Assembly: GCA_021845865.1 (NCBI GenBank)
Contig: JAJZVC010000006.1
Location: 19,855-83,854 of the forward strand
Reading direction: 5' to 3'
Origin: Pseudomonadota bacterium
GTDB lineage: Bacteria > Pseudomonadota > Gammaproteobacteria > Burkholderiales > UBA9220
Length of the DNA stretch: 64,000 nt
Numbering within the stretch: the first letter of the stretch is position 1; each line of letters starts with the position of its first letter. Shown here one piece after another: positions 1 through 64,000 of the stretch. The position numbers were made by a program, and so were the translations under genes. A model generated the notes under the pieces. It had not been told where the DNA came from, ran no database searches, and was given only the letters and a program-made list of their open reading frames with translations.

Positions 1-335
1 ACCTTGACCTCTACCACCTTGAAGGTGTCGAATCGGTTCATCGCAGCCGCTACCGGCACCCGGAACTTCCACCGCTCCCCTGGCGCCAAGTCGGATGCGT
101 ACCCTTTCGCATTTCCGACCAGGTTGCCCTCGCGGTCGTAGAGGTTGAAGGTGATAAATACCATCTTAACGGGCTTGGCGGTGTTGTTGTGGACGAACCC
201 TGTGATCACGGCGATGTCCGGCGTTTCTTGAATACTTTGAAGATCCGTGACGGGTAGATCCATGGGATTCGCATAGACGGAAATCGAAAATGCGAACAGC
301 AGCACTGCTGCGAGCCTGACAAAAATGCCTTTCAT
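1..335 (-). CDS. FxLYD-like secreted/periplasmic protein (partial, runs off window start)
   Basis: Reverse-strand reading from ATG at 335: MKGIFVRLAAVLLFAFSISVYANPMDLPVTDLQSIQETPDIAVITGFVHNNTAKPVKMVFITFNLYDREGNLVGNAKG...; signal peptide plus FxLYD-like pattern (VHNNT..., FNLYD..GN.VG). Confidence 0.65.
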   Translation of the reverse strand, partial: MKGIFVRLAAVLLFAFSISVYANPMDLPVTDLQSIQETPDIAVITGFVHNNTAKPVKMVFITFNLYDREGNLVGNAKGYASDLAPGERWKFRVPVAAAMNRFDTFKVVEVK

Positions 336-438
336 ACATCTTCTCCTCTAATTGGGCGGCACCCGTCGATAATTATCCGTCATTCTTTTACTGACGTGCA
401 CGTTTGTATCCCTATCCCAAATAACGGCAGAAAGTAAT

Positions 439-461
439 CACAGAAACGGGGGCTTTTCGGG
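439..461. repeat. 23-bp direct repeat (copy 1)
   Basis: CACAGAAACGGGGGCTTTTCGGG identical to 2533-2555. Confidence 0.8.
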
Positions 462-517
462 ACCACATCCAGTGTGCCGGGAATTTCGCAACCGTTTTTG
501 AAGCAACCTAGAGTCTC

Positions 518-769
518 TTACACGTTCAGGTGGTATTCAGTGGAGACACTAACTCCGCGCGAGGGGGAATGCTGATAACCAGGGGGAAGCAGGATGGAAG
601 TATCATCCTTGTCGCCGTCGTCGCCGACCATGGGCGTGGCCACGTCATCATGCCTTGCAATGACCTGCCGGCTCAACCAACGCTCATAGAAAAAAATTGC
701 GCCGTAAATGACACAGCCTAGAACAGCGACGAAACCGAAGAAATAGACGACCGCCATGACGCTCTCCAT
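518..769 (-). CDS. small single-pass membrane protein, hypothetical
   Basis: C-terminal part of ORF 518..1006; internal start MESVMAVVYFFGFVAVLGCVIYGAIFFYERWL gives one N-terminal TM helix. Confidence 0.45.
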   Translation of the reverse strand: MESVMAVVYFFGFVAVLGCVIYGAIFFYERWLSRQVIARHDDVATPMVGDDGDKDDTSILLPPGYQHSPSRGVSVSTEYHLNV

Positions 770-959
770 TTTCGTGGTGCGACCGACAAAAAGGCGGCAG
801 AAATCCTGCCGCCTCCTGCATTCGACCTCTGACCGAAGGTGGACGTTGCAGGAAGACGAGAACCATATTCCTGCACTGACTGCAAAGAAAAGGCTCCTGA
901 CCTGGGAATTGCGACGGCAAATACGATAAAAACGCCTGCCAACCAAAATCGTATCGCAA

Positions 960-2453
960 TTACTTGGCAGGTGCATCCTTGGCCGCCCCCTTCCCAAAGG
1001 CAGCAATGTTCTCCTTGAGACCCTCCGCCGCTCTCAGAACCATGCCCGTAAAGCGATTCGGGTTCCCGTCATAGTGATGCTCATACTGGCCGCTATCCGG
1101 GGCCGTCTTCAGATCCAGGAAGGCCGCAGCGGCGATTTCCTGCTCATACTCTTCCGCCTGCTTTCTGAACCCCTCCACGCTCATGGCGATGTTGGCCTTG
1201 AACTGGTAGGTTTTGTGCAGATCGAACAGCTTGTTGTAGCGCCGGAACACGAACGAGGCATACCACGTCGCGGGGAAGAGAAACAGAACCCTGGAGAGAA
1301 TCCCCCCCAGCGTAATGGTGATGGTCGAACCGGATGGGGACGCCATTTTCCCATCGGCGAAGAAGGACGACAGATCCAGCGGAATGGCATAGAGCAACAA
1401 GGGAAGCGTCGAGAGGAAGAGGAATCCGATGGCCCATTGGAAGCTCTCCTGTGCTTTCTCGGCCGCCTTTCCATAGTCATCACTGGATTTCTGAAACGCA
1501 GAGGCCAGCCCTGCCACGGTGGCGCCTTTCAGCATTTCCTCCGCCTCCTTGACGAGTCGGTCGATAGAGGCTTCCCGTTCGGAATTTTGCGTCAGTGCCT
1601 GACCAGTCTTTTCCTTGAAGGACTCGAACAACTTCAGCCGATTCTCCAGTTCGGCATCAAACATCGTCAGCTCGGTATCCGATGCCGCGATTTTTGCGTC
1701 CAATTCATTCGCGGAGGCCAAAATGGCCGACACCTGCTCTAGGTAAGCCTGGGCGTCGATAGCGGACTTATGTACCGCATCACGATCCGCCGCCGCTTCC
1801 GTTTTGATCGTGGTCACGTCGCTGGCCGCCTTCTCTACCGCAGCAAGCGTGCTTTCTGCACGCTCCACCTTCTCCTGAAGCTCTTCCTGTGTTGCTTTTG
1901 CCAATTGGAGTTGATCGTGAGTAGCGAAAATCACCTGCTGATGGGCTTGCGTGACCGCCCCCAGGTCTGCCTTACCGGAGATTCTGACGATGGGGAGGAG
2001 ATCGCTCACCCCCTGAAGGATATTCTGGACAGCGGGATACAGCTTCTTCAGGTTGGCGCCAAACCCAGCGTCGGCAACGCCGTTGTTGAAAAACAGCGCA
2101 CCATTTGCGTCTAGCGTCTTAATCCCGGCATCCACTCTATCCTTAGCGGTCAGGGCCAACGCCAACGCCGCGCAGCTCTCTTGAAAGCCGGCCAAAGCCG
2201 ACACCATCTTGATTACCCCGGGATGGGCCCTGAAAAGCAGAGTCTCCATACCTTCGATGAACTTCCTCGTCTTTCCCAGGCTGCCAATCAAGGTAAGCGC
2301 CCCCAAGGCGACTTCGTTCATTTCGTTTGGGGAAAGACTCAGGTGCTGCTGGATGCTTCCTTCGGGAAAATCCTCCCAGCAGAGCATCGGATAAAGGTTG
2401 TTCCATCCATCCAGCGCTGTTCCGGCCTGTTCACACAGATCTTCGATATTCAT
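960..2453 (-). CDS. coiled-coil protein with two C-terminal TM helices, hypothetical
   Basis: 497-aa ORF; long Ala/Glu/Lys-rich coiled coil followed by hydrophobic segments WAIGFLFLSTLPLLLYAIPL and ITITLGGILSRVLFLFPATWYASFVF. Confidence 0.6.
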   Translation of the reverse strand: MNIEDLCEQAGTALDGWNNLYPMLCWEDFPEGSIQQHLSLSPNEMNEVALGALTLIGSLGKTRKFIEGMETLLFRAHPGVIKMVSALAGFQESCAALALALTAKDRVDAGIKTLDANGALFFNNGVADAGFGANLKKLYPAVQNILQGVSDLLPIVRISGKADLGAVTQAHQQVIFATHDQLQLAKATQEELQEKVERAESTLAAVEKAASDVTTIKTEAAADRDAVHKSAIDAQAYLEQVSAILASANELDAKIAASDTELTMFDAELENRLKLFESFKEKTGQALTQNSEREASIDRLVKEAEEMLKGATVAGLASAFQKSSDDYGKAAEKAQESFQWAIGFLFLSTLPLLLYAIPLDLSSFFADGKMASPSGSTITITLGGILSRVLFLFPATWYASFVFRRYNKLFDLHKTYQFKANIAMSVEGFRKQAEEYEQEIAAAAFLDLKTAPDSGQYEHHYDGNPNRFTGMVLRAAEGLKENIAAFGKGAAKDAPAK

Positions 2454-2532
2454 CCCACGCAGCCCCGAGAAGTTTTATTGAAGTCATGAGCTTACCACAT
2501 ACAAACCCACGTTTAATGAAAACAGGGCTGCG

Positions 2533-2555
2533 CACAGAAACGGGGGCTTTTCGGG
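2533..2555. repeat. 23-bp direct repeat (copy 2; copy 1 at 439-461)
   Basis: CACAGAAACGGGGGCTTTTCGGG occurs identically at 439-461 and 2533-2555. Confidence 0.8.
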
Positions 2556-2801
2556 GACATATCCACGCCCCTTGCCCGGACCGATGCGCCTTAGCGCTAT
2601 CAAGAGTCCGGGTGAAGTTGTCCACGGCCGCTTGCGGCGGTGGGCAACTTCAGGGGGTGGGTATGTGACCGGTATATCCTTGTTCGAATACTTGCAAGCT
2701 AGATTGCCTTTTGGATTCCGATATCGATTTCGGATGTAACAAACCGCAGAAGGATTACCTCAATTGCGATACATACGTCCTCTGTCGTGCGGACTGGCTG
2801 G

Positions 2802-3384
2802 GCTTTGCGCAAGCAAAGCGCGCAGCGACCAGAGGGAGCGGAGGGGAACCGACGTAGTCGGGGCAAGGCCGTCCAGGCCGCAGCCCCCTCGAACAAGCCG
2901 CCCCAGCGGCGCCGGTCGAGGGTTGGGGGAGCCGCCGCCGTGCGAGGGCGCGAACGCGCCCGAGAGCGAGCCCAAGCGAGCGGTAGGCGGTGGGGGCGAA
3001 GCCCCCGCCCCCCAGCGATAGCGCCGGGGCACCCGCTTTACGTGGTCGGCGCGTCCAGCGACGAGGTGCGAAGCACCCAAGCCGAGGTTCGCAGAGCGAA
3101 CCTCCGGTGCAGCCCGCAAAGCGGGTGCCCCGGCGCGTAGCGATGGGGGGCGGCCCGAGGAGGCGAAGCCGACGCTGGAGCGAAGCGTAAGGCAACGGAA
3201 GGCTGGCAGGAGCGGCGTCCAGCCGCTCCAGTGTTGGGTCTGCGCCCCCTAGGGCGCCGAGCGCAGCGAGCCCAACACGGTGCCTGACTGAAGGCGCAGG
3301 GAGCATAGCGACCGAAGTAATCCGGCCCCCCTCTTCCGTCCACTAGGATAGGGCCGGATACCCCGAAGGATGAAGGGGCCGGAT
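2802..3384. other. GC-rich multi-hairpin non-coding island (candidate oriT/origin or structured ncRNA)
   Basis: Many perfect inverted repeats: 2802-2819 GCTTTGC-gcaa-GCAAAGC; 2946-2961 GGGCGCG-aa-CGCGCCC; 2992-3006 GGGGGC-gaa-GCCCCC; 3021-3039/3118-3136 19-bp perfect arms; 3065-3077 GGTGC-gaa-GCACC; 3084-3104 GAGGTTCGC-aga-GCGAACCTC; 3209-3229; 3231-3238/3271-3278; 3320-3329/3375-3384 ATCCGGCCCC/GGGGCCGGAT followed by TTTTTAT. Confidence 0.7.
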
Positions 3385-3442
3385 TTTTATAACTTCGTGT
3401 AATGGCAACTCCTCATGAATCGACCGCAAAAGGAGTTGTGCT

Positions 3443-4240
3443 ATGGATATGGAAACGAGAAATGGGATAAAAGACTATGCCGGAACGGCGCGAAAAATCG
3501 GTCAAGAAAAAATAATCAGGACATTGACCTGGGTATATAGATGGGGATGGTCCAGTCGAGAAATAATTGCCCGGGTAGCCGGCGACGAATTGCGGTATGC
3601 CGCAAGGTTGGTGAAAAAAGGGCTGTTGCGTAAGGTCAATCATCCTACCAGTCGAATGTTGCCCAGCGCCTATGTACTGACAGACGCCGGTCTCATGGTG
3701 GCCATCGATAACATGGCGGGCCTGCTGGAGTCACACAACTTGCAGATTGACTACCCCTGGGTTGCCAACCGCAGCAGACTCGCGTGGACCTATTTTGAGC
3801 ACGGCTTAGCTGTACAGAAGGCGATGATCTCCCTGGGTTGCCATAGCGATACAGCAGGCCATTGGTGGGCACCCGAACGAGAAATGCGTGGAGCAAATCA
3901 TCGAGGAGCCCTACCGGATGGGATGGTGATGACGGCGAGAGCGGATGATAACCAAATAACCTGGATCGAAATCGAACGCAGCTTCAAGAACGAGGAGCAG
4001 CGTGCATTGCAGCTATGGGATCGCCTCCAAGCCCTCAAGGCCGGGCGATTCCATAAGATTAGGTGGGTTTGTGCTACCAATGGACTCGCTCTCGCGCTGG
4101 AACGAGCGTTAGGTAAACCGTTCATTCCCAAAACATGGCGAGACGAACTTAGCAGGATTTGGCGTGAGCCCAGTCTCGGAAAAGCGCTTGAGCCACTCCG
4201 CCGAGCATCGAGCATTTCTCTCCTCGGGGAGATGGAATAG
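3443..4240 (+). CDS. winged-helix replication-relaxation/MobC-like mobilization protein
   Basis: 265 aa; N-terminal wHTH (KIIRTLTWVYRWGWSSREIIARVAGDELRYAARLVKKGLLRKV...AYVLTDAGL) and C-terminal WIEIERSFKN..Q nuclease-like segment typical of replication-relaxation family proteins. Confidence 0.5.
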   Translation: MDMETRNGIKDYAGTARKIGQEKIIRTLTWVYRWGWSSREIIARVAGDELRYAARLVKKGLLRKVNHPTSRMLPSAYVLTDAGLMVAIDNMAGLLESHNLQIDYPWVANRSRLAWTYFEHGLAVQKAMISLGCHSDTAGHWWAPEREMRGANHRGALPDGMVMTARADDNQITWIEIERSFKNEEQRALQLWDRLQALKAGRFHKIRWVCATNGLALALERALGKPFIPKTWRDELSRIWREPSLGKALEPLRRASSISLLGEME

Positions 4241-4265
4241 ACTTCGCTTGCCAGCCCACACTTTG

Positions 4266-4295
4266 CCCCCGGCCTCAGAAAGATCGGGGGTTTTT
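4266..4295 (+). terminator. intrinsic terminator downstream of 3443..4240
   Basis: CCCCCG...CGGGGG stem followed by TTTTT. Confidence 0.65.
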
Positions 4296-4434
4296 CATTT
4301 GTGGTTTCGGAAAAATATTACGTCATTGGCGCTTCTGCAACCGCAAATAGTTAAGCTGGACCAATCAAAACAGTTTTATCACTCCGTGAAACGCCAATTC
4401 TCCACAAACTGTAACGTTTCACAAGGAGCTCATA

Positions 4435-4608
4435 ATGTTTGATTTTCTGACTGAGGCAGTGGAGAACATGCTGGGCGTGGCGGATTCGCCTCTTTCCGGC
4501 GAGGGCATAACGAAGCGCCAAGCGGCAAAGCTGGAGTGGGACGGGTGCTCGATGATTGCAGCGATTGCCTGGGGCTTTTTTATCTTCGGGATAATCATAA
4601 CACGTTGA
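4435..4608 (+). CDS. small membrane protein (57 aa), hypothetical
   Basis: RBS AAGGAG upstream of ATG; MFDFLTEAVENMLGVADSPLSGEGITKRQAAKLEWDGCSMIAAIAWGFFIFGIIITR*. Confidence 0.5.
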   Translation: MFDFLTEAVENMLGVADSPLSGEGITKRQAAKLEWDGCSMIAAIAWGFFIFGIIITR

Positions 4609-4658
4609 TTATATAATCATATCGTAACAGGTTGACGTTATCGAGGAGAGGCTTGGAG

Positions 4659-4826
4659 ATGATTGAGGCACCTAACTATCCCAAAGTAGAGACCACATGC
4701 CATGGCTGCGTTCATCTGCAAGACGAAGGCGATGGGGTTGGCTGGTGCAACTATCACTTCCAGTACCGGAGCATTTCCTTCATCCGCGAATGCGAAGGCT
4801 TCACAACCATGGAAGAAAAAGCATAA
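4659..4826 (+). CDS. small Cys-rich protein, hypothetical
   Basis: MIEAPNYPKVETTCHGCVHLQDEGDGVGWCNYHFQYRSISFIRECEGFTTMEEKA; CxxC..C..C pattern, followed by a clear terminator. Confidence 0.5.
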   Translation: MIEAPNYPKVETTCHGCVHLQDEGDGVGWCNYHFQYRSISFIRECEGFTTMEEKA

Positions 4827-4833
4827 CTACGCC

Positions 4834-4867
4834 CCCCACCGTTTCCCTGGAACGGTGGGGTTTTTTA
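4834..4867 (+). terminator. intrinsic terminator
   Basis: CCCCACCGTT-tccctgg-AACGGTGGGG followed by TTTTTT. Confidence 0.85.
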
Positions 4868-4955
4868 TGTGGCTCTTCCGGCAAATCCTACGGAGAAATG
4901 AGATGACCGGCATCCCGTAGATGGGCGCTGGCCACCACGGCAAGGATGAGGATTC

Positions 4956-5699
4956 TCACAGGCCCGCCTGGGCCGGCGGCTGGGCTTGAGTGCCGCCGGC
5001 GAAAGCCAGCGCTGCATTCAATACCTTGTCGATGAGGGGGCCGGATACCAGGTCCTTCTCGGCGGCCTGGCTGCGGAAGGCGGCCCTGGCGGTGTAAGCC
5101 TCCTGGTCTTTTTCCTTGAGGCCCACAACGATCAGGGCCTCTTGCCGGTATTTCCACGACTCGCAACCTGCCAGGCATACGCCATCCGGATCGCCGGATA
5201 CCTTGCTGTTGAACCAGTCCCTGAAGCCGGAGGCGCGGGCGAATAGGTCCACCGCCGACACGACGCCGCTGGCCTGGAGCGGGGTGAGGGTGCCCACTCC
5301 CTGGGATATCCAGATACCCACCTGGTGGTCTTTGGTTACGATCTCCCCGGACTTCTCCATCTGGGAACCGATGTCCACCTCACCCCGGCGGCCGGTGGCT
5401 GGCCGGATGGCTTTGTACTTGCCTTCCAGGCGCACCGTCATGTCGGCTTCCTTGGCGGTTTCGACGACGACGGCGCCGTTCTTCTTGAAGGCCTCCGCGA
5501 AAACCGTGGTGAGCTTCGGGCTGTTCACGAACTCTACGAAGACCTTCTTGCTCTTGGCGAGAGACAGGACTTCGGGCGTGCTGGTTTCGACGCCCTCGAT
5601 ACCGCTGGGGCCCCACTGCGGCGTCGGGGTATCGGCGCCGACAGCACCCCAGATGAAGGTGGCGATGATGGCCAAGGCAATTCTGATCGTGGTTTTCAT
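4956..5699 (-). CDS. secreted TraT-like/hypothetical protein
   Basis: Internal start MKTTIRIALAIIATFIWGAVGADTPTPQWGP with signal peptide; RBS-like GGAGGAAAAAAT upstream; lies within the transfer gene cluster. Confidence 0.45.
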   Translation of the reverse strand: MKTTIRIALAIIATFIWGAVGADTPTPQWGPSGIEGVETSTPEVLSLAKSKKVFVEFVNSPKLTTVFAEAFKKNGAVVVETAKEADMTVRLEGKYKAIRPATGRRGEVDIGSQMEKSGEIVTKDHQVGIWISQGVGTLTPLQASGVVSAVDLFARASGFRDWFNSKVSGDPDGVCLAGCESWKYRQEALIVVGLKEKDQEAYTARAAFRSQAAEKDLVSGPLIDKVLNAALAFAGGTQAQPPAQAGL

Positions 5700-5734
5700 A
5701 TTTTTTCCTCCTTGCGTGGCAACAGGACAAAAGC

Positions 5735-5797
5735 ATACTACTGCTGGTAGTAGCTGTTTACCTTGTTCTGGATGATCTGCTGGTTCTTGGTGCTGAG
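5735..5797 (-). pseudogene. remnant of a traN-like gene 3' end
   Basis: Reverse-strand codons read LGALSTKNQQIIQNKVNSYYQQ*, matching the end of the TraN-like ORF (ALAGKTQQVIQNQVQQFYRQ*); frame interrupted upstream by TGA. Confidence 0.55.
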
Positions 5798-5818
5798 AGC
5801 ACCCAGGTGAATACCCAA

Positions 5819-5998
5819 TCAGAAGAACGGTTCTAGACCGTGGGCGCGGCAGAAGGCTTCGGCCTTGGCCAGCCAATCCGAAAGGTTCTTGGCGCCCTTG
5901 ACCTTTTCTCTCCACTGGTTCAGAAGGTGAGCCTTATCGGCATGGCCAGCGCCAGCCTGGGGAACGATTTCATGCGATTTGAGTTGTTTGGTGCCCAT
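5819..5998 (-). CDS. small hypothetical protein (59 aa)
   Basis: MGTKQLKSHEIVPQAGAGHADKAHLLNQWREKVKGAKNLSDWLAKAEAFCRAHGLEPFF*; RBS-like CAGGAGAAC upstream. Confidence 0.5.
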   Translation of the reverse strand: MGTKQLKSHEIVPQAGAGHADKAHLLNQWREKVKGAKNLSDWLAKAEAFCRAHGLEPFF

Positions 5999-6180
5999 GG
6001 TGTTCTCCTGAAATAGGATACAAATCCCGTCATCGGGATTGTTTCAAAGGCTCAGGCTGGGCAAAAGAAGTAAAGCTCACACCAAACTGAATTTTACTCC
6101 ATCCCTGCTATTCATGCGACATGAATTTCCACGAATGTGCTATATTTATAAAGGGTTATTGCATAAAACACCAAGGAAAA

Positions 6181-6345
6181 ATGATGTTGTGGATTCTCGT
6201 CGCTGTAGCCGTAATAGCCGTCATAGGTCTGTGGGTCTGCTATGAGATGGGCCTTTTCGCCTCCGACTATGCCAAAAGCTACATCTTCGACGGCAAAAAA
6301 CTGACCAAAACCCTGTGGTATAACGATGGCCGCTGGGGCGAATAG
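6181..6345 (+). CDS. small single-TM protein, hypothetical
   Basis: MMLWILVAVAVIAVIGLWVCYEMGLFASDYAKSYIFDGKKLTKTLWYNDGRWGE. Confidence 0.4.
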   Translation: MMLWILVAVAVIAVIGLWVCYEMGLFASDYAKSYIFDGKKLTKTLWYNDGRWGE

Positions 6346-6355
6346 AGCGTTCCCC

Positions 6356-9136
6356 TTACTTTTTATTCGGATCACCCCATATATTGCCAGACGGCCCTCC
6401 CATCTGAACAATATCCCCTCTCACCTTTGATTTCGTAGCTGCCGCACCTTTTTGCTGTTCCGTGACTTGTGCTTCGGAGTGGTTCCCTACGTCAATTATG
6501 CCCTGCATATGGGCCACTTGAACCGAAGGATCATTGTGGCCCACGGGGATATTTTTCATTCCACCATCCACAACCCCAGACACACCAGCCGCTTGGCGCG
6601 CCCCCTGCTGACCTGCCAGGGCCATCTGCTCAGTGTTGGCGGCCGGGCCCTCAACCTGCATGTTGGGCGCTGTCGGGTTGACGGATGCGATCCCCTTGGG
6701 AGATTCGGCTGCCATACCATCGAACGCCTGAGTATAGGGTAGCGCAGCGCCGGCCATGCCTTGATCGGACGCCATGCGGAGAGCGTGAAACGCGACGGCT
6801 GCCCGGCGTTCCTCGCCGGCCGGCAGCGTCGAAAGGTACTTCGTCGTATCGACATAACGGGATGCCTGGGCCAGCAAGCTGTTCGCCGCATCGCTGCCGA
6901 CCCCCCGGCTGAAAGCCGCCCAGTCGTTCAGAACGGCATTCCGTACCCCGTGCCGGTTCTCCGCAATCGCCTGGGCTTGCTGCTGGGAAGTCAGCACGTT
7001 CTGACTGGACATACCCGATGAGAAAGACTCCAACCGTTGCTTGGTCTCCTGGGCGCTATGCAAGCGGGAGAGCGCCTTGTTGAAGGACTCGGAATCCGTA
7101 GTTGAAAGTGTTTTGGAAAGAGTATTCCGGAACGTATCCGAAGTAGATCCACGGGTCGCCACCTGGAGCTGGACAGCCTTCGCGTCCTCGGTGGCCCGCT
7201 TGTCGGACTTCAGTTCTTCATAGGCCGCCGTGACTTGAGAAGACTGCTCAGCGGACTTGCCAATTTTCCCGCCAATCAACTGCCCTACAAACGGCAAGTT
7301 CAAGCCGATCCCTGCGGAAGCAGACTCTACAAACGCCTCCTTATCCGAGCCCTGAAGCCCATGCTTCTCCGCGACGTCAGAGGCTCGGGCTCGTAGGGAC
7401 CGGTAAGAGTCTGTGTTCGTCACCCCGGATTCCTTGAGGATTCCCTGGGCATGTTCCATCGTAAGCCCATGGGCTGACGCATTCTGCATCGTCCGCCCGA
7501 ACTGCTGAACCACTTGGTTGCTGGTCGCGTCCACCTCTGCCTGGGCCCCGGAGAGCGCTATCTGGCGGGCACTTCCCGCAGAAATAGCAGCCCCTTCATT
7601 CCGGGTCATGTCCCCCACCACCCCGCCAGGAATACCGGAATACTGGGACGACCCGGCGACCATGGCCGGCGGCGCGTACACATCCGGTGCTCCCTGTTTC
7701 TCGTTGACATAATCCCGGCCGCTCCAGCGTTGGGCCATCGCCGTAAGGCCGAAGATGGAGCCGGAAAGGAGCGCAAAGGAGATCAGGGGCACCGCTCCCA
7801 GCATGTCACTGGCCACCGCCAGCTTGAGGGAAAGCATGTCGTAGAACTCGCTGCTGACCGCAATGGAAAGGCCGTTGGGTGAAGCGGCCATCATTCTGTT
7901 TATCTCGTCCCCCACCATCACCTGGATCATGAAGTTGACCACGGCCGCGAAGGGCAGCCAGGTCTGGCTCCATACCCCGAAAAGCAGATAGGCGATCAAT
8001 ATCCTGATGCCATGCCAAGACGCCATCACCGCGAAGATGAACACCAGGGGCGCAAAAGCGTAGAACATGGCCAGAAGGATGTTCATGCCCGGGATCATGG
8101 TTTTCGTGAAGAATCCGGCATTGGCCGTCGCGTCGGTCTTCCACTGCTCTGCCGCCTGGGTCAGCATCGTAGTGCACTGGTTCAGGGAGGCGTAGTCCGA
8201 AGCTGACGAGGCGCAGTTGTAGGCCCTCGCCACCTCTGGCGCCAGCAGCGCATTCTTCATGAAGGCATTGGCGTCCTGGGCTCCACCCCATACCGGCTGG
8301 ACAAGGTTGGCATAAACCGTATCCATGTCGGCCCGGGTATAGACATTGGGCGTCGCCGCATTCGGGGTCGCCCGGGTTGGCATGTTCCGGTTCAGAAGCT
8401 TCTGGAAGTCGGGGCTGTTGAGAAAGTTGTCCGCGTCGGCGGCGATCCGGGTGGCGGAGTCCGCACAAGACATCCCGGAGCCCTGCGGAAACGCGGCGGA
8501 GAAGTAGGTAGTCAGCCCATCGTGGTAATTCGTGGTGAGGTAGCCGATGGCATCCTGGGAAATGGCGAATGCCTTGGGATCGAACGAAGCCGCATTAACG
8601 GCGCAATCCAGGGTGAACTCCTTGATGTTCGCCGTCAGGTAGGGATCGTAATCCCCCACGCCCTGGCGCAAAGCCAGCAACAGGCGCAAGGGATTGGTGA
8701 ACCCCTGGGAGGTCATGGTGATGTAGTTGCCATCGGTCGTGCTGAACGCCGTCTCGATGTCGCTGGATATCGAGTGGGTGATCGAGCTGATGATGGACGC
8801 CGGCACCGCCACGCCAAGAGGCAGGTTGTCCACGGTGGTCGCGTTCCCGGTATAAAGATCCTCCACCTGGACCGAAACCTTGGGCACGGCCATCACATAA
8901 AAGATGGCCAGCAGAACCAGGGCCACGGCAGGGTTGAAGTTCTTCCCGATCCCGAACCGCGACAGCACCCCGGCGCCGATGGACAGGAACAGGGTAACGA
9001 GGAGCCCCGTGAGCACGGCGCTTCCTGCCCCGATACCGGAACCGGAGGAAAGGAGCCCTGAACCGAACACCATGGCCACGGCGTTCAGCACCTGGCGGAA
9101 CATATTCACATCGCCGAGGGTATAGATCGTGAACAT
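6356..9136 (-). CDS. traG: conjugal transfer protein TraG (N-terminal membrane-domain type)
   Basis: 926 aa polytopic N-terminus with long hydrophilic C-terminal tail; adjacent to traH- and traN-like genes. Confidence 0.75.
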   Translation of the reverse strand: MFTIYTLGDVNMFRQVLNAVAMVFGSGLLSSGSGIGAGSAVLTGLLVTLFLSIGAGVLSRFGIGKNFNPAVALVLLAIFYVMAVPKVSVQVEDLYTGNATTVDNLPLGVAVPASIISSITHSISSDIETAFSTTDGNYITMTSQGFTNPLRLLLALRQGVGDYDPYLTANIKEFTLDCAVNAASFDPKAFAISQDAIGYLTTNYHDGLTTYFSAAFPQGSGMSCADSATRIAADADNFLNSPDFQKLLNRNMPTRATPNAATPNVYTRADMDTVYANLVQPVWGGAQDANAFMKNALLAPEVARAYNCASSASDYASLNQCTTMLTQAAEQWKTDATANAGFFTKTMIPGMNILLAMFYAFAPLVFIFAVMASWHGIRILIAYLLFGVWSQTWLPFAAVVNFMIQVMVGDEINRMMAASPNGLSIAVSSEFYDMLSLKLAVASDMLGAVPLISFALLSGSIFGLTAMAQRWSGRDYVNEKQGAPDVYAPPAMVAGSSQYSGIPGGVVGDMTRNEGAAISAGSARQIALSGAQAEVDATSNQVVQQFGRTMQNASAHGLTMEHAQGILKESGVTNTDSYRSLRARASDVAEKHGLQGSDKEAFVESASAGIGLNLPFVGQLIGGKIGKSAEQSSQVTAAYEELKSDKRATEDAKAVQLQVATRGSTSDTFRNTLSKTLSTTDSESFNKALSRLHSAQETKQRLESFSSGMSSQNVLTSQQQAQAIAENRHGVRNAVLNDWAAFSRGVGSDAANSLLAQASRYVDTTKYLSTLPAGEERRAAVAFHALRMASDQGMAGAALPYTQAFDGMAAESPKGIASVNPTAPNMQVEGPAANTEQMALAGQQGARQAAGVSGVVDGGMKNIPVGHNDPSVQVAHMQGIIDVGNHSEAQVTEQQKGAAATKSKVRGDIVQMGGPSGNIWGDPNKK

Positions 9137-10557
9137 CAGCGCTTAGCCACCTGGGCGAAGACAGCGGGGTTGGAGGAGATCACGGCCGCCACGTACTGCT
9201 TCGCCTTCAGTACGCGGTCGGTCTGACTGGCAACGATCTCCTGCTGTTTGACCCACTCGGAGAACAGTTCCTGCTCCCGTCTGGCAATATCGTCCGGCTT
9301 CGTGACACCTGACGCCCCGGAGAACGCCTGGCGTGCTGCCTTCAAGGCTGCCTCGCCGTACCGGGCCGCCAGCTCGTCGGCGATGACCGGGGCCAGTTGC
9401 TGGGCCACTACCACCATGGCGCCGGGGCTGGCCTGGACATCGCGCAACATCTTGAGCACTGGGGCGGACACGGCGTTGATGAACGCCTTGTGTTGGGCCG
9501 TGAAGCCGCAGTCCGTGGTATTGCAGGTGGACAGCAGTCCCAGGATCGAACTGGGCTGCACACCGTCGTTCTCGTTGGCTCCCCCGAAGAGCATCCGGTT
9601 GGTGTACCCCAGCGTCCCCTCGAAGGACAGATCGGCCAGCATTGGATTCAAACAACCCTCTCTCTCCGTCGTATCGCAACGGAGGTACTTGAGCGGCTTC
9701 TTGCTGGACCCGTCACGAAGGTCGCTCAAGGACAGCGCATAGCTGATGGGCTTGCCGGTCTGTGGCTTGGGGCTGCCATCCGGGTTCGTTTCATCGGGTT
9801 GCTGACCGGGCATCACGATGGTCCCCAGGAGGCTCATGACAATCTGGTTGGCCATGTCCGGGTTGGACTCGCCGGCCGCCGGGTTCCCCAGGTACTGGCC
9901 GGCGTTGGTATCGGACAACGCCTTCCAGACCAGATTGCCGCAGGTGGCACAGCTTTCGGAGTTACGCTTGGAACTGGCATTCGGGCTGGAGAACAGGTCG
10001 TTGATGGAGGAAAACAAGTCCGAGAAGAAGCCCTTGCCGGAGTCCTCCTTGGTAGCCTTCTCGTCGGATGCGTTCTTCCTGGCGTCTGGATCATCGAAAC
10101 CCTTGACGATCTGGTTGGCGATGGCGCAGGTATTCTTGAACATGCTGTTGAGCGCCTGGAGCTTGGACTGAAACTCGGTCATCAACTGAGCGAGCTGCGG
10201 GTTGATGCTCTTGATGGCGAGATGGAAGAGCGCCCCGATGGAGTTGGCGGCGATCTGCCGGAACAGGGCGGTGAGCTGTTCCGAATTGATGAAGGTAAAC
10301 GACCCTCCATAGAGGTCGATGCCCCCACAGCCGGCGGAAAATCGCGGCGGGTCGAAGGCTACCAGGTTGATGTTGCGGATGGGAGTGCGGAGCGCGGCGC
10401 CGCCGCCCACGAAGCCACCACGGGTTTGGCTGCTGTATGCCTGGGCGGAAGTCACGTTGGTCATGAACATCCCGTCCAGGGCATCCTGGAGGCCGGCGTT
10501 GGCCTGACCGGCGTTCAGCAGCAACGACAGCGATAGCACGAGAACGACGGGTTTCAT
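9136..10557 (-). CDS. traH: conjugal transfer pilus assembly protein TraH
   Basis: 473 aa with signal peptide; GGGAALRTPIRNINLVAFDPPRFSAGCGGIDLYGGSFTFINSEQLTALFRQIAANSIGALFHLAIKSINPQ is a characteristic TraH segment. Confidence 0.9.
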   Translation of the reverse strand: MKPVVLVLSLSLLLNAGQANAGLQDALDGMFMTNVTSAQAYSSQTRGGFVGGGAALRTPIRNINLVAFDPPRFSAGCGGIDLYGGSFTFINSEQLTALFRQIAANSIGALFHLAIKSINPQLAQLMTEFQSKLQALNSMFKNTCAIANQIVKGFDDPDARKNASDEKATKEDSGKGFFSDLFSSINDLFSSPNASSKRNSESCATCGNLVWKALSDTNAGQYLGNPAAGESNPDMANQIVMSLLGTIVMPGQQPDETNPDGSPKPQTGKPISYALSLSDLRDGSSKKPLKYLRCDTTEREGCLNPMLADLSFEGTLGYTNRMLFGGANENDGVQPSSILGLLSTCNTTDCGFTAQHKAFINAVSAPVLKMLRDVQASPGAMVVVAQQLAPVIADELAARYGEAALKAARQAFSGASGVTKPDDIARREQELFSEWVKQQEIVASQTDRVLKAKQYVAAVISSNPAVFAQVAKR

Positions 10558-10970
10558 TGACCCCTCCCGATGGCTTGCCGAAATTGGGACAGGTCAATCG
10601 CCTCCATCGGGGCCGTCCCGTCCCGACAAAGGTTGATGCCATAGTCCACCGTGAAATCCGCCCTTCCCCCTTCCTTAGTCAGCGCATTCGGCTGGACCAG
10701 GCGCACGTTGAGGCGCTTGCAGCCTTCCTGCTTGTACGCCTTGAGAGTGGTTACCTCGACCCGTACCGGGTCGCGGGACTGGGTGGTTTGGTGCATCTTC
10801 TCCGCGATGGGGCCCGTCAGGACACCCTTGGCAGTACCGCCCGGGGCGTCGATGGCCTGCATGAGCAGCGGCTTGACCGTGGTGTACTCGGCGGCCAAGG
10901 CATCCACGCTCAAAAGCAGGGACGCGGACAGACAGATAATCAAGAGTTGGCGTATTTTCATATTCCCCAC
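10554..10970 (-). CDS. periplasmic conjugation-associated hypothetical protein
   Basis: 138 aa with signal peptide; overlaps traH start (ATGA), located between TraH and TraN genes. Confidence 0.6.
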   Translation of the reverse strand: MGNMKIRQLLIICLSASLLLSVDALAAEYTTVKPLLMQAIDAPGGTAKGVLTGPIAEKMHQTTQSRDPVRVEVTTLKAYKQEGCKRLNVRLVQPNALTKEGGRADFTVDYGINLCRDGTAPMEAIDLSQFRQAIGRGQ

Positions 10971-10976
10971 CGTTTC

Positions 10977-12218
10977 TCACTGACGATAGAACTGCTGGAC
11001 TTGGTTCTGGATGACCTGCTGGGTTTTGCCGGCGAGCGCACTGGCATCCGGCACGTGGACGTTGGCCATGATCTCGCCGTAAAACTCGCTCAGGTCCATC
11101 TGGTTGAAGTTGAGGTTCGCAAATTGGGGCTGGGTAAACCCCGAGCAGTCCGGCGACTCCGCGCCGCCCCAACTCTTGCCAACTTGGGGCCGCCCTTGCT
11201 CATTGATGATGCGGGCCAGGCGCGAGTTGAAGCAGCAGTAGCTCTCCGTGGTTTCCAGGCAGATTCCCAGGATGGGGATTTCCAGGGAGCAATAGCTCCC
11301 GACGAAGTGGCATAGGTTCTGCCCTCGCTTGAGGCCAAGAACCTGCTCGTCCTCCTCGCAAGCAAGCAGCTCCTGCAAGACCATCATGCCGACGGAAATA
11401 GCGAAGCTCGTGGGGTCAAAAGCAAAGCCAATCGAGCCCCCCGCGCCGAAATTCACGGTGATGCCGTAGAAACTGACTCCAGGGTTGAACCCCGCACCAG
11501 TCCCGTATAGAGAGCTGTAGAGGTTCAGCATGGAGTTGGGGGCATCGCTCATGAACAGGGCGTCATAAACGTAGGTGGAGCCCATGAGATTGCTAGCGTT
11601 ATTACCAAGCGTGGACAACAACGCCGAATTGCTTATCCCCGCCCCGCCGCCGGATGTTTCGCAGCAATTCTTCAACCCGAAAAATCCCTTCGTGCATGAA
11701 CCGTTGAAACCGCCGAAGAGCGTGAGGGAATTGGGGTCCATGTATGTCCCCGCCTCCCGTGCGGCCTCCATACCGGCGACGGCTTTGACGAAATCGGAAT
11801 CCGGCGCATATCCCGTGTCGTAGCATTTGCCATCCTGGCAAAACGTCTGGACCGAACAATCATTGACGGTGGTGGTCTGGGGCGGTGTCGCTTGGCATTG
11901 GTAGGTCTGCTCGTACATCGTGCAAAGCCCCTGGGGATTGGTCTTGATGCACTTGGATCCGATCTGCCCGCAGCCCTTGTCCCGTAGAGCTTGGCAATCA
12001 TCCACCTGCTGGGGGCTGACGCAGTTGTAGCTGTTTTCGTAGTGCCAGCAGGTCTCACCGATGTCCGCCAGGCACACCTGAACCCCGGAGATCGTCTTGC
12101 AGGGTGTAGCGTCCAGGCAGGCGGAGCCCACCTTGACGCAATCGCCGGCAAACACGGGAAGCGCGGTGATGAGGGCTATGGTCAGGATCAGCGAAGCTGG
12201 ACGCATTGGACATCCCAT
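10977..12218 (-). CDS. traN: TraN-like mating-pair stabilization protein
   Basis: 413 aa, signal peptide, very Cys-rich (CVKVGSACLDATPCKTISGVQVC..CWHYENSYNCVSPQQVDDC...), traH neighbour. Confidence 0.75.
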   Translation of the reverse strand: MGCPMRPASLILTIALITALPVFAGDCVKVGSACLDATPCKTISGVQVCLADIGETCWHYENSYNCVSPQQVDDCQALRDKGCGQIGSKCIKTNPQGLCTMYEQTYQCQATPPQTTTVNDCSVQTFCQDGKCYDTGYAPDSDFVKAVAGMEAAREAGTYMDPNSLTLFGGFNGSCTKGFFGLKNCCETSGGGAGISNSALLSTLGNNASNLMGSTYVYDALFMSDAPNSMLNLYSSLYGTGAGFNPGVSFYGITVNFGAGGSIGFAFDPTSFAISVGMMVLQELLACEEDEQVLGLKRGQNLCHFVGSYCSLEIPILGICLETTESYCCFNSRLARIINEQGRPQVGKSWGGAESPDCSGFTQPQFANLNFNQMDLSEFYGEIMANVHVPDASALAGKTQQVIQNQVQQFYRQ

Positions 12219-12379
12219 CCGTCAACGGTCGCAGTTTCAGTCCCCGCCCCCTGGCCCTGGGCCACCTTGACCCGCAGTGTCCGGGTGCATTCGAGCGTCG
12301 TCTTGGAGGGTATCGCTGCTGCACACCCTCCCAGGACGAGTGAAAGGACGACCAGGGCTGTCTTAACGTGAAAGGTCAT
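12188..12379 (-). CDS. small lipoprotein
   Basis: MTFHVKTALVVLSLVLGGCAAAIPSK..., lipobox LGGC. Confidence 0.5.
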   Translation of the reverse strand: MTFHVKTALVVLSLVLGGCAAAIPSKTTLECTRTLRVKVAQGQGAGTETATVDGWDVQCVQLR

Positions 12380-12588
12380 TGGGGACGTGCTTTCGGACCA
12401 CATCCCATAATTTGCGCAACCTTGAGTTCGCTGACCTCGGCACGCAGTTTTTCGACCTCTTCAGCCATCTTGTCGGCCTTGGCCGCGCCGAGGTTGACGG
12501 CCACCGAAATGACGACCGAAAACACCAGGGCCCCACCCAGGCATAAAAAAGCGATCAGCGCGTTTCTCTTCGGGTCGCGGGTAAACAT
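12376..12588 (-). CDS. small TM + coiled-coil protein
   Basis: MFTRDPKRNALIAFLCLGGALVFSVVISVAVNLGAAKADKMAEEVEKLRAEVSELKVAQIMGCGPKARPQ; RBS AAGGAGAC upstream. Confidence 0.5.
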   Translation of the reverse strand: MFTRDPKRNALIAFLCLGGALVFSVVISVAVNLGAAKADKMAEEVEKLRAEVSELKVAQIMGCGPKARPQ

Positions 12589-12847
12589 AAGCTGTCTCCT
12601 TGATGAACTTGGGTTCGATGGTGGCGGCCAGAACGGTCACGTTGGCCGCCAAATCCTGGTCAGCAGATATCTCTCCCCACAGCGCTATGAACGTCAGGAG
12701 GATCTCCGCAAGGTTTTCCGGGTGGGCAGTCAGCGCTTGGGCCGTCAACTGCGTCAGGTTGTTTTCTGTGATGGTCTCCAGGCTTTGCTCCTGCAATGCC
12801 TCGAAACCAATCTGAAAAAACGGTGGATCAACATCGTCATATGGCAT
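12461..12847 (-). CDS. hypothetical protein in conjugative cluster (3' extent uncertain)
   Basis: Start MPYDDVDPPFFQIGFEALQEQSLE... with RBS AAGGAGG; its tail overlaps 12376..12588 by ~128 nt. Confidence 0.35.
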   Translation of the reverse strand: MPYDDVDPPFFQIGFEALQEQSLETITENNLTQLTAQALTAHPENLAEILLTFIALWGEISADQDLAANVTVLAATIEPKFIKETAYVYPRPEEKRADRFFMPGWGPGVFGRHFGGRQPRRGQGRQDG

Positions 12848-13215
12848 TGCTTTTTCCTCCTTGTCGCGAAAAAACTTGGTCTTCCGCCGCGCGATCCACC
12901 ATACGGCGTTAGTTTTGCGGGCGCAGTCCTCATCTGACACCCGTCCATGGGCAACCGCCCAGTCTCTGATGTCCTCAGCCCGGCCGATTTGCCTTGCGGA
13001 CCCTGCTAGCAGGGGTAGTCCCCGTTCCCGATTTCGCTGGGCAGCCATTGCCCAGTGCCCCACCCTGATCCGCTCGGAGCAGGATGGACACAACCGAGGT
13101 GAGTGTTTCAAGAGCGCGGTTGAGATTTTTGTCCGGTGGACAACAAACACGAACGTTGGATGGCCGCACCGATGAATTACGATGATCCGGCGACGTTTGG
13201 GCGCGGGGCGACGCC

Positions 13216-13419
13216 TCACGATTCGCACCTTCTGAGCCGCTTCCAGTCGCCACGAAGCCACCCACTAATTACGTCGCGATGCCACCGACGCAGCCGACCG
13301 AGTCGCACCGCCGGCGGCATCTTTCCTTCTTTTTCGAGATCCTGAATGAGCCGAACCGAAACACCCGCCATCCGGGCGATCTCGGCCGCGCTCAGCATTT
13401 CCGTATCCGGCAAACTCAT
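13216..13419 (-). CDS. AlpA/excisionase-like HTH regulator
   Basis: MSLPDTEMLSAAEIARMAGVSVRLIQDLEKEGKMPPAVRLGRLRRWHRDVISGWLRGDWKRLRRCES; MerR/AlpA-type HTH with the R..RW pattern. Confidence 0.65.
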   Translation of the reverse strand: MSLPDTEMLSAAEIARMAGVSVRLIQDLEKEGKMPPAVRLGRLRRWHRDVISGWLRGDWKRLRRCES

Positions 13420-13477
13420 AGGCTTGGTTTTATCTATTTGTTGTGTTTCTGGTCTCTGTTAGTAGGCCGCAGAGCAG

Positions 13478-13561
13478 GCTGTGAGGCACATCCTAGTGAC
13501 ATAGACGTCACCAGCAAAATATAATGTTCACGTTATAGTTAACAACGTCCCCATAGAGAAA
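13478..13561. repeat. duplicated regulatory module, copy 1
   Basis: GCTGTGAGGCAC..AGTGACATAGACGTCACCAGCAAAATATAATGTTCACGTTATAGTTAACAACGTCCCCATAGA closely matches 15788-15871; lies between divergent genes 13216..13419(-) and 13574..14443(+). Confidence 0.75.
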
Positions 13562-13573
13562 GAGGAGTAGCCA

Positions 13574-14443
13574 ATGTTCAATTTTGCATCCGTTGGATTT
13601 GCATACCTCGCGGCAATAGCCACTGGAGAAACAGTCGCAGCCGCTCGAAAAATCGCGATGCAAGAAAAGTTAGCGACTTCCCAACCTGTCCCGGAAAATC
13701 ATTTCGAAGTCGAACTCAACGAAATCCTGCTTGACCCACGTGGAAGTCGTACCAAGCTCGCGGCACATCTAGAACAACATGAATGGATGGTTTTTCACTC
13801 TGCTGACCACGGCCAATGGGGTCCCCGAATTGACGCCCTCAAAGCAGCATTGGCCGCGGAACAGTTACGGAGTCAAGGAAAGGGTGAAACTTACCTGGCC
13901 TGCCTCTTCGTAGGCTTAGCAATCAGCGCAGCCGACCGTGAGAAGCAGTTCTGTACCGCCTGCGGATGGCGCCTACGTAGCTCAAAAAATCGATTTCACT
14001 GCCAATTTTGTGGGACATCACGTGGCGAAAGCGGGGGAAAGGTAGAGAATCTCCGGCAAAGAAGAACGATGGAGGCCCTAAAAGAGTCCGCCGAATATCA
14101 TGCATTTATGAACGTGAAAGAAAGAGGCACCGATTATCTGCTGTGGCTCGCTGGAGGCAAAGCAGAACCTCCTGCCCCACCCCTAAGATGTGACCCCGAG
14201 GATTGCACGCCTGATCCAGAGTATCGGCGCCTTAAAGAAGCTCTTTCCGACACCTGGGCCAAGCATGTTCCGAATCTGCGAATACAACAGGCTAGCGACA
14301 CAGAAAAAAAATTAGCCGAATTAGCCAGACAAGGGTTGAGCAGAGCAGAAGCTGCCCGTCGGCTTGGTCTTAGTCGAGCCGGGGTAACGGCAGCCTGTCA
14401 CCGCAACTCCGACTTAGCTCAACTATTTCGCGAGCAGCGCTGA
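13574..14443 (+). CDS. zinc-ribbon + C-terminal HTH protein, hypothetical
   Basis: 289 aa; CTACGWRL..FHCQFCG ribbon; C-terminal LARQGLSRAEAARRLGLSRAGVTAACHRN HTH; RBS AGAGGAG. Confidence 0.55.
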   Translation: MFNFASVGFAYLAAIATGETVAAARKIAMQEKLATSQPVPENHFEVELNEILLDPRGSRTKLAAHLEQHEWMVFHSADHGQWGPRIDALKAALAAEQLRSQGKGETYLACLFVGLAISAADREKQFCTACGWRLRSSKNRFHCQFCGTSRGESGGKVENLRQRRTMEALKESAEYHAFMNVKERGTDYLLWLAGGKAEPPAPPLRCDPEDCTPDPEYRRLKEALSDTWAKHVPNLRIQQASDTEKKLAELARQGLSRAEAARRLGLSRAGVTAACHRNSDLAQLFREQR

Positions 14444-14472
14444 GCCTTTTATCACGTAAAAACGACTCACGA

Positions 14473-15378
14473 TCACCGTCTCCCAGCCATACGAGGGGCG
14501 TACCGTGCCAACACGGCTTCCCCCGCCGCAATGGCACGCTCATCTCCTACAGGTATAGCGCTGGAGTCAGCTCGGCGCCGTTCCGCTTGGGCATGGGCTT
14601 CTCGCCGGGCACGGACGGACAGTGCATGATCAATGGTCAGTTCTCCGGCAATCACCGCTGGGATCAGGCTCTTGCGGAGTAAGGCAAAAGGTCGCTTGGC
14701 TACGCCGGTGCTGATCTGGCCTATCAGCTCATCCACCACATCATGTTGCTGGCCATGAGACAACCCAGCTATTGCTCTGGCAACTTCGTCGCGGAGGTGC
14801 GAAGGCAGCTCTTCTAGGTGCGGACCATTCACTGCGTCGATGCCAATGTGTGTGGGTGGTGGTAGTGGTGGTGTAGATATATAACTACCACCTATATAGT
14901 TGTTGTCCCGATTTTCCCGGTCACGGGAAGCCGATTTTCCGGCCCCGGGAACCCGATTTTTCGGGCTCCCGGAACCCGAAAAATCTGGTTCCTTTGATTT
15001 AATTGAGTATTTTTCGGCTGAGGCGTTGATGGCGTCGATCCGCAGCCTATATTTTTTTCGTTTCGTCCATAATTGGCCGACTTGAGTGGTTTCCTCCCCC
15101 TCCTCTGCCCAGCCCACTTCTACCAGCCTCCGCAGCGCATCACGAACTTTGTCCTCTCCGTACAGCCCGCGCATCGCTCGGGCGATATCGGCAGCACCCT
15201 TACGCACCCATCCATCCCCACTGTCGAGCGCGTGACGCTGCCAATATTCGAGCTGTGCCAAAACTGCCGCGACCGCATGTTGTCGTTCCCCCAACTCCTC
15301 CAACACCCAATAGTCAATGCGAGCGAACCCACTGCCGGGCGGATGCTGAATCAACGAGTGCTTCATTGAGATACTCAC
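14473..15378 (-). CDS. winged-helix replication-initiator-like protein (phage O/RepO-like)
   Basis: 301 aa; N-terminal wHTH (GFARIDYWVLEELGERQHAVAAVLAQLEYWQRH...WVRKGAADIARAMRGLYGEDKVRDALRRLVEVGWAE) and low-complexity middle encoded by tandem DNA repeats. Confidence 0.45.
   Translation of the reverse strand: MSISMKHSLIQHPPGSGFARIDYWVLEELGERQHAVAAVLAQLEYWQRHALDSGDGWVRKGAADIARAMRGLYGEDKVRDALRRLVEVGWAEEGEETTQVGQLWTKRKKYRLRIDAINASAEKYSIKSKEPDFSGSGSPKNRVPGAGKSASRDRENRDNNYIGGSYISTPPLPPPTHIGIDAVNGPHLEELPSHLRDEVARAIAGLSHGQQHDVVDELIGQISTGVAKRPFALLRKSLIPAVIAGELTIDHALSVRARREAHAQAERRRADSSAIPVGDERAIAAGEAVLARYAPRMAGRR
14908..14988. repeat. three ~22-23-bp tandem iteron-like repeats plus inverted element, inside 14473..15378
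   Basis: CCGATTTTCCCGGTCACGGGAAG / CCGATTTTCCGGCCCCGGGAAC / CCGATTTTTCGGGCTCCCGGAAC then CCGAAAAATC; GATTTTTCGGG(14955-14965)/CCCGAAAAATC(14974-14984) is a perfect 11-bp inverted repeat. Confidence 0.75.
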
Positions 15379-15740
15379 TATCTGGAAAATCGATCAGCGT
15401 TTCGTGGGCGACCAGGGCCGCGCTTAATGGCGGAAGACGGCGGAGGTGGAGAAGGTACTGGTACTGCCTCAGAACCAGAAACGAGGTCGATGTATGCAAC
15501 AAGATCACGAACGTGAACACGACGACGCCCTGGCAAAACCCGGGGGGTAGCAGGAAAAGGAAGGAGCTTTCCCGTTGCTTCGCGGTTGCGCCACGATTGG
15601 TAGGAAATACCTGCAATTTTGCAGGCGAGGGTGAGAGGGATAAGAACCTGACCACCGGTGATGGCCAGGATAATATCCAAAGTCGATCTGGATTGCGTTA
15701 CCGCCTGAGAATCAGGGTCGGCTACGGCAAAGGCAGTCAT
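15378..15740 (-). CDS. HTH DNA-binding protein with C-terminal AT-hook-like motif
   Basis: MTAFAVADPDSQAVTQSRS...LIPLTLACKIAGISYQSWRNREATGKLLPFP...RRRVHVRDLVAYID...KRGPGRPRN. Confidence 0.55.
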   Translation of the reverse strand: MTAFAVADPDSQAVTQSRSTLDIILAITGGQVLIPLTLACKIAGISYQSWRNREATGKLLPFPATPRVLPGRRRVHVRDLVAYIDLVSGSEAVPVPSPPPPSSAIKRGPGRPRNADRFSR

Positions 15741-15787
15741 GGGCTCTCCTGTCCTCCTCGTTAGGTTGCACCACTCGGTGTATCTCG

Positions 15788-15871
15788 GGCTGAGTGAGGC
15801 AATTCTGGTGACATTCACGGCACCAGCAAAATACAATGTTCGCGTTTTGGTTAACGAACCTCCATAGAAAA
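15788..15871. repeat. duplicated regulatory module, copy 2
   Basis: GCTGAGTGAGGCAATTCTGGTGACATTCACGGCACCAGCAAAATACAATGTTCGCGTTTTGGTTAACGAACCTCCATAGA; same orientation as copy 1 at 13478-13561. Confidence 0.75.
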
Positions 15872-15914
15872 TGACGGGGGCGCAGCATGGGACATGCCAG
15901 GGGACAACCGGCTA

Positions 15915-15960
15915 GGTACAGTTTGGTACTATTTGGGACAAATTTGGGTACAATTGGGAC
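15915..15960. repeat. short direct repeats, candidate integrase/excisionase arm-type sites near att
   Basis: TTTGGTAC (15922-15929), TTTGGGAC (15932-15939), TTTGGGTAC (15943-15951), TTGGGAC (15954-15960), spaced ~10-11 bp. Confidence 0.5.
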
Positions 15961-15997
15961 AGCAAAACTGCAGAAATGGCGCGGAGGCCAGAAACGA

Positions 15998-16022
15998 AAA
16001 AACCGGCCAAGTGGCCGGTTTT
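15998..16022. terminator. bidirectional-type terminator hairpin downstream of tRNA
   Basis: AAAACCGGCCAAGTGGCCGGTTTT. Confidence 0.7.
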
Positions 16023-16035
16023 ATTCGGGTTTTAC

Positions 16036-16110
16036 TGGTGGGTGGTACAGGGATTGAACCTGTGACCCCTGCCGTGTGAAGGCAGTGCTCTACCGCTGAG
16101 CTAACCACCC
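16036..16110 (-). tRNA. tRNA-Val (anticodon CAC), 3' CCA encoded
   Basis: Reverse complement GGGTGGTTAGCTCAGCGGTAGAGCACTGCCTTCACACGGCAGGGGTCACAGGTTCAATCCCTGTACCACCCACCA folds as cloverleaf; anticodon loop TTCACAC. Confidence 0.95.
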
Positions 16111-16235
16111 GAAAGGCCGCTATTAAAACACAAGTCGGGGAACCAGGTCAAATTTGAGAAGACTTTCCCGAACCACGGCAACTTTAGGCACAGCCAGCGG
16201 TCCATGCAAACGTTTACGCATCTTGAGGAGAGTAC

Positions 16236-16901
16236 ATGAGCGACCTACGCCTTACCCGAATCTGGGACCTTCCCACGCGACTGTTCCACTGGTGCCTTGT
16301 CCTTCTGGTGGCCGCCGCATGGGGAACAGCCGAACTAGGCGATAACCTGATGGACTACCACAAGCTAGCCGGCTACGGCATCCTGGCCCTGGTGATGTTC
16401 CGATTGGCTTGGGGAATCTGCGGCAGCGAAACCTCGCGCTTCGCCGGCTTCGTTCGCGGCCCAAGGTCCGCCTTGGCTTATCTGCAGGCCGTGAAGCGCG
16501 GCCACGCCTCCCCTTACCCCGGCCACAACCCCCTCGGCGGCTGGATGGTGGCAGCCCTGCTGGCGCTCCTCTTTCTCCAGGCGGGAACCGGTCTATTCGC
16601 CAACGATGACATCATGACCGAGGGCCCCTTGAAGCACTGGGTATCCGACGAGACCAGCAGCCTCCTCACCGGCATCCACGAAACGAATTTCTATGTCTTG
16701 CTCGGCTTGGTGGCCGTCCACGTCAGCGCCATTCTGTTCTATCGCTTTTTCAAGGGCGAGGACCTGGTGCGCCCCATGCTCACCGGCAACAAACCTCTGC
16801 CCCCTGGCACGCCCGAGCCAAAAATGGCGCCGATCTGGCTTGCCGCATTGATTATGGCGGGGAGTTCAGCAACCGTGTGGGGAATCGTCGCTTACCTCTG
16901 A
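16236..16901 (+). CDS. cytochrome b561-type (cytochrome b/b6) membrane protein
   Basis: 221 aa; RIWDLPTRLFHWCLVLLV...DYHKLAGYGILALVMFRLAWGICGSETSRF...; paired TM His residues. Confidence 0.85.
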   Translation: MSDLRLTRIWDLPTRLFHWCLVLLVAAAWGTAELGDNLMDYHKLAGYGILALVMFRLAWGICGSETSRFAGFVRGPRSALAYLQAVKRGHASPYPGHNPLGGWMVAALLALLFLQAGTGLFANDDIMTEGPLKHWVSDETSSLLTGIHETNFYVLLGLVAVHVSAILFYRFFKGEDLVRPMLTGNKPLPPGTPEPKMAPIWLAALIMAGSSATVWGIVAYL

Positions 16902-17141
16902 GCGTTCGCCGTCGAGCCGGACCCAGGAGTTCTCGTTTCTGGCCACCTCGTAGACGACCCAACGGTCAAATTCCTCCAAGGAGCAGGTAAAGCGCTGGCG
17001 CCGGTCAACGCCCGCGAGGACCTTGAAGGTGACATAATCGACGCCGTCGCTCGGCACGCCAAGAACTTGCCGCACAGACCAGTGGCGGCCGAAAATGCCG
17101 TTGCTGTACATGCCGCCGATGCGGAGAGTCGGTTTTTTCAT
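16866..17141 (-). CDS. hypothetical protein (91 aa)
   Basis: MKKPTLRIGGMYSNGIFGRHWSVRQVLGVPSDGVDYVTFKVLAGVDRRQRFTCSLEEFDRWV...; coherent globular composition. Confidence 0.5.
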   Translation of the reverse strand: MKKPTLRIGGMYSNGIFGRHWSVRQVLGVPSDGVDYVTFKVLAGVDRRQRFTCSLEEFDRWVVYEVARNENSWVRLDGERSEVSDDSPHGC

Positions 17142-17197
17142 AAGCCCTCACTCGACACACGCTTCCAGTGTGCGCCATCGCCGCAGAAAAAAAATCA

Positions 17198-17213
17198 CCC
17201 CGCCGGGGCGGGG
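17198..17213 (-). terminator. terminator of 17240..18145
   Basis: CCCCGCCGGGGCGGGG; reverse strand continues TGATTTTTTTT. Confidence 0.65.
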
Positions 17214-17239
17214 CGCGGTACTCCGAAAGGGGTATCCCG

Positions 17240-18133
17240 TTATTCTTCTTTGCCGGTCGCCGTCTGGCGCAGGGCCTTATTAATGGCATCCGGGGAGTCC
17301 ATGATGGACATGAAGCTGTTGCTGCCCATCATGCTCAGGTCGGGAAAGCTGATGGCAATGCGGAAACGGGCATACTCGGCGATCACCTTGTTGTCCACGA
17401 CCAGCATCTCGTAAGGCAGATGGGCCGTCGACTTGAGCTCCTTGAAGTCGATCTTGCTCATGATGAAGGCGTCGTCGGCGTATTTGTCCTTGGTCTTCAT
17501 CGCCACGCCGAACACCGTTTCCTTCTTGCCCGGGACATCCACGCGATAGACCTTGGTGACGCCGAACTTGCCCGCCTTGAGGTTGGCCTCAACCGCTTTC
17601 ACCGCTTCGTCATAGCTGCCGTATTCGGCCAGGGTTTTCGGCTCGTCGAAATACTCCATGCCGATGGTGTAGTGGTACTTGCGCAGGCTGCGGGGCGACA
17701 GGCCACGGGCACCGAAATCCTCCTGCTTGCCGAGGGCCTTTTCCAGCGCCGTCTCGACCCCCTTGAGATCGCCCTTCATGCGGTAGGCATTGGCCATGTA
17801 TTCCGGATTGGTATAGGACACCTGAATTTCGTCCTTCACCTTGGTCACCGCCACCCGCTGGACCGCGCCGAAGCCCCCCATTTCCGATTGGGCGGCATTG
17901 TTCTTCAATTCGTTGTTGGTCACCGCGATCACCACGGCATTGGGATAGGGCGAGTAGCTGCCCACCACGGTAAAGCCGTTGGCGGTCAGCGCCGCCTTGG
18001 CGGCATCCACCTTCTCCTGAACCGTTCCCGGCCCCTTCGAGGCCAGCACGAAAGGCTTGAGGCCATCGTCGGCCAGGGCGCTCGCGGCAAAAAACAATGA
18101 TACCGCTGCAATACATGCTTTCATAAAACGCAT
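17240..18133 (-). CDS. secreted periplasmic protein (DUF302-like, uncertain)
   Basis: MRFMKACIAAVSLFFAASALADDGLKPFVLASKGPGTVQEKVDAAKAALTANGFTVVGSYSPYPNAVVIAVTNNELK...; signal peptide. Confidence 0.6.
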   Translation of the reverse strand: MRFMKACIAAVSLFFAASALADDGLKPFVLASKGPGTVQEKVDAAKAALTANGFTVVGSYSPYPNAVVIAVTNNELKNNAAQSEMGGFGAVQRVAVTKVKDEIQVSYTNPEYMANAYRMKGDLKGVETALEKALGKQEDFGARGLSPRSLRKYHYTIGMEYFDEPKTLAEYGSYDEAVKAVEANLKAGKFGVTKVYRVDVPGKKETVFGVAMKTKDKYADDAFIMSKIDFKELKSTAHLPYEMLVVDNKVIAEYARFRIAISFPDLSMMGSNSFMSIMDSPDAINKALRQTATGKEE

Positions 18134-18171
18134 AGTATCCTCCATCTCATTAGGGGTTTTATCGTTGCTAA

Positions 18172-18201
18172 AACAAAGGCCGGGATTTCCCGGCCTTTGT
18201 T
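18172..18201 (-). terminator. terminator downstream of fadL-like gene
   Basis: AACAAAGGCCGGGA-TT-TCCCGGCCTTTGTT perfect hairpin. Confidence 0.75.
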
Positions 18202-18228
18202 AGTAGGGCTACCGCTCAGACGGTATAG

Positions 18229-19575
18229 TTAGAACTTCTTGCCGTAGGCGATACCGAGAGAGTCCTGGTACATCTTGATGGTTTCGGTGCCAGCGTTAGC
18301 AGCTCCCAGCCAGCCGGTAAACAAGCTGGCTCCCTGCACGCTGTTCTCCTTAGCATGCATGTAGGACATAGTAATTTCGGACTGTTTGTCCAGGTTATAA
18401 GTAAAGCCAAGAGTATAGTGGTCAGTCACAACACCGGGAGCAATGATGTTGAAGGTCACATCGCGGGACTGAATCGGGTTGTCACTATGGCTATAGCCAG
18501 CACGCAAAGTCAGCTTGTCGCTGTAAGCATGCTCAACACCGAACTTCCACACATCCACGCTACCCCAGCCGAAGCCGCGACCATTGTCCCCACCCAGGGT
18601 ACCACCGATGGTCAAGCCACCATTAGTGCTGGGGTTGGCAATAGACTTCACGCCACTGTAATTGATTCTCTGGTAGTCCACCGCCACAGTAGTCTTAGGA
18701 GTAGCCTTAATTGCGATGCCCAGGTTCCAGTTTTCAGGCATATCAAAGGCACCCTGTTCAGCAAACAGTTCCTTGTATTTATCGAACTTGCTCATGGCGA
18801 TTTTGGAAGAATAGGCCGCACCGATAGAAATCTTATCGGTAAGTTGGCCGTAGTAACCGATGCGAACCCCCCAGCCGGTTGCACTATCGTAACCAACGTT
18901 AGTCAGGTTATTCGTCGTACCAGAGGAAGTATAGCCAACAAAACCTTGCAGACCTTCAGCTTTGAAGCGCTGATAACCAAAGAGAGGGGACACACCAATG
19001 GAGTGTCGTTCGTTTACTTTGTACGCCAAGGTGGGAGCAATAACCAGTTGCATCAAGTCAACACCAAGCTTGCCGCTACCGCAAAGCAAGTTGTAGGGAG
19101 AACCCGCAGCACCCGCAGAGTTAAAGCCTGCGCAAGCCGGAGAAGTGGCAACCGTAGTTTGCCCACCAGGATAATCAGTATTCATACCGCCATTGCCATA
19201 TACCGTCACGCCAAGAGACATCTTGGAAGAAAGCATCCGGTTGTAACCAAACTCAGGAACCAAGAAGTCGTTGCTACCGCTATCAGCAGAAGCATTTGCA
19301 AGAGAGCCCGCGCCGGGGGTTACACCGTCACGCTTTGCACTACGAATCGGACGGAACCAATCCACGCCGATATCAAACCGGTCACCAGCAAAAACCATGG
19401 TAGCGGGGTTGTTGGCACCACCAAAGGCATCGTCAGCCATCGCCGTTGCAGCGCCAGCCATACCCTTGGCTTTCATGCCGTAACCATGGGAGAAGTAACC
19501 GTTGGTTGCCGAAGCGACACCAGGCAGAATCAGGCCGGAAACGGCGAGAGCCATTGCAAGTTTCTTGAATTTCAT
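18229..19575 (-). CDS. FadL/OmpP1-family outer membrane transporter
   Basis: SGLILPGVASATNGYFSHGYGMKAKGMAGAATAMADDAFGGANNPATMVFAGDRFDIGVDWFRP is the characteristic FadL N-terminus. Confidence 0.92.
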   Translation of the reverse strand: MKFKKLAMALAVSGLILPGVASATNGYFSHGYGMKAKGMAGAATAMADDAFGGANNPATMVFAGDRFDIGVDWFRPIRSAKRDGVTPGAGSLANASADSGSNDFLVPEFGYNRMLSSKMSLGVTVYGNGGMNTDYPGGQTTVATSPACAGFNSAGAAGSPYNLLCGSGKLGVDLMQLVIAPTLAYKVNERHSIGVSPLFGYQRFKAEGLQGFVGYTSSGTTNNLTNVGYDSATGWGVRIGYYGQLTDKISIGAAYSSKIAMSKFDKYKELFAEQGAFDMPENWNLGIAIKATPKTTVAVDYQRINYSGVKSIANPSTNGGLTIGGTLGGDNGRGFGWGSVDVWKFGVEHAYSDKLTLRAGYSHSDNPIQSRDVTFNIIAPGVVTDHYTLGFTYNLDKQSEITMSYMHAKENSVQGASLFTGWLGAANAGTETIKMYQDSLGIAYGKKF

Positions 19576-19769
19576 GGATGTAGTTCCTCCACTGAACGGG
19601 TGTTAAGAAAAAGGTGTTATGTGTTTTTACTTACTTGTGGAGCCATCTTACCGGCTCAAGAAACCCGTTGAAGGGTTTCCTAGCGTTTTTATCCAATTTT
19701 ATTTTTGGAACGTGTACAAGTGTATCATCCTCGCAACACATTGAAAATTATAAAGTTTATTAGTCTATT

Positions 19770-20882
19770 CTAATATTCTATATTCGCCTGCCTCAACACG
19801 GTCACCACGTCTTCCGCCGCCAGGGAAAACGGGTAGGAACGGATATCCGACGGCATGGAATCGCCGTAGGGGCGGTTGCAGGCCGAAACATCCGGCGCTC
19901 CGCTGCCGGGACAACCGGAGGTCTGAAAGGGTTTGCCGGAATGGAGATAGGCCTCCAGTTCTTCCCTGCATACGCCGAAATCCGTCAGGCGGCCTTTCCC
20001 ATCGAAAACCATCTTCTCGAATCGCCCGCCCGCGTAATCGATCAGGTAACGCCCGAGCTGTACCCGGCGCCACTGTCCCTGTTCGACCGCCGGCCAGTCT
20101 TCCATCATGGAACCCCGTTCGGGGAAAAAGGCGAACAGGTGGCTGCGCCCCCCCATGTCGCGGATACGCTGCACCAGCCGCAACATCTCCTGCTCCGTCT
20201 CGCCCATGCCGCAGATGAGATGCACCCCGAAACGCTCCGGGCCAAAAATCTCCGCCGCCCAGCCGATGGCACGCCAGTAATGCGACCATTCGTGAGGGCT
20301 CTTGACCGCGGCGCCACGGGTGCGCTCGAACACTTCGGGCGTCGCGGCGTCAAGGGCGACGGTAAAAATCTCCGCCCCGCGCCGTTTCAACGCCTCCAGG
20401 TCCCGCCGCTCCATGGTGGTGGGATTGGACAGGATGGAAACGGGAATATGGGGCAGCGCTTTCACCCATTGCTCCAACAGCAACAGCGTATCGTCGCCGG
20501 AACGGGGATGGGTGATCATGGAAATGCACATGCGCTGGAAGCGGCCCTTGTCGTCGCCTCGCCGCACGCGGTCGATGATTTCCTGATAGCGCGCGGTGGG
20601 CCAATCCACGCGGATGAAGTTGCGGGCGTTGAATTCCCGGTCTTCCTCGCGATGCCGGGCCAAGCCGCAATACGCGCAGTTGGCCCGGCAGCCCTCGGGG
20701 TAGGTCACCAGCAGGTTGAGGCAGTGGGTGCAATCGACGCGATACATCCGCCCCGGCATCAAGCCCAGGGTAATAGCCGCCGCCGTGGAAAGCTGGACGT
20801 AGTCGGGCGAGGTCATTTCCTTGCCCGTCTTGCCCTGGGAAGGATGGTAAAAGCTGATGGCTTGCTCCACGTAATCGTTCAT
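19770..20882 (-). CDS. radical SAM protein, BioB-like, of lipoate-assembly type (LipS1/LipS2 candidate)
   Basis: YRVDCTHCLNLLVTYPEGCRANCAYCGLARHREE (CxxxxxxCxxC-type cluster); last gene of lbpA cassette; start overlaps upstream stop. Confidence 0.75.
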   Translation of the reverse strand: MNDYVEQAISFYHPSQGKTGKEMTSPDYVQLSTAAAITLGLMPGRMYRVDCTHCLNLLVTYPEGCRANCAYCGLARHREEDREFNARNFIRVDWPTARYQEIIDRVRRGDDKGRFQRMCISMITHPRSGDDTLLLLEQWVKALPHIPVSILSNPTTMERRDLEALKRRGAEIFTVALDAATPEVFERTRGAAVKSPHEWSHYWRAIGWAAEIFGPERFGVHLICGMGETEQEMLRLVQRIRDMGGRSHLFAFFPERGSMMEDWPAVEQGQWRRVQLGRYLIDYAGGRFEKMVFDGKGRLTDFGVCREELEAYLHSGKPFQTSGCPGSGAPDVSACNRPYGDSMPSDIRSYPFSLAAEDVVTVLRQANIEY

Positions 20883-21928
20883 CCCGTCCTCTCCTCCCAG
20901 TACTCGCGGAAAGCCACCCACGAGCGACGCATCGCCCCATCGCCCGGCCCCTGCGCCTCTCGCCGGCGCCGGACCGCCCTTGCCAACGAAGCGCCAAAGA
21001 GCTCCCGCACCTCGCCGGCGTAATCCCTCAGCGCCCCTTCCCGTCCGGAAAGCCGCATTACCGCCGCCTTTCCGGCCAGCTCTCCCGACACCACGGCAGG
21101 GTGGATGCCCGCGCCGGTCACCGGGTGCGTCAATCCCGCCGCATCCCCGGCGAACAGGACATTTCCAACCACCAGCTCCGGCCGCGGCCCGCCAACGGGA
21201 ATCGCGCCACCGCTCCGCAGCAGCACCGTCCCGCCAACGCGCCCCTCCTCGGACATCCGCTGATGCAACGCGCGCAAAAGCTCGCCGAGCCGCCCCGCCG
21301 CCCGGCGCTCGACGCCGATACCCAGGTTGGCCCTCTCGCCCCTAGGAAATAGCCACGCATAACCGCCGGGGTAGTCGCCCGACAAAAACACCTCGGTCCA
21401 GTTCATTTTCTTGATCAGCGGAACGACGATTTGCCGAGCCAAAACGACATCCAGCCGGGTCAGGCCAATGGCTGCGGCCACGGGAGAAGCGGGGCCGTCG
21501 GCGGCAATCAGCACGCGGTAAGCGACCGTTTTTTCCCCGCCGCCGTCCCGGCAATACGCCAGGGCATTTTCCCGATCCAGGCCGAGGAAACGGCACCCCG
21601 TCAGCACTTCGGCGCCTGCCTCTTGCGCGGCCCGAGCCAGGCCCGCGTCGAAGCGCTCCCGGTCGATCATGAGGCCAGGAAAAGCATTCTCCGTCTCGGC
21701 GCCCGAAGGCAGAACGGTTCGCATGCCATGCACCCGCTGAATCTCGGCGCCGGTTCGCTGCGCCATTGCCCCCAGGGAAAGGGGAACATATTCGGCGCAC
21801 TGCACGGGGCGGCCGATATTTTGCCGCCGTTCCACGGCCAGCACCCGCAGCCCCGCCCGAGCCGCCGCAAGCGCCGCGGCGCCGCCGGCCGGACCGAGGC
21901 CGACAATCAGGACGTCACAGCGTTCCAT
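20879..21928 (-). CDS. lipT: FAD-dependent geranylgeranyl-reductase-family protein (LipT candidate)
   Basis: MERCDVLIVGLGPAGGAAALAAARAGLRVLAVERRQNIGRPVQCAEYVP...VGNVLFAGDAAGLTHPVTGAGI; position in cassette. Confidence 0.7.
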   Translation of the reverse strand: MERCDVLIVGLGPAGGAAALAAARAGLRVLAVERRQNIGRPVQCAEYVPLSLGAMAQRTGAEIQRVHGMRTVLPSGAETENAFPGLMIDRERFDAGLARAAQEAGAEVLTGCRFLGLDRENALAYCRDGGGEKTVAYRVLIAADGPASPVAAAIGLTRLDVVLARQIVVPLIKKMNWTEVFLSGDYPGGYAWLFPRGERANLGIGVERRAAGRLGELLRALHQRMSEEGRVGGTVLLRSGGAIPVGGPRPELVVGNVLFAGDAAGLTHPVTGAGIHPAVVSGELAGKAAVMRLSGREGALRDYAGEVRELFGASLARAVRRRREAQGPGDGAMRRSWVAFREYWEERTG

Positions 21929-22976
21929 CCAGCGCCCGCCTTATCACATCGATCATTTCATCCGCCGACAAGGACAAGGCATCGGCAGGATAATCCGCCA
22001 GAAAGCGTCTGATTTTTTCCTCTGCTTCGGGAAGTGGAACGTTTTTCAACAGCGCCTCCAGGTCGTTGATCAGGCGCGACGGCGCGGCGAAGAAGTCACC
22101 GGTGAACCATACCTGCTTGATCAGCCGCGAGCGGCGGTCGTAGGCCAGCGCCACCCGCAGCAGCCCGCCGGCAAACTTGCCCATGGCTTCCAGCAAGGGG
22201 GCGTCGTGGCGTGGCGTTGCCACCAGGTGAAGCCATTCTTCGCCAGCCATTTCCCGCAGCGCTCTGCGGTACCGCTCCATCACCGTCCCGGGCAGTTCCG
22301 CCGGGACGAACTCCACGCCGAAAGCGGCGCCGAAAGCTTCGGCCAAGGCCGCCTGAACCCGTCCCAAGGGCGGCGCCTCCCCAAGCAACCGCCGGAGACT
22401 GGTCACCCGTTCCCTGGCCGAAGCAACCGCCTTATCCCGGAGCTTTTCCGCGGGGATGCGCAATATCCTCAGCATTTTTTCCACATCGAAGTCCAGCAGC
22501 AGCGTCCCCTGGTACATCAGCGCCCTTCCTTCCCACGCCCCGCCGGTGCCGGAAATTTTTCTTCCTTCCACTTCGATGTCGTTGCGGGGACGGAAACGGG
22601 CATCCACCCCAAGGGAACGGATGCCTGCCGCCGCCGCCTCGCAGACAAGACGCGAAACCCGGTCCCGGTCCACCGAAGGAAAAACGTCCCGCGACAGGAA
22701 CAACTCCCATCCCAGCTGGCCCTCGTCGAAATATATCGCGCCGCCGCCAGTAATCCGGCGCTGCGCCTGGATGCCGAGGGCGGCGCAGAAATCCAGGTCG
22801 AGCTCCTGTTCCAGGCTCTGGTGGCAGCCCACCAAGGCGGAGGGCGTAAAACGCAAAAAGCGCAGCGTATTGCCGATTTCTCCTGCTTCGCGGGCTTCCA
22901 GAAGCGCCCGGTCGTAAGCCAGGTTCTCGGTCGCGCCGCGCAGGCCGGTATCCACCACCTCCCACCGGGGTTTCAC
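21915..22976 (-). CDS. lipoate-protein ligase A family (sLpl(AB)-type)
   Basis: NTLRFLRFTPSALVGCHQSLEQELDLDFCAALGIQAQRRITGGGAIYFDEGQLGWELFLS, LplA-family RRxTGGGAxxxD motif, plus C-terminal accessory domain. Confidence 0.85.
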   Translation of the reverse strand: MKPRWEVVDTGLRGATENLAYDRALLEAREAGEIGNTLRFLRFTPSALVGCHQSLEQELDLDFCAALGIQAQRRITGGGAIYFDEGQLGWELFLSRDVFPSVDRDRVSRLVCEAAAAGIRSLGVDARFRPRNDIEVEGRKISGTGGAWEGRALMYQGTLLLDFDVEKMLRILRIPAEKLRDKAVASARERVTSLRRLLGEAPPLGRVQAALAEAFGAAFGVEFVPAELPGTVMERYRRALREMAGEEWLHLVATPRHDAPLLEAMGKFAGGLLRVALAYDRRSRLIKQVWFTGDFFAAPSRLINDLEALLKNVPLPEAEEKIRRFLADYPADALSLSADEMIDVIRRALDGTL

Positions 22977-24055
22977 CGTCCCTCCGCAAACCGCCGCAAG
23001 GGCATCGGAACAGCGGGCGTCTCGCCGGCGAAGACGCTTTCAAGGAGTTCGCCGCTCCCCACGGAACAGCAGCCGGCGCTCAGCCGCGCCTCCCGCCCTG
23101 TTTTGCGCGCAAGCTCGACCGTGCCTTCCGCCGGATGGGCGATGCCATCCAAGCCAGCCATCACCCCGTAGGCGTCAATTTCCGCCTTGACCTTCCCCGC
23201 CGGACGCGCGCATCCAAGCAGCAGGGGAACGCCCGGCAGCAGACCACGGGCGTCAAGGAAAAAACCGCCCACTTCACGGCTTTCCGGCACCCGGAACGGG
23301 CGGGAAGGCGAAGCATAATAAGGCATCGCCACGACGAGAACCGTTGCCGCCGGGGCATAGGGCGCGATCATCTCCAGGGCCCGCCATTCGCCCAGCAAGC
23401 GTCCGTAATGGAGACCGATCACCACATGGGGCACCACCCGCATCCCGGTTGCGGCCAAATGCGCCAGCGAGGCTTCGAAATCGGCCACGGCGCGTTTCAG
23501 GTGATAGACCCGGGTGACGGTATCCTGGGCCCCGATAATGTCCAGCATGGCCACATCGACGCCGCTTCCCGCGAGCCCTTGGGCGGCATGCCGGTCCACC
23601 AGGCCCGTATGGGCGGCAATGCGAAAATGGGGAAAAGCGTCCTTGATGCGCCGAATGACGGGCAAGTAGGGCTCGTACACGACTTCGTTGCGGGAATTGG
23701 AGCCGCCCGTCAGCAGCATCCCGCCGACACCCCGCCGCGCCAAGCCGGACGCGGCTTGCCATAAAGCCTCGGGCGTGGTCGCCGGCCGCATGGGCTTGAG
23801 TATCTCGGCCCGGCAGTGGTCGCAGTTCAGCGCGCACTCGGCCCCGGTGACGGATATGGCGGGCCACGCCGCCTGACTGCAGGAGGGAAGCTCAGGCGAG
23901 GAATAGGTTTTAAAACCGGGAAGATGGAATGTGATGGCAGATGGGCCGCCTGATTGGGCCTGCAGCTCCCGTACCAGCCGCCCGTCGAGACGAAGGTCGG
24001 CCATGGCCTCGATGCTGGCAGCTGTCGCTAGCCAGTCAGCAGCCGCCGAAGCCAT
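22973..24055 (-). CDS. radical SAM protein of lipoate-assembly type (LipS1/LipS2 candidate)
   Basis: VTGAECALNCDHCRAEILKPM (CxxxCxxC); directly downstream of lbpA. Confidence 0.75.
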   Translation of the reverse strand: MASAAADWLATAASIEAMADLRLDGRLVRELQAQSGGPSAITFHLPGFKTYSSPELPSCSQAAWPAISVTGAECALNCDHCRAEILKPMRPATTPEALWQAASGLARRGVGGMLLTGGSNSRNEVVYEPYLPVIRRIKDAFPHFRIAAHTGLVDRHAAQGLAGSGVDVAMLDIIGAQDTVTRVYHLKRAVADFEASLAHLAATGMRVVPHVVIGLHYGRLLGEWRALEMIAPYAPAATVLVVAMPYYASPSRPFRVPESREVGGFFLDARGLLPGVPLLLGCARPAGKVKAEIDAYGVMAGLDGIAHPAEGTVELARKTGREARLSAGCCSVGSGELLESVFAGETPAVPMPLRRFAEGR

Positions 24056-24473
24056 CCTCGTTCATCTTGGCTTCAAAGGCGGCGGCGATCGCCTCGCCGC
24101 TGACCAAAAACCCGGCCTCCCCTTCCCAGTCCATCGGCTTGATGCGCAGCAGCCAGCCCGCTCCATAGGGGTCCGCGTTGATGATGCCGGGATCGTCGAA
24201 CAGCGCTTCATTCACGGCAACGATTTCCCCACCCACGGGAGCCTTGACCGGACCGACCCATTTTCCGGACTCCACCGTGCTCAATGAACGCTTGCGCTCG
24301 ACGATCTTGCCCACCTTCTTGGGGGTGAAGGCGACGATCTGGCCGGAAAGGGAGCAGGCATAGGCGGTCATGCCCACCACCAGCGTGCCGTCCGCCTCCC
24401 TTCTGGCCCAAACGTTGTCCTCCACCTCGTAATAGAGGTCGTCAGGCAACTCGCAGCCGCGCACATTCGCCAT
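24036..24473 (-). CDS. lbpA: GcvH-like lipoate-binding protein LbpA
   Basis: GcvH-like fold with lipoylation motif RSLSTVESGKWVGPVKAPVGGEIVAVNE; immediately followed by lipoate-assembly genes rather than gcvT/gcvP. Confidence 0.8.
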   Translation of the reverse strand: MANVRGCELPDDLYYEVEDNVWARREADGTLVVGMTAYACSLSGQIVAFTPKKVGKIVERKRSLSTVESGKWVGPVKAPVGGEIVAVNEALFDDPGIINADPYGAGWLLRIKPMDWEGEAGFLVSGEAIAAAFEAKMNEDGFGGC

Positions 24474-24554
24474 GCCTACTCCCGAAATCCCTTCATTTCC
24501 GGCCCATTGTCACGATAGGGCCGTCCGCTGTCAAACACGTCAGATGAGGAAAAA

Positions 24555-24581
24555 AAATGGCAACCGCAAGGGTTGCCATTT
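24555..24581 (-). terminator. intrinsic terminator between dsrE2 and lbpA
   Basis: AAATGGCAACC-gcaa-GGGTTGCCATTT; reverse strand continues with T-run. Confidence 0.8.
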
Positions 24582-24600
24582 TTGACGACATTGGCCGTGT

Positions 24601-25107
24601 TCAGATGAACAGGTTGATATCCGCTTCGCCGGCGAATTCGAAGAATTTCGCCGCGCCGGCATATTCAACGCCGTCAATGAACTCGCTATGGTCGAAGCCA
24701 AACAGCTCGACGGTCATCTGGCAAGCCACGAAGCGAACTTCCGCTTCCTGGCACAGCTCGCGCAGTTCAGCAATGCTGGCCACGCCGTTGTTCTTGATGG
24801 TTTGCTTCATCAGGCTGGTAGCCAGCGTCTCGAAACCGGGAACAATCGACATGATGGCATTGGGGATGTTCCAGTTGATCTTCTGGAACCAGTCCGGCCC
24901 GAAAGGCATCTTCATCGGCATCGCAGGGTTGCCCAGGGGGCTGACCTTGAGGCCGCTGACGTCTTTTTTCAACAGGGACAGGCCGTAGAAGGTGAAGAAA
25001 ACCTCAACCTCGTACCCCAGCGCCGCAGCGGTGGACGCCAGAATATAGGGGGGGTAGGCCCAGTCCAGCGTTCCCTTGGTGGCGATGATTGCCAGTTTCT
25101 TGCTCAT
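24601..25107 (-). CDS. dsrE2: DsrE2-type DsrE/F family sulfur-transfer protein
   Basis: 168 aa MSKKLAIIATKGTLDWAYPPYILASTAAALGYEVEVFFTFYGLSLLKKD...; adjacent to tusA and rhodanese. Confidence 0.85.
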   Translation of the reverse strand: MSKKLAIIATKGTLDWAYPPYILASTAAALGYEVEVFFTFYGLSLLKKDVSGLKVSPLGNPAMPMKMPFGPDWFQKINWNIPNAIMSIVPGFETLATSLMKQTIKNNGVASIAELRELCQEAEVRFVACQMTVELFGFDHSEFIDGVEYAGAAKFFEFAGEADINLFI

Positions 25108-25173
25108 TCGTATCCTCCCAAACGTGTATGCTCCGCGCCGAAGCGCGGCCAGTGACTAATTGATATTTGGGAA

Positions 25174-25401
25174 TTACTTCTTCTTCATGAAGAACACGTA
25201 CTCGCCACCGGCTTCGGCGGAAGACAGCAGTTCGTTGCCGGTCTGCTTGGCGAAAGCGGCCATATCCTTCACGGCACCGGGGTCGGTGGCGGTGATTTTC
25301 AGCACTTGGCCGGCGGCGATTTCAGCCAGGGCCTTCTTGGTGCGCAGAATAGGCAGGGGGCAGTTCAGACCGCGTGCATCCAACTCCTTGTCGAAGTTCA
25401 T
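25174..25401 (-). CDS. tusA: TusA-family sulfur carrier
   Basis: MNFDKELDARGLNCPLPILRTKKAL (CPxP motif). Confidence 0.95.
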   Translation of the reverse strand: MNFDKELDARGLNCPLPILRTKKALAEIAAGQVLKITATDPGAVKDMAAFAKQTGNELLSSAEAGGEYVFFMKKK

Positions 25402-25510
25402 TCTTCTATCTCCTTATAGGGTGTAGGGGGTAAAAACAACAACTGACCAAAAGGGGCATTTATAATCCAGCTCGCGCCACAATGCAACTGCCGCGTGCCC
25501 CGGAAAGGCT

Positions 25511-25834
25511 TCAAGCCACGTTGGCAAGGGCTTGCCCGGCACGCAGCCAGGCAAGGATTCCCCCCTGCAAATTGAAGACGTTGTCAAAGCCGCGGGAGGC
25601 CATGTAAGCGCAAGCCTGGGCGGAACGGGCGCCGCTGTGGCAATAAAGCACCGTGGGCGTTTCCTTGCACATTTCTTCCATCTTGAGGGGCAGCAGATGC
25701 AGGGGGATGTGCATCGCGCCGTCGATCATGCCACGGGCCACCTCGGACTCCGTGCGTACGTCCACCAACAGAACCGGCTTGCCGCCGCCCAGCTTTTGCA
25801 GCCCGTAGGTATCCACTTCCTTGATTCCAAACAT
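25511..25834 (-). CDS. single-domain rhodanese
   Basis: VLLVDVRTESEVARGMIDGAMHIPL...VLYCHSGARSAQACAYMASRGFDNVFNLQGGILAW. Confidence 0.95.
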   Translation of the reverse strand: MFGIKEVDTYGLQKLGGGKPVLLVDVRTESEVARGMIDGAMHIPLHLLPLKMEEMCKETPTVLYCHSGARSAQACAYMASRGFDNVFNLQGGILAWLRAGQALANVA

Positions 25835-25888
25835 CTTTCCACTCCATCAAAAGCAGCAGGGGTATATATAGTTTTTCTAATATACAGT

Positions 25889-25902
25889 ATTCGTTCATGA
25901 AT
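25889..25902. promoter_or_regulatory. candidate ArsR-type operator
   Basis: ATTC-GTTCAT-GAAT dyad in A/T-rich intergenic region upstream of rhodanese and downstream of ArsR-rhodanese gene. Confidence 0.35.
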
Positions 25903-25963
25903 TTGAACGCCCTATCATAAATTTCTTGCAGCACCGTGACAACACTGGCGCCGCGGCCATCGC

Positions 25964-26629
25964 CTAGCCTTCTTCCACGGGGAAATGGCTGGATTTCCAC
26001 TCGGGAAAACCATCTTCCAGGCGCCTGGCCCTGTAGCCGTGGCGGCGCAATTGTTCCACGGCATCGAAGGACAACATGCAGTAGGGACCACGGCAATAAG
26101 CAATGACTTCCTGCTCCTTGGGAAGCGTGAACAGATAGTGGGACAGGTTCTCCATCGGCACATTGATGGCGCCGCGGATGTGGCCGGCGCGATACTCCGA
26201 AGACGGCCGGACATCGATGACCGTCGCTTCTCCCGATTTGAGCATTTTCAGCAATTCCTTGCGCCCCACGGGCTGCAAATCGTCCTTGGAGGCGAAGTGC
26301 TCGCGCACCAGCCGTTCCACCTCCGCCAGATGCCGCTCCCCGATCCGCCCCATGGCAGCGGCCACCAGCGGCACCTCTGCGTCGCTGAGGCTGTAAAACA
26401 CCTGCAATCCCGCTTTGCGGGAACGAACCAAGCCCCCTTCCCGCAACACCTGAAGGTGGTGGGAGGTGTTGGCGATGGGCAGGCCGCATAGCTTCGCCAA
26501 CTCCTCCACGTGCCGCTCCCCCTGCCCCAGGGCTTCCAGCAGTTCGACACGGGCCGGATGGGAAAAGCCTTTCGCCACCCGGGTCAATTGTTCAAACACG
26601 CTCTTTTTTGGTGAAACCTGGCTTTTCAT
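25964..26629 (-). CDS. ArsR-family regulator fused to C-terminal rhodanese domain
   Basis: N-term FSHPARVELLEALGQGERHVEELAKLCGLPIANTSHHLQVLREGGLVRSRKAGLQVFY; C-term VIDVRPSSEYRAGHIRGAINVP...IAYCRGPYCMLS. Confidence 0.9.
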   Translation of the reverse strand: MKSQVSPKKSVFEQLTRVAKGFSHPARVELLEALGQGERHVEELAKLCGLPIANTSHHLQVLREGGLVRSRKAGLQVFYSLSDAEVPLVAAAMGRIGERHLAEVERLVREHFASKDDLQPVGRKELLKMLKSGEATVIDVRPSSEYRAGHIRGAINVPMENLSHYLFTLPKEQEVIAYCRGPYCMLSFDAVEQLRRHGYRARRLEDGFPEWKSSHFPVEEG

Positions 26630-26641
26630 CGTCCTTCCTTA

Positions 26642-27127
26642 CTAGGCCGCCGCCCAATGCCCCGACTTGCCGCCCTGCTTCTCCAGCAGACGGACATTCT
26701 CGATGCGCATGCCCTTTTCCACCGCCTTGCACATATCGTAGATGGTCAGCAAGCCCACGCTCACCGCCGTCAACGCTTCCATTTCCACCCCCGTGCGCCC
26801 CACCGTTTCGGTGGTGGCCTCGCACTCGACCAGGGCCTTCTCCCGGTCCACCTTGAATTCCACCGCCACCCGCGTCAGGGGCAAGGGATGGCAAAGGGGA
26901 ATCAGCTCGGCCGTGCGTTTGCTCGCCTGGATCGCCGCGATACGCGCCACGCCGAGCACATCGCCTTTTTTGTTGCCGCCGGCCAGCAGCAGCGCGAGGG
27001 TTGCCGGCTGCATGCGGATAATCCCCGCCGCCCGGGCGATGCGGCGGGTTTCGGATTTTTCGCCTACGTCCACCATGTGGGCCTGGCCCTGGTCATCGAA
27101 GTGGGTGAATTCACTCATCGCTAGCAC
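26642..27127 (-). CDS. moaC: cyclic pyranopterin monophosphate synthase MoaC
   Basis: [36 protein letters not shown]...[21 protein letters not shown]...[31 protein letters not shown]. Confidence 0.95.
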
Positions 27128-27342
27128 GTCCTAATTCCTAAATTTCCTTAGCCCTCTTCCCTCGGCACGCCACGTGGCGGAAACGTAACCCCGCGTATCC
27201 AGCCCCGAGAAGATACAAATCGTTACGCTTGCTCACTGACAGGCCGACGAATTTGCCGCAAACTTGAACACGAGCCCGAAAGCCCCTCAAAGCACCAGAC
27301 TGCCGCGTGAACTAAACTTCCCGTCAGGCTATCATAAGCACC

Positions 27343-28770
27343 ATGCGGATTTCACTTTTTCTGATTTTACTCCTGTTGAGTTTTCCGTTCGCCACGGCGG
27401 ACGATCTCCCCAACCTGGGCGACGTCTCCCAGAGCGCCATGTCCCCCCTGGAAGAGAGCAAACTGGGGGAGCAGATCATGCTCGACATCCATCAGGACCC
27501 GACCTTCTTCGACGACCCGGAAGTCACGGAATACCTTAACAGCCTCGGCTACCGGCTGGTGTCCGCCAGCCCCGACAACACCCTGGACTTCCACTTCTTC
27601 ACCATCCGGGACAACACGCTCAACGCCTTCGCTCTCCCCGGCGGCTATATCGGCGTCCATACGGGCCTGATCGTCGCCGCCCAGAGCGAATCCGAGCTGG
27701 CCTCGGTGCTGGCCCACGAAATCGGCCACGTGGTCCAGCACCACCTGGCCCGCATGCTCGCCCGCCAGCAGCAGAATACCCTGCCCACCATGGCCGCCCT
27801 GGCCGTGGCCGTCCTGGCCGCCCGTTCCAACCCGCAGGTTTCCCAGGCCGCCATGGCCACCGCCCAGGCCGCGTCGGTACAAACCCAACTGGACTTCACC
27901 CGGGAGCATGAACGGGAAGCGGACCGGGTAGGCCTGCTGATTCTCAGCAAGGCGGGCTTCGACACCCGCGCCATGCCCGCCTTCTTCGAGCGCCTGCAAC
28001 GGGCGAGCCGGCTTTACGAAAACAACGCTCCCGCCTACCTGCGCACCCACCCCCTGACCAGCGAGCGTATCGCCGACATCGAAAACCGCGTGGCGGAAAT
28101 GCCCTACAAGCAGGTTCGCGACAGCCTGGACTTCCAACTGCTGCGCGCCAAGCTCCGCGCCCTGCTCAGCTCGCCCGCCCAGGCGGTGAAGGAGTTCGAG
28201 AGCAATCTCCAGGACAAGCGCTACGCCAGCGAAGCCGCCCAGCACTATGGCCTCGCCCTGGCGCTGATGCGGGCAAAATCCTTCGACCGCGCCGAAACCG
28301 AAATCGCCGCGCTGCGCAAAATCACCCCCCCCAACGCCATCGTGGATACCCTCTCGGCCGATCTGAAAATGGCCCAGGGGAAAACCGATGCCGCCATCGC
28401 CCAATATCGTTCCAGCCTCCGCCTGTATCCCAACCACCGCGCCCTGGTTTACGGGCTGGGAAATGCGCTGCTGCAAGCCGGCCGCTTGGCCGATGCGGAA
28501 AAGTTCGTCCACAGCCGCATCAGCGGCAATTTCAGCCAAGACTACCGCCTCTACGAACTGCAGGCAAAAATCTACGCCGCCGAGGACAAACCCATGCTGA
28601 GCCATCAATCCCAGGCGGAAGCCTACGTCCGGCTCGGCAACCTCACGGCCGCCATCGAGCAATTGCAAATCGCCCTCAAATACGGCAGCGGCGACTTCTA
28701 CCAGCAATCCATCGTCGAAGCCCGCCTCAAGGAACTGCGCCGCACCAACGACCCCAAGCGCAAACCCTGA
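27343..28770 (+). CDS. M48-family metalloprotease with TPR (BepA/YfgC-like)
   Basis: ELASVLAHEIGHVVQHHLARM HExxH motif; N-terminal signal; C-terminal TPR. Confidence 0.92.
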   Translation: MRISLFLILLLLSFPFATADDLPNLGDVSQSAMSPLEESKLGEQIMLDIHQDPTFFDDPEVTEYLNSLGYRLVSASPDNTLDFHFFTIRDNTLNAFALPGGYIGVHTGLIVAAQSESELASVLAHEIGHVVQHHLARMLARQQQNTLPTMAALAVAVLAARSNPQVSQAAMATAQAASVQTQLDFTREHEREADRVGLLILSKAGFDTRAMPAFFERLQRASRLYENNAPAYLRTHPLTSERIADIENRVAEMPYKQVRDSLDFQLLRAKLRALLSSPAQAVKEFESNLQDKRYASEAAQHYGLALALMRAKSFDRAETEIAALRKITPPNAIVDTLSADLKMAQGKTDAAIAQYRSSLRLYPNHRALVYGLGNALLQAGRLADAEKFVHSRISGNFSQDYRLYELQAKIYAAEDKPMLSHQSQAEAYVRLGNLTAAIEQLQIALKYGSGDFYQQSIVEARLKELRRTNDPKRKP

Positions 28771-28779
28771 CCGCCCTCT

Positions 28780-28793
28780 AGTACATTTGTACT
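28780..28793. promoter_or_regulatory. palindrome upstream of soxX (candidate operator)
   Basis: AGTACA-TT-TGTACT. Confidence 0.4.
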
Positions 28794-28891
28794 AACTATC
28801 GGTTATTAAAAGAAATTCTTCCAAAAAAGACTTGCGCCGCGGCATTTTTATTGAGTATGCTTGCGGCAACCGTCGCGATCTCGCGGTTGGC

Positions 28892-28924
28892 TACCCGGGG
28901 CACAGCGGCTTCGCTTCCCGGGTA
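28892..28924 (+). promoter_or_regulatory. strong hairpin in soxX 5' leader
   Basis: TACCCGGG-gcac-AGCG-gctt-CGCT-t-CCCGGGTA. Confidence 0.55.
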
Positions 28925-28958
28925 CTTCAGGATACGAACGAGAATGGAGGAGACCATA

Positions 28959-29315
28959 ATGCTGAAAAAGCACGCCGTGGCAATGCTTGCCATCATCACC
29001 GGGACGATCGCCGCCGGCAGCGCGATGGCCGGTGGCAAGGACATGACGGGCAAGGAAATCGCCTACGACCGCAAGCTCGGCAACTGCCTGGCCTGCCATG
29101 CCATGCCCAACCAGCCGGATGCGGAAATGCCCGGCAACATCGCCCCCCCCTTGATTTCCATGAAACTGCGCTACCCGGACAAGGCCAAGCTGCGCGCCCA
29201 GATATGGGATCCGATGGTCGCCAACCCTCAGACGTCCATGCCCCCCTTCGGCAAGCACAAGGTCCTGACCGAAGAGGAAATCGATAAAGTGACGGACTTC
29301 GTTTACAGCCTGTAA
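28959..29315 (+). CDS. soxX: SoxX cytochrome c
   Basis: signal peptide; NCLACHAMPNQPDAEMPGNIAPPL heme motif; followed by soxYZAB; RBS GGAGGAG. Confidence 0.93.
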   Translation: MLKKHAVAMLAIITGTIAAGSAMAGGKDMTGKEIAYDRKLGNCLACHAMPNQPDAEMPGNIAPPLISMKLRYPDKAKLRAQIWDPMVANPQTSMPPFGKHKVLTEEEIDKVTDFVYSL

Positions 29316-29339
29316 TCCCAAACCAAGGAGAGACTTCGT

Positions 29340-29810
29340 ATGAATCAATTCCGCAGAACCTTCCTCAAGGGCGCCGGCGCCGCCGGCACCGTGGCCGTCG
29401 CCGTGGCCGCCGGCCTGCTGAAACCCACCCAGGTGCTGGCCGCCGAGTGGAACAAGGCCGGCTTCACCGCCACCAAGCTCGACGAAGCCCTGAAGACCAT
29501 CGGTGGCGCCGGCGCCGCCGAGAGCAAGGACATTCTGGTCAAGGCTCCGGACATCGCCGAGAACGGCGCCGTGGTGCCGGTGGAAATCGAGAGCAAGATT
29601 CCGGGCACCACCTCCATCGCCCTGATCATCGAAACCAACCTGAATCCCCTGTGCTCCACCTACGACTTCTCCAACGGCGCCCTGGGCTACGTGTCCACCC
29701 GCGTCAAGATGGCCAAGTCCTCCAAGGTGCGCGCCATCGTCAAGGCAGGCGGCAAGACCTACACCGCCGCCAAGGAAGTCAAAGTCACCATCGGCGGCTG
29801 CGGCGGCTAA
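29340..29810 (+). CDS. soxY: SoxY sulfur carrier
   Basis: TAT-like signal; C-terminal KVTIGGCGG swinging arm. Confidence 0.97.
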   Translation: MNQFRRTFLKGAGAAGTVAVAVAAGLLKPTQVLAAEWNKAGFTATKLDEALKTIGGAGAAESKDILVKAPDIAENGAVVPVEIESKIPGTTSIALIIETNLNPLCSTYDFSNGALGYVSTRVKMAKSSKVRAIVKAGGKTYTAAKEVKVTIGGCGG

Positions 29811-29864
29811 TTCCGCTTTTGAACGCATCCCGACCACAGCAATAGAAACTGAAAGGAATACGAA

Positions 29865-30179
29865 ATGGCAGATCCGATGAAAATCCGTGCCACCATGCAA
29901 GGCGACGTGGCCGACGTGAAAGTGCTGATGAGCCACATCATGGAAACCGGCCAGCGCAAGGACCCCAAAACCGGCCAGCTGATCCCCGCCCACTTCATCC
30001 AGGAAGTCACCGCCACCGTCAACGGCAAGCTCGTGCTGGACTCCCAATGGAGCCAGGCCATCTCCAAGAACCCCTTCCTCGGCTTCAAGGTAAAGGGCGC
30101 CAAGGCCGGCGACAAAGTGGTCGTCAACTGGGTTGACAACAAGGGCGAGAAAAACACTGCCGAAGCCACCATCGGCTAA
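29865..30179 (+). CDS. soxZ: SoxZ
   Basis: MKIRATMQGDVADVKVLMSHIMETGQRKDPKTGQLIPAHFIQEV... Confidence 0.97.
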   Translation: MADPMKIRATMQGDVADVKVLMSHIMETGQRKDPKTGQLIPAHFIQEVTATVNGKLVLDSQWSQAISKNPFLGFKVKGAKAGDKVVVNWVDNKGEKNTAEATIG

Positions 30180-30242
30180 TCCGGCCCATCGTCCCCGGGC
30201 ACGCCCGCTGGCGTGCCCGCACCAAACGAGGAGGAAGACAGT

Positions 30243-31070
30243 ATGAAAAAAATGATTCTGGCGCTCGTCGGCGCCGGTCTGGTTGCCGGCTCCCTGGCTG
30301 CCCATGCCAGCCCGGACGCGGACCGCAAGCAGCTCACCGAATACCTCAAGAAGAAAGCCCCCAAGATCAAGGTGGACCAGTACGTCAACGGCGCCCTGAT
30401 CTATGACAAGGATGCCATGGCCCAGTACCAGAGCATCATGGACTTCCCCCCCTTCGAGAACGTGGTGGAACTCGGCAAGAAGATGTGGGAGACCCCCTTC
30501 GCCAACGGCAAGACCTACGCCTCCTGCTTCCCCAACGGCGGCAAGAACGTGGCCGGCAACTACCCCATGTTCGACGACAAGCAGGGCAAGGTGGTGACCT
30601 TCGAAATGGCTATCAACGCCTGCCGCGAGGCCAACGGCGAGAAGCCCTTCGACTACAGCGGCAAGGATATCGGGGTTCTCACCTCCTACGCCCGCACCCT
30701 GTCCGACGGCATGAAGATGAACGTCAAGGTGCAAAGCGCCGCCGCCAAGGAAGCCTACGAGCGCGGTAAGCACTTCTTCTACCAGCGCCGCGGCCAGTTG
30801 AACTTCTCCTGCGCCTCCTGCCACGTGGACAACGCCGGCCACCGCCTGCGTTCCGAGCTGCTCTCCCCGGCCCTGGGGCAGGCCACCCACTGGCCCGTGT
30901 TCCGCGGCGGCGACAGCCTGGTCACCCTGCAGCAGCGCTATGTCGGCTGCAACAAGCAGGTCCGGGCCGAGGCCTTCAAGCCCGGGAGCGAGGAATACAA
31001 CGACCTCGAATACTTCCATTCCTATATGAGCAACGGTCTGCCGATGAAGGCATCGGTGTTCCGCAAGTAA
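30243..31070 (+). CDS. soxA: SoxA diheme/monoheme cytochrome c
   Basis: signal peptide; CASCHVDNAGHRLRSELLSPALGQATHWPVFR...VGCNKQVRAEAF. Confidence 0.95.
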   Translation: MKKMILALVGAGLVAGSLAAHASPDADRKQLTEYLKKKAPKIKVDQYVNGALIYDKDAMAQYQSIMDFPPFENVVELGKKMWETPFANGKTYASCFPNGGKNVAGNYPMFDDKQGKVVTFEMAINACREANGEKPFDYSGKDIGVLTSYARTLSDGMKMNVKVQSAAAKEAYERGKHFFYQRRGQLNFSCASCHVDNAGHRLRSELLSPALGQATHWPVFRGGDSLVTLQQRYVGCNKQVRAEAFKPGSEEYNDLEYFHSYMSNGLPMKASVFRK

Positions 31071-31080
31071 GCCAGCCTCC

Positions 31081-31107
31081 ACGGCCCGGATTCTTCCGGG
31101 CCGTTTT
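31081..31107 (+). terminator. hairpin between soxA and soxB (terminator/attenuator)
   Basis: ACGGCCCGGA-ttct-TCCGGGCCGT followed by short T run. Confidence 0.6.
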
Positions 31108-31178
31108 ACGATTTCACAACGATAGCGTCCGCGCCCCGGTGATGGACGCACCCTGAACAGAAACAACGGAGTCCCCCC

Positions 31179-32888
31179 ATGAACCGCCGTGAATTCCTGC
31201 AACTGCTCGCCGTGGCCGCCGCCGGCGGCCTGGCCCTGGACAGCAAGAGCGCCCTGGCTGCCGCCGACACCGGCAGCCTCTACGACCTGCCGGCCTTCGG
31301 CAACGTCAGCCTGCTGCACTTCACCGACAGCCACGCCCAACTCCTGCCCATCTACTTCCGGGAGCCCAGCGTCAACCTGGGCGTCGCCTCCATGGCTGGC
31401 AAACCGCCCCACCTGGTGGGCGAGCACCTGCTGAAGCATTACGGCATCCGCCCCGGCACCTCCGAAGCCCACGCCTTCACCTACCTGGACTTCGAAGCGG
31501 CGGCCAAAACCTACGGCAAGGTGGGCGGCTTCGCCCACCTCTCCACCCTGGTCAAGCGCGTCCGCGCCAGCCGACCCGGCTCCCTGCTGCTGGACGGCGG
31601 CGACACCTGGCAGGGCTCGGCCACCGCCCTCTGGACCAAGGGCCAGGACATGGTGGACGCCTGCAAGCTGCTGGGCGTGGACGTCATGACCGGCCACTGG
31701 GAATTCACCTACGGCGCCGAGCGGGTGAAGGAGATCGTGGACAAGGACCTCAAGGGCAAGATGGACTTCGTCGCCCACAACGTGAAGACCAACGACTTCG
31801 GCGACCAGGTGTTCGACCCCTACGTCATCCGCCCGATCAACGGCGTGCCGGTGGCCATCATTGGCCAGGCCTTCCCCTACACCCCCATCGCCAACCCCCG
31901 CTACATGATCCCCGACTGGAGCTTCGGCATCCAGGACGAGCACCTGCAGCAGATGGTGAACGAGGCGCGCGGCAAGGGCGCCCAGGTGGTGGTGCTGCTG
32001 TCCCACAACGGCATGGACGTGGACCTGAAGATGGCGAGCCGGGTCAGCGGCATCGACGCCATCCTCGGCGGCCACACCCACGACGGCGTGCCCGCCCCGG
32101 TGGCGGTGAAGAACGCTGGCGGCCAGACCCTGGTGACCAACGCCGGCTCCAATGGCAAATTCCTCGGCGTGCTGGATTTCGACGTCAAGAACGGCAAGGT
32201 GGCGGGCTGGAAGTACAAGCTGCTACCGGTGTTCTCCAACCTCCTCCCCGCCGACCCGGCCATGGACGCGCTCATCAAGCAGGTCCGCGCCCCCTACGAA
32301 TCCAAGCTCAACGAAGTGCTGGCGGTGAGCGACGACCTGCTCTACCGCCGCGGCAACTTCAACGGCACCTGGGACCAGCTGATCCTGGACGCCTTGATGG
32401 AGGTGAAGGGCGCCCAGCTCGCCTTCTCCCCCGGCTTCCGCTGGGGCACCACCATCCTCCCCGGCGAGCCCATCACCATGGAGAAGCTGATGGACCAGAC
32501 CGCCATCACCTATCCCCAGACCACGGTCAACGACTTCACCGGCCAGCAGATCAAGGACATCCTGGAGGACGTCTGCGACAACCTGTTCAACCCCGACCCC
32601 TACTATCAGCAGGGCGGCGACATGGTTCGGGTGGGCGGCCTTACCTACACCTGCAATCCCAACGCCCCCATGGGCAAGCGCATCAACGACATGCGCCTCA
32701 ACGGCAAGCCCGTCTCCGCCAGCAAGAAGTACAAGGAAGCGGGTTGGGCGCCGGTGGGCGAAGGCGTGACCGGCGAACCCATCTGGGAAGTGGTGGCCCA
32801 GTACCTGAAAGCCAAGAAGACCATCAAGGGCGTCAAGCTCAACACGCCGAAACTGGTCGGCATGGCGGGCAACCCCGGCATCGCCTGA
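31179..32888 (+). CDS. soxB: SoxB thiosulfohydrolase
   Basis: TAT signal MNRREFLQLLAVAAAGG; 5'-nucleotidase-type HFTDSHAQLLP, LLDGGDTWQGS. Confidence 0.97.
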   Translation: MNRREFLQLLAVAAAGGLALDSKSALAAADTGSLYDLPAFGNVSLLHFTDSHAQLLPIYFREPSVNLGVASMAGKPPHLVGEHLLKHYGIRPGTSEAHAFTYLDFEAAAKTYGKVGGFAHLSTLVKRVRASRPGSLLLDGGDTWQGSATALWTKGQDMVDACKLLGVDVMTGHWEFTYGAERVKEIVDKDLKGKMDFVAHNVKTNDFGDQVFDPYVIRPINGVPVAIIGQAFPYTPIANPRYMIPDWSFGIQDEHLQQMVNEARGKGAQVVVLLSHNGMDVDLKMASRVSGIDAILGGHTHDGVPAPVAVKNAGGQTLVTNAGSNGKFLGVLDFDVKNGKVAGWKYKLLPVFSNLLPADPAMDALIKQVRAPYESKLNEVLAVSDDLLYRRGNFNGTWDQLILDALMEVKGAQLAFSPGFRWGTTILPGEPITMEKLMDQTAITYPQTTVNDFTGQQIKDILEDVCDNLFNPDPYYQQGGDMVRVGGLTYTCNPNAPMGKRINDMRLNGKPVSASKKYKEAGWAPVGEGVTGEPIWEVVAQYLKAKKTIKGVKLNTPKLVGMAGNPGIA

Positions 32889-32958
32889 GGGCGTGGCCGT
32901 CACGGCTTCGGCGGCCCACGACCACGGCTCCGCCCCTTGCGGGCGCGAGTTTCAGCGC

Positions 32959-32985
32959 AAAACCGGCCTCGCGGCCGGTTTTGTT
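32959..32985 (+). terminator. soxB terminator
   Basis: AAAACCGGCCTCGCGGCCGGTTTTGTTTT. Confidence 0.8.
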
Positions 32986-33001
32986 TTGGGCCACGCCGTC
33001 C

Positions 33002-33469
33002 TTATCGGCCAGGTTTACCGTGAAAACCGCCAAAGGCCTCCTGGTCGAAAACCTTCTTCTGTTCCGGACTGAGGGCGGCGTAAAAGGCCTTCATCGCCTC
33101 GTTGCCCTTGCGCATCCGCTCCACCCGTTCCTGGGCACGGCTCAACATGCGCTCGGAGCGTTCCGGCGCGGATAGGGAACGCCAGTCGTCGCGCTTGAAA
33201 TCCTCCCGTTTCGGTAGCAGGGATTTCATCGCCTCGCTATAGTCATGCCATGCCTTTTCCTGGCTTGCCGACAGCTTCAGCTGATCGTGGAGCGCCTGTT
33301 GGCGCTTCTCCATTCTCTGCTCGAAGCGCTCGCTGTCGAAACGGACGCCGCCCCGATGTTCGGAACAGGCGCTGTCGCCTTGCCGCTGGGCAAAGGCGGG
33401 GATGGCCACGGCGCCGGTCAAGGCGGCGACAGCCAAGCCGAGGACAATACGTTGTTTGAGGGTTTGCAT
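33002..33469 (-). CDS. Spy/CpxP (LTxxQ)-family periplasmic protein
   Basis: signal peptide; KLSASQEKAWHDYSEAM...LSPEQKKVFDQE LTxxQ-type repeats. Confidence 0.75.
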   Translation of the reverse strand: MQTLKQRIVLGLAVAALTGAVAIPAFAQRQGDSACSEHRGGVRFDSERFEQRMEKRQQALHDQLKLSASQEKAWHDYSEAMKSLLPKREDFKRDDWRSLSAPERSERMLSRAQERVERMRKGNEAMKAFYAALSPEQKKVFDQEAFGGFHGKPGR

Positions 33470-33684
33470 TCGAGAACTCCTTTCCGGTTATGGGGAACTG
33501 CGGCACACCATTCATGCCTGTCCGCCATTTAACCGCCCCGCTGTACGCCAGGTGTTCCCGTCTGTTGCCGGAATGTAACCGGCGCCAGGGGAACGGTAAC
33601 CCTTCGTATCGGTCTATCCGGTCGATACACGCCGTTACATTTCGGCACTCAACAAAGGCATGGCGCTGACGCACACTTCACATC

Positions 33685-34404
33685 ATGGAAACGCCCGAAC
33701 ACTTGCTGGTCGTCGACGACGACCGTGAAATCCGCGAACTGCTGGCCGACTACCTGGAACGCCAAGGCTACCGCGTCACCACCGCCGCCAACGGGGGAGA
33801 GATGCGCCGCGTACTGGCCGCGGCCCCCGTTAACATGGTCATCCTGGATGTCATGATGCCCGGCGAGGACGGCCTCGCCTTGTGCCGGGAACTACGCGCC
33901 CAGTCGGCCATCCCCATCATCATGCTCACCGCCCGAGGGGAATCCGTGGACCGCATCGTGGGGCTGGAAATGGGGGCCGACGATTATCTCGCCAAGCCCT
34001 TCGAGCCCCGGGAGCTGCTGGCCCGCATCCGCAGCGTCCTGCGCCGCGCCCATGCCCTGCCCCCCAATTTGCAGCCGGATAGCGACCGGCTGTTTCACTT
34101 CGCCGGCTGGACATTGGACGTGGAATCCCGCCAACTGCTTTCCGCCGATGGCGTCGCGGTCGCCCTGTCCGGCGCGGAGTACCGCCTGCTGCGGGTATTT
34201 CTCGACCATGCCGGGCGGGTCCTGAACCGGGATCAGCTGCTGAATTTCACCCGGGGCCGGGACGCCGACCCCTTCGACCGCTCCATCGACCTGGCGGTGA
34301 GCCGCCTGCGGCAGAAGCTGCGGGACGACGCCCGGGACCCGAAACTTCTCAAGACGGTGCGCAACGAAGGCTACGTCCTCGCCGTTCCCGTGCGCAGGGA
34401 GTAG
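33685..34404 (+). CDS. OmpR-family response regulator
   Basis: LLVVDDDREIRELLADYLERQGYRV...VILDVMMPGEDGL...wHTH C-terminus. Confidence 0.96.
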   Translation: METPEHLLVVDDDREIRELLADYLERQGYRVTTAANGGEMRRVLAAAPVNMVILDVMMPGEDGLALCRELRAQSAIPIIMLTARGESVDRIVGLEMGADDYLAKPFEPRELLARIRSVLRRAHALPPNLQPDSDRLFHFAGWTLDVESRQLLSADGVAVALSGAEYRLLRVFLDHAGRVLNRDQLLNFTRGRDADPFDRSIDLAVSRLRQKLRDDARDPKLLKTVRNEGYVLAVPVRRE

Positions 34405-34406
34405 TC

Positions 34407-35765
34407 ATGCGCTTCCTGGCAGGCTTTTTCCGCTCCATGGCAGGACGGGTTTTCCTGGTGCTGCTGTTCGGCTCCTGGCTTGCCTTCGCGTTCAGCTTCT
34501 GGATCGCCAGCGGCCGGGAAGCCAGCCATTTCGCCCAGCTGCGCGGCCATTTCGCCGCCGACCGGATCGCCCACTGGCTGCAATTGCTGGACGCCCTTCC
34601 CCCACGGGAACGCCAGACTCTTCTCCCCCTTGCCGCCCGCGAGGAAACCCGCCTCATGCTCGCCTTGCCGCCGCCGGCGCTGGACAAGCGGGAAATTCCT
34701 TTCCTCCATGACCGCCTGCAAGAAAAGCTCGGCGCCGCCATCCACCTTCAGAACGTCCGTTTGCAAGAAGGCGGCTGCCCCCCCGACCAGGAAGAAGGAA
34801 GCTGCGACAAGGCCCGCCGCGTCGTCGCCAGCGCCCGGCTCAGCGACGGCACCCCGGCGACGGTTGAGCTCCTGGACAAGCCCCCCCGCCGCCGTTCTCC
34901 CGCCCTGGACCGGTTCCTGGTCCAAATGGCCATCTTCGCCGTCGCCCTGGCCTTGCTCGCCGGCGGCGTGGCTTACTGGGTGACGCGCCCCTTGCGCCGA
35001 ATGGCCAAGGCCGCCCTCTCCCTGGGCCGCAACATCGCCCAGCCCCCCCTGCCGGAAGCGGGCCCGGCCGAGGTCCGGGACGCCTCGCGGGCCTTCAACC
35101 GCATGCAGTCCCAAATCCGGCGCCATGTGGAAGAGCGCACCGGGATACTGGCCGCCATCACCCATGACCTGCAGACGCCGCTTACCCGCATGCGCCTGCG
35201 CCTGGAAAACGCCCCGGCGGATCCTCAGCGCGACAAACTGCTCCAGGACCTGGAACACATGGGGCAGATGGTGAAGGAAGGCCTCGACCTGGCTCGCAGT
35301 CTGGACGCGCCGCCGCCGAGCCAGCTGCTGGCCATCGACTCCCTGGTTTACAGCGTCTGCGAAGACCTGGCGGACGCCGGGCATAAGGTGAACTGTTCGG
35401 GGGAAAGCCTCGCCACCGTCCGCGCCCGGCCGGTGGATTTGCGCCGCTGCCTGACCAACCTGCTGACCAACGCGGTGAATTACGGCGACTATGCCGATGT
35501 CCATATCGAGCGGGCGGACAAGGACGTGCTGATCCGGATAAAGGACGGCGGTCCCGGCATTCCCGCGGACCAGCTGGAGCGGGTCCTGGACCCCTTCGTC
35601 CGCCTGGAGACCTCCCGCTCCCGGGACACCGGCGGCACCGGCCTGGGCCTGACCATCGCCCACAACATCGCCCGGGGCCATGGCGGCTCCCTCGCGCTGC
35701 GCAACGGCCAGGACGGGGGCCTCGAGGTCCTCCTTCTCCTGCCCCTGGCCGAGGCGAAACCATGA
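34407..35765 (+). CDS. sensor histidine kinase
   Basis: two TM, HAMP, ITHDLQTPLTRMRLRLEN H-box, N/G boxes DTGGTGLGLTIA. Confidence 0.96.
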   Translation: MRFLAGFFRSMAGRVFLVLLFGSWLAFAFSFWIASGREASHFAQLRGHFAADRIAHWLQLLDALPPRERQTLLPLAAREETRLMLALPPPALDKREIPFLHDRLQEKLGAAIHLQNVRLQEGGCPPDQEEGSCDKARRVVASARLSDGTPATVELLDKPPRRRSPALDRFLVQMAIFAVALALLAGGVAYWVTRPLRRMAKAALSLGRNIAQPPLPEAGPAEVRDASRAFNRMQSQIRRHVEERTGILAAITHDLQTPLTRMRLRLENAPADPQRDKLLQDLEHMGQMVKEGLDLARSLDAPPPSQLLAIDSLVYSVCEDLADAGHKVNCSGESLATVRARPVDLRRCLTNLLTNAVNYGDYADVHIERADKDVLIRIKDGGPGIPADQLERVLDPFVRLETSRSRDTGGTGLGLTIAHNIARGHGGSLALRNGQDGGLEVLLLLPLAEAKP

Positions 35766-35864
35766 CCCAGGCAAGCACTTTCCCGGCCCCGGCTGGGCGG
35801 GGATATAATTGACCGGATTCGAGATTCCGGACCCTCCCAACCCACGAAAGCCCAATCCTCGACC

Positions 35865-37019
35865 ATGGCACGTCCCTCCTTCCTTCGCCCCCTGATCCTC
35901 GCCGCCATCCTGGCCGTTGCCGGCAGCCTCGTCTGGTTCGCCTGGGGCCGCAACGGCGCGGACGCCGCACAGCGCTATCGCACGGCAGAGGTTGAGCGGG
36001 GCGACATCACCCAGTCCATCGCCGCCAACGGCACCCTGAACCCGGTCGTGCTGGTCAACGTGGGCACCCAGGTATCCGGGACGGTGAAGAAACTCCATGC
36101 CGACTTCAACGACCGGGTAAAACCCAACCAAGTCCTGGCGGAACTGGACCCCGCCCTGTTCCGCGCCCAGGTGCAACAAAGCGAGGCCAACCTGGCCAAC
36201 GCCAAGGCCAATCTGGAGCTGGCCATCGCGCGGGAAAAACGCAACCGTGAGCTGTACCAGAAGAAATTCATCTCCGCCGACGCCCTGGACCAGGCCGTCC
36301 AAACCCTGGATTCCGCACGGGCCCAAGTGCTGCTGGCCCGGGCCCAGCTGGAAAAGGACCGCACCAATTTCCAATACTCCGTCATCCGCTCGCCGATTTC
36401 CGGCGTCGTGGTGGCGCGCAACGTGGACGTGGGCCAGACCGTGGCCGCCAGTTTCCAGACCCCCACCCTGTTCCAGATCGCCAAGGACCTGCGGGAAATG
36501 CAGATCGACACCACGGTGGCGGAAGCCGATGTGGGCGCCGTGCGGGTGGGGCAAAAGGTGAAGTTTTCCGTGGACGCTTTTCCCGAACACAACTTTGTCG
36601 GCACCGTGAAGCAGATCCGCCTCAACCCCACCATCCAGCAAAACGTCGTGACCTACGACGTGGTGGTGGGCGTGGACAATGCCGACGGCAGGCTGATGCC
36701 CGGCATGACGGCCCACATCAGGGTGGTGGTGGCCCAGAAGAAGGACGCGCTCCGCATCCCCAAGGAGGCCCTGCGCTTCAAGCCTGCCGAGGAGGAAGGC
36801 CAGGACAAGGGCGAGAAGGGCAAGAAACGCGCCGGCAGCACCGTTTACCGCCTGGACGGCAACCGCCTGGAAGCCGTGCCGGTCAAGATCGGCATCGCCG
36901 ACACCAATTTCGTCGAAGTGACGGAAGGCGGCCTCAAGCCCGGCGACCTGCTGGTCACCAAGGAACTCGCGGGCAAGAAGGACAAGAACAACGCCAAGTT
37001 CCAGGTCCGTCCCTTCTAA
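35865..37019 (+). CDS. HlyD/MacA-family periplasmic adaptor
   Basis: VERGDITQSIAANGTLNPVVLVNVGTQVSGTVKKLHADFNDRVKPNQVLAELD. Confidence 0.95.
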   Translation: MARPSFLRPLILAAILAVAGSLVWFAWGRNGADAAQRYRTAEVERGDITQSIAANGTLNPVVLVNVGTQVSGTVKKLHADFNDRVKPNQVLAELDPALFRAQVQQSEANLANAKANLELAIAREKRNRELYQKKFISADALDQAVQTLDSARAQVLLARAQLEKDRTNFQYSVIRSPISGVVVARNVDVGQTVAASFQTPTLFQIAKDLREMQIDTTVAEADVGAVRVGQKVKFSVDAFPEHNFVGTVKQIRLNPTIQQNVVTYDVVVGVDNADGRLMPGMTAHIRVVVAQKKDALRIPKEALRFKPAEEEGQDKGEKGKKRAGSTVYRLDGNRLEAVPVKIGIADTNFVEVTEGGLKPGDLLVTKELAGKKDKNNAKFQVRPF

Positions 37020-37036
37020 ACTTGCGGCCGCCACGG

Positions 37037-37735
37037 ATGTCCGCCCCCCTCATCAGAACCGAGAACCTCGTCAAACGCTACGGCACCGTCGCGGGCAACG
37101 TTCCGCCCGCCCTCAACGGCGTGAACCTGTCCATTTATCCCGGGGAATTCGTGGCGGTCATGGGTCCCTCCGGCTCGGGGAAATCCACCTTCATGAACAT
37201 CCTCGGCTGCCTCGACACGCCCACTTCCGGCGCCTACTACCTGGAAGAACGCAACGTGGCCGAACTGTCCGACGACGAGCTGGCCGAACTGCGCAACCGC
37301 CTTATCGGCTTCGTCTTCCAGGGCTTCAACCTGCTGAAGCGCATCAGCGTGGCGGACAACGTGGCCCTGCCGCTGCTCTACGCCGGCGTCGGCAAAAACG
37401 AGCGCCGCCAGCGGGCCCTGGAATTGCTGGAACAGGTGGGGCTCGCCGCCCACGCCGGCAAGCTGCCCAACCAGCTTTCCGGCGGCCAGCAGCAACGGGT
37501 GGCCATCGCCCGCGCCCTGACCAACCGTCCCCGCCTGATCCTGGCCGACGAACCCACCGGCAATCTGGATACCCATACCAGCGAGGAAATCATGGGCATC
37601 TTCACCCGCCTCAACCAGGAACAGCACATCACCGTGGTGCTGGTCACCCACGAGGCGGATATCGCCCGCCATGCCAAACGGCTGGTGCGTTTCCGCGATG
37701 GCGACATCATCCACGACGGCGAGGTCACCGTATGA
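37037..37735 (+). CDS. MacB-type ABC transporter ATP-binding protein
   Basis: Walker A GPSGSGKST, LSGGQQQRVAIARAL signature. Confidence 0.97.
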   Translation: MSAPLIRTENLVKRYGTVAGNVPPALNGVNLSIYPGEFVAVMGPSGSGKSTFMNILGCLDTPTSGAYYLEERNVAELSDDELAELRNRLIGFVFQGFNLLKRISVADNVALPLLYAGVGKNERRQRALELLEQVGLAAHAGKLPNQLSGGQQQRVAIARALTNRPRLILADEPTGNLDTHTSEEIMGIFTRLNQEQHITVVLVTHEADIARHAKRLVRFRDGDIIHDGEVTV

Positions 37736-38955
37736 TGACCGGGGCGGTGATGGGCGAAGCCTGGCGCGCCATGGGCGTCAACCGTCTGCGGGCGGCCCTG
37801 GCCATGCTCGGCATGGTCATCGGCGTGGCGGCCGTGGTGCTGATGCTGGCCATCGGCCAGGGTACCCAGGCCATCGTCAACGACTCCATCGCCTCCATGG
37901 GTTCCAACCTGTTCATCATCCTCTCCGGCAGCACCACCTCCGGCGGCCTGCGGGCGGGGATGGGCAGCGCCCCCACCCTCACCGTGGGGGATGCCCAGGC
38001 CATCGGCAAACTGCCCGACATGAAAGCCTCCGCCCCCGTCTACCCCAACACCGCCCAACTCGGCTACGGCCCCAACAACTGGAGCACGCCGGTGTACGGC
38101 GTGACGCCGGAATACCTGGAAGTGCGCAACTGGAGCGTGGAATCCGGCCGCGGCCTGGACGACAGCGACATCCGCTCCGCCGCCAGGGTGGCGCTGCTGG
38201 GCAAGACGGTAGCGGTCAACCTGTTCGGCGGCGAGCCTCCCCTGGGCAAGTCCCTGCGCATCAAAAACAGCCCCTTCACCGTGGTGGGCATCCTGGAAAG
38301 CAAGGGCCAAAGCCTCGACGGCCGCGACCAGGACGATACGGTGCTGGTGCCCCTGACCACCGCCCAGACCAAGCTCTTCGGCAACCCCTTCCCCGGCACC
38401 GTGCGCTTCATCATGGCCCAGGCCGTGTCCAAGGAAGCCATGACCGAGGCCGAGGAGGACATCAATCAACTGCTGCGCGCCCGCCACCGCCTGCGCAGCG
38501 ACATGGAAAACGACTTCTCGGTGCGCAACCTCACCGCCACCGCCCAGGCCGCCGCCAGTTCGGCCCAGGCCCTGTCCTTCATGCTCGGCGCCATCGCCTC
38601 CATCTCCCTCGTCGTCGGCGGTATCGGCATCATGAACATCATGCTGGTGTCGGTCACCGAGCGCACCCGGGAAATCGGCATCCGCATGTCCATCGGCGCC
38701 AAGCGGCGGGACATCCTGCAGCAATTCCTGCTGGAAGCGGTATTCATCTGCACCCTGGGAGGCCTCGTCGGCGCCGCCCTCGGCGTGGGCGGCGCCTGGG
38801 CCGTCAGCACTCTCGCCGACATGCCCGCCGTGGTCACCGGCAGCTCCATCCTGGTGGCCTTCCTCTTCGCCGCCGGCACCGGCATCTTCTTCGGCTGGTA
38901 CCCCGCCCGCAAGGCCGCCTACCTTCGCCCGGTGGAGGCCCTGCGCCACGAATGA
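37732..38955 (+). CDS. MacB-type ABC transporter permease
   Basis: MacB_PCD and FtsX-like domains; overlaps upstream ATPase stop. Confidence 0.95.
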   Translation: MMTGAVMGEAWRAMGVNRLRAALAMLGMVIGVAAVVLMLAIGQGTQAIVNDSIASMGSNLFIILSGSTTSGGLRAGMGSAPTLTVGDAQAIGKLPDMKASAPVYPNTAQLGYGPNNWSTPVYGVTPEYLEVRNWSVESGRGLDDSDIRSAARVALLGKTVAVNLFGGEPPLGKSLRIKNSPFTVVGILESKGQSLDGRDQDDTVLVPLTTAQTKLFGNPFPGTVRFIMAQAVSKEAMTEAEEDINQLLRARHRLRSDMENDFSVRNLTATAQAAASSAQALSFMLGAIASISLVVGGIGIMNIMLVSVTERTREIGIRMSIGAKRRDILQQFLLEAVFICTLGGLVGAALGVGGAWAVSTLADMPAVVTGSSILVAFLFAAGTGIFFGWYPARKAAYLRPVEALRHE

Positions 38956-38988
38956 CCGCGGCATGGGGTTTGCGGTATAGTTATCCCC

Positions 38989-39603
38989 ATGAACGAGACT
39001 ACTAAAAGCAGCAACACCGTCTGGCACCACGCCACCGTCACCCGCGCCCGCCGCGAAGCATTGAACGGCCATAAAAGCGTCATCCTCTGGTTCACCGGCC
39101 TGTCTGGCGCGGGGAAGTCAACGCTTGCTCATGCCGTGGAAGAAAAACTCCACCAACTTGGCTGCCGTACTTTCGTCTTGGACGGGGACAATGTGCGCCA
39201 TGGCTTGTGCGGCGATCTGGGGTTTTCTGCCCAAGACCGTGAGGAAAACATCCGCCGCGTGGGTGAAATGGCCAAACTTTTCATCGAGGCGGGTGAGATC
39301 GTCCTGACCGCTTTCATTTCACCCTTCCGCTCCGACCGAGCAAAAGTACGCGGTCTTGTACCCCATGGCGATTTCCTCGAAGTCTACTGCCATTGCCCCC
39401 TGGATATTTGCGAACAACGGGACGTGAAGGGCCTGTACCGCCGTGCCCGAGCCGGGGAAATCAAGGATTTCACGGGAATTTCGTCACCCTATGAGACGCC
39501 AGAAAATCCCGAGCTAGTGGTCAACACCTCCCGGTATAACTTGGAGGAATGCGTGGATCAAGTTCTGTCTCTGCTGCGAGAGAGAACCATTATCCCGGCA
39601 TGA
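38989..39603 (+). CDS. cysC: adenylylsulfate (APS) kinase
   Basis: [60 protein letters not shown]. Confidence 0.97.
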
Positions 39604-40409
39604 CACTTCCCGGCCCTCTTTCCCTCATTCGCCATTTATGGCGTCACCATTACCTCATCGGCCAGCTGGTGCGCCGTGAAGTGCTGCTGAAGTACCGTGG
39701 CTCCTATCTGGGCATTGGCTGGTCGTTTCTCTATCCCCTTATCCTGCTGGCAGCCTTCACGCTGGTGTTTGGCCACGTGTTCGCTGCCCGCTGGCCGCAA
39801 CCCAGCCACGGCGACGCGCCTTTGGCGCTAACGATCTACTGCGGGCTCATCGTCTTCACCCCTTTTTCGGAAATCGTTTCCGCCGCGCCCCGGCTGATCC
39901 ATAGCCATCAGAACTACGTGAAGAAAATTGTTTTCCCCACGGAGATACTCCCCGTCTCTCTCGTGCTATCCGCCTGCATTCATGCAGCCATTAATCTGGG
40001 GATTTTTCTGGCGGCCCTGCTGATTTTCGTCGCGCCTACGCCTTCCATCCTGTTATTGCCCATCGTTTTCCTCCCGGCCATGCTATTCGCTTTCGGACTC
40101 GCCTGGGTTCTCGCCGCCGCGGGGGTATTCGTGCGCGACTTGGCGCATGTCATGCCGGTTTTCGTGCAGCTGCTCCTTTTCCTCTCTCCCGTGTTCTATC
40201 CTATCTCCGCGGTTCCACCTTCTCTTCACTGGTTTTATCAAGCGAACCCCCTGGGATTGGTCATCGAGGACCTGCGCCGCATCATGCTTTGGGGCGAACT
40301 CCCCCTCTGGAACCAATGGTTCCTGGCTCTGACCGTCGGCGGTTCGATAGCCCTGCTGGGCTACGCTTTCTTCCGCCGCGTGCAGGAGGAATTTGCCGAT
40401 GTCCTCTGA
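39600..40409 (+). CDS. polysaccharide ABC exporter permease (Wzm-like)
   Basis: [40 protein letters not shown] overlap with cysC. Confidence 0.93.
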
Positions 40410-41724
40410 TCTGGTCGCCGCCGCCAGCAGGCTGAGCAAAATCTATCGGACTTACGACCGTCCCCTCCACCGGCTGCTCGGCAACCTGCCCTTCGCCAAG
40501 GAACGGTACCGGGAAATCACCGCCCTGGACGATGTCAGCTTCCGCATCCCACGCGGAGAAACCCTCGGCATCATCGGACGGAACGGCTCCGGGAAAAGCA
40601 CGCTGCTCCAATTGCTGTGCGGCATTCTCAAGCCCAGCCACGGTGAAATACGCGTCAACGGTCGACTTTCTGCCCTGTTGGAACTGGGAGCGGGCTTCCA
40701 TCCGGAACTCACCGGCAGGGAAAACATTTTCATGCAAGGCGCCATTCTGGGCTTCTCCCGCCGCGAGATGGAAAAGCGCTTCGAGCCGATCGTCGCCTTC
40801 GCCGATATCGGCGACTTCATCGACCAGCCGGTCAAAACCTACTCCAGCGGCATGTTCGTGCGCCTCGCCTTCGCCATCATGGCCCACGTGGAGGCAGACA
40901 TCCTGGTCATCGACGAGGCTTTGTCGGTGGGGGATGCCGCCTTCACCCAGAAATGCCTGCGCTTTCTCGACGACTTCAAAAAGCGCGGCACCGTCATTCT
41001 CGTCAGCCATGACCTGGCCAGCATCACAGCCCTTTGCGACCGCGCCCTCTGGCTCGACAAGGGACGGCTGCGCGCCAGCGGCGACGCCAAGGAGGTCTGC
41101 GAGGCCTACCTCTCGTCCATCCTGGGCATCCCTCAGATGGAGCAGTCCCACGCCGATCTGCGCGACGAATGCCTGGCGGACCAGCGTCAGGAACTGATGC
41201 AGTGCAGCGCCCTGCGCAACGACCTCGAAATCTTCCGCTTCGATCCTGGCGGCAGCGCGGCGGGAACCGGCCTTGCCCGCATCGTCGAAGTCCGTTTCGA
41301 GAACGACGCCGGTGACCCCTACGGCTGGATCGTGGGCGGCGAACTGGTGAACCTGATCGTCCGCGCCAAAACCCTGACGGACATGGCCTCCCCCATCCTC
41401 GGCTTCGTGGTCAAGAACCGGATGGGGCTTTCCCTTTTCGGCGACAATACCTACCTAAGCTACGCCGACGACCCCCAAACCGCTGCCCAAGGAAGCTTCC
41501 TGGAAGCGCGCTTCCGCTTCCGCATGCCTCGGCTGCCGATCGGCGACTACGCGATTACCGCCGCCATCGCGGATGGCAGCCAGAAACAGCGCATTACCCA
41601 CCATTGGCTGCACGAAGCGGTGACGTTCCGCTCCCAGCGCAGCAGCGTCGGCCAGGTACTGGTGGGGCTGCCCATGCTAGACATCAGCCTGACCACTTCC
41701 CCTGACCATGGAACCGCACACTGA
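40399..41724 (+). CDS. polysaccharide ABC exporter ATPase with C-terminal Wzt domain
   Basis: GRNGSGKSTLLQLLCGILKPSHGEI..., C-terminal ~180-aa Wzt_C-like domain. Confidence 0.93.
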   Translation: MSSDLVAAASRLSKIYRTYDRPLHRLLGNLPFAKERYREITALDDVSFRIPRGETLGIIGRNGSGKSTLLQLLCGILKPSHGEIRVNGRLSALLELGAGFHPELTGRENIFMQGAILGFSRREMEKRFEPIVAFADIGDFIDQPVKTYSSGMFVRLAFAIMAHVEADILVIDEALSVGDAAFTQKCLRFLDDFKKRGTVILVSHDLASITALCDRALWLDKGRLRASGDAKEVCEAYLSSILGIPQMEQSHADLRDECLADQRQELMQCSALRNDLEIFRFDPGGSAAGTGLARIVEVRFENDAGDPYGWIVGGELVNLIVRAKTLTDMASPILGFVVKNRMGLSLFGDNTYLSYADDPQTAAQGSFLEARFRFRMPRLPIGDYAITAAIADGSQKQRITHHWLHEAVTFRSQRSSVGQVLVGLPMLDISLTTSPDHGTAH

Positions 41725-42595
41725 TCTGCCTTGGACCGGCGAACGCTACGTTCCCACCGTGACGGGCGATACCGCCCTGGAACATCTGCACCGCTATGCC
41801 CTGGCCCTGCGCCTCGCCGAAGGGAAACGGGTGCTGGATGTAGCTTGCGGCGAGGGTTACGGCTCCCGCCTGCTGGCGGACAAGGCTGCATCGGTCATCG
41901 GCATCGATCTCGACGCCGAAACCGTGTCCCATGCGCAAACCCGATACGCCCTCCCCAACCTGGAATTCCGGCAGGGTGACTGCGCCGCGCTTCCCCTCCC
42001 GGATGCCAGCATCGACCTGGCCGTCAGCTTCGAGACCCTGGAACACCATGCCGAGCACGGCGCCATGCTGGCGGAACTGCGCCGCGTGCTGACGCCGGAA
42101 GGAGTTCTGCTGATCTCCACCCCCGACCGCCGCCACTATTCCGACGAACGCCAATACACCAATCCCTTCCATGTCCGGGAACTCTATGCCGAGGAGTTCC
42201 GTCGGCTGCTCCTGGACCACTTTCCCCATGCCAGCTTCCATGGCCAGCGGGTCGTTTACGGCTCCCTTGCCGTGCCTTTCGACGGCGCCGGCCCGTTCCT
42301 CTCCTACTCGGGGGACGCCGAAGCGCTGGTGCAGGACAAGGGCCTTGCCGCGCCGTTCTACCTCCTGGCCGTCGCTTCCGCCGGGCCGCTGCCGGCCTTG
42401 CCAGCCAGCCTTTTCGACGGCACGGCCGCCTGGGAAAAAGATAGCCGCGCTCTCCTCCAGGACCTGGCGGAGGCCAGGGACCAACTGGCACGTACCCGCT
42501 TCCAACTGGAATGCGTCTACGCATCGGTCTACTGGCGAATCACGGCCCCGTTGCGCCTGCTGCGCAAGGCCGCGAAACGAACCCTGGGGATATAA
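41708..42595 (+). CDS. SAM-dependent methyltransferase
   Basis: RVLDVACGEGYGSRLLADKAASVIGIDLD...FETLEHH. Confidence 0.9.
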   Translation: MEPHTDLPWTGERYVPTVTGDTALEHLHRYALALRLAEGKRVLDVACGEGYGSRLLADKAASVIGIDLDAETVSHAQTRYALPNLEFRQGDCAALPLPDASIDLAVSFETLEHHAEHGAMLAELRRVLTPEGVLLISTPDRRHYSDERQYTNPFHVRELYAEEFRRLLLDHFPHASFHGQRVVYGSLAVPFDGAGPFLSYSGDAEALVQDKGLAAPFYLLAVASAGPLPALPASLFDGTAAWEKDSRALLQDLAEARDQLARTRFQLECVYASVYWRITAPLRLLRKAAKRTLGI

Positions 42596-42596
42596 C

Positions 42597-43310
42597 GTGC
42601 TGTTCTTTCGCTCCCCGCCCCCCTCTCCCGACGCCTGCCCCGTGTGCGGCGGAACGGAATTCGACCTGCGCCCGGTGCTAGGAACGGAACTCATTGCCGC
42701 CTGGCAGTTGTCCTCCGAGGAGGCGGGCTACATCAACCGCCAGCAAGGCCACCTCTGCCTTGCCTGCCGCGCCAATCTGCGCACCCGTACCCTGGCCGCC
42801 GCACTGACGGAACACTTCGGTTTTTCCGGCACCCTGAAGGCATTTTGCGCATCCCGCCGCGCTCGTGCCCTGCGCCTGCTGGAATTGAACGAAGCGGGCG
42901 CGCTCTCCCCCTGGCTGTCCACTCTGCGCCGGCACACACTGGCCCGCTACCCCGAGGTGGATATGCAGGCCCTCCCCTACACCGACGGGCGTTGGGATGT
43001 CGTGCTCCATTCCGACGTGCTGGAGCATGTCGCCGACCCCCTTCTCGCCCTGCGGGAATGCCGCCGGGTACTCGCTCCGGGAGGGGTGCTGCTGTACACC
43101 ATTCCCATCGTTCATGGCCGCCTGTCCCATGGCCGCCAAGGCCTGTCCCCCAGCTACCACGGCGCCCCCGGCGGGGAACAAGCGGACATGCTGGTACACA
43201 CCGAATATGGGGCGGACTTTTGGCTCCAGCCCGTAGCGGCGGGATTCCGAAAAATCGGGCTGTTTACCCTCGGCGGCCCCGAAGCAATTGCCGTCGTATG
43301 CGAAAAATGA
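42597..43310 (+). CDS. zinc-ribbon-containing SAM-dependent methyltransferase (GTG start)
   Basis: CPVCGG...CLACRANLRTRT...DVVLHSDVLEHVADPLLALRECRRVLAPGG. Confidence 0.75.
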   Translation: MLFFRSPPPSPDACPVCGGTEFDLRPVLGTELIAAWQLSSEEAGYINRQQGHLCLACRANLRTRTLAAALTEHFGFSGTLKAFCASRRARALRLLELNEAGALSPWLSTLRRHTLARYPEVDMQALPYTDGRWDVVLHSDVLEHVADPLLALRECRRVLAPGGVLLYTIPIVHGRLSHGRQGLSPSYHGAPGGEQADMLVHTEYGADFWLQPVAAGFRKIGLFTLGGPEAIAVVCEK

Positions 43311-44161
43311 ACGATACCGGCCTCGTCTGGCGCAATAACCTCGTCGGCAAGTGCCGAACCCTTGGCGGGAATGCCTTCAGGCGCAGGGTCATTCTCCACT
43401 ACCACCTGTTCAAGAATGCCGGGTCGTCAGTGGACCACGTCCTCGCCAGCAACTTCGGGGGCCGCTGGCAAGTGCTGGAGGGAACGCATTCCTGGTCAGT
43501 GGTGAAGGCCGACGACGTGGCCGCCTACATCCGCCATCACAAACGCGTACTGGCCGTTTCCTCCCACCACTTCCGCCTTCCCCTCCCCGTCATGCCGGAA
43601 GCCGATCTTTATCCGATCTTCTTTCTGCGCCATCCCATTGACCGCATCGCTTCCGTCCACCAGTTCGGAAAACGCTCCGGCATCGGGCTCACCGAGTCCT
43701 CTCGCAATGCCGTGCGGGGGAGCCTGAGAGATTACGTGGCGTGGATGCTGGCGGACAAAGGCAACGAGGGCAACAATATCCGCAATGCCCAGACCCTCTT
43801 CCTCTCGTCCAAGCTGTCCGCATGGACCGACCCCTCGCTCCCCTTGCGGGCGGACGATGCCCTGCTGGAAGAAGCCCAAGGCTTCCTCCGTACGTTACCG
43901 GTTTTTGGCCTAGTGGAAAAATTCGACGAATCGGCCCGCCGCTTCGGCGCATGGTTGGCCCACGCTTTCCCGGGAATAAATTTTTTCCCCACCCAGCGCA
44001 ATACTCGCCCCGAGCGGCACCAGAGCCTGGAAGAGCGCCTCGCCGCCATCGAGACGGAACTGGGACAGTCTCTGTACCAGGAACTGCAGGCGGCGAACCA
44101 CCACGATCTGGAACTGTACCGCTTCGCCAGCAACCATTTCGAAGGGCAGGGAAAATCATGA
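43298..44161 (+). CDS. sulfotransferase family protein (copy 1)
   Basis: RRRVILHYHLFKNAGSSVDHVLASNF (5'-PSB-like), YPIFFLRHPIDRIAS (3'-PB-like). Confidence 0.85.
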   Translation: MRKMNDTGLVWRNNLVGKCRTLGGNAFRRRVILHYHLFKNAGSSVDHVLASNFGGRWQVLEGTHSWSVVKADDVAAYIRHHKRVLAVSSHHFRLPLPVMPEADLYPIFFLRHPIDRIASVHQFGKRSGIGLTESSRNAVRGSLRDYVAWMLADKGNEGNNIRNAQTLFLSSKLSAWTDPSLPLRADDALLEEAQGFLRTLPVFGLVEKFDESARRFGAWLAHAFPGINFFPTQRNTRPERHQSLEERLAAIETELGQSLYQELQAANHHDLELYRFASNHFEGQGKS

Positions 44162-45015
44162 GCCGCCTCTGGCGCGACAACCCGTTGGGCCGCTGCCGTA
44201 CACTGGCGGGCAATGCCTTCAAACGGCGCGTCATCGTGCATTATCACCTGTTCAAGAACGCCGGCTCCTCGGTTGACCATATTCTCTCCGCCAACTTCGG
44301 GGACCGCTGGGCGACGGTGGAGGGTGGAAAACTCTGGTCGGTATTGGGAACCGATGGCCTTGCCGACTTTATCCGCCGCCATCCCAGGCTCCTGGCCGTC
44401 TCCTCCCATACCGCCCGCCTGCCCCTGCCGCAACTGCCCGGCACCACCGTTTACCCGATTTTCTTCCTGCGCCACCCCATCGACCGGGCGGGCTCCATTT
44501 ACCACTTCGAACGCCGTCGCCAGGACGGGGATTTCAGCGCGACCACAGCGCGGGAAAACGATTTCGCCGGCTATGTCCGAAAGATGCTGGACCACCCCGA
44601 TAACGAAGGCATCGTCCTGCGCAATTTCCACACTCTCTGCCTGTCACAGGCCGCCGCCGGCCTGACCGATTTGCGCCGCGCGAACGTTGACGCCTCCCAT
44701 CTGGAAGAGGCCCGGCACTTTCTCGCTGCCCTCCCCGCATTCGGTCTAGTGGAATATTTCGACCAATCGGCCCAGCGCCTGGAAAATTGGCTCAAGGTTT
44801 CCTTCCCCGGCATTGCGTTCTTTTCCGCCCGGGTCAATTTCCAGCCGCAGCGGGAAAAGGAACTGGAGAAACGTATCGCGGCCATGGAGCAAGACCTCGG
44901 ACCGGCGCTCTTCCAGCGCCTGCTTGACGCCAACGCCCATGACCTGCAACTCTACCGCCATGCCGTCGAGGTATTCCACTCCCATTCCGGAGAGGACAAG
45001 CCGACGCCAAGCTAG
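44158..45015 (+). CDS. sulfotransferase family protein (copy 2, tandem paralog)
   Basis: RRVIVHYHLFKNAGSSVDHILSANF, YPIFFLRHPIDRAGS; clear paralog of preceding ORF. Confidence 0.85.
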   Translation: MSRLWRDNPLGRCRTLAGNAFKRRVIVHYHLFKNAGSSVDHILSANFGDRWATVEGGKLWSVLGTDGLADFIRRHPRLLAVSSHTARLPLPQLPGTTVYPIFFLRHPIDRAGSIYHFERRRQDGDFSATTARENDFAGYVRKMLDHPDNEGIVLRNFHTLCLSQAAAGLTDLRRANVDASHLEEARHFLAALPAFGLVEYFDQSAQRLENWLKVSFPGIAFFSARVNFQPQREKELEKRIAAMEQDLGPALFQRLLDANAHDLQLYRHAVEVFHSHSGEDKPTPS

Positions 45016-45019
45016 CCCC

Positions 45020-48000
45020 ATGAACCCACTTCTTGCTTCCGCACTGAAACGGCTTACCCGTCCGCGCCAGCTCCTCAGTCTCGTCACTGGCTGGAGGCTG
45101 CGGCGCACCTACTACTACCTCAGCACCGGCCAGTACCGCATTGTCGTGGACCGCCTCAAGCGTCTTGTCTTGAACAGGCACCCGGAACGCCTGAGGCCGT
45201 TCCCGCAGCTCACCGCCCCCGTCGATCTCGCTGCCCCCCTGGCTTTTCCCCCGGTGAAAGAACCGGAAATTTCCATCATCATCCCGGTTTACAACAAGGT
45301 CGGCTACACCCACCGCTGCTTGGCCTCCATTCAGGCCCACTCCAGCCGCCACAGCTACGAAGTCATCGTCGTCGACGACTGCTCCAGCGATGCCACGGGA
45401 GAAATACTGCAACAGGCAGACAACCTGCGATTAATCTCCAACGAGCAAAACCTGGGCTTCATCCACTCCTGCAACAAGGGGGCCTCGCTGGCACGGGGAA
45501 AATATCTGCTGTTCCTGAACAACGACACCTATGTCCTGCCGGGCTGGATGGATGAATTGCGCGCCACGTTCGATCTTTTTCCCGACGCCGGCCTGGTGGG
45601 TTCAAAACTGCTGTTCCCCAATGGGGCGCTACAGGAAGCCGGCGGGATCCTCTGGTCCGACGCCTCAGGCTGGAACTACGGCCGCGACGACGACCCGGAA
45701 AAACCGGAATATGGCTATCTGCGAGAGGCGGACTATTGCTCCGGCGCCAGCATCATGGTGCCGCAGGAGCTTTTCCGGGAATTGGGCGGCTTCGACACCC
45801 GCTACGCGCCGGCCTATTTCGAGGACGCCGACCTGGCCTTCGCCGTCCGCCAAGCGGGGCGCAAAACCTATTACCAGCCGCTCTCCCAGGTGGTGCACTT
45901 CGAGGGCATCAGCTCCGGCACCGATACCTCCTCCGGCGTCAAGGCCTATCAGATCGCCAACCGGGAGAAATTCCTCGACAAGTGGCAAACCGTTCTCGCC
46001 CGCCACCGCCTTCCGGGCCAGGAAGCGGAGCTGGAAAAGGAACGGGACGTCAGGGGCCGCATCCTCATCGTCGACAACTGCACGCCCATGCCGGACCGGG
46101 ATGCGGGCTCCGTCACCGCATTCTTCTTCATGCGGATATTCCGCCAGCTCGGTTACAAGGTGACCTTCATCCCCGCCGCCAATTTCGCCCAGTTGGAGCC
46201 CTATACCACGAACCTGCAACGCATCGGCGTGGAATGCCTGTATGCCCCTTATGTCACCAGCGTCGTTCGCCATCTCCGCCGCCGGGGCCGCAGTTATGAT
46301 TTCGTGCTGCTATACCGGGTGGATAATGCCTCGCGGTATATGAAGCCGGTACGCCGCTACTGTCCGTCGGCCCGCGTGGTTTTCGACACCGTGGACCTCC
46401 ATTTTCTGCGCGAGCAACGCCAGGCAGAACTGGAAAACTCCCCTTCCCTGCGGCGCAAAGCAGCCAAGACCAAGGGTCTGGAGCTTCGTGCCATGAAGGA
46501 GGCCGACTGCACCATCGTTCTAAGCGATGAGGAACGCAAGCTGCTGCATGACATGGACCCCTCGCTGGCGCTTAGCGTTATTCCCCTTTTGCTGGACGTC
46601 CCGGGAAGCCGCCAGTGCTTTTCCAATCGGCGGGACATCCTTTTCATCGGCGGATTCATGCACACCCCCAACGTGGACGCCGTTCTGTTTTTCGGCCGCG
46701 ACATATGGCCCCTGCTACGCCAGCAGCTCCCCGACCTGGAGTTCTTCATCATCGGCAGCCACCCCCCGACTGAGGTTCTAGCCCTGGAAGGCAACGGCAT
46801 CCGTGTCGTCGGCTACGTGGAAAACCTGGAACCCTATTTTGACCGCTGCCGCCTGTCCGTCGTCCCTTTGCGCTACGGCGCTGGCATCAAGGGAAAAATC
46901 GGCACCAGCCTGAGCTTCGGCGTCCCCTGCGTTGCCACCTCCCTGGCCGTGGAAGGCATGGGCCTGTCCGATGGCGAAAACGTGCTGCTCGCCGACAGCC
47001 CCGGAGCCTTTGCTGATACGGTGGCCCGCCTCTACCGGGATGAAGCCCTATGGAACCACCTGTCCAGGGAAGGGCTGGCGTTCGTCTCGCGTCATTATTC
47101 GCTGGAGACGGGTCGGGAACAATTGCGTGATATCCTGGATCATCTTGGCGGGAGCGGCCCTTCTTCCAGCGCGGGGACAAGAGGGGGCGTGGCGCCGCCC
47201 TTCCACCTAAAGACGGCGCACTCAAAAGCGGAGTACGAGGAATACCGCCGCCAAATGGCGGAGGAATACGTCCGGCGGGATGTTCTGGAGCGCAGTTTAA
47301 TCAAGCCCGGTAAAACCGCTTTCGAAACCGCCGGTTTCTGCCACGTATGTGGCAAACCGTCCCGTTTCATGACCGATTTCCAGTACGGCGCCACCGAGCA
47401 AAACGGCATGCTGCTTCCCAACTGGCGGGAACGCCTGGTGTGCCGCCATTGCGGTCTCAACAACCGCGTACGGGCGGCGATCCACCTGTTTCAACTCCTC
47501 GGCAGACCCACCGCTGACAGCCGCATCTACGTCACCGAGCAGGTCACTCCCCTTTACAAGTGGCTGCGCCGTCACTACCCTCGCGCCGTGGGTAGCGAGT
47601 ACCTGGGGGAAGCCTTGCCCTGGGGCGAAACCGACCATAGGGGTGTGCGCAACGAGAGCGTGACGCGCCTGACCTTCCCCGACGATAGCCTGGATTACCT
47701 CTTGTCCTTCGACGTCTTCGAACATGTTCCCGACCATGCCCAAGCCTTCCGTGAGTGCCTTCGCTGCCTCAAGCCGGGCGGAATGCTGCTGTTCACGGTT
47801 CCCTTCCGGGTTGACGAAACGGAACACCTGGAGCGCGCGGCCATGAAGGAAAACGGCGAGGTCGCGCACCTGCTCCCCCCCGAGTACCACGGCGACCCGA
47901 ACCGTTCCGAGGGCTGCCTGTGCTTCCGCCATTTCGGCTGGTCCCTGCTGGACGACCTGCGGACAGCCGGTTTCGCCCAAGCGGCCGCCCACCTTTACTG

Positions 48001-48061
48001 GTCAGATCAACTCGGCTATCTGGGCGGAGAGCAGATAGCCTTTACAGGGTTCAAACCATGA
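45020..48061 (+). CDS. multidomain glycosyltransferase (GT2 + GT1/4-like) fused to C-terminal zinc-ribbon methyltransferase
   Basis: 1013-aa from internal start; EISIIIPVYNKVGYTHRCLASI (GT2), DILFIGGFMHTPNVDAVLFF..VVPLRYGAGIKGKIGTSLSFGVPCVATS (GT4), CHVCGKPSRF..CRHCGLNNR..LLSFDVFEHVPDHAQAFRECLRCLKPGG (MTase). Confidence 0.88.
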   Translation: MNPLLASALKRLTRPRQLLSLVTGWRLRRTYYYLSTGQYRIVVDRLKRLVLNRHPERLRPFPQLTAPVDLAAPLAFPPVKEPEISIIIPVYNKVGYTHRCLASIQAHSSRHSYEVIVVDDCSSDATGEILQQADNLRLISNEQNLGFIHSCNKGASLARGKYLLFLNNDTYVLPGWMDELRATFDLFPDAGLVGSKLLFPNGALQEAGGILWSDASGWNYGRDDDPEKPEYGYLREADYCSGASIMVPQELFRELGGFDTRYAPAYFEDADLAFAVRQAGRKTYYQPLSQVVHFEGISSGTDTSSGVKAYQIANREKFLDKWQTVLARHRLPGQEAELEKERDVRGRILIVDNCTPMPDRDAGSVTAFFFMRIFRQLGYKVTFIPAANFAQLEPYTTNLQRIGVECLYAPYVTSVVRHLRRRGRSYDFVLLYRVDNASRYMKPVRRYCPSARVVFDTVDLHFLREQRQAELENSPSLRRKAAKTKGLELRAMKEADCTIVLSDEERKLLHDMDPSLALSVIPLLLDVPGSRQCFSNRRDILFIGGFMHTPNVDAVLFFGRDIWPLLRQQLPDLEFFIIGSHPPTEVLALEGNGIRVVGYVENLEPYFDRCRLSVVPLRYGAGIKGKIGTSLSFGVPCVATSLAVEGMGLSDGENVLLADSPGAFADTVARLYRDEALWNHLSREGLAFVSRHYSLETGREQLRDILDHLGGSGPSSSAGTRGGVAPPFHLKTAHSKAEYEEYRRQMAEEYVRRDVLERSLIKPGKTAFETAGFCHVCGKPSRFMTDFQYGATEQNGMLLPNWRERLVCRHCGLNNRVRAAIHLFQLLGRPTADSRIYVTEQVTPLYKWLRRHYPRAVGSEYLGEALPWGETDHRGVRNESVTRLTFPDDSLDYLLSFDVFEHVPDHAQAFRECLRCLKPGGMLLFTVPFRVDETEHLERAAMKENGEVAHLLPPEYHGDPNRSEGCLCFRHFGWSLLDDLRTAGFAQAAAHLYWSDQLGYLGGEQIAFTGFKP

Positions 48062-49815
48062 ACGCCTCCCTGGATGAACGTTTCGGCCCACTGCTCGGGG
48101 AATCCGTGTGGCATACGGTCACCGTCGACCCCACCCTGCAGGAAGTGAGCGAGCTCCATTTCCATGCCGTCCAGAGCGTCCTGGCACGCCATGGTTCCCA
48201 CCTACCGCCGCAGCCGCAAATCCTGGAGGTGGCCGCCTATGCCCACACCACCGGCTACGCGCTGGCGCGGCGCCTCGGTGCGCGTCCCACCCTCCTCGAC
48301 GTTTCCGCCAGCACCCTCAAACTGGGGCGAAAAACCGCCGGGCAACACGACCTGCCAGTGGACGCCACACATCTGGTGGCTGCGGATTTCCATAGCCTGC
48401 CCTTCGACGATGGCCAGTTCCACATGGTGTACATCTGCTCCGCCCTGCACCATACCTGGAATTGGCAGCAAGTACTGGGCGAACTCATCCGAGTACTAGC
48501 GCCGGGAGGGCTGCTGCTGCTGGAAAACGAACCCTGCAAACGCGAGTTCGGCTTCTATCGCTTCCGCACCAATCGCATCAACAACTTCACTCCCTTCGAA
48601 GCCCGGCTGGATCAGTTGGGCTTGCTGCGCACGGTGGCCGAGCCCTACCTGGGGAGCCGGCCGGAAACCCTGTTCGGCATGGTCGAGAACCAGACCATCC
48701 CCCTGGATGAACTGAAAGCCCAGGTGGCCAATGAATGCGACCTGCTCGAATTCACGGTCACGCCGGAAGTCTGCATGGGCCCGCTGGAACAGGAGATGGT
48801 CGCGCGCCGCGGCATGGCCGGTGACAGCTTGGCCAGCTGGCTGACCTCCCGCCTGGGGGAACTGCTGGCCCAAGCCGCACCCGCCCTGGGAGAAACCGAA
48901 AAAGGCCTGGGCTTTTCCCTCCCCCTCCCAGCGGAGGTGGCCGCCCTGTGCGAGCGCGCGGCGGAAAGCCTGAAAGCCCTTCCCGCCCCCCCCGCGCCCA
49001 GCCTGCGGCGGCGGATCGGCTCCCTACTGCTTCGCTTGGCGCGGCTGCGGAGAAAAATTCTGCGCCGCCTCGAAGCCCTTCCCCTCCCTGCTCTCCGGCA
49101 GGGACTCAGCCGTGCCATGAGCGTGCCCGCCGCCATCCAGAACCAGGTGGCGCATGCAACCATTGGTTTCTCCAGCGACCCATACCGGGAAGGGCTCGCC
49201 CGCCTGTTCGGCGCCAACGTGAAAATCGTGGCCCGCAAAAACGGTATGTCCTCGACCGCCGCGGAGGGCCGGCTAAAGAGAGCCTATCCGGAACAGGAAG
49301 GCGTCGTGCTGGGTTTCGAGCCGGACATGTTGCAGCTCCTGAGCCAGTGCAGCGCGTTCTCGCCCGACGTGCAACGTTCCCCGGAAGAAGCCGTGCGTCG
49401 AGTATTCCCGGCGGAAGACTGGGCCATCGACATCTCCTCCCCGGGGAAAGCCATCCAGGGCATCCTGCCCGAGGAGTGGATCGAGAAAAGCGCCGAAACG
49501 GGCATCCGCAGCCTGGTATCCCGTTCCGACCATGGCCGGATCACGCTGCCCCTTCCGGCGGGCCGCAGCTTGATCCTGTTGCGCTGCCATGGCGCGCGTG
49601 GCGCGCGCCCCTACCGCCTTCTCCTGCTCCAGGACGGTCGGGAGCTGGCGCGAATGGACATCCACCAATCCGAATCCTTTCTTCTGGCGGGCATGGCGGA
49701 AACGACCGCCCCCGAGGATGGCGGCCTGATGCTCCAAATGACCGCCCTGGATGGCGGGGCCGCGCCTCCCGATGCCCGCATTTCACTCACTTACGCCAGC
49801 GCCATCGGACTCTGA
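48058..49815 (+). CDS. SAM-dependent methyltransferase-containing protein
   Basis: ILEVAAYAHTTGYALARRLGARPTLLDVSASTLKLG...FHMVYICSALHHTWNWQQVLGELIRVLAPGGLLLLENEP. Confidence 0.8.
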   Translation: MNASLDERFGPLLGESVWHTVTVDPTLQEVSELHFHAVQSVLARHGSHLPPQPQILEVAAYAHTTGYALARRLGARPTLLDVSASTLKLGRKTAGQHDLPVDATHLVAADFHSLPFDDGQFHMVYICSALHHTWNWQQVLGELIRVLAPGGLLLLENEPCKREFGFYRFRTNRINNFTPFEARLDQLGLLRTVAEPYLGSRPETLFGMVENQTIPLDELKAQVANECDLLEFTVTPEVCMGPLEQEMVARRGMAGDSLASWLTSRLGELLAQAAPALGETEKGLGFSLPLPAEVAALCERAAESLKALPAPPAPSLRRRIGSLLLRLARLRRKILRRLEALPLPALRQGLSRAMSVPAAIQNQVAHATIGFSSDPYREGLARLFGANVKIVARKNGMSSTAAEGRLKRAYPEQEGVVLGFEPDMLQLLSQCSAFSPDVQRSPEEAVRRVFPAEDWAIDISSPGKAIQGILPEEWIEKSAETGIRSLVSRSDHGRITLPLPAGRSLILLRCHGARGARPYRLLLLQDGRELARMDIHQSESFLLAGMAETTAPEDGGLMLQMTALDGGAAPPDARISLTYASAIGL

Positions 49816-49817
49816 GC

Positions 49818-50672
49818 ATGGCGATCCTTATCATCGGCAAGAACGGCTTCGTTGCTTCCCGCCTGGCTAGCCGGCTTGAGGGTATGGACACTCTGCTTTT
49901 CACGTCCTCCCGCTCCAGGGAAAACGCCTTGCCCTTGGACCTGCGCCACCCCGATGACTTCGACTTCCGCAGGATAGAACAAAACGATCGGGTGCTGATG
50001 CTGGCCGCCGTTTCGTCTCCGGATATCTGCCAGAACGAGCCCGACTACGCCCGCGCCATCAACGTGGATGGTACGTCTCGTTTCGTCGATCGCTGTCTGG
50101 AACGGGGCGCCCACGTCATTTTCTTTTCCAGCGATACGGTGTACGGCGGTGGCGGCCCTTTCGGCGAACGCAGCCCCTGCCATCCCGTCGGTCCCTACGC
50201 GGGAATGAAGCATGAGGTCGAAAACCGTTTCTTGGGAAATGCCGCGTTCAAGACCCTCCGTCTTTCTTATGTGGTATCCCGGGACGACAAGTTCACGGCC
50301 TACCTGCGGCGGTGCGCCGCTAGCGGCGAGGAAGCGGAAATTTTCCACCCCCTGCGCCGCCGCGCCGTGCATATCGACGACCTGGCCGACGCCGTCGCCG
50401 CCCTCTGCCAGTACTGGAACGCCCTGCCTTCCGCCATTCTCAACGTCGCCGGCCCGGAGCTCTTGTCCCGGGTGGAAATGGCGGAAGTTTTCCGCCACCT
50501 CGACCCCCGCCTCCGTTTCAGAACAGTCGAGCCGGGGCCGGAATTTTTCGCCGCCCGGCCGCAGACAATCGACATGGGATCATGCTACCTTTCCACCTTG
50601 CTGGGCCGCGAACCGCACGGGCTGCGGGAGGCCCTGGCAAAGGAATTGACTCTTCAGGATTCGCTGCAATGA
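49818..50672 (+). CDS. NAD(P)-dependent sugar reductase/epimerase
   Basis: ILIIGKNGFVASRLASRL Rossmann; SSDTVYGG..P..PVGPYAGMKHEVE (YxxxK). Confidence 0.85.
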   Translation: MAILIIGKNGFVASRLASRLEGMDTLLFTSSRSRENALPLDLRHPDDFDFRRIEQNDRVLMLAAVSSPDICQNEPDYARAINVDGTSRFVDRCLERGAHVIFFSSDTVYGGGGPFGERSPCHPVGPYAGMKHEVENRFLGNAAFKTLRLSYVVSRDDKFTAYLRRCAASGEEAEIFHPLRRRAVHIDDLADAVAALCQYWNALPSAILNVAGPELLSRVEMAEVFRHLDPRLRFRTVEPGPEFFAARPQTIDMGSCYLSTLLGREPHGLREALAKELTLQDSLQ

Positions 50673-51685
50673 CTGTAAAACGCGCTTTGATTACCGGCGT
50701 CACCGGCATGGTGGGCTCCCATCTGGTGGACTACCTGCTGGAGCACACCGACTGGGACATTTACGGCATGTGCCGCTGGCGCAGCCCCCTGGACAACCTG
50801 TCCCACCTCATCCCCATGATCAATGAAGGCCGTCGTGTATTCCTGGTCTACGGCGACCTGCGGGACTACCTGTCGGTCAACGACGTGGTGCTCAAATCCA
50901 AGCCGGACTACGTCTTCCACCTCGCCGCCCAGAGCTATCCCCGCACCAGTTTCGAATCCCCCCTGGACACCCTGGAAACCAACATCCAGGGTACTGCCCA
51001 CGTGCTGGAATCCCTGCGCCTGAACCAGATCGACGCCACCATCCACGTCTGCGCCTCATCGGAGGTCTTCGGCCGGGTGCCGAAGGAAAAGCTGCCCATC
51101 GACGAGGAATGCACCTTCCATCCCGCCTCCCCCTACGCCATCTCCAAGGTGGGCACCGACCTGGTGGGGCGCTATTACGCCGAAGCCTACGGCATGAAGG
51201 TGATGACCACCCGCATGTTCACCCACACCGGCCCGCGACGGGGCGACGTGTTCTCCGAATCCACCTTCGCCAAGCAGATCGCCATGATCGAGGAAGGCCT
51301 GATCCCGCCGGTGGTGAAAACCGGCAACCTAGATTCCCTGCGTACCTACGCCGACGTGCGTGACGCCGTGCGTGCCTACCACATGCTGGTCACCGTCAAC
51401 CCGGTGCCGGGTGAGTACTACAATATCGGCGGCAGCTACTCCTGCAGCATCCGCGACATGCTCAACACGCTGATCGCCATGTCCCCAGCCAAGGACCGCA
51501 TCACGGTGGAAACCGACCCGGCACGCCTGCGCCCCATCGACGCTGATCTCCAGGTGCCGAACACCGAGAAATTCACCCGCCACACCGGCTGGAAGCCGGA
51601 AATCCCCTTCGAGAAAACCATGGCGGATTTGCTCGATTACTGGCGGGAACGGGTCCGTAACGAGCGGAACTTCCTCACCCGCTGA
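50669..51685 (+). CDS. GDP-mannose 4,6-dehydratase-like SDR (possibly GDP-heptose 4,6-dehydratase)
   Basis: [41 protein letters not shown]...SSEVFGRVP...[20 protein letters not shown]. Confidence 0.85.
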
Positions 51686-51695
51686 GGCCAGCGCC

Positions 51696-52724
51696 ATGAT
51701 CGTCCGTTCCCGCGCCCCCCTTCGCCTCGGCTTGGCCGGGGGAGGCACCGACGTCTCCCCGTTTTGCGACCTCCACGGCGGCTACATCCTCAACGCCACC
51801 ATCGACAAGTACGCCTACGCCATCATTGAAACCAACGATAGCGGCCTCGTTCGCTTCGTCACCGCCGATCAGGGAAAAACCTGGGAAAGCCCGGCGCAGG
51901 CGTTTTTTGAACCGGATGGCACTTTAGCTCTGCATAAAGGCGCGTACAACCGCATCATCGGCCAATTCAACGGCAGCCGCCCCATCGGCCTGACTCTCAC
52001 CACCTTCACCGACGCCCCCCCGGGGTCGGGCCTCGGTTCCTCCTCCACCCTAGTGGTGGCGATGGTGAAAGCCTTCGCCGAATTGCTCAACCTGCCGCTG
52101 GGCGAATACGAAATCGCCCATCTGGCCTACGGCATCGAGCGCATCGACATCGGTCTCAACGGCGGCAAGCAAGACCAATATGCCGCCACTTTCGGCGGTT
52201 TCAACTTCATGGAGTTCTATGCCGATGACCGGGTCCTGGTGAACCCCCTGCGGATCAAGAATTGGATCATCTCCGAACTGGAGGCCTCCCTGGTGCTCTA
52301 CTACACAGGCCTCTCCCGCGCCTCGGCGAAAATCATCGACGAACAGGCCGCCAACGTCAAAGAGGGCAACGCGGACTCCATCGCCGCCATGTTCGCCCTC
52401 AAGGATGAAGCCCTGCAGATGAAAGAAAGCCTGCTCAAGGGGGATTTCGTCGCTTTTTCCCAGTCCATGGAAGCCTCCTGGGAGTCCAAAAAACGCACGG
52501 CCCACAATATCTCCAACCCCGCCATCGATCTCGCCTACCAAGCAGCCAGGGAAGCGGGGGCCGCGGCGGGAAAAGTCTCGGGTGCCGGCGGCGGCGGTTT
52601 CATGATGTTCTTCATGGACCCCTCCCGCCGCATGGACGTTATCAGCGCTCTTCAGCGTCAGGGCGGGCAGGTGTTCAATTGCCACTTCACCAAATACGGC
52701 ACCCAGGGCTGGCGCCTGCCGTGA
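51696..52724 (+). CDS. hddA: GHMP kinase, D-glycero-D-manno-heptose 7-phosphate kinase-like
   Basis: [42 protein letters not shown]...[18 protein letters not shown]. Confidence 0.85.
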
Positions 52725-52737
52725 CACAGGGCCGCTA

Positions 52738-53439
52738 ATGGAAGCCATCATCCTAGCGGGGGGACGTGGCACAAGGCTTCAAGCGGCCCTGCCCGACCTG
52801 CCCAAGCCGCTTGCCCCCATCGGGGGGCGTCCCTTCCTCACCCTTCTGCTCGATTATCTCGACCAGCAAGGGTTTCGCCGCATCCACCTCTCCATCGGCT
52901 ACCGAGGGCAAGCGATCATGGACGTCATCGGCCATGCCCATGGCAACATGGAACTCCATTATGTGCGCGAAGACAGACCTCTCGGTACTGGCGGCGCCCT
53001 CCGCAAGGCGCTGATGGAAACGCGCGAGTCTCCCGTCTTCGCCCTCAACGGCGACACCTTCTTTGCCCTCGACTATCGGGCCATGTGGACGCAACACGGT
53101 GAATCCGGCGCCGGCCTGACGGTGGCATTGCGGCACGCCCCCGATACAACCCGCTATGGCCGCGTGGAAACCCAGGGCAGCCGCATCGTCTCCTTTCGGG
53201 AGAAAGGCGAAGCCGGGGAAGGATGGATCAACGGCGGCATTTACTTGCTGAACCGTGAGCTGTTCGATGGCCACGCGCTGCCAGAAACCTTTTCCTTCGA
53301 GCAGGATTTTCTGCAACGCTATCGCGAGCGGCTTGCTCCCCGTGCTTTCCTTTCCGATGCCTATTTCATCGACATCGGCATCCCGGAAGACTACCGCCGC
53401 GCCCAGAAAGAAATTCCCCGCCTGCTGCAAGGAAATTAA
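52738..53439 (+). CDS. hddC: sugar-1-phosphate nucleotidyltransferase (HddC-like)
   Basis: MEAIILAGGRGTRLQAALPDLPKPLAPIGGRPFL; follows hddA. Confidence 0.82.
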   Translation: MEAIILAGGRGTRLQAALPDLPKPLAPIGGRPFLTLLLDYLDQQGFRRIHLSIGYRGQAIMDVIGHAHGNMELHYVREDRPLGTGGALRKALMETRESPVFALNGDTFFALDYRAMWTQHGESGAGLTVALRHAPDTTRYGRVETQGSRIVSFREKGEAGEGWINGGIYLLNRELFDGHALPETFSFEQDFLQRYRERLAPRAFLSDAYFIDIGIPEDYRRAQKEIPRLLQGN

Positions 53440-54464
53440 CGCACCTGGGGCAACCCGTGACGCAGCAGCATGCGTAGCTTATGAGGAAAGAAGCTAAACG
53501 CCGAGAAGAATCTCGCCGCGCCGATGCGGCGGGAACACTGAATCTCCGTTCTCAACGCCCGCAAGCGGCCCCGCTCCTCCCGCAACGCGTCGAAACAGGG
53601 CGCGTATATCTCGTTCCAGAAACGCCGGTTCCCCCTCGCCAGCGACAAAATGCCCCCCTCCAGCGCCAGCAGCAGCAAATGGAGCAGCAACGCGGGATAG
53701 ACCCAGGGCGCTGGAAAAGACAGCACCATGACGAAGCACTTGTTGCGCTCGGACAACGCACGGCGGCGAAAGGTGGTCGCCAGGCGGTTATCCGCCACCC
53801 GGTTGCCGCCGAAACTGCTTCCCTGCCAGTGCCGGTAGCCGGAGCGTCCCAGGGCAAGAACAGGGTAACCCGCCAACCGCGCCCGGCAGCACAGGTACAT
53901 GTCCTCGGCAATGGAGCCGAACCACTCCGGGAAGCCGCCCAACTCGCGCCACAGGGTCTTCGGAATCCACAAGCAAGCGCCGATCACCATGCCCACTTCC
54001 GGGCGACTCGGATCATGGTTGGGAACAGGGTTGAGAAAGGGGTCGAAACGGCAACCGATGTCCACCAGGCTGCCGCTGGCGGCATCATATTGCGGCAGGC
54101 TCAGGATGGCCGGTGTCTCGAGGCGTTGCGCCTCCGCCAGCAAGACGGACAAGGCATCCGGAAACAACGCGGCATCGTTATTGAGCAGTAGCAGGTACTC
54201 TCCCCGCGCCTGCTCCGCCATGCGGTTGTTGGCCACGCAGAAACCGACGTTGCGGCGGCTTTCGAGCAGCTTGACGTCAGGGTGATGCGTTCGAATATGC
54301 GCGGCGGAACCGTCGGTGGAAGCATCATCGTGGACCAGTATCTCCAGGGGAACCTGCCCCACTTGGGAACGAATCGAATCCAGGCAGGCATCGAGCACCG
54401 CCATGCCGTTGTAGTTGGCGACGCAGACGGATACCCGCGGCGGGTTCATGAATGCCGCAGCCAT
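53436..54464 (-). CDS. family 2 glycosyltransferase
   Basis: PRVSVCVANYNGMAVLDACLDSIRSQ...NNDAALFPDAL. Confidence 0.92.
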   Translation of the reverse strand: MAAAFMNPPRVSVCVANYNGMAVLDACLDSIRSQVGQVPLEILVHDDASTDGSAAHIRTHHPDVKLLESRRNVGFCVANNRMAEQARGEYLLLLNNDAALFPDALSVLLAEAQRLETPAILSLPQYDAASGSLVDIGCRFDPFLNPVPNHDPSRPEVGMVIGACLWIPKTLWRELGGFPEWFGSIAEDMYLCCRARLAGYPVLALGRSGYRHWQGSSFGGNRVADNRLATTFRRRALSERNKCFVMVLSFPAPWVYPALLLHLLLLALEGGILSLARGNRRFWNEIYAPCFDALREERGRLRALRTEIQCSRRIGAARFFSAFSFFPHKLRMLLRHGLPQVR

Positions 54465-55357
54465 TCCCAGGTGCGGCGAATCCCCTCGGCCAGGGACACC
54501 CTCGGTTCCCAGCCGGTGGCCCGCAGACGGGAAATGTCCAGCACCACCTGCTTCACGTCCCCGGCCCGCCCAGGGCGATAAGCCAGCGGCAAAGGCAGGC
54601 CGCTGGTTTCCCCGATCATTCGCGCCACGGCGTTGATGCTGTAACCCTCGCCGCTTCCCACGTTATAGGTTCCGCTATCCTCCGGCTTGTCCACAAAACG
54701 AAGACAAGCCTCCACCACATCCTCGACATAGACGAAATCCCTGACCGCCTCGCCGTCTCCCCATATTTCCGGCACCGTGCCCTGGCGGGCGTGTTCGAGC
54801 AGGGTCCTGACCAAGCCAAAACCCGCGCGCAGGGACTGCCCCGGGCCGTAGGTATTGGAAGGCCGAAGCACCGTTACCGCCCTCCCTCGGGCCCGAAAGG
54901 CGTGCATGAAAGCCTCCTGGGCCGCCTTGCCGGCGCCATGGTAGGACAGGGGCACGACCGGCGCCGTTTCCGGGACCGGCAGCGATGCCGGGTTGCCATA
55001 CAGCGTCCCCCCGGAGGAAAAGAAAATCAGGTGGATAGGCTCATGGGCCTGCAAAGCCTCCAGCAAGGCCAGGGTGGGCAGAATGTTTCCCGCCTCCCGG
55101 GTGGGGCTCCCGGCGGAGGAACCGGGCGTGCTTTCCGACGCCAAGTGAATAACCGTCCGACAGCGCGGCAATAACCGGCGCAATACTTCAGAATCTCCCA
55201 GACTGCCACAATGAATTTGCACAGGACCCGCATCGAAACCGGCCAAAGGCTGCCGCGCCAAAATGTGGACGGCGTCCCCCCTTTCCGCCAGCCGGACGGC
55301 AAGGCTGCGGCCGATGAAGCCACCGCCGCCAAGCAGCAACACTCCCTCCCCTCTCAT
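54446..55357 (-). CDS. NAD-dependent sugar epimerase/dehydratase
   Basis: MRGEGVLLLGGGGFIGRSLAVRLAERGDAVHILAR; YHGAGKAAQEAF; YGPGQ. Confidence 0.9.
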   Translation of the reverse strand: MRGEGVLLLGGGGFIGRSLAVRLAERGDAVHILARQPLAGFDAGPVQIHCGSLGDSEVLRRLLPRCRTVIHLASESTPGSSAGSPTREAGNILPTLALLEALQAHEPIHLIFFSSGGTLYGNPASLPVPETAPVVPLSYHGAGKAAQEAFMHAFRARGRAVTVLRPSNTYGPGQSLRAGFGLVRTLLEHARQGTVPEIWGDGEAVRDFVYVEDVVEACLRFVDKPEDSGTYNVGSGEGYSINAVARMIGETSGLPLPLAYRPGRAGDVKQVVLDISRLRATGWEPRVSLAEGIRRTWEWLRHS

Positions 55358-56457
55358 GCGCCTTCCTCCAGCAGTTCGCGATAAGCCGCCGCATAGCGGG
55401 CCGCGCAATCGTCCCACGTGCCGATTTCCTCGCCAACCCAGCGGCGGGCGGACTCCCCAAGGGTCGTATTGGGCCCAGCGCTGGAGAGGCGTTCCAGGGC
55501 TGTGCGGAACGCTTCGGGCATATCGACCAGGTAACCGGTCTCGCCGTTCCGAACCACGTCGTCGTGGGCCGGCAAAGCGCTGGCAATCACGGGCAAACCC
55601 GCCGCCATCGCCTCCAGCATCACTTGGGGCCGGCCTTCGTCGTGACGGCTCAGGCTGATCAGGCCACTGGCACGGGGAAACCATTTTTTCCGCAATTCGA
55701 CAGGATAGGTGGGACCGTGGTAGTGGACCCAGGCCGGAACCTCTACGTCCTCTTGCATCGGCCCGAACAGGTGAAGCTGCCGCGAACCGCCAAACATTCC
55801 CTCTCCCCATTCAAACAAGGGACCGATTTTCGCCTTGGTCACACGGGACACCACGAGCCAAATGCGCGGCATTTCCTCTGCCGTGCGTTTCAATTCGAAC
55901 CAGGGAGCATCGACCCCAAAAGGCATGGCCCGTACTTCCGCCACGTCACCGAACAATCGTTTCAAGGTGGGAACCATCCATGCCGCGTTGGGCGCCAAGA
56001 TGGCGCGGCGCTGGGCCAGCATCCGACGCAGCATCGCTGCCATTCCGGGCAATCCAAGCAAGGCGTAGTCACTGCCGAGAACAGTAATCAGCGCCGGCAC
56101 GCGGGTTCCGTGCAAGGAAAGGGCGTTTTGCAGCCAATTGACATGGACGACATCCGCGCGCTGCTCGCGGTACAGCCGCCGCAAGCGCCACAGCAAGCCC
56201 AAGGCGGCAAACCCGCTCTCCAGTTTGCGCCGCCGCAGCAGCGCGGCAATCCCCCCCCGATCGGCCAACCGGGACAGCCATTTTTCGTCTCCTGGCAACA
56301 GAGCCCAGGAAACCCCCGGAGGCAAATCCCCCCGAGGTGCCCACAGGAAACACTGCATTGCCTGGCGCCCCAGGGCGCTCACCATGTCGGCGATGAACCG
56401 GCCACGCCAATCCTGCGTATCACGGGGATAGGAGGTACTCACCACCAGAACGCGCAA
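55354..56457 (-). CDS. family 4 glycosyltransferase
   Basis: MRVLVVSTSYPRDTQDWRGRFIADMV...SLSRHDEGRPQVMLEAMAAGLPVIAS. Confidence 0.92.
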   Translation of the reverse strand: MRVLVVSTSYPRDTQDWRGRFIADMVSALGRQAMQCFLWAPRGDLPPGVSWALLPGDEKWLSRLADRGGIAALLRRRKLESGFAALGLLWRLRRLYREQRADVVHVNWLQNALSLHGTRVPALITVLGSDYALLGLPGMAAMLRRMLAQRRAILAPNAAWMVPTLKRLFGDVAEVRAMPFGVDAPWFELKRTAEEMPRIWLVVSRVTKAKIGPLFEWGEGMFGGSRQLHLFGPMQEDVEVPAWVHYHGPTYPVELRKKWFPRASGLISLSRHDEGRPQVMLEAMAAGLPVIASALPAHDDVVRNGETGYLVDMPEAFRTALERLSSAGPNTTLGESARRWVGEEIGTWDDCAARYAAAYRELLEEGA

Positions 56458-56458
56458 G

Positions 56459-57373
56459 TCAGAAGCCCCGGTCCGACGTGGAATCGTCGTCGATGCCCTT
56501 GTAGTGCAGCGCGGATACCTGTTCCGACACGACGCCGATGAGAAAGGTCAGAATGGCGGAAATAAACAGCAAGGCGCTCATATTGGTGAAACGCCCCACC
56601 GAGAGGTAGGTGTAGAGGTAATAGCAGAGCCCGGTCCAGAAAAAGACGCCGCTCACGGGGATAAAAAGCTTTTGAGGGGAATAGAGGGTGCCGATTTTGA
56701 TGATGATGAGCAGAAAACGAACCCCGTCTCGAATCGGCCGGACATGGCTTTTCCCCGCGACGCGCCGGGGAGTATGGATGGGCACGTAGGCCACGGAAAA
56801 ACCGGCACGGAAAAAACTCATCGTGATGGTGGTGGGGTAGGAAAATCCATTGGGCAACAAATAGAGAAATTTACGGAACTTATCCGCCCTCACCACCCTG
56901 AACCCGGAAGTCAAATCCTCTACCGGCTGCTGCACCATCCAGGAGGCGAAACGGCTGAAAAAATCGTTCGCCACCGCTCGGTGCAAACCGGCTTGGGAAC
57001 CGCTCGTCCTGGCTCCCACCACCATGTCATAGCCTTCGTGAAACTTATTCAGCAACAGCGGGATGTCTTCCGGTTTATGCTGGCCGTCGGCATCCATGAA
57101 GATCAGCACGTCCCCCCTCGCGGCTCTTGCCCCACTCTTGATGGCGGCGCCGTTGCCCTTGGGATAGGGGTGATTCAGCACATTGACGCCATGTTCCTCG
57201 CAAACCAACGATGTCGCGTCGTCCGAACCATCGTTCACCACGATCACCTCGGCGCCCGCCGACAAAAAAGGGAACAATTCCGCCAGCAGATGGCGCAGCC
57301 CTGCCGCCTCATTCCTGGCAGGAATCACAATGCTGTAGGTGATCGCTGTTTTTTCAGCCAGGTCCAATCGCAC
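56459..57373 (-). CDS. family 2 glycosyltransferase (polyprenyl-phosphate sugar transferase-like) with C-terminal TM
   Basis: SIVIPARNEAAGLRHLLAELFPFL...DADGQHKPEDIPLLL; C-terminal TM helices. Confidence 0.9.
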   Translation of the reverse strand: MRLDLAEKTAITYSIVIPARNEAAGLRHLLAELFPFLSAGAEVIVVNDGSDDATSLVCEEHGVNVLNHPYPKGNGAAIKSGARAARGDVLIFMDADGQHKPEDIPLLLNKFHEGYDMVVGARTSGSQAGLHRAVANDFFSRFASWMVQQPVEDLTSGFRVVRADKFRKFLYLLPNGFSYPTTITMSFFRAGFSVAYVPIHTPRRVAGKSHVRPIRDGVRFLLIIIKIGTLYSPQKLFIPVSGVFFWTGLCYYLYTYLSVGRFTNMSALLFISAILTFLIGVVSEQVSALHYKGIDDDSTSDRGF

Positions 57374-59288
57374 CCTCTTTTTTATGCTCCAGCCGTTCTC
57401 TCAGCAAACGCGCTTCCTCCAACTGCCGGGAGGAATGCGCCCCCTTTTCGACCTTCAATAGCCATAGCGACGCCTCGTCCAGCCTATCCATGGCCATCAA
57501 CAGCCTCGATTTTAGCAAAGCGACCTCTGCATTGCCGCCGAGGGCATAGGCACGGTCCAAACTCTCAAGGGCAGGCATGTAACGATGCCCCGTAATCTGG
57601 ATTTCAGCCAGATATGCGTAGAGTAGCATTCTCTTCTGGGCAAATGCGGGATTCGACAATAATGCGTGATACAGCTTCTCCAGGGGCTCCTGTCCCAGCC
57701 TCCCGCATTCTCCCCGTTGCCTGGCGAGCGATAGCTGCTCCAAGCTCGCTATGGGGGCCGGGGAGTAGTCAGCTTTACTCAAGCTGGCTGCAACGACCTC
57801 CAGGTCCGGGAGACGAATGTTTTGATCGTAGCATCCTGCCCTGATCCACAATAAATAAGCATCCGCCGCATGCAGAGGACCTTCTGCCGCGCTGGCAAAA
57901 ACCTGGGCGGCTTCGCGGTAGCGTCCATGTGACGCCAGCAATTCACCCCAGTTTTCGCGAGCGCGAAGCGACAGGGGGTGACGCTCCCCCCACACCGCGG
58001 CCTGAAGCAAAGGACGTCCCCATAGCCGTGCCTCGGCACTGGTCAGCCAGGCAAAGAAAGCCAGCCACAGTCCCGCAGCCAGCCAAAGAAGCCAACGAAA
58101 TTTATGCCAACGGCCATCCTCCTTGAGCCAGATCATCGCTTGAAGCACCAAGCCGAAATACAGGCCTGCGGTCGGCAAATAGTTTCGGTGCTCGAAGTAG
58201 AGCTCCAAGGGAAGCGCGGTTGATTCCAGCAAGTGCCCCCCCAAGAACCATCCCGCCGCAAAAGCGATCCCCGGCCAGCGCCGCCTTCCCAACCAAGCCA
58301 ATGCGGCCAGGAAGACGATCCACAAAAGGGACCAGAACGTGGAAACAGGCTTTCCCCATCCTGTCGAGATTTCATAATCATCATGTATCACGCCAAGATT
58401 AGCGGGGTCCGGCATCAAGGCCATTCTCAAATACTCGACCACGACCCGTGGCTCCGTCAGCATGCGCTCGGCAAGGCTGAATCCACGGTGAGCATAGCCC
58501 GCGACAATCCAGTCCTGGTAATGGCCGGCCAGCAATATCCCGGCCCCGATCAGGGGGCCCCACAAAAACAGCCCTTTCCATAGTTTCCAGCCTTTTGGCG
58601 CTGGCACCCCTTGCAGCAACGTGCCCTCAAGAACCAATAGATAAAGGGGCAACAGCACCCCGGTCTCCTTGCTTAACAATGCCAAGGAGCCCCCTATACA
58701 CACCCCCCCCGTCGCCCATGCCCATCCGGCGCGCTGCCCGCGGCCAAGCATAAGCCGGCCATGTGCCCACGCCAGCATGCCCAAAACGGAAAAAAGAGCG
58801 GATAACTGCGTCATCCGCTGCACGGTGTATAAAACCGTCGAGGCCTGTAAGGGCGCGAGAAGCCACAACGCCGCAGCCAACAAGGCGCAGGCCAATGCCT
58901 TGTTTCCGTCCACTCCCGACAGGGGTGCCAGCAGTCGGAACAGGATAAGCAATCCCCACCCTGTCAAAGCATGAAGCACCAGGTTGACGGTTTTGAATGC
59001 CGCCGGATCATCCGGCCAGGCGGCGTGTTGCAGCGCGAAACTCAGAAGCGAGACAGGGCGCCTCAGCGGGCCCGAAACATCCGACAACGCAAACTCCGCC
59101 AATTCCCTCCAACCGGGACTTTGGCCAAAATCACCCAGCGCCTTGAGATTCTGATAGTCATCCAGGACGAACGCCCCACCCAGGCCGCGCAGATAGGCCA
59201 GCCATGTCAACAGAGACAAGAAGGCCATGCCAAGGATTATCTTTAATCCGGAGGGGACATCACGCATAAATCGGCTTAGTCGGGTCAT
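57354..59288 (-). CDS. polytopic GT-C-like protein with C-terminal TPR (candidate pilin/protein O-glycosyltransferase)
   Basis: YLRGLGGAFVLDDYQNLKAL...RPVSLLSFALQHAAW...FKTVNLVLHALTGW; ~10 TM then soluble TPR-like tail; adjacent to pilin gene. Confidence 0.65.
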   Translation of the reverse strand: MTRLSRFMRDVPSGLKIILGMAFLSLLTWLAYLRGLGGAFVLDDYQNLKALGDFGQSPGWRELAEFALSDVSGPLRRPVSLLSFALQHAAWPDDPAAFKTVNLVLHALTGWGLLILFRLLAPLSGVDGNKALACALLAAALWLLAPLQASTVLYTVQRMTQLSALFSVLGMLAWAHGRLMLGRGQRAGWAWATGGVCIGGSLALLSKETGVLLPLYLLVLEGTLLQGVPAPKGWKLWKGLFLWGPLIGAGILLAGHYQDWIVAGYAHRGFSLAERMLTEPRVVVEYLRMALMPDPANLGVIHDDYEISTGWGKPVSTFWSLLWIVFLAALAWLGRRRWPGIAFAAGWFLGGHLLESTALPLELYFEHRNYLPTAGLYFGLVLQAMIWLKEDGRWHKFRWLLWLAAGLWLAFFAWLTSAEARLWGRPLLQAAVWGERHPLSLRARENWGELLASHGRYREAAQVFASAAEGPLHAADAYLLWIRAGCYDQNIRLPDLEVVAASLSKADYSPAPIASLEQLSLARQRGECGRLGQEPLEKLYHALLSNPAFAQKRMLLYAYLAEIQITGHRYMPALESLDRAYALGGNAEVALLKSRLLMAMDRLDEASLWLLKVEKGAHSSRQLEEARLLRERLEHKKEGAIGPG

Positions 59289-59308
59289 GAATATCCAGTC
59301 GAAAAAAA

Positions 59309-59330
59309 ACCCGCCCCAGACGGGGCGGGT
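59309..59330 (-). terminator. pilin gene terminator
   Basis: ACCCGCCCC-aga-CGGGGCGGGT, reverse strand followed by TTTTTTC. Confidence 0.85.
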
Positions 59331-59345
59331 TTCTAGCTCAGGCGG

Positions 59346-59807
59346 TTACTTGCACGCGCCGGGCAGGTACTTGGCATTCACGGTACCCGCCGCGCAGGTC
59401 CAGACCTTGCCGTTGTCGGCAGTGGACAGGGTCACGGTCTTGCCCGCGATGCCGCCGGACACGCCAGAACCCTTCATGGTGGCGGTCAGGGTGTAGGTCA
59501 CAGGAGCAGACTCGGGAGAAGCGGTACCGGCACCGGCGGTGATTTCAATGGTGTCGGTGTACTTGCCGATGCCGCTGGCCTTGTAGTTGCCGAGCACAGA
59601 GGCGGCGGCACTGGGCCAAGTGCCCTTGTCGCTCACGAATTCGGCGGAAGAAGTCTTGCCGCCGCTCAGCAATTCAACGGCTTCGGACATCTGCGCGCGA
59701 GCGATGTAGTCCTGATAAGCAGGAATCGCCACCGCGGCCAGAATACCGATAATCGCGACCACGATCATCAGTTCGATCAGGGTGAAACCCTTTTGCACTT
59801 GTTTCAT
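59346..59807 (-). CDS. pilA: type IV major pilin
   Basis: MKQVQKGFTLIELMIVVAIIGILAAVAIPAYQDYIARAQMSEAVELLSGGK; C-terminal disulfide C..C. Confidence 0.95.
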   Translation of the reverse strand: MKQVQKGFTLIELMIVVAIIGILAAVAIPAYQDYIARAQMSEAVELLSGGKTSSAEFVSDKGTWPSAAASVLGNYKASGIGKYTDTIEITAGAGTASPESAPVTYTLTATMKGSGVSGGIAGKTVTLSTADNGKVWTCAAGTVNAKYLPGACK

Positions 59808-60007
59808 GGTTAAGTCTCCCATCAATGGTTGATTAAGCGAACACCGTCGTGTCCGGCCAGGAGGTGAGCAAGCGCCGTGCCACCTTGCCTGCTCCGCCAA
59901 AACCCGCGCCGCGCTGGGCCTTGCCACTCCTGCCTCGTCCATGCGTCCCGGGATTCAAGCGGGCATCCCGGTCCATCACAGTCACAATGTGACGAAAATC
60001 GTCACAT

Positions 60008-61618
60008 TCAGGGGGTGTAGCCGGGAATCTTGCCCTCGTCCACCGCATCCAGTTGGGAAGGTTCGAGGAAACCCTGGGCGTAGCGCAGGTAGACTTTTTG
60101 CCGGATGAAGGCGTCGAACAAGTCCGGGTCCACGTGGTTGTCCTGCTTCATGCGCCCCAGGATGGTCAGGGCCTCGGACAGTTTCTTGCCTTCCTTGTAG
60201 GGGCGGTCCTTGGCGGTGAGGGCTTCGAAAACGTCGGCGATGGCCATCATGCGGGCCTGGAGGGACATCTGTTCCCGCATCAGGCCACGGGGATAACCCT
60301 TGCCGTCCATGCGCTCGTGGTGGCCGCCGGCGTATTCCGGCACGTGGCTGAGGTGCCGCGGCCAGGGCAGGGCCTCGAGCATCTTGATGGTGGCCACCAC
60401 GTGGTAATTGATGACCTCCCGCTCGGCGTCGGTGAGCGTGCCCTTGGCGATATTGAGATTGGCGGCTTCTTCGTCGCTCAGGAGGGGGGCGCTTTCCCCT
60501 GCCGGGTTCACCCAGCGGTTGGCGGCAATGGCCTTGACCCGCTCCTGCAGCGCCGGCGACATGAACTCCCCGCCGATATTGCATTTGCGCAGGAACTCCC
60601 GGTCCTCGTCAAGCTGCCGCAGGCGTTCCGCGCACGCCCGCTCCGCCTCGTCCCTGTCGCCGCCGGCAAGGCACTGCCGCAGCCGGGCGATTTCGGCGTC
60701 CCGCTTCAGCACCTCGAACCGGGTATCGATTTCGTGGATGCGGTCGTAGAGGGTTTGCAGTTTCGAGGCCTTGTCCACCACGTGGACCGGCGTGGTCACC
60801 TTGCCGCAATCGTGCAGCAGGGCGGCGATCTTGAGCTCGTGGCGTCCTTTCTCGTCGAGGTGGAAATCCTTCAGGGGGCCTTCGTCCACGGCATCCACGG
60901 CGTCGGCCAGCATCATGGTGAGCACCGGCACCCGCTCGCAATGCCCTCCCGTATAGGGCGATTTCTCGTCGATGGCGATGTTGATCAGCTTGATGAAGGA
61001 TTCGAACAGGCGCTCCAGCTGATCGATCAACTGCCGGTTGGTCAGGGCGATGGCGGCCTGGGAGGCAAGGGACTCGGCGAAGCTCTGGTCCTCGGCGGAG
61101 AAGGGGATGATGGCGCCGCTGCCGGGGTCCCGGGCGTTGATCAACTGCAGCACGCCGATGATCTCGTTTTCGTGGTTCTTCATCGGCACCGTGAGAAAAG
61201 ACTGGGAGCGGTAGCCGGTATTCTGGTCGAACTTGCGGGTGCCGGAAAAATCGAAGCCCTCGGCTTCGTAGGCGTCGGCGATGTTGACGGTGCAGTCGTG
61301 AAGCACGGCGTAGGCCACCACCAAATGCTCGTTGGGCTGGCCGTCGTCCAGGTACAGGGGCAGCGGCGGGAAAGGCACCGGCTTGCCGGTGGTCCCGCCC
61401 ATGGCGATGCCCAGGGTGTCGGTACGCATGATCTCGAAGCTCAGATGGCCGTCCGCCACCCGGTAGAGGGTACCGCCGTCAGCGTTGGTGAGGCCTTTCG
61501 CCGCCAGGAGGATGGACTCCAGCAAGCGCGGCGTGTTCTTCTCGGCTGACAGGGAAGCGCCGATGGCGGTGAGCTGTTCCAGCCGCTCCAGCAGTTTTTC
61601 ATGGGTCAAACCGCTCAT
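60008..61618 (-). CDS. GAF + HD-GYP domain phosphodiesterase
   Basis: GAF N-term; LLHDCGKVTTPVHVVDK and EYAGGHHERMDGKGYPRGL HD-GYP motifs. Confidence 0.92.
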   Translation of the reverse strand: MSGLTHEKLLERLEQLTAIGASLSAEKNTPRLLESILLAAKGLTNADGGTLYRVADGHLSFEIMRTDTLGIAMGGTTGKPVPFPPLPLYLDDGQPNEHLVVAYAVLHDCTVNIADAYEAEGFDFSGTRKFDQNTGYRSQSFLTVPMKNHENEIIGVLQLINARDPGSGAIIPFSAEDQSFAESLASQAAIALTNRQLIDQLERLFESFIKLINIAIDEKSPYTGGHCERVPVLTMMLADAVDAVDEGPLKDFHLDEKGRHELKIAALLHDCGKVTTPVHVVDKASKLQTLYDRIHEIDTRFEVLKRDAEIARLRQCLAGGDRDEAERACAERLRQLDEDREFLRKCNIGGEFMSPALQERVKAIAANRWVNPAGESAPLLSDEEAANLNIAKGTLTDAEREVINYHVVATIKMLEALPWPRHLSHVPEYAGGHHERMDGKGYPRGLMREQMSLQARMMAIADVFEALTAKDRPYKEGKKLSEALTILGRMKQDNHVDPDLFDAFIRQKVYLRYAQGFLEPSQLDAVDEGKIPGYTP

Positions 61619-61633
61619 CGCCGTTCTCCCGGT

Positions 61634-64000
61634 TTATTTGATGCAGACCGCGCGTACCTGCTTGATATCGGTGATGCCCTGCAGCACCTTCTCGATGCCG
61701 TCCTGCTTCAGGGTGCGCATGCCGTCCTCCAGGGCCTGGGCGAGGATTTCCGCCACCCGGGCATGCTCCTGGATCAGCTTCTTCACCGCGTCGGTGCCCA
61801 CCAGCAGTTCGTGGAGGCCCACCCGGCCCTTGTAGCCGGTATTGTTGCACTCCTCGCAACCCTCGGCGGTGTACAGGGTGAACTGCCCCTTGTCGTTGGC
61901 GAAGGATTTCTTCCACTCCTCCAGCACCACTTGGCGGGCCGCCTGGGGGTCCTTCTTCCAGGTGGTGGTGTTCTGCAGCTCCAGGCTGTACTCGCTCACC
62001 AGGGAGTCCATTTCCTCCGCCGACGGCGTGTAGGACTTCTTGCACTTGCCGCACAGGCGCTTGCCGAGACGCTGGGCCAGAATGCCCAGCAGGGCGTCGG
62101 CGAAGTTGAAGGGGTCCATGCCCATGTCCAGCAGGCGGATGATGGATTCCGGCGCGCTGTTGGTGTGCAGGGTGGCGAACACCAGGTGGCCGGAGAGGGA
62201 GGCCTCGATGCCGATGCCGGTGGTTTCCGCGTCCCGCATCTCGCCCACCATGATGATGTCCGGGTCGGCCCGGAGGAAGGCCTTCATGGCGGTGGCGAAA
62301 TTGAGGCCGGCCTTGGGGTTCATCTGCACCTGGCGCAGGCCCCGCTGGGTGATTTCCACCGGGTCCTCGGCGGTCCATATCTTGGTCTCCGAGGTGTTGA
62401 GATACTTCAGGACCGAGTGCAGGGTGGTGGTCTTGCCGGAGCCGGTGGGGCCGCAGACGAAGAACAGGCCATAGGGTTTCTCGATGCACTTCAGCAGGGA
62501 AGCATGGTTGCGCTGGGAAAATCCCATTTTCTCCAGGGGCAGGGGCTCGCCGGAGGCGAGGATACGCATCACCACGTCCTCCACCCCGCCCTGGGTGGGC
62601 ACCGTCGCGACCCGCAGCTCGATATCCAGGGGGCCGAACTTCTTGAACTTGATCTTGCCGTCCTGGGGCTTGCGCTTCTCGGAAATATCCAGGTCGCACA
62701 TGATCTTGAGGCGGGTCACCAGGGCATTGCGGTAGCTGGCGGGAATCTGGATGTAGGGCACCAGGGAGCCGTCGATGCGGTAGCGAATCTCGGTCTTCTC
62801 CTTGCCGGGAAAGGGCTCCACGTGGATATCCGACGCCTTCTTGTTGTAGCCGTCGACGATGATCTTGTTGACCAGCTTCACCAGTTCGTTGTCGGCGGCG
62901 GCGGCCATGTCGTCGGCCCCCTCCTCGCCCTCCTCGTGGCCCTCGTCCAGGTTGGACAGCAAATCGCCGATGGAGGAGGAGTCTCCTCCCATCATCCCTT
63001 CCGCGCCGAAAAACAGGTCGAGGTGCTTGAGGAACTCCCGGTGGGAACAGACCCGGTAATTGATCTTGTGCTTGGGAAAAACGTTGTTGACCACCCGGGA
63101 CGCCCCCACCATTTCCGGGTCGGGTGTCAAGACGATCAGCCCCTCGGGGCCGTCCTCCAGGGGCAGCCACTGGCTGGTTTCAATGTAGTCCCGCTTCAGG
63201 TTGGCCAACAGGTCCGCCGGCTTGATGCGGTCCGCCTTATAGGGTTCGTAGGGCACGTGAAAAAAGGCGGCATAGGCCTTGCCCAGGGCATCCAGGCTCA
63301 CCTGGAACTCGTCGATCAGGACATCCTCCAGGGGCAGGCTCTTCTTGCGGGCGGAGCGGGAGGCCAGCTCCAGTTCCCCGGCGGAAATGATGCTCTCGGT
63401 GATCAGGGCGTCGAACTTGGACTTGACCAGGCGCAGGGGCTGCTGGCGCTGGTTGAAGGCGATGGACAGGGTCTTGGCCAGCTCCACCGCCCCCTCCTCG
63501 GCCACCTGGGGAAAAGGCAGGCCGGAAAGGGTGTTGATCATCTGGATCACCCCCATCAGGTCCCCGTCCTCCGCGTCCAGGATGGGCACCACCAGCATCT
63601 GCTTGGTGCGGTAGCCGGTCTTCTGGTCCACTTCCTTGAGGAAGCGGATTTGGGGACTGTGGCGCTTCAGCTCCTCATCGTCGTAGACGTCGGCGATATT
63701 CACCAGGCGCTTATGAAACGCCACGTAACCGGCGATGCTCTGGGCGGAGATGGGCAGCTTCAGGTCCTTGAAGGCGTTGAGACCGGTCTTGACCTTGGAG
63801 ATGATGGCGTTCTTTTCTTCGTTGAGGGTATAGATCGTCAACCGGTCCGCCTCGAACAGGGCGCAGATATCCTTGCTCACCTCGAGCATGATCTCGTCCA
63901 CGTTCTTGGTGGCGTGAATCTTGTTGGTCACCCCCTGCAGCTTGCGGGTGAACGCCAGCTTGGAGCTGATCTCCGAGATGTCGTCGGGTTTCTGCGTCAC
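61634..64000 (-). CDS. GAF + GspE/PilB-type secretion ATPase (start at or beyond window edge)
   Basis: GAF N-term; FFVCGPTGSGKTTTLHSVLKYLN Walker A; MVGEMRDAETTGIGIEASLSGHLVFATLHTN; CGKCKKSYTPS...CEECNNTGYKGR. Confidence 0.93.
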   Translation of the reverse strand: MTQKPDDISEISSKLAFTRKLQGVTNKIHATKNVDEIMLEVSKDICALFEADRLTIYTLNEEKNAIISKVKTGLNAFKDLKLPISAQSIAGYVAFHKRLVNIADVYDDEELKRHSPQIRFLKEVDQKTGYRTKQMLVVPILDAEDGDLMGVIQMINTLSGLPFPQVAEEGAVELAKTLSIAFNQRQQPLRLVKSKFDALITESIISAGELELASRSARKKSLPLEDVLIDEFQVSLDALGKAYAAFFHVPYEPYKADRIKPADLLANLKRDYIETSQWLPLEDGPEGLIVLTPDPEMVGASRVVNNVFPKHKINYRVCSHREFLKHLDLFFGAEGMMGGDSSSIGDLLSNLDEGHEEGEEGADDMAAAADNELVKLVNKIIVDGYNKKASDIHVEPFPGKEKTEIRYRIDGSLVPYIQIPASYRNALVTRLKIMCDLDISEKRKPQDGKIKFKKFGPLDIELRVATVPTQGGVEDVVMRILASGEPLPLEKMGFSQRNHASLLKCIEKPYGLFFVCGPTGSGKTTTLHSVLKYLNTSETKIWTAEDPVEITQRGLRQVQMNPKAGLNFATAMKAFLRADPDIIMVGEMRDAETTGIGIEASLSGHLVFATLHTNSAPESIIRLLDMGMDPFNFADALLGILAQRLGKRLCGKCKKSYTPSAEEMDSLVSEYSLELQNTTTWKKDPQAARQVVLEEWKKSFANDKGQFTLYTAEGCEECNNTGYKGRVGLHELLVGTDAVKKLIQEHARVAEILAQALEDGMRTLKQDGIEKVLQGITDIKQVRAVCIK

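Follow-up and report, generated by a model that had tools for sequence, protein, structure and literature searches.

A covarying multi-hairpin island upstream of MobC-type relaxase genes as a putative large structured RNA of mobile elements

The integrative element SGI1, which has three genes of a T4SS, cannot be mobilized without a self-encoded RNA, sgm-sRNA, whose gene lies beside that of an atypical relaxase (PMC9299015). For this single element, the authors of that study raised a role of RNA in conjugal transfer while being unaware of any earlier sRNA reported from a conjugation complex, and proposed that sgm-sRNA acts in relaxase assembly or in engagement of the transfer channel (PMC9299015). 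A different class of relaxases, the MOB_C family, corresponds to PF13814 (PMC5357655) and is related to the PD-(D/E)XK restriction endonucleases (PMC12857230).

The window analysed here, a 64,000-nucleotide stretch of bacterial DNA, contains one end of a 21.3-kb integrated element that runs from C59:14643 to window position 16083 and is bounded by a 49-bp direct repeat (98%) of a tRNA-Val end. One end of it carries a tyrosine integrase gene; its further content comprises ABC-3C-type genes, the structured element described below, mobC, and homologs of TraG, TraH and TraN. As the latter three occur while neither VirB4 nor a coupling protein was seen among the element genes scanned, with no sign of a full T4SS, the element reads as an integrative mobilizable element whose plan looks like that of SGI1. 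A 23-bp direct repeat, CACAGAAACGGGGGCTTTTCGGG, was also observed at window positions 439-461 and 2533-2555, flanking the gene at 960-2453.

3443-4240, + strand: mobC-like gene of the Replic_Relax/MOB_C relaxase family, with winged helix and PD-(D/E)XK-like D...E-x-E
6356-12218, - strand: TraG, TraH and TraN homologs (Pfam and NCBIfam)
16035-16083, no strand: attR, the 49-bp repeat (98%) of C59:14643-14691 (L006), at the end of tRNA-Val 16036-16110

Upstream of the mobC-like gene, the initial annotation had described a multi-hairpin island, read either as a structured ncRNA of ~0.6 kb or as a single-strand-acting DNA locus such as an oriT. Folding of positions 2780-3390 gave -345 kcal/mol for the + strand (z -6.7 against 20 dinucleotide shuffles) and -331 kcal/mol for the - strand (z -5.5 against dinucleotide shuffles). 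The island is genuine and well beyond chance. The conserved structured element extends on the + strand from ~2829, an approximate 5' limit, to ~3318, and comprises the following parts, listed together with a possible terminator further downstream.

2861-2886, + strand: helix B, GGGC-AA-[GGCC-GUCCA-GGCC]-GCA-GCCC, with the first GUNCA loop; covariation of its inner as well as its outer helix seen in 13-14 sequences
2886-2922, + strand: hairpin C, inner GCCGC-CCCA-GCGGC with a CCHA-type loop, from the MFE fold and loop census
2925-2990, + strand: conserved GGGGGAGCC followed by arm D, with a CCGCC/GGCGG outer helix, which covaries in 15 sequences, and an inner hairpin at 2946-2961
2992-3006, + strand: hairpin E, GGGGGC-GAA-GCCCCC, from sequences and fold; its stem letters vary among homologs
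3021-3042/3115-3136, + strand: central helix F, containing the 19-bp repeat of the initial annotation; covariation in 18 sequences
3021-3136, + strand: multiloop inside helix F, with a GUCCA hairpin at 3051-3059 and hairpins at 3065-3077 and 3084-3104
3005-3013/3145-3153 (span 3005-3153), + strand: outer extension of helix F, CCGCCCCCC/GGGGGGCGG, from sequence and fold
3154-3195, + strand: conserved junction CCCGAG-[hairpin H]-CGCUGGAG-[hairpin I]-CGUAAGGCAA, with invariant alignment columns; both hairpins covary
3209-3229, + strand: hairpin J, GGAGCGGC-GUCCA-GCCGCUCC, with a GUNCA loop; 97% paired, with two-sided changes at 7/8 pairs (18 sequences)
3231-3278, + strand: stem K (3231-3238/3271-3278) with hairpin L (3242-3257, CCUA loop); 12/12 modelled pairs changed on both sides, ~96.5% paired
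3280-3297, + strand: 3' helix GUGCCU/AGGCGC, from the fold, with like pairing seen by eye in several homologs and no formal count
3319-3390, + strand: possible terminator, an 11-bp stem with a 45-nt loop and a T run; absent from the terminator scan and not conserved

The 19-bp arms first reported at 3021-3039/3118-3136 are perfect and lengthen to 22 bp with one A-C mismatch, and the arms outside them (3005-3013/3145-3153) as well as the hairpins at 3065-3077, 3084-3104, 2946-2961, 2992-3006 and 3209-3229 were all located in the sequence. The stem assigned to 3231-3278 is present as well, with the arms 3231-3238/3271-3278. The 11-bp pair 3319-3329/3375-3385 of the suggested terminator is present, but it lies outside the conserved fold, encloses the long 45-nt loop and was missed by a standard terminator scan. 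A match to a known Rfam family would have made the island an already described one; in Rfam 15, however, no family reached the gathering score for the island and nothing relevant appeared even at E <= 10, and for the window and its homologs the only hits above the gathering cut-off were tRNA and an unrelated sroH elsewhere.

A blastn search with the island among relatives returned one match of 69% identity (L005), which is also located just upstream of a Replic_Relax-like ORF. Further loci were obtained by searches with the L005 copy and with the downstream protein, which gave GC-rich islands with common motifs before the gene, and the set was completed by a DNA pattern scan of GTDB species genomes, by the covariance model R1 (built on the 3' domain) and from plasmid records. 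Including the window, 20 distinct, diverged homologous loci with one common architecture were assembled, mostly from Burkholderiales: the window, L005 (= L075), L051, L052, L053, L054, L055, L057, L068, L070, L071, L078, L082 (= L107), L095, L096, L097, L098, L109, L112 and L114, of which L055 and L057, accepted on motifs and fold only, are the least certain. In the order (Burkholderiales, judged from named relatives), 10 of 400 genomes scored E < 1e-3 with model R1, one of these (G036) being a false positive whose match on C71 is a GGDEF-like coding region. The corresponding scan of the class (339 genomes) and phylum (249), which had modest sensitivity and overlapping genome draws, gave nothing at E < 1e-3 apart from the window's own genome. 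Several matches of the DNA pattern, for example L065, L067, L072 and L077, turned out on reading to be coding-region false positives. No match was obtained with island blastn against plasmids and phages, with the DNA pattern against viral contigs, or with the window's MobC as protein query against genome and viral contigs, the latter query probably being too divergent. A full homolog is present on the complete Thiothrix unzii plasmid pTunz3 (Thiotrichales), and Sulfuriferula nivalis SGTM_pl1 is likewise a complete-plasmid carrier. Three genomes contain two diverged copies, each beside a mobC-type gene: Hydromonas duriensis (L071/L109), MAG DBS2-1.bin99 (L078/L112) and MAG Modern_marine_glass_biofilm.mb.74 (L051/L052). 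At L051, the mobC-type gene is truncated beside a transposase-like ORF.

Comparison of these homologs makes a far stronger case than the fold of a single copy. Across 18 model-aligned sequences of the 3' domain, two-sided changes occur at 28 of 29 pairs, with a covariation score of 0.854 against at most 0.120 for slid and 0.188 for shuffled controls; this alignment leans to the model, although eight of its sequences were absent from model building. An independent MAFFT alignment of 10 sequences gave 26 of 29 pairs changed on both sides and a score of 0.666 (controls <=0.125 slid, <=0.185 shuffled). Four further helices with hand-aligned arms, namely the inner and outer helices of B as well as D and F, covary too. 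Over 18 sequences, helix F is 99.4% paired and all of its 10 compared pairs vary in both partners; the arms of B, D and F were picked by eye, and the percentage paired is biased upward accordingly. The stems thus covary, contrary to the outcome named in the initial annotation as refuting its proposal, and the alignments indicate that the fold is kept by compensatory mutation across diverged copies.

The fold is also strand-specific. The + strand gives the better fold in 17 of 17 sequences tested, and in each the margin over the - strand exceeds the average margin of its shuffles; folding of 2780-3320 as ssDNA gave z -8.1 (+) versus -5.4 (-). When the + strands were folded without G-U pairs, single G-T mismatches outnumbered A-C mismatches by 29 to 4 and the - strand mirrored this pattern, whereas shuffles gave 26:40 (p 1e-8); this Watson-Crick-only fold test replaced a mismatch count over all inverted repeats, which had been too noisy. 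The strand asymmetry of the mismatches excludes a symmetric dsDNA cruciform, and it favours RNA without proving it.

Two types dominate the apical loops. Among five-nt loops, 20 of 36 are C(GUNCA)G, and among four-nt loops 27 of 50 are C(CCHA)G, both of which are rare in flanking DNA, and these dominant loops resemble repeated recognition sites. An intramolecular contact between the GUNCA loops and the conserved CGCUGGAG was examined and discarded, as CGCUGGAG is unchanged in copies with GUACA or GUUCA loops. Multi-hairpin islands with GUNCA and CCHA loops were also seen on the Eleftheria terrae plasmid NZ_CP106950 (L115:10850-11800, - strand) and on Providencia rettgeri pYPR25-2 (L116:11330-11960, - strand), in both cases between divergent coupling-protein-type and mobC genes and on the strand opposite to mobC. 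They may represent a sister family reaching Enterobacterales, the resemblance being one of look and loop types only.

The main rival to an RNA is a single-stranded DNA element, in which case MobC systems would have an unusually elaborate oriT or T-strand structure; its + strand would fold when single-stranded in transfer, and either the relaxase or a priming system in the recipient would recognise it. The position of the island directly upstream of a relaxase-family gene and the + strand bias of its ssDNA fold are both consistent with this explanation, as is the tolerance of G-T, G-A and G-G mismatches (29, 26 and 25 on the + strand), since in DNA, too, these mismatches do the least harm. The GNA and GNNA-type loops observed are stable in DNA. 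Moreover, G-U makes up 5.6% of MFE pairs, compared with 9-12% for the RNase P and tmRNA of relatives, only 3/60 tetraloops are of the GNRA type versus 36/93 in RNase P, and one-sided changes are rare (10 cells versus 187 two-sided, summed over the 18-sequence alignment), the last point being unusual for RNA. Further points against an ncRNA are that no consensus promoter beyond chance was found in a promoter search and that terminators near the 3' end, inconsistent among homologs, are clear in only a few copies. On the other hand, roughly twelve helices, joined by conserved junction sequences, extend over 450 nt of the island, which to our knowledge exceeds any oriT; neither a repeat array nor a nic-like site turned up, and G-T is the mismatch most enriched relative to shuffles, as RNA wobble predicts. 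The oriT-like alternative of the initial annotation pointed in the right direction, and, should it be correct, the island would be the most elaborate transfer-origin fold known to us; we nevertheless consider it somewhat unlikely. Covariation, + strand folding bias, linkage to mobC, repeated loops and the SGI1 precedent, together with the SGI1-like content of the window element, argue for an ncRNA, and we regard it as probable that the island acts as RNA. Compensatory change, strand specificity and the link to a MobC relaxase-type gene therefore support, in part, the earlier proposal of a structured ncRNA of ~0.6 kb, the conserved part covering ~2829-3318.

The downstream ORF, first read as a winged-helix gene of the mobilization/replication-relaxation type, does match Replic_Relax: its product scores above the cut-off of PF13814 (E 2.7e-7). 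The best NCBIfam model is NF041423, 'MobC family replication-relaxation protein' (E 1.5e-12, far below the curated cut-off of that subfamily). Ten proteins with 17-24% identity to that of the window share H120, D159, E176, E178 and K182 without exception, and D159, E176, E178 and K182 would be the PD-(D/E)XK-like catalytic residues. The structure model of the window protein (pLDDT 74) gave PDB matches to MarR-type winged helices only. Relaxase activity would follow from family membership. NZ_AP021882, NZ_CP072792, NZ_CP106950 and NZ_CP060728 carry MobC, yet PLSDB/MOB-suite types them as non-mobilizable, with the gene listed as hypothetical, and mobile plasmids of the MobC type are therefore probably under-counted.

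A Replic_Relax/MobC-type gene lies directly downstream of the island on the same strand in 17 of the 20 loci, starting within ~730 nt, and the same arrangement was found at nine of the ten informative loci identified independently of mobC (L005, L068, L070, L071, L078, L097, L098, L109 and L112). The exception is L096, where mobC is 2.7 kb off and on the opposite strand; at L082 and L095 the contigs end too early for a downstream reading, a MobC-type gene being present 4.1 kb upstream at L095. The gene following mobC often encodes a short lipoprotein of no assigned family, with a membrane segment and a coiled-coil-like C-terminus (observed at L053:8624-9478, L057:9347-10102, L114:4903-5733, L055, L054, L078 and L005), and T4SS coupling-protein-type genes adjoin the island in some loci.

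The same-strand position directly upstream in 17/20 loci would also suit a 5' leader acting in cis on the translation or transcription of mobC and of the lipoprotein gene behind it. The gap between island and mobC, however, varies from ~30 to 730 nt, another ORF intervenes at L078, mobC is remote and inverted at L096, and the island is much larger than usual leaders; the look-alike islands of Eleftheria and Providencia, which may be homologs, also lie opposite to mobC. Given the variable gap and these opposite orientations, a simple 5' leader of the mobC mRNA is unlikely, and the regulatory reading as a whole appears improbable to us. Alternatively, the RNA might serve the element in some other way, for example in replication or copy control, in stability or in defence, and merely travel beside mobC. 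Some carriers are complete plasmids (SGTM_pl1, pTunz3), two copies per genome occur in three cases and the window element encodes ABC-3C-type genes, but what constantly adjoins the island is MobC, in many loci with the lipoprotein gene behind it, and not a replication or toxin gene, so that we consider such a passenger very improbable.

According to the preferred reading, the island would be the gene for a highly structured, + strand ncRNA of ~450-530 nt, whose transcription we infer, and this RNA would be a conserved partner of MobC-type (restriction-endonuclease-like, MOB_C) relaxases on mobilizable and conjugative elements, mainly of Burkholderiales. The repeated loops may be bound by several copies of an element or host protein, possibly MobC itself, and the resulting RNA-protein complex could help the atypical relaxase to assemble on the origin of transfer or to engage the transfer channel. 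We give about an even chance that the islands represent a putative new family of large structured ncRNAs acting with MobC-type relaxases in DNA mobilization. That MobC-type relaxases in general are RNA-protein machines, with a dedicated large GUNCA/CCHA-loop RNA as an integral part of the transfer initiation complex, is a bolder extension that we hold to be doubtful. If true, a whole class of DNA mobilization systems would use RNA as a structural or targeting component, SGI1 being an independent instance, and a relaxase family with a conserved RNA partner would give RNA a part in conjugal DNA transfer that goes beyond ordinary gene regulation. The ~20 natural variants, including the complete plasmids of the cultured environmental species Sulfuriferula nivalis and Thiothrix unzii and the two-copy Hydromonas duriensis, make the RNA question directly testable.

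Among known RNAs, CsrB and CsrC are multi-hairpin, protein-binding RNAs with the apical motif GGA. The island resembles them in having many hairpins with one apical motif, which suggests that several copies of one protein are bound, but its loops are GUNCA and CCHA instead of GGA and are set in one conserved overall architecture. Neither the open-licence literature searched nor Rfam 15 yielded a description of the island family, and we know of no structured RNA for the CloDF13 MobC or pAD1 TraX systems. These MOB_C systems are nevertheless close to the locus through the neighbour gene, which belongs to the same PF13814/MobC family with the PD-(D/E)XK-like D...E-x-E motif (PMC12857230, PMC5357655). 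The large ornate RNAs GOLLD, ROOL, OLE and HEARO are similarly long, highly structured and covarying, and several are associated with mobile elements or phages (PMC12286853); the island differs from them in host range, neighbour gene and loop motifs, and in matching no Rfam family. Also close is sgm-sRNA of SGI1, compared here by its published description only, although the SGI1 relaxase MpsA is tyrosine-recombinase-like and not MobC, and its core of ~210-280 nt is processed from a longer transcript (PMC9299015). Like sgm-sRNA, the island of the window spans several hundred nucleotides and lies beside an atypical relaxase gene within an integrative mobilizable element that carries homologs of TraN, TraH and TraG.
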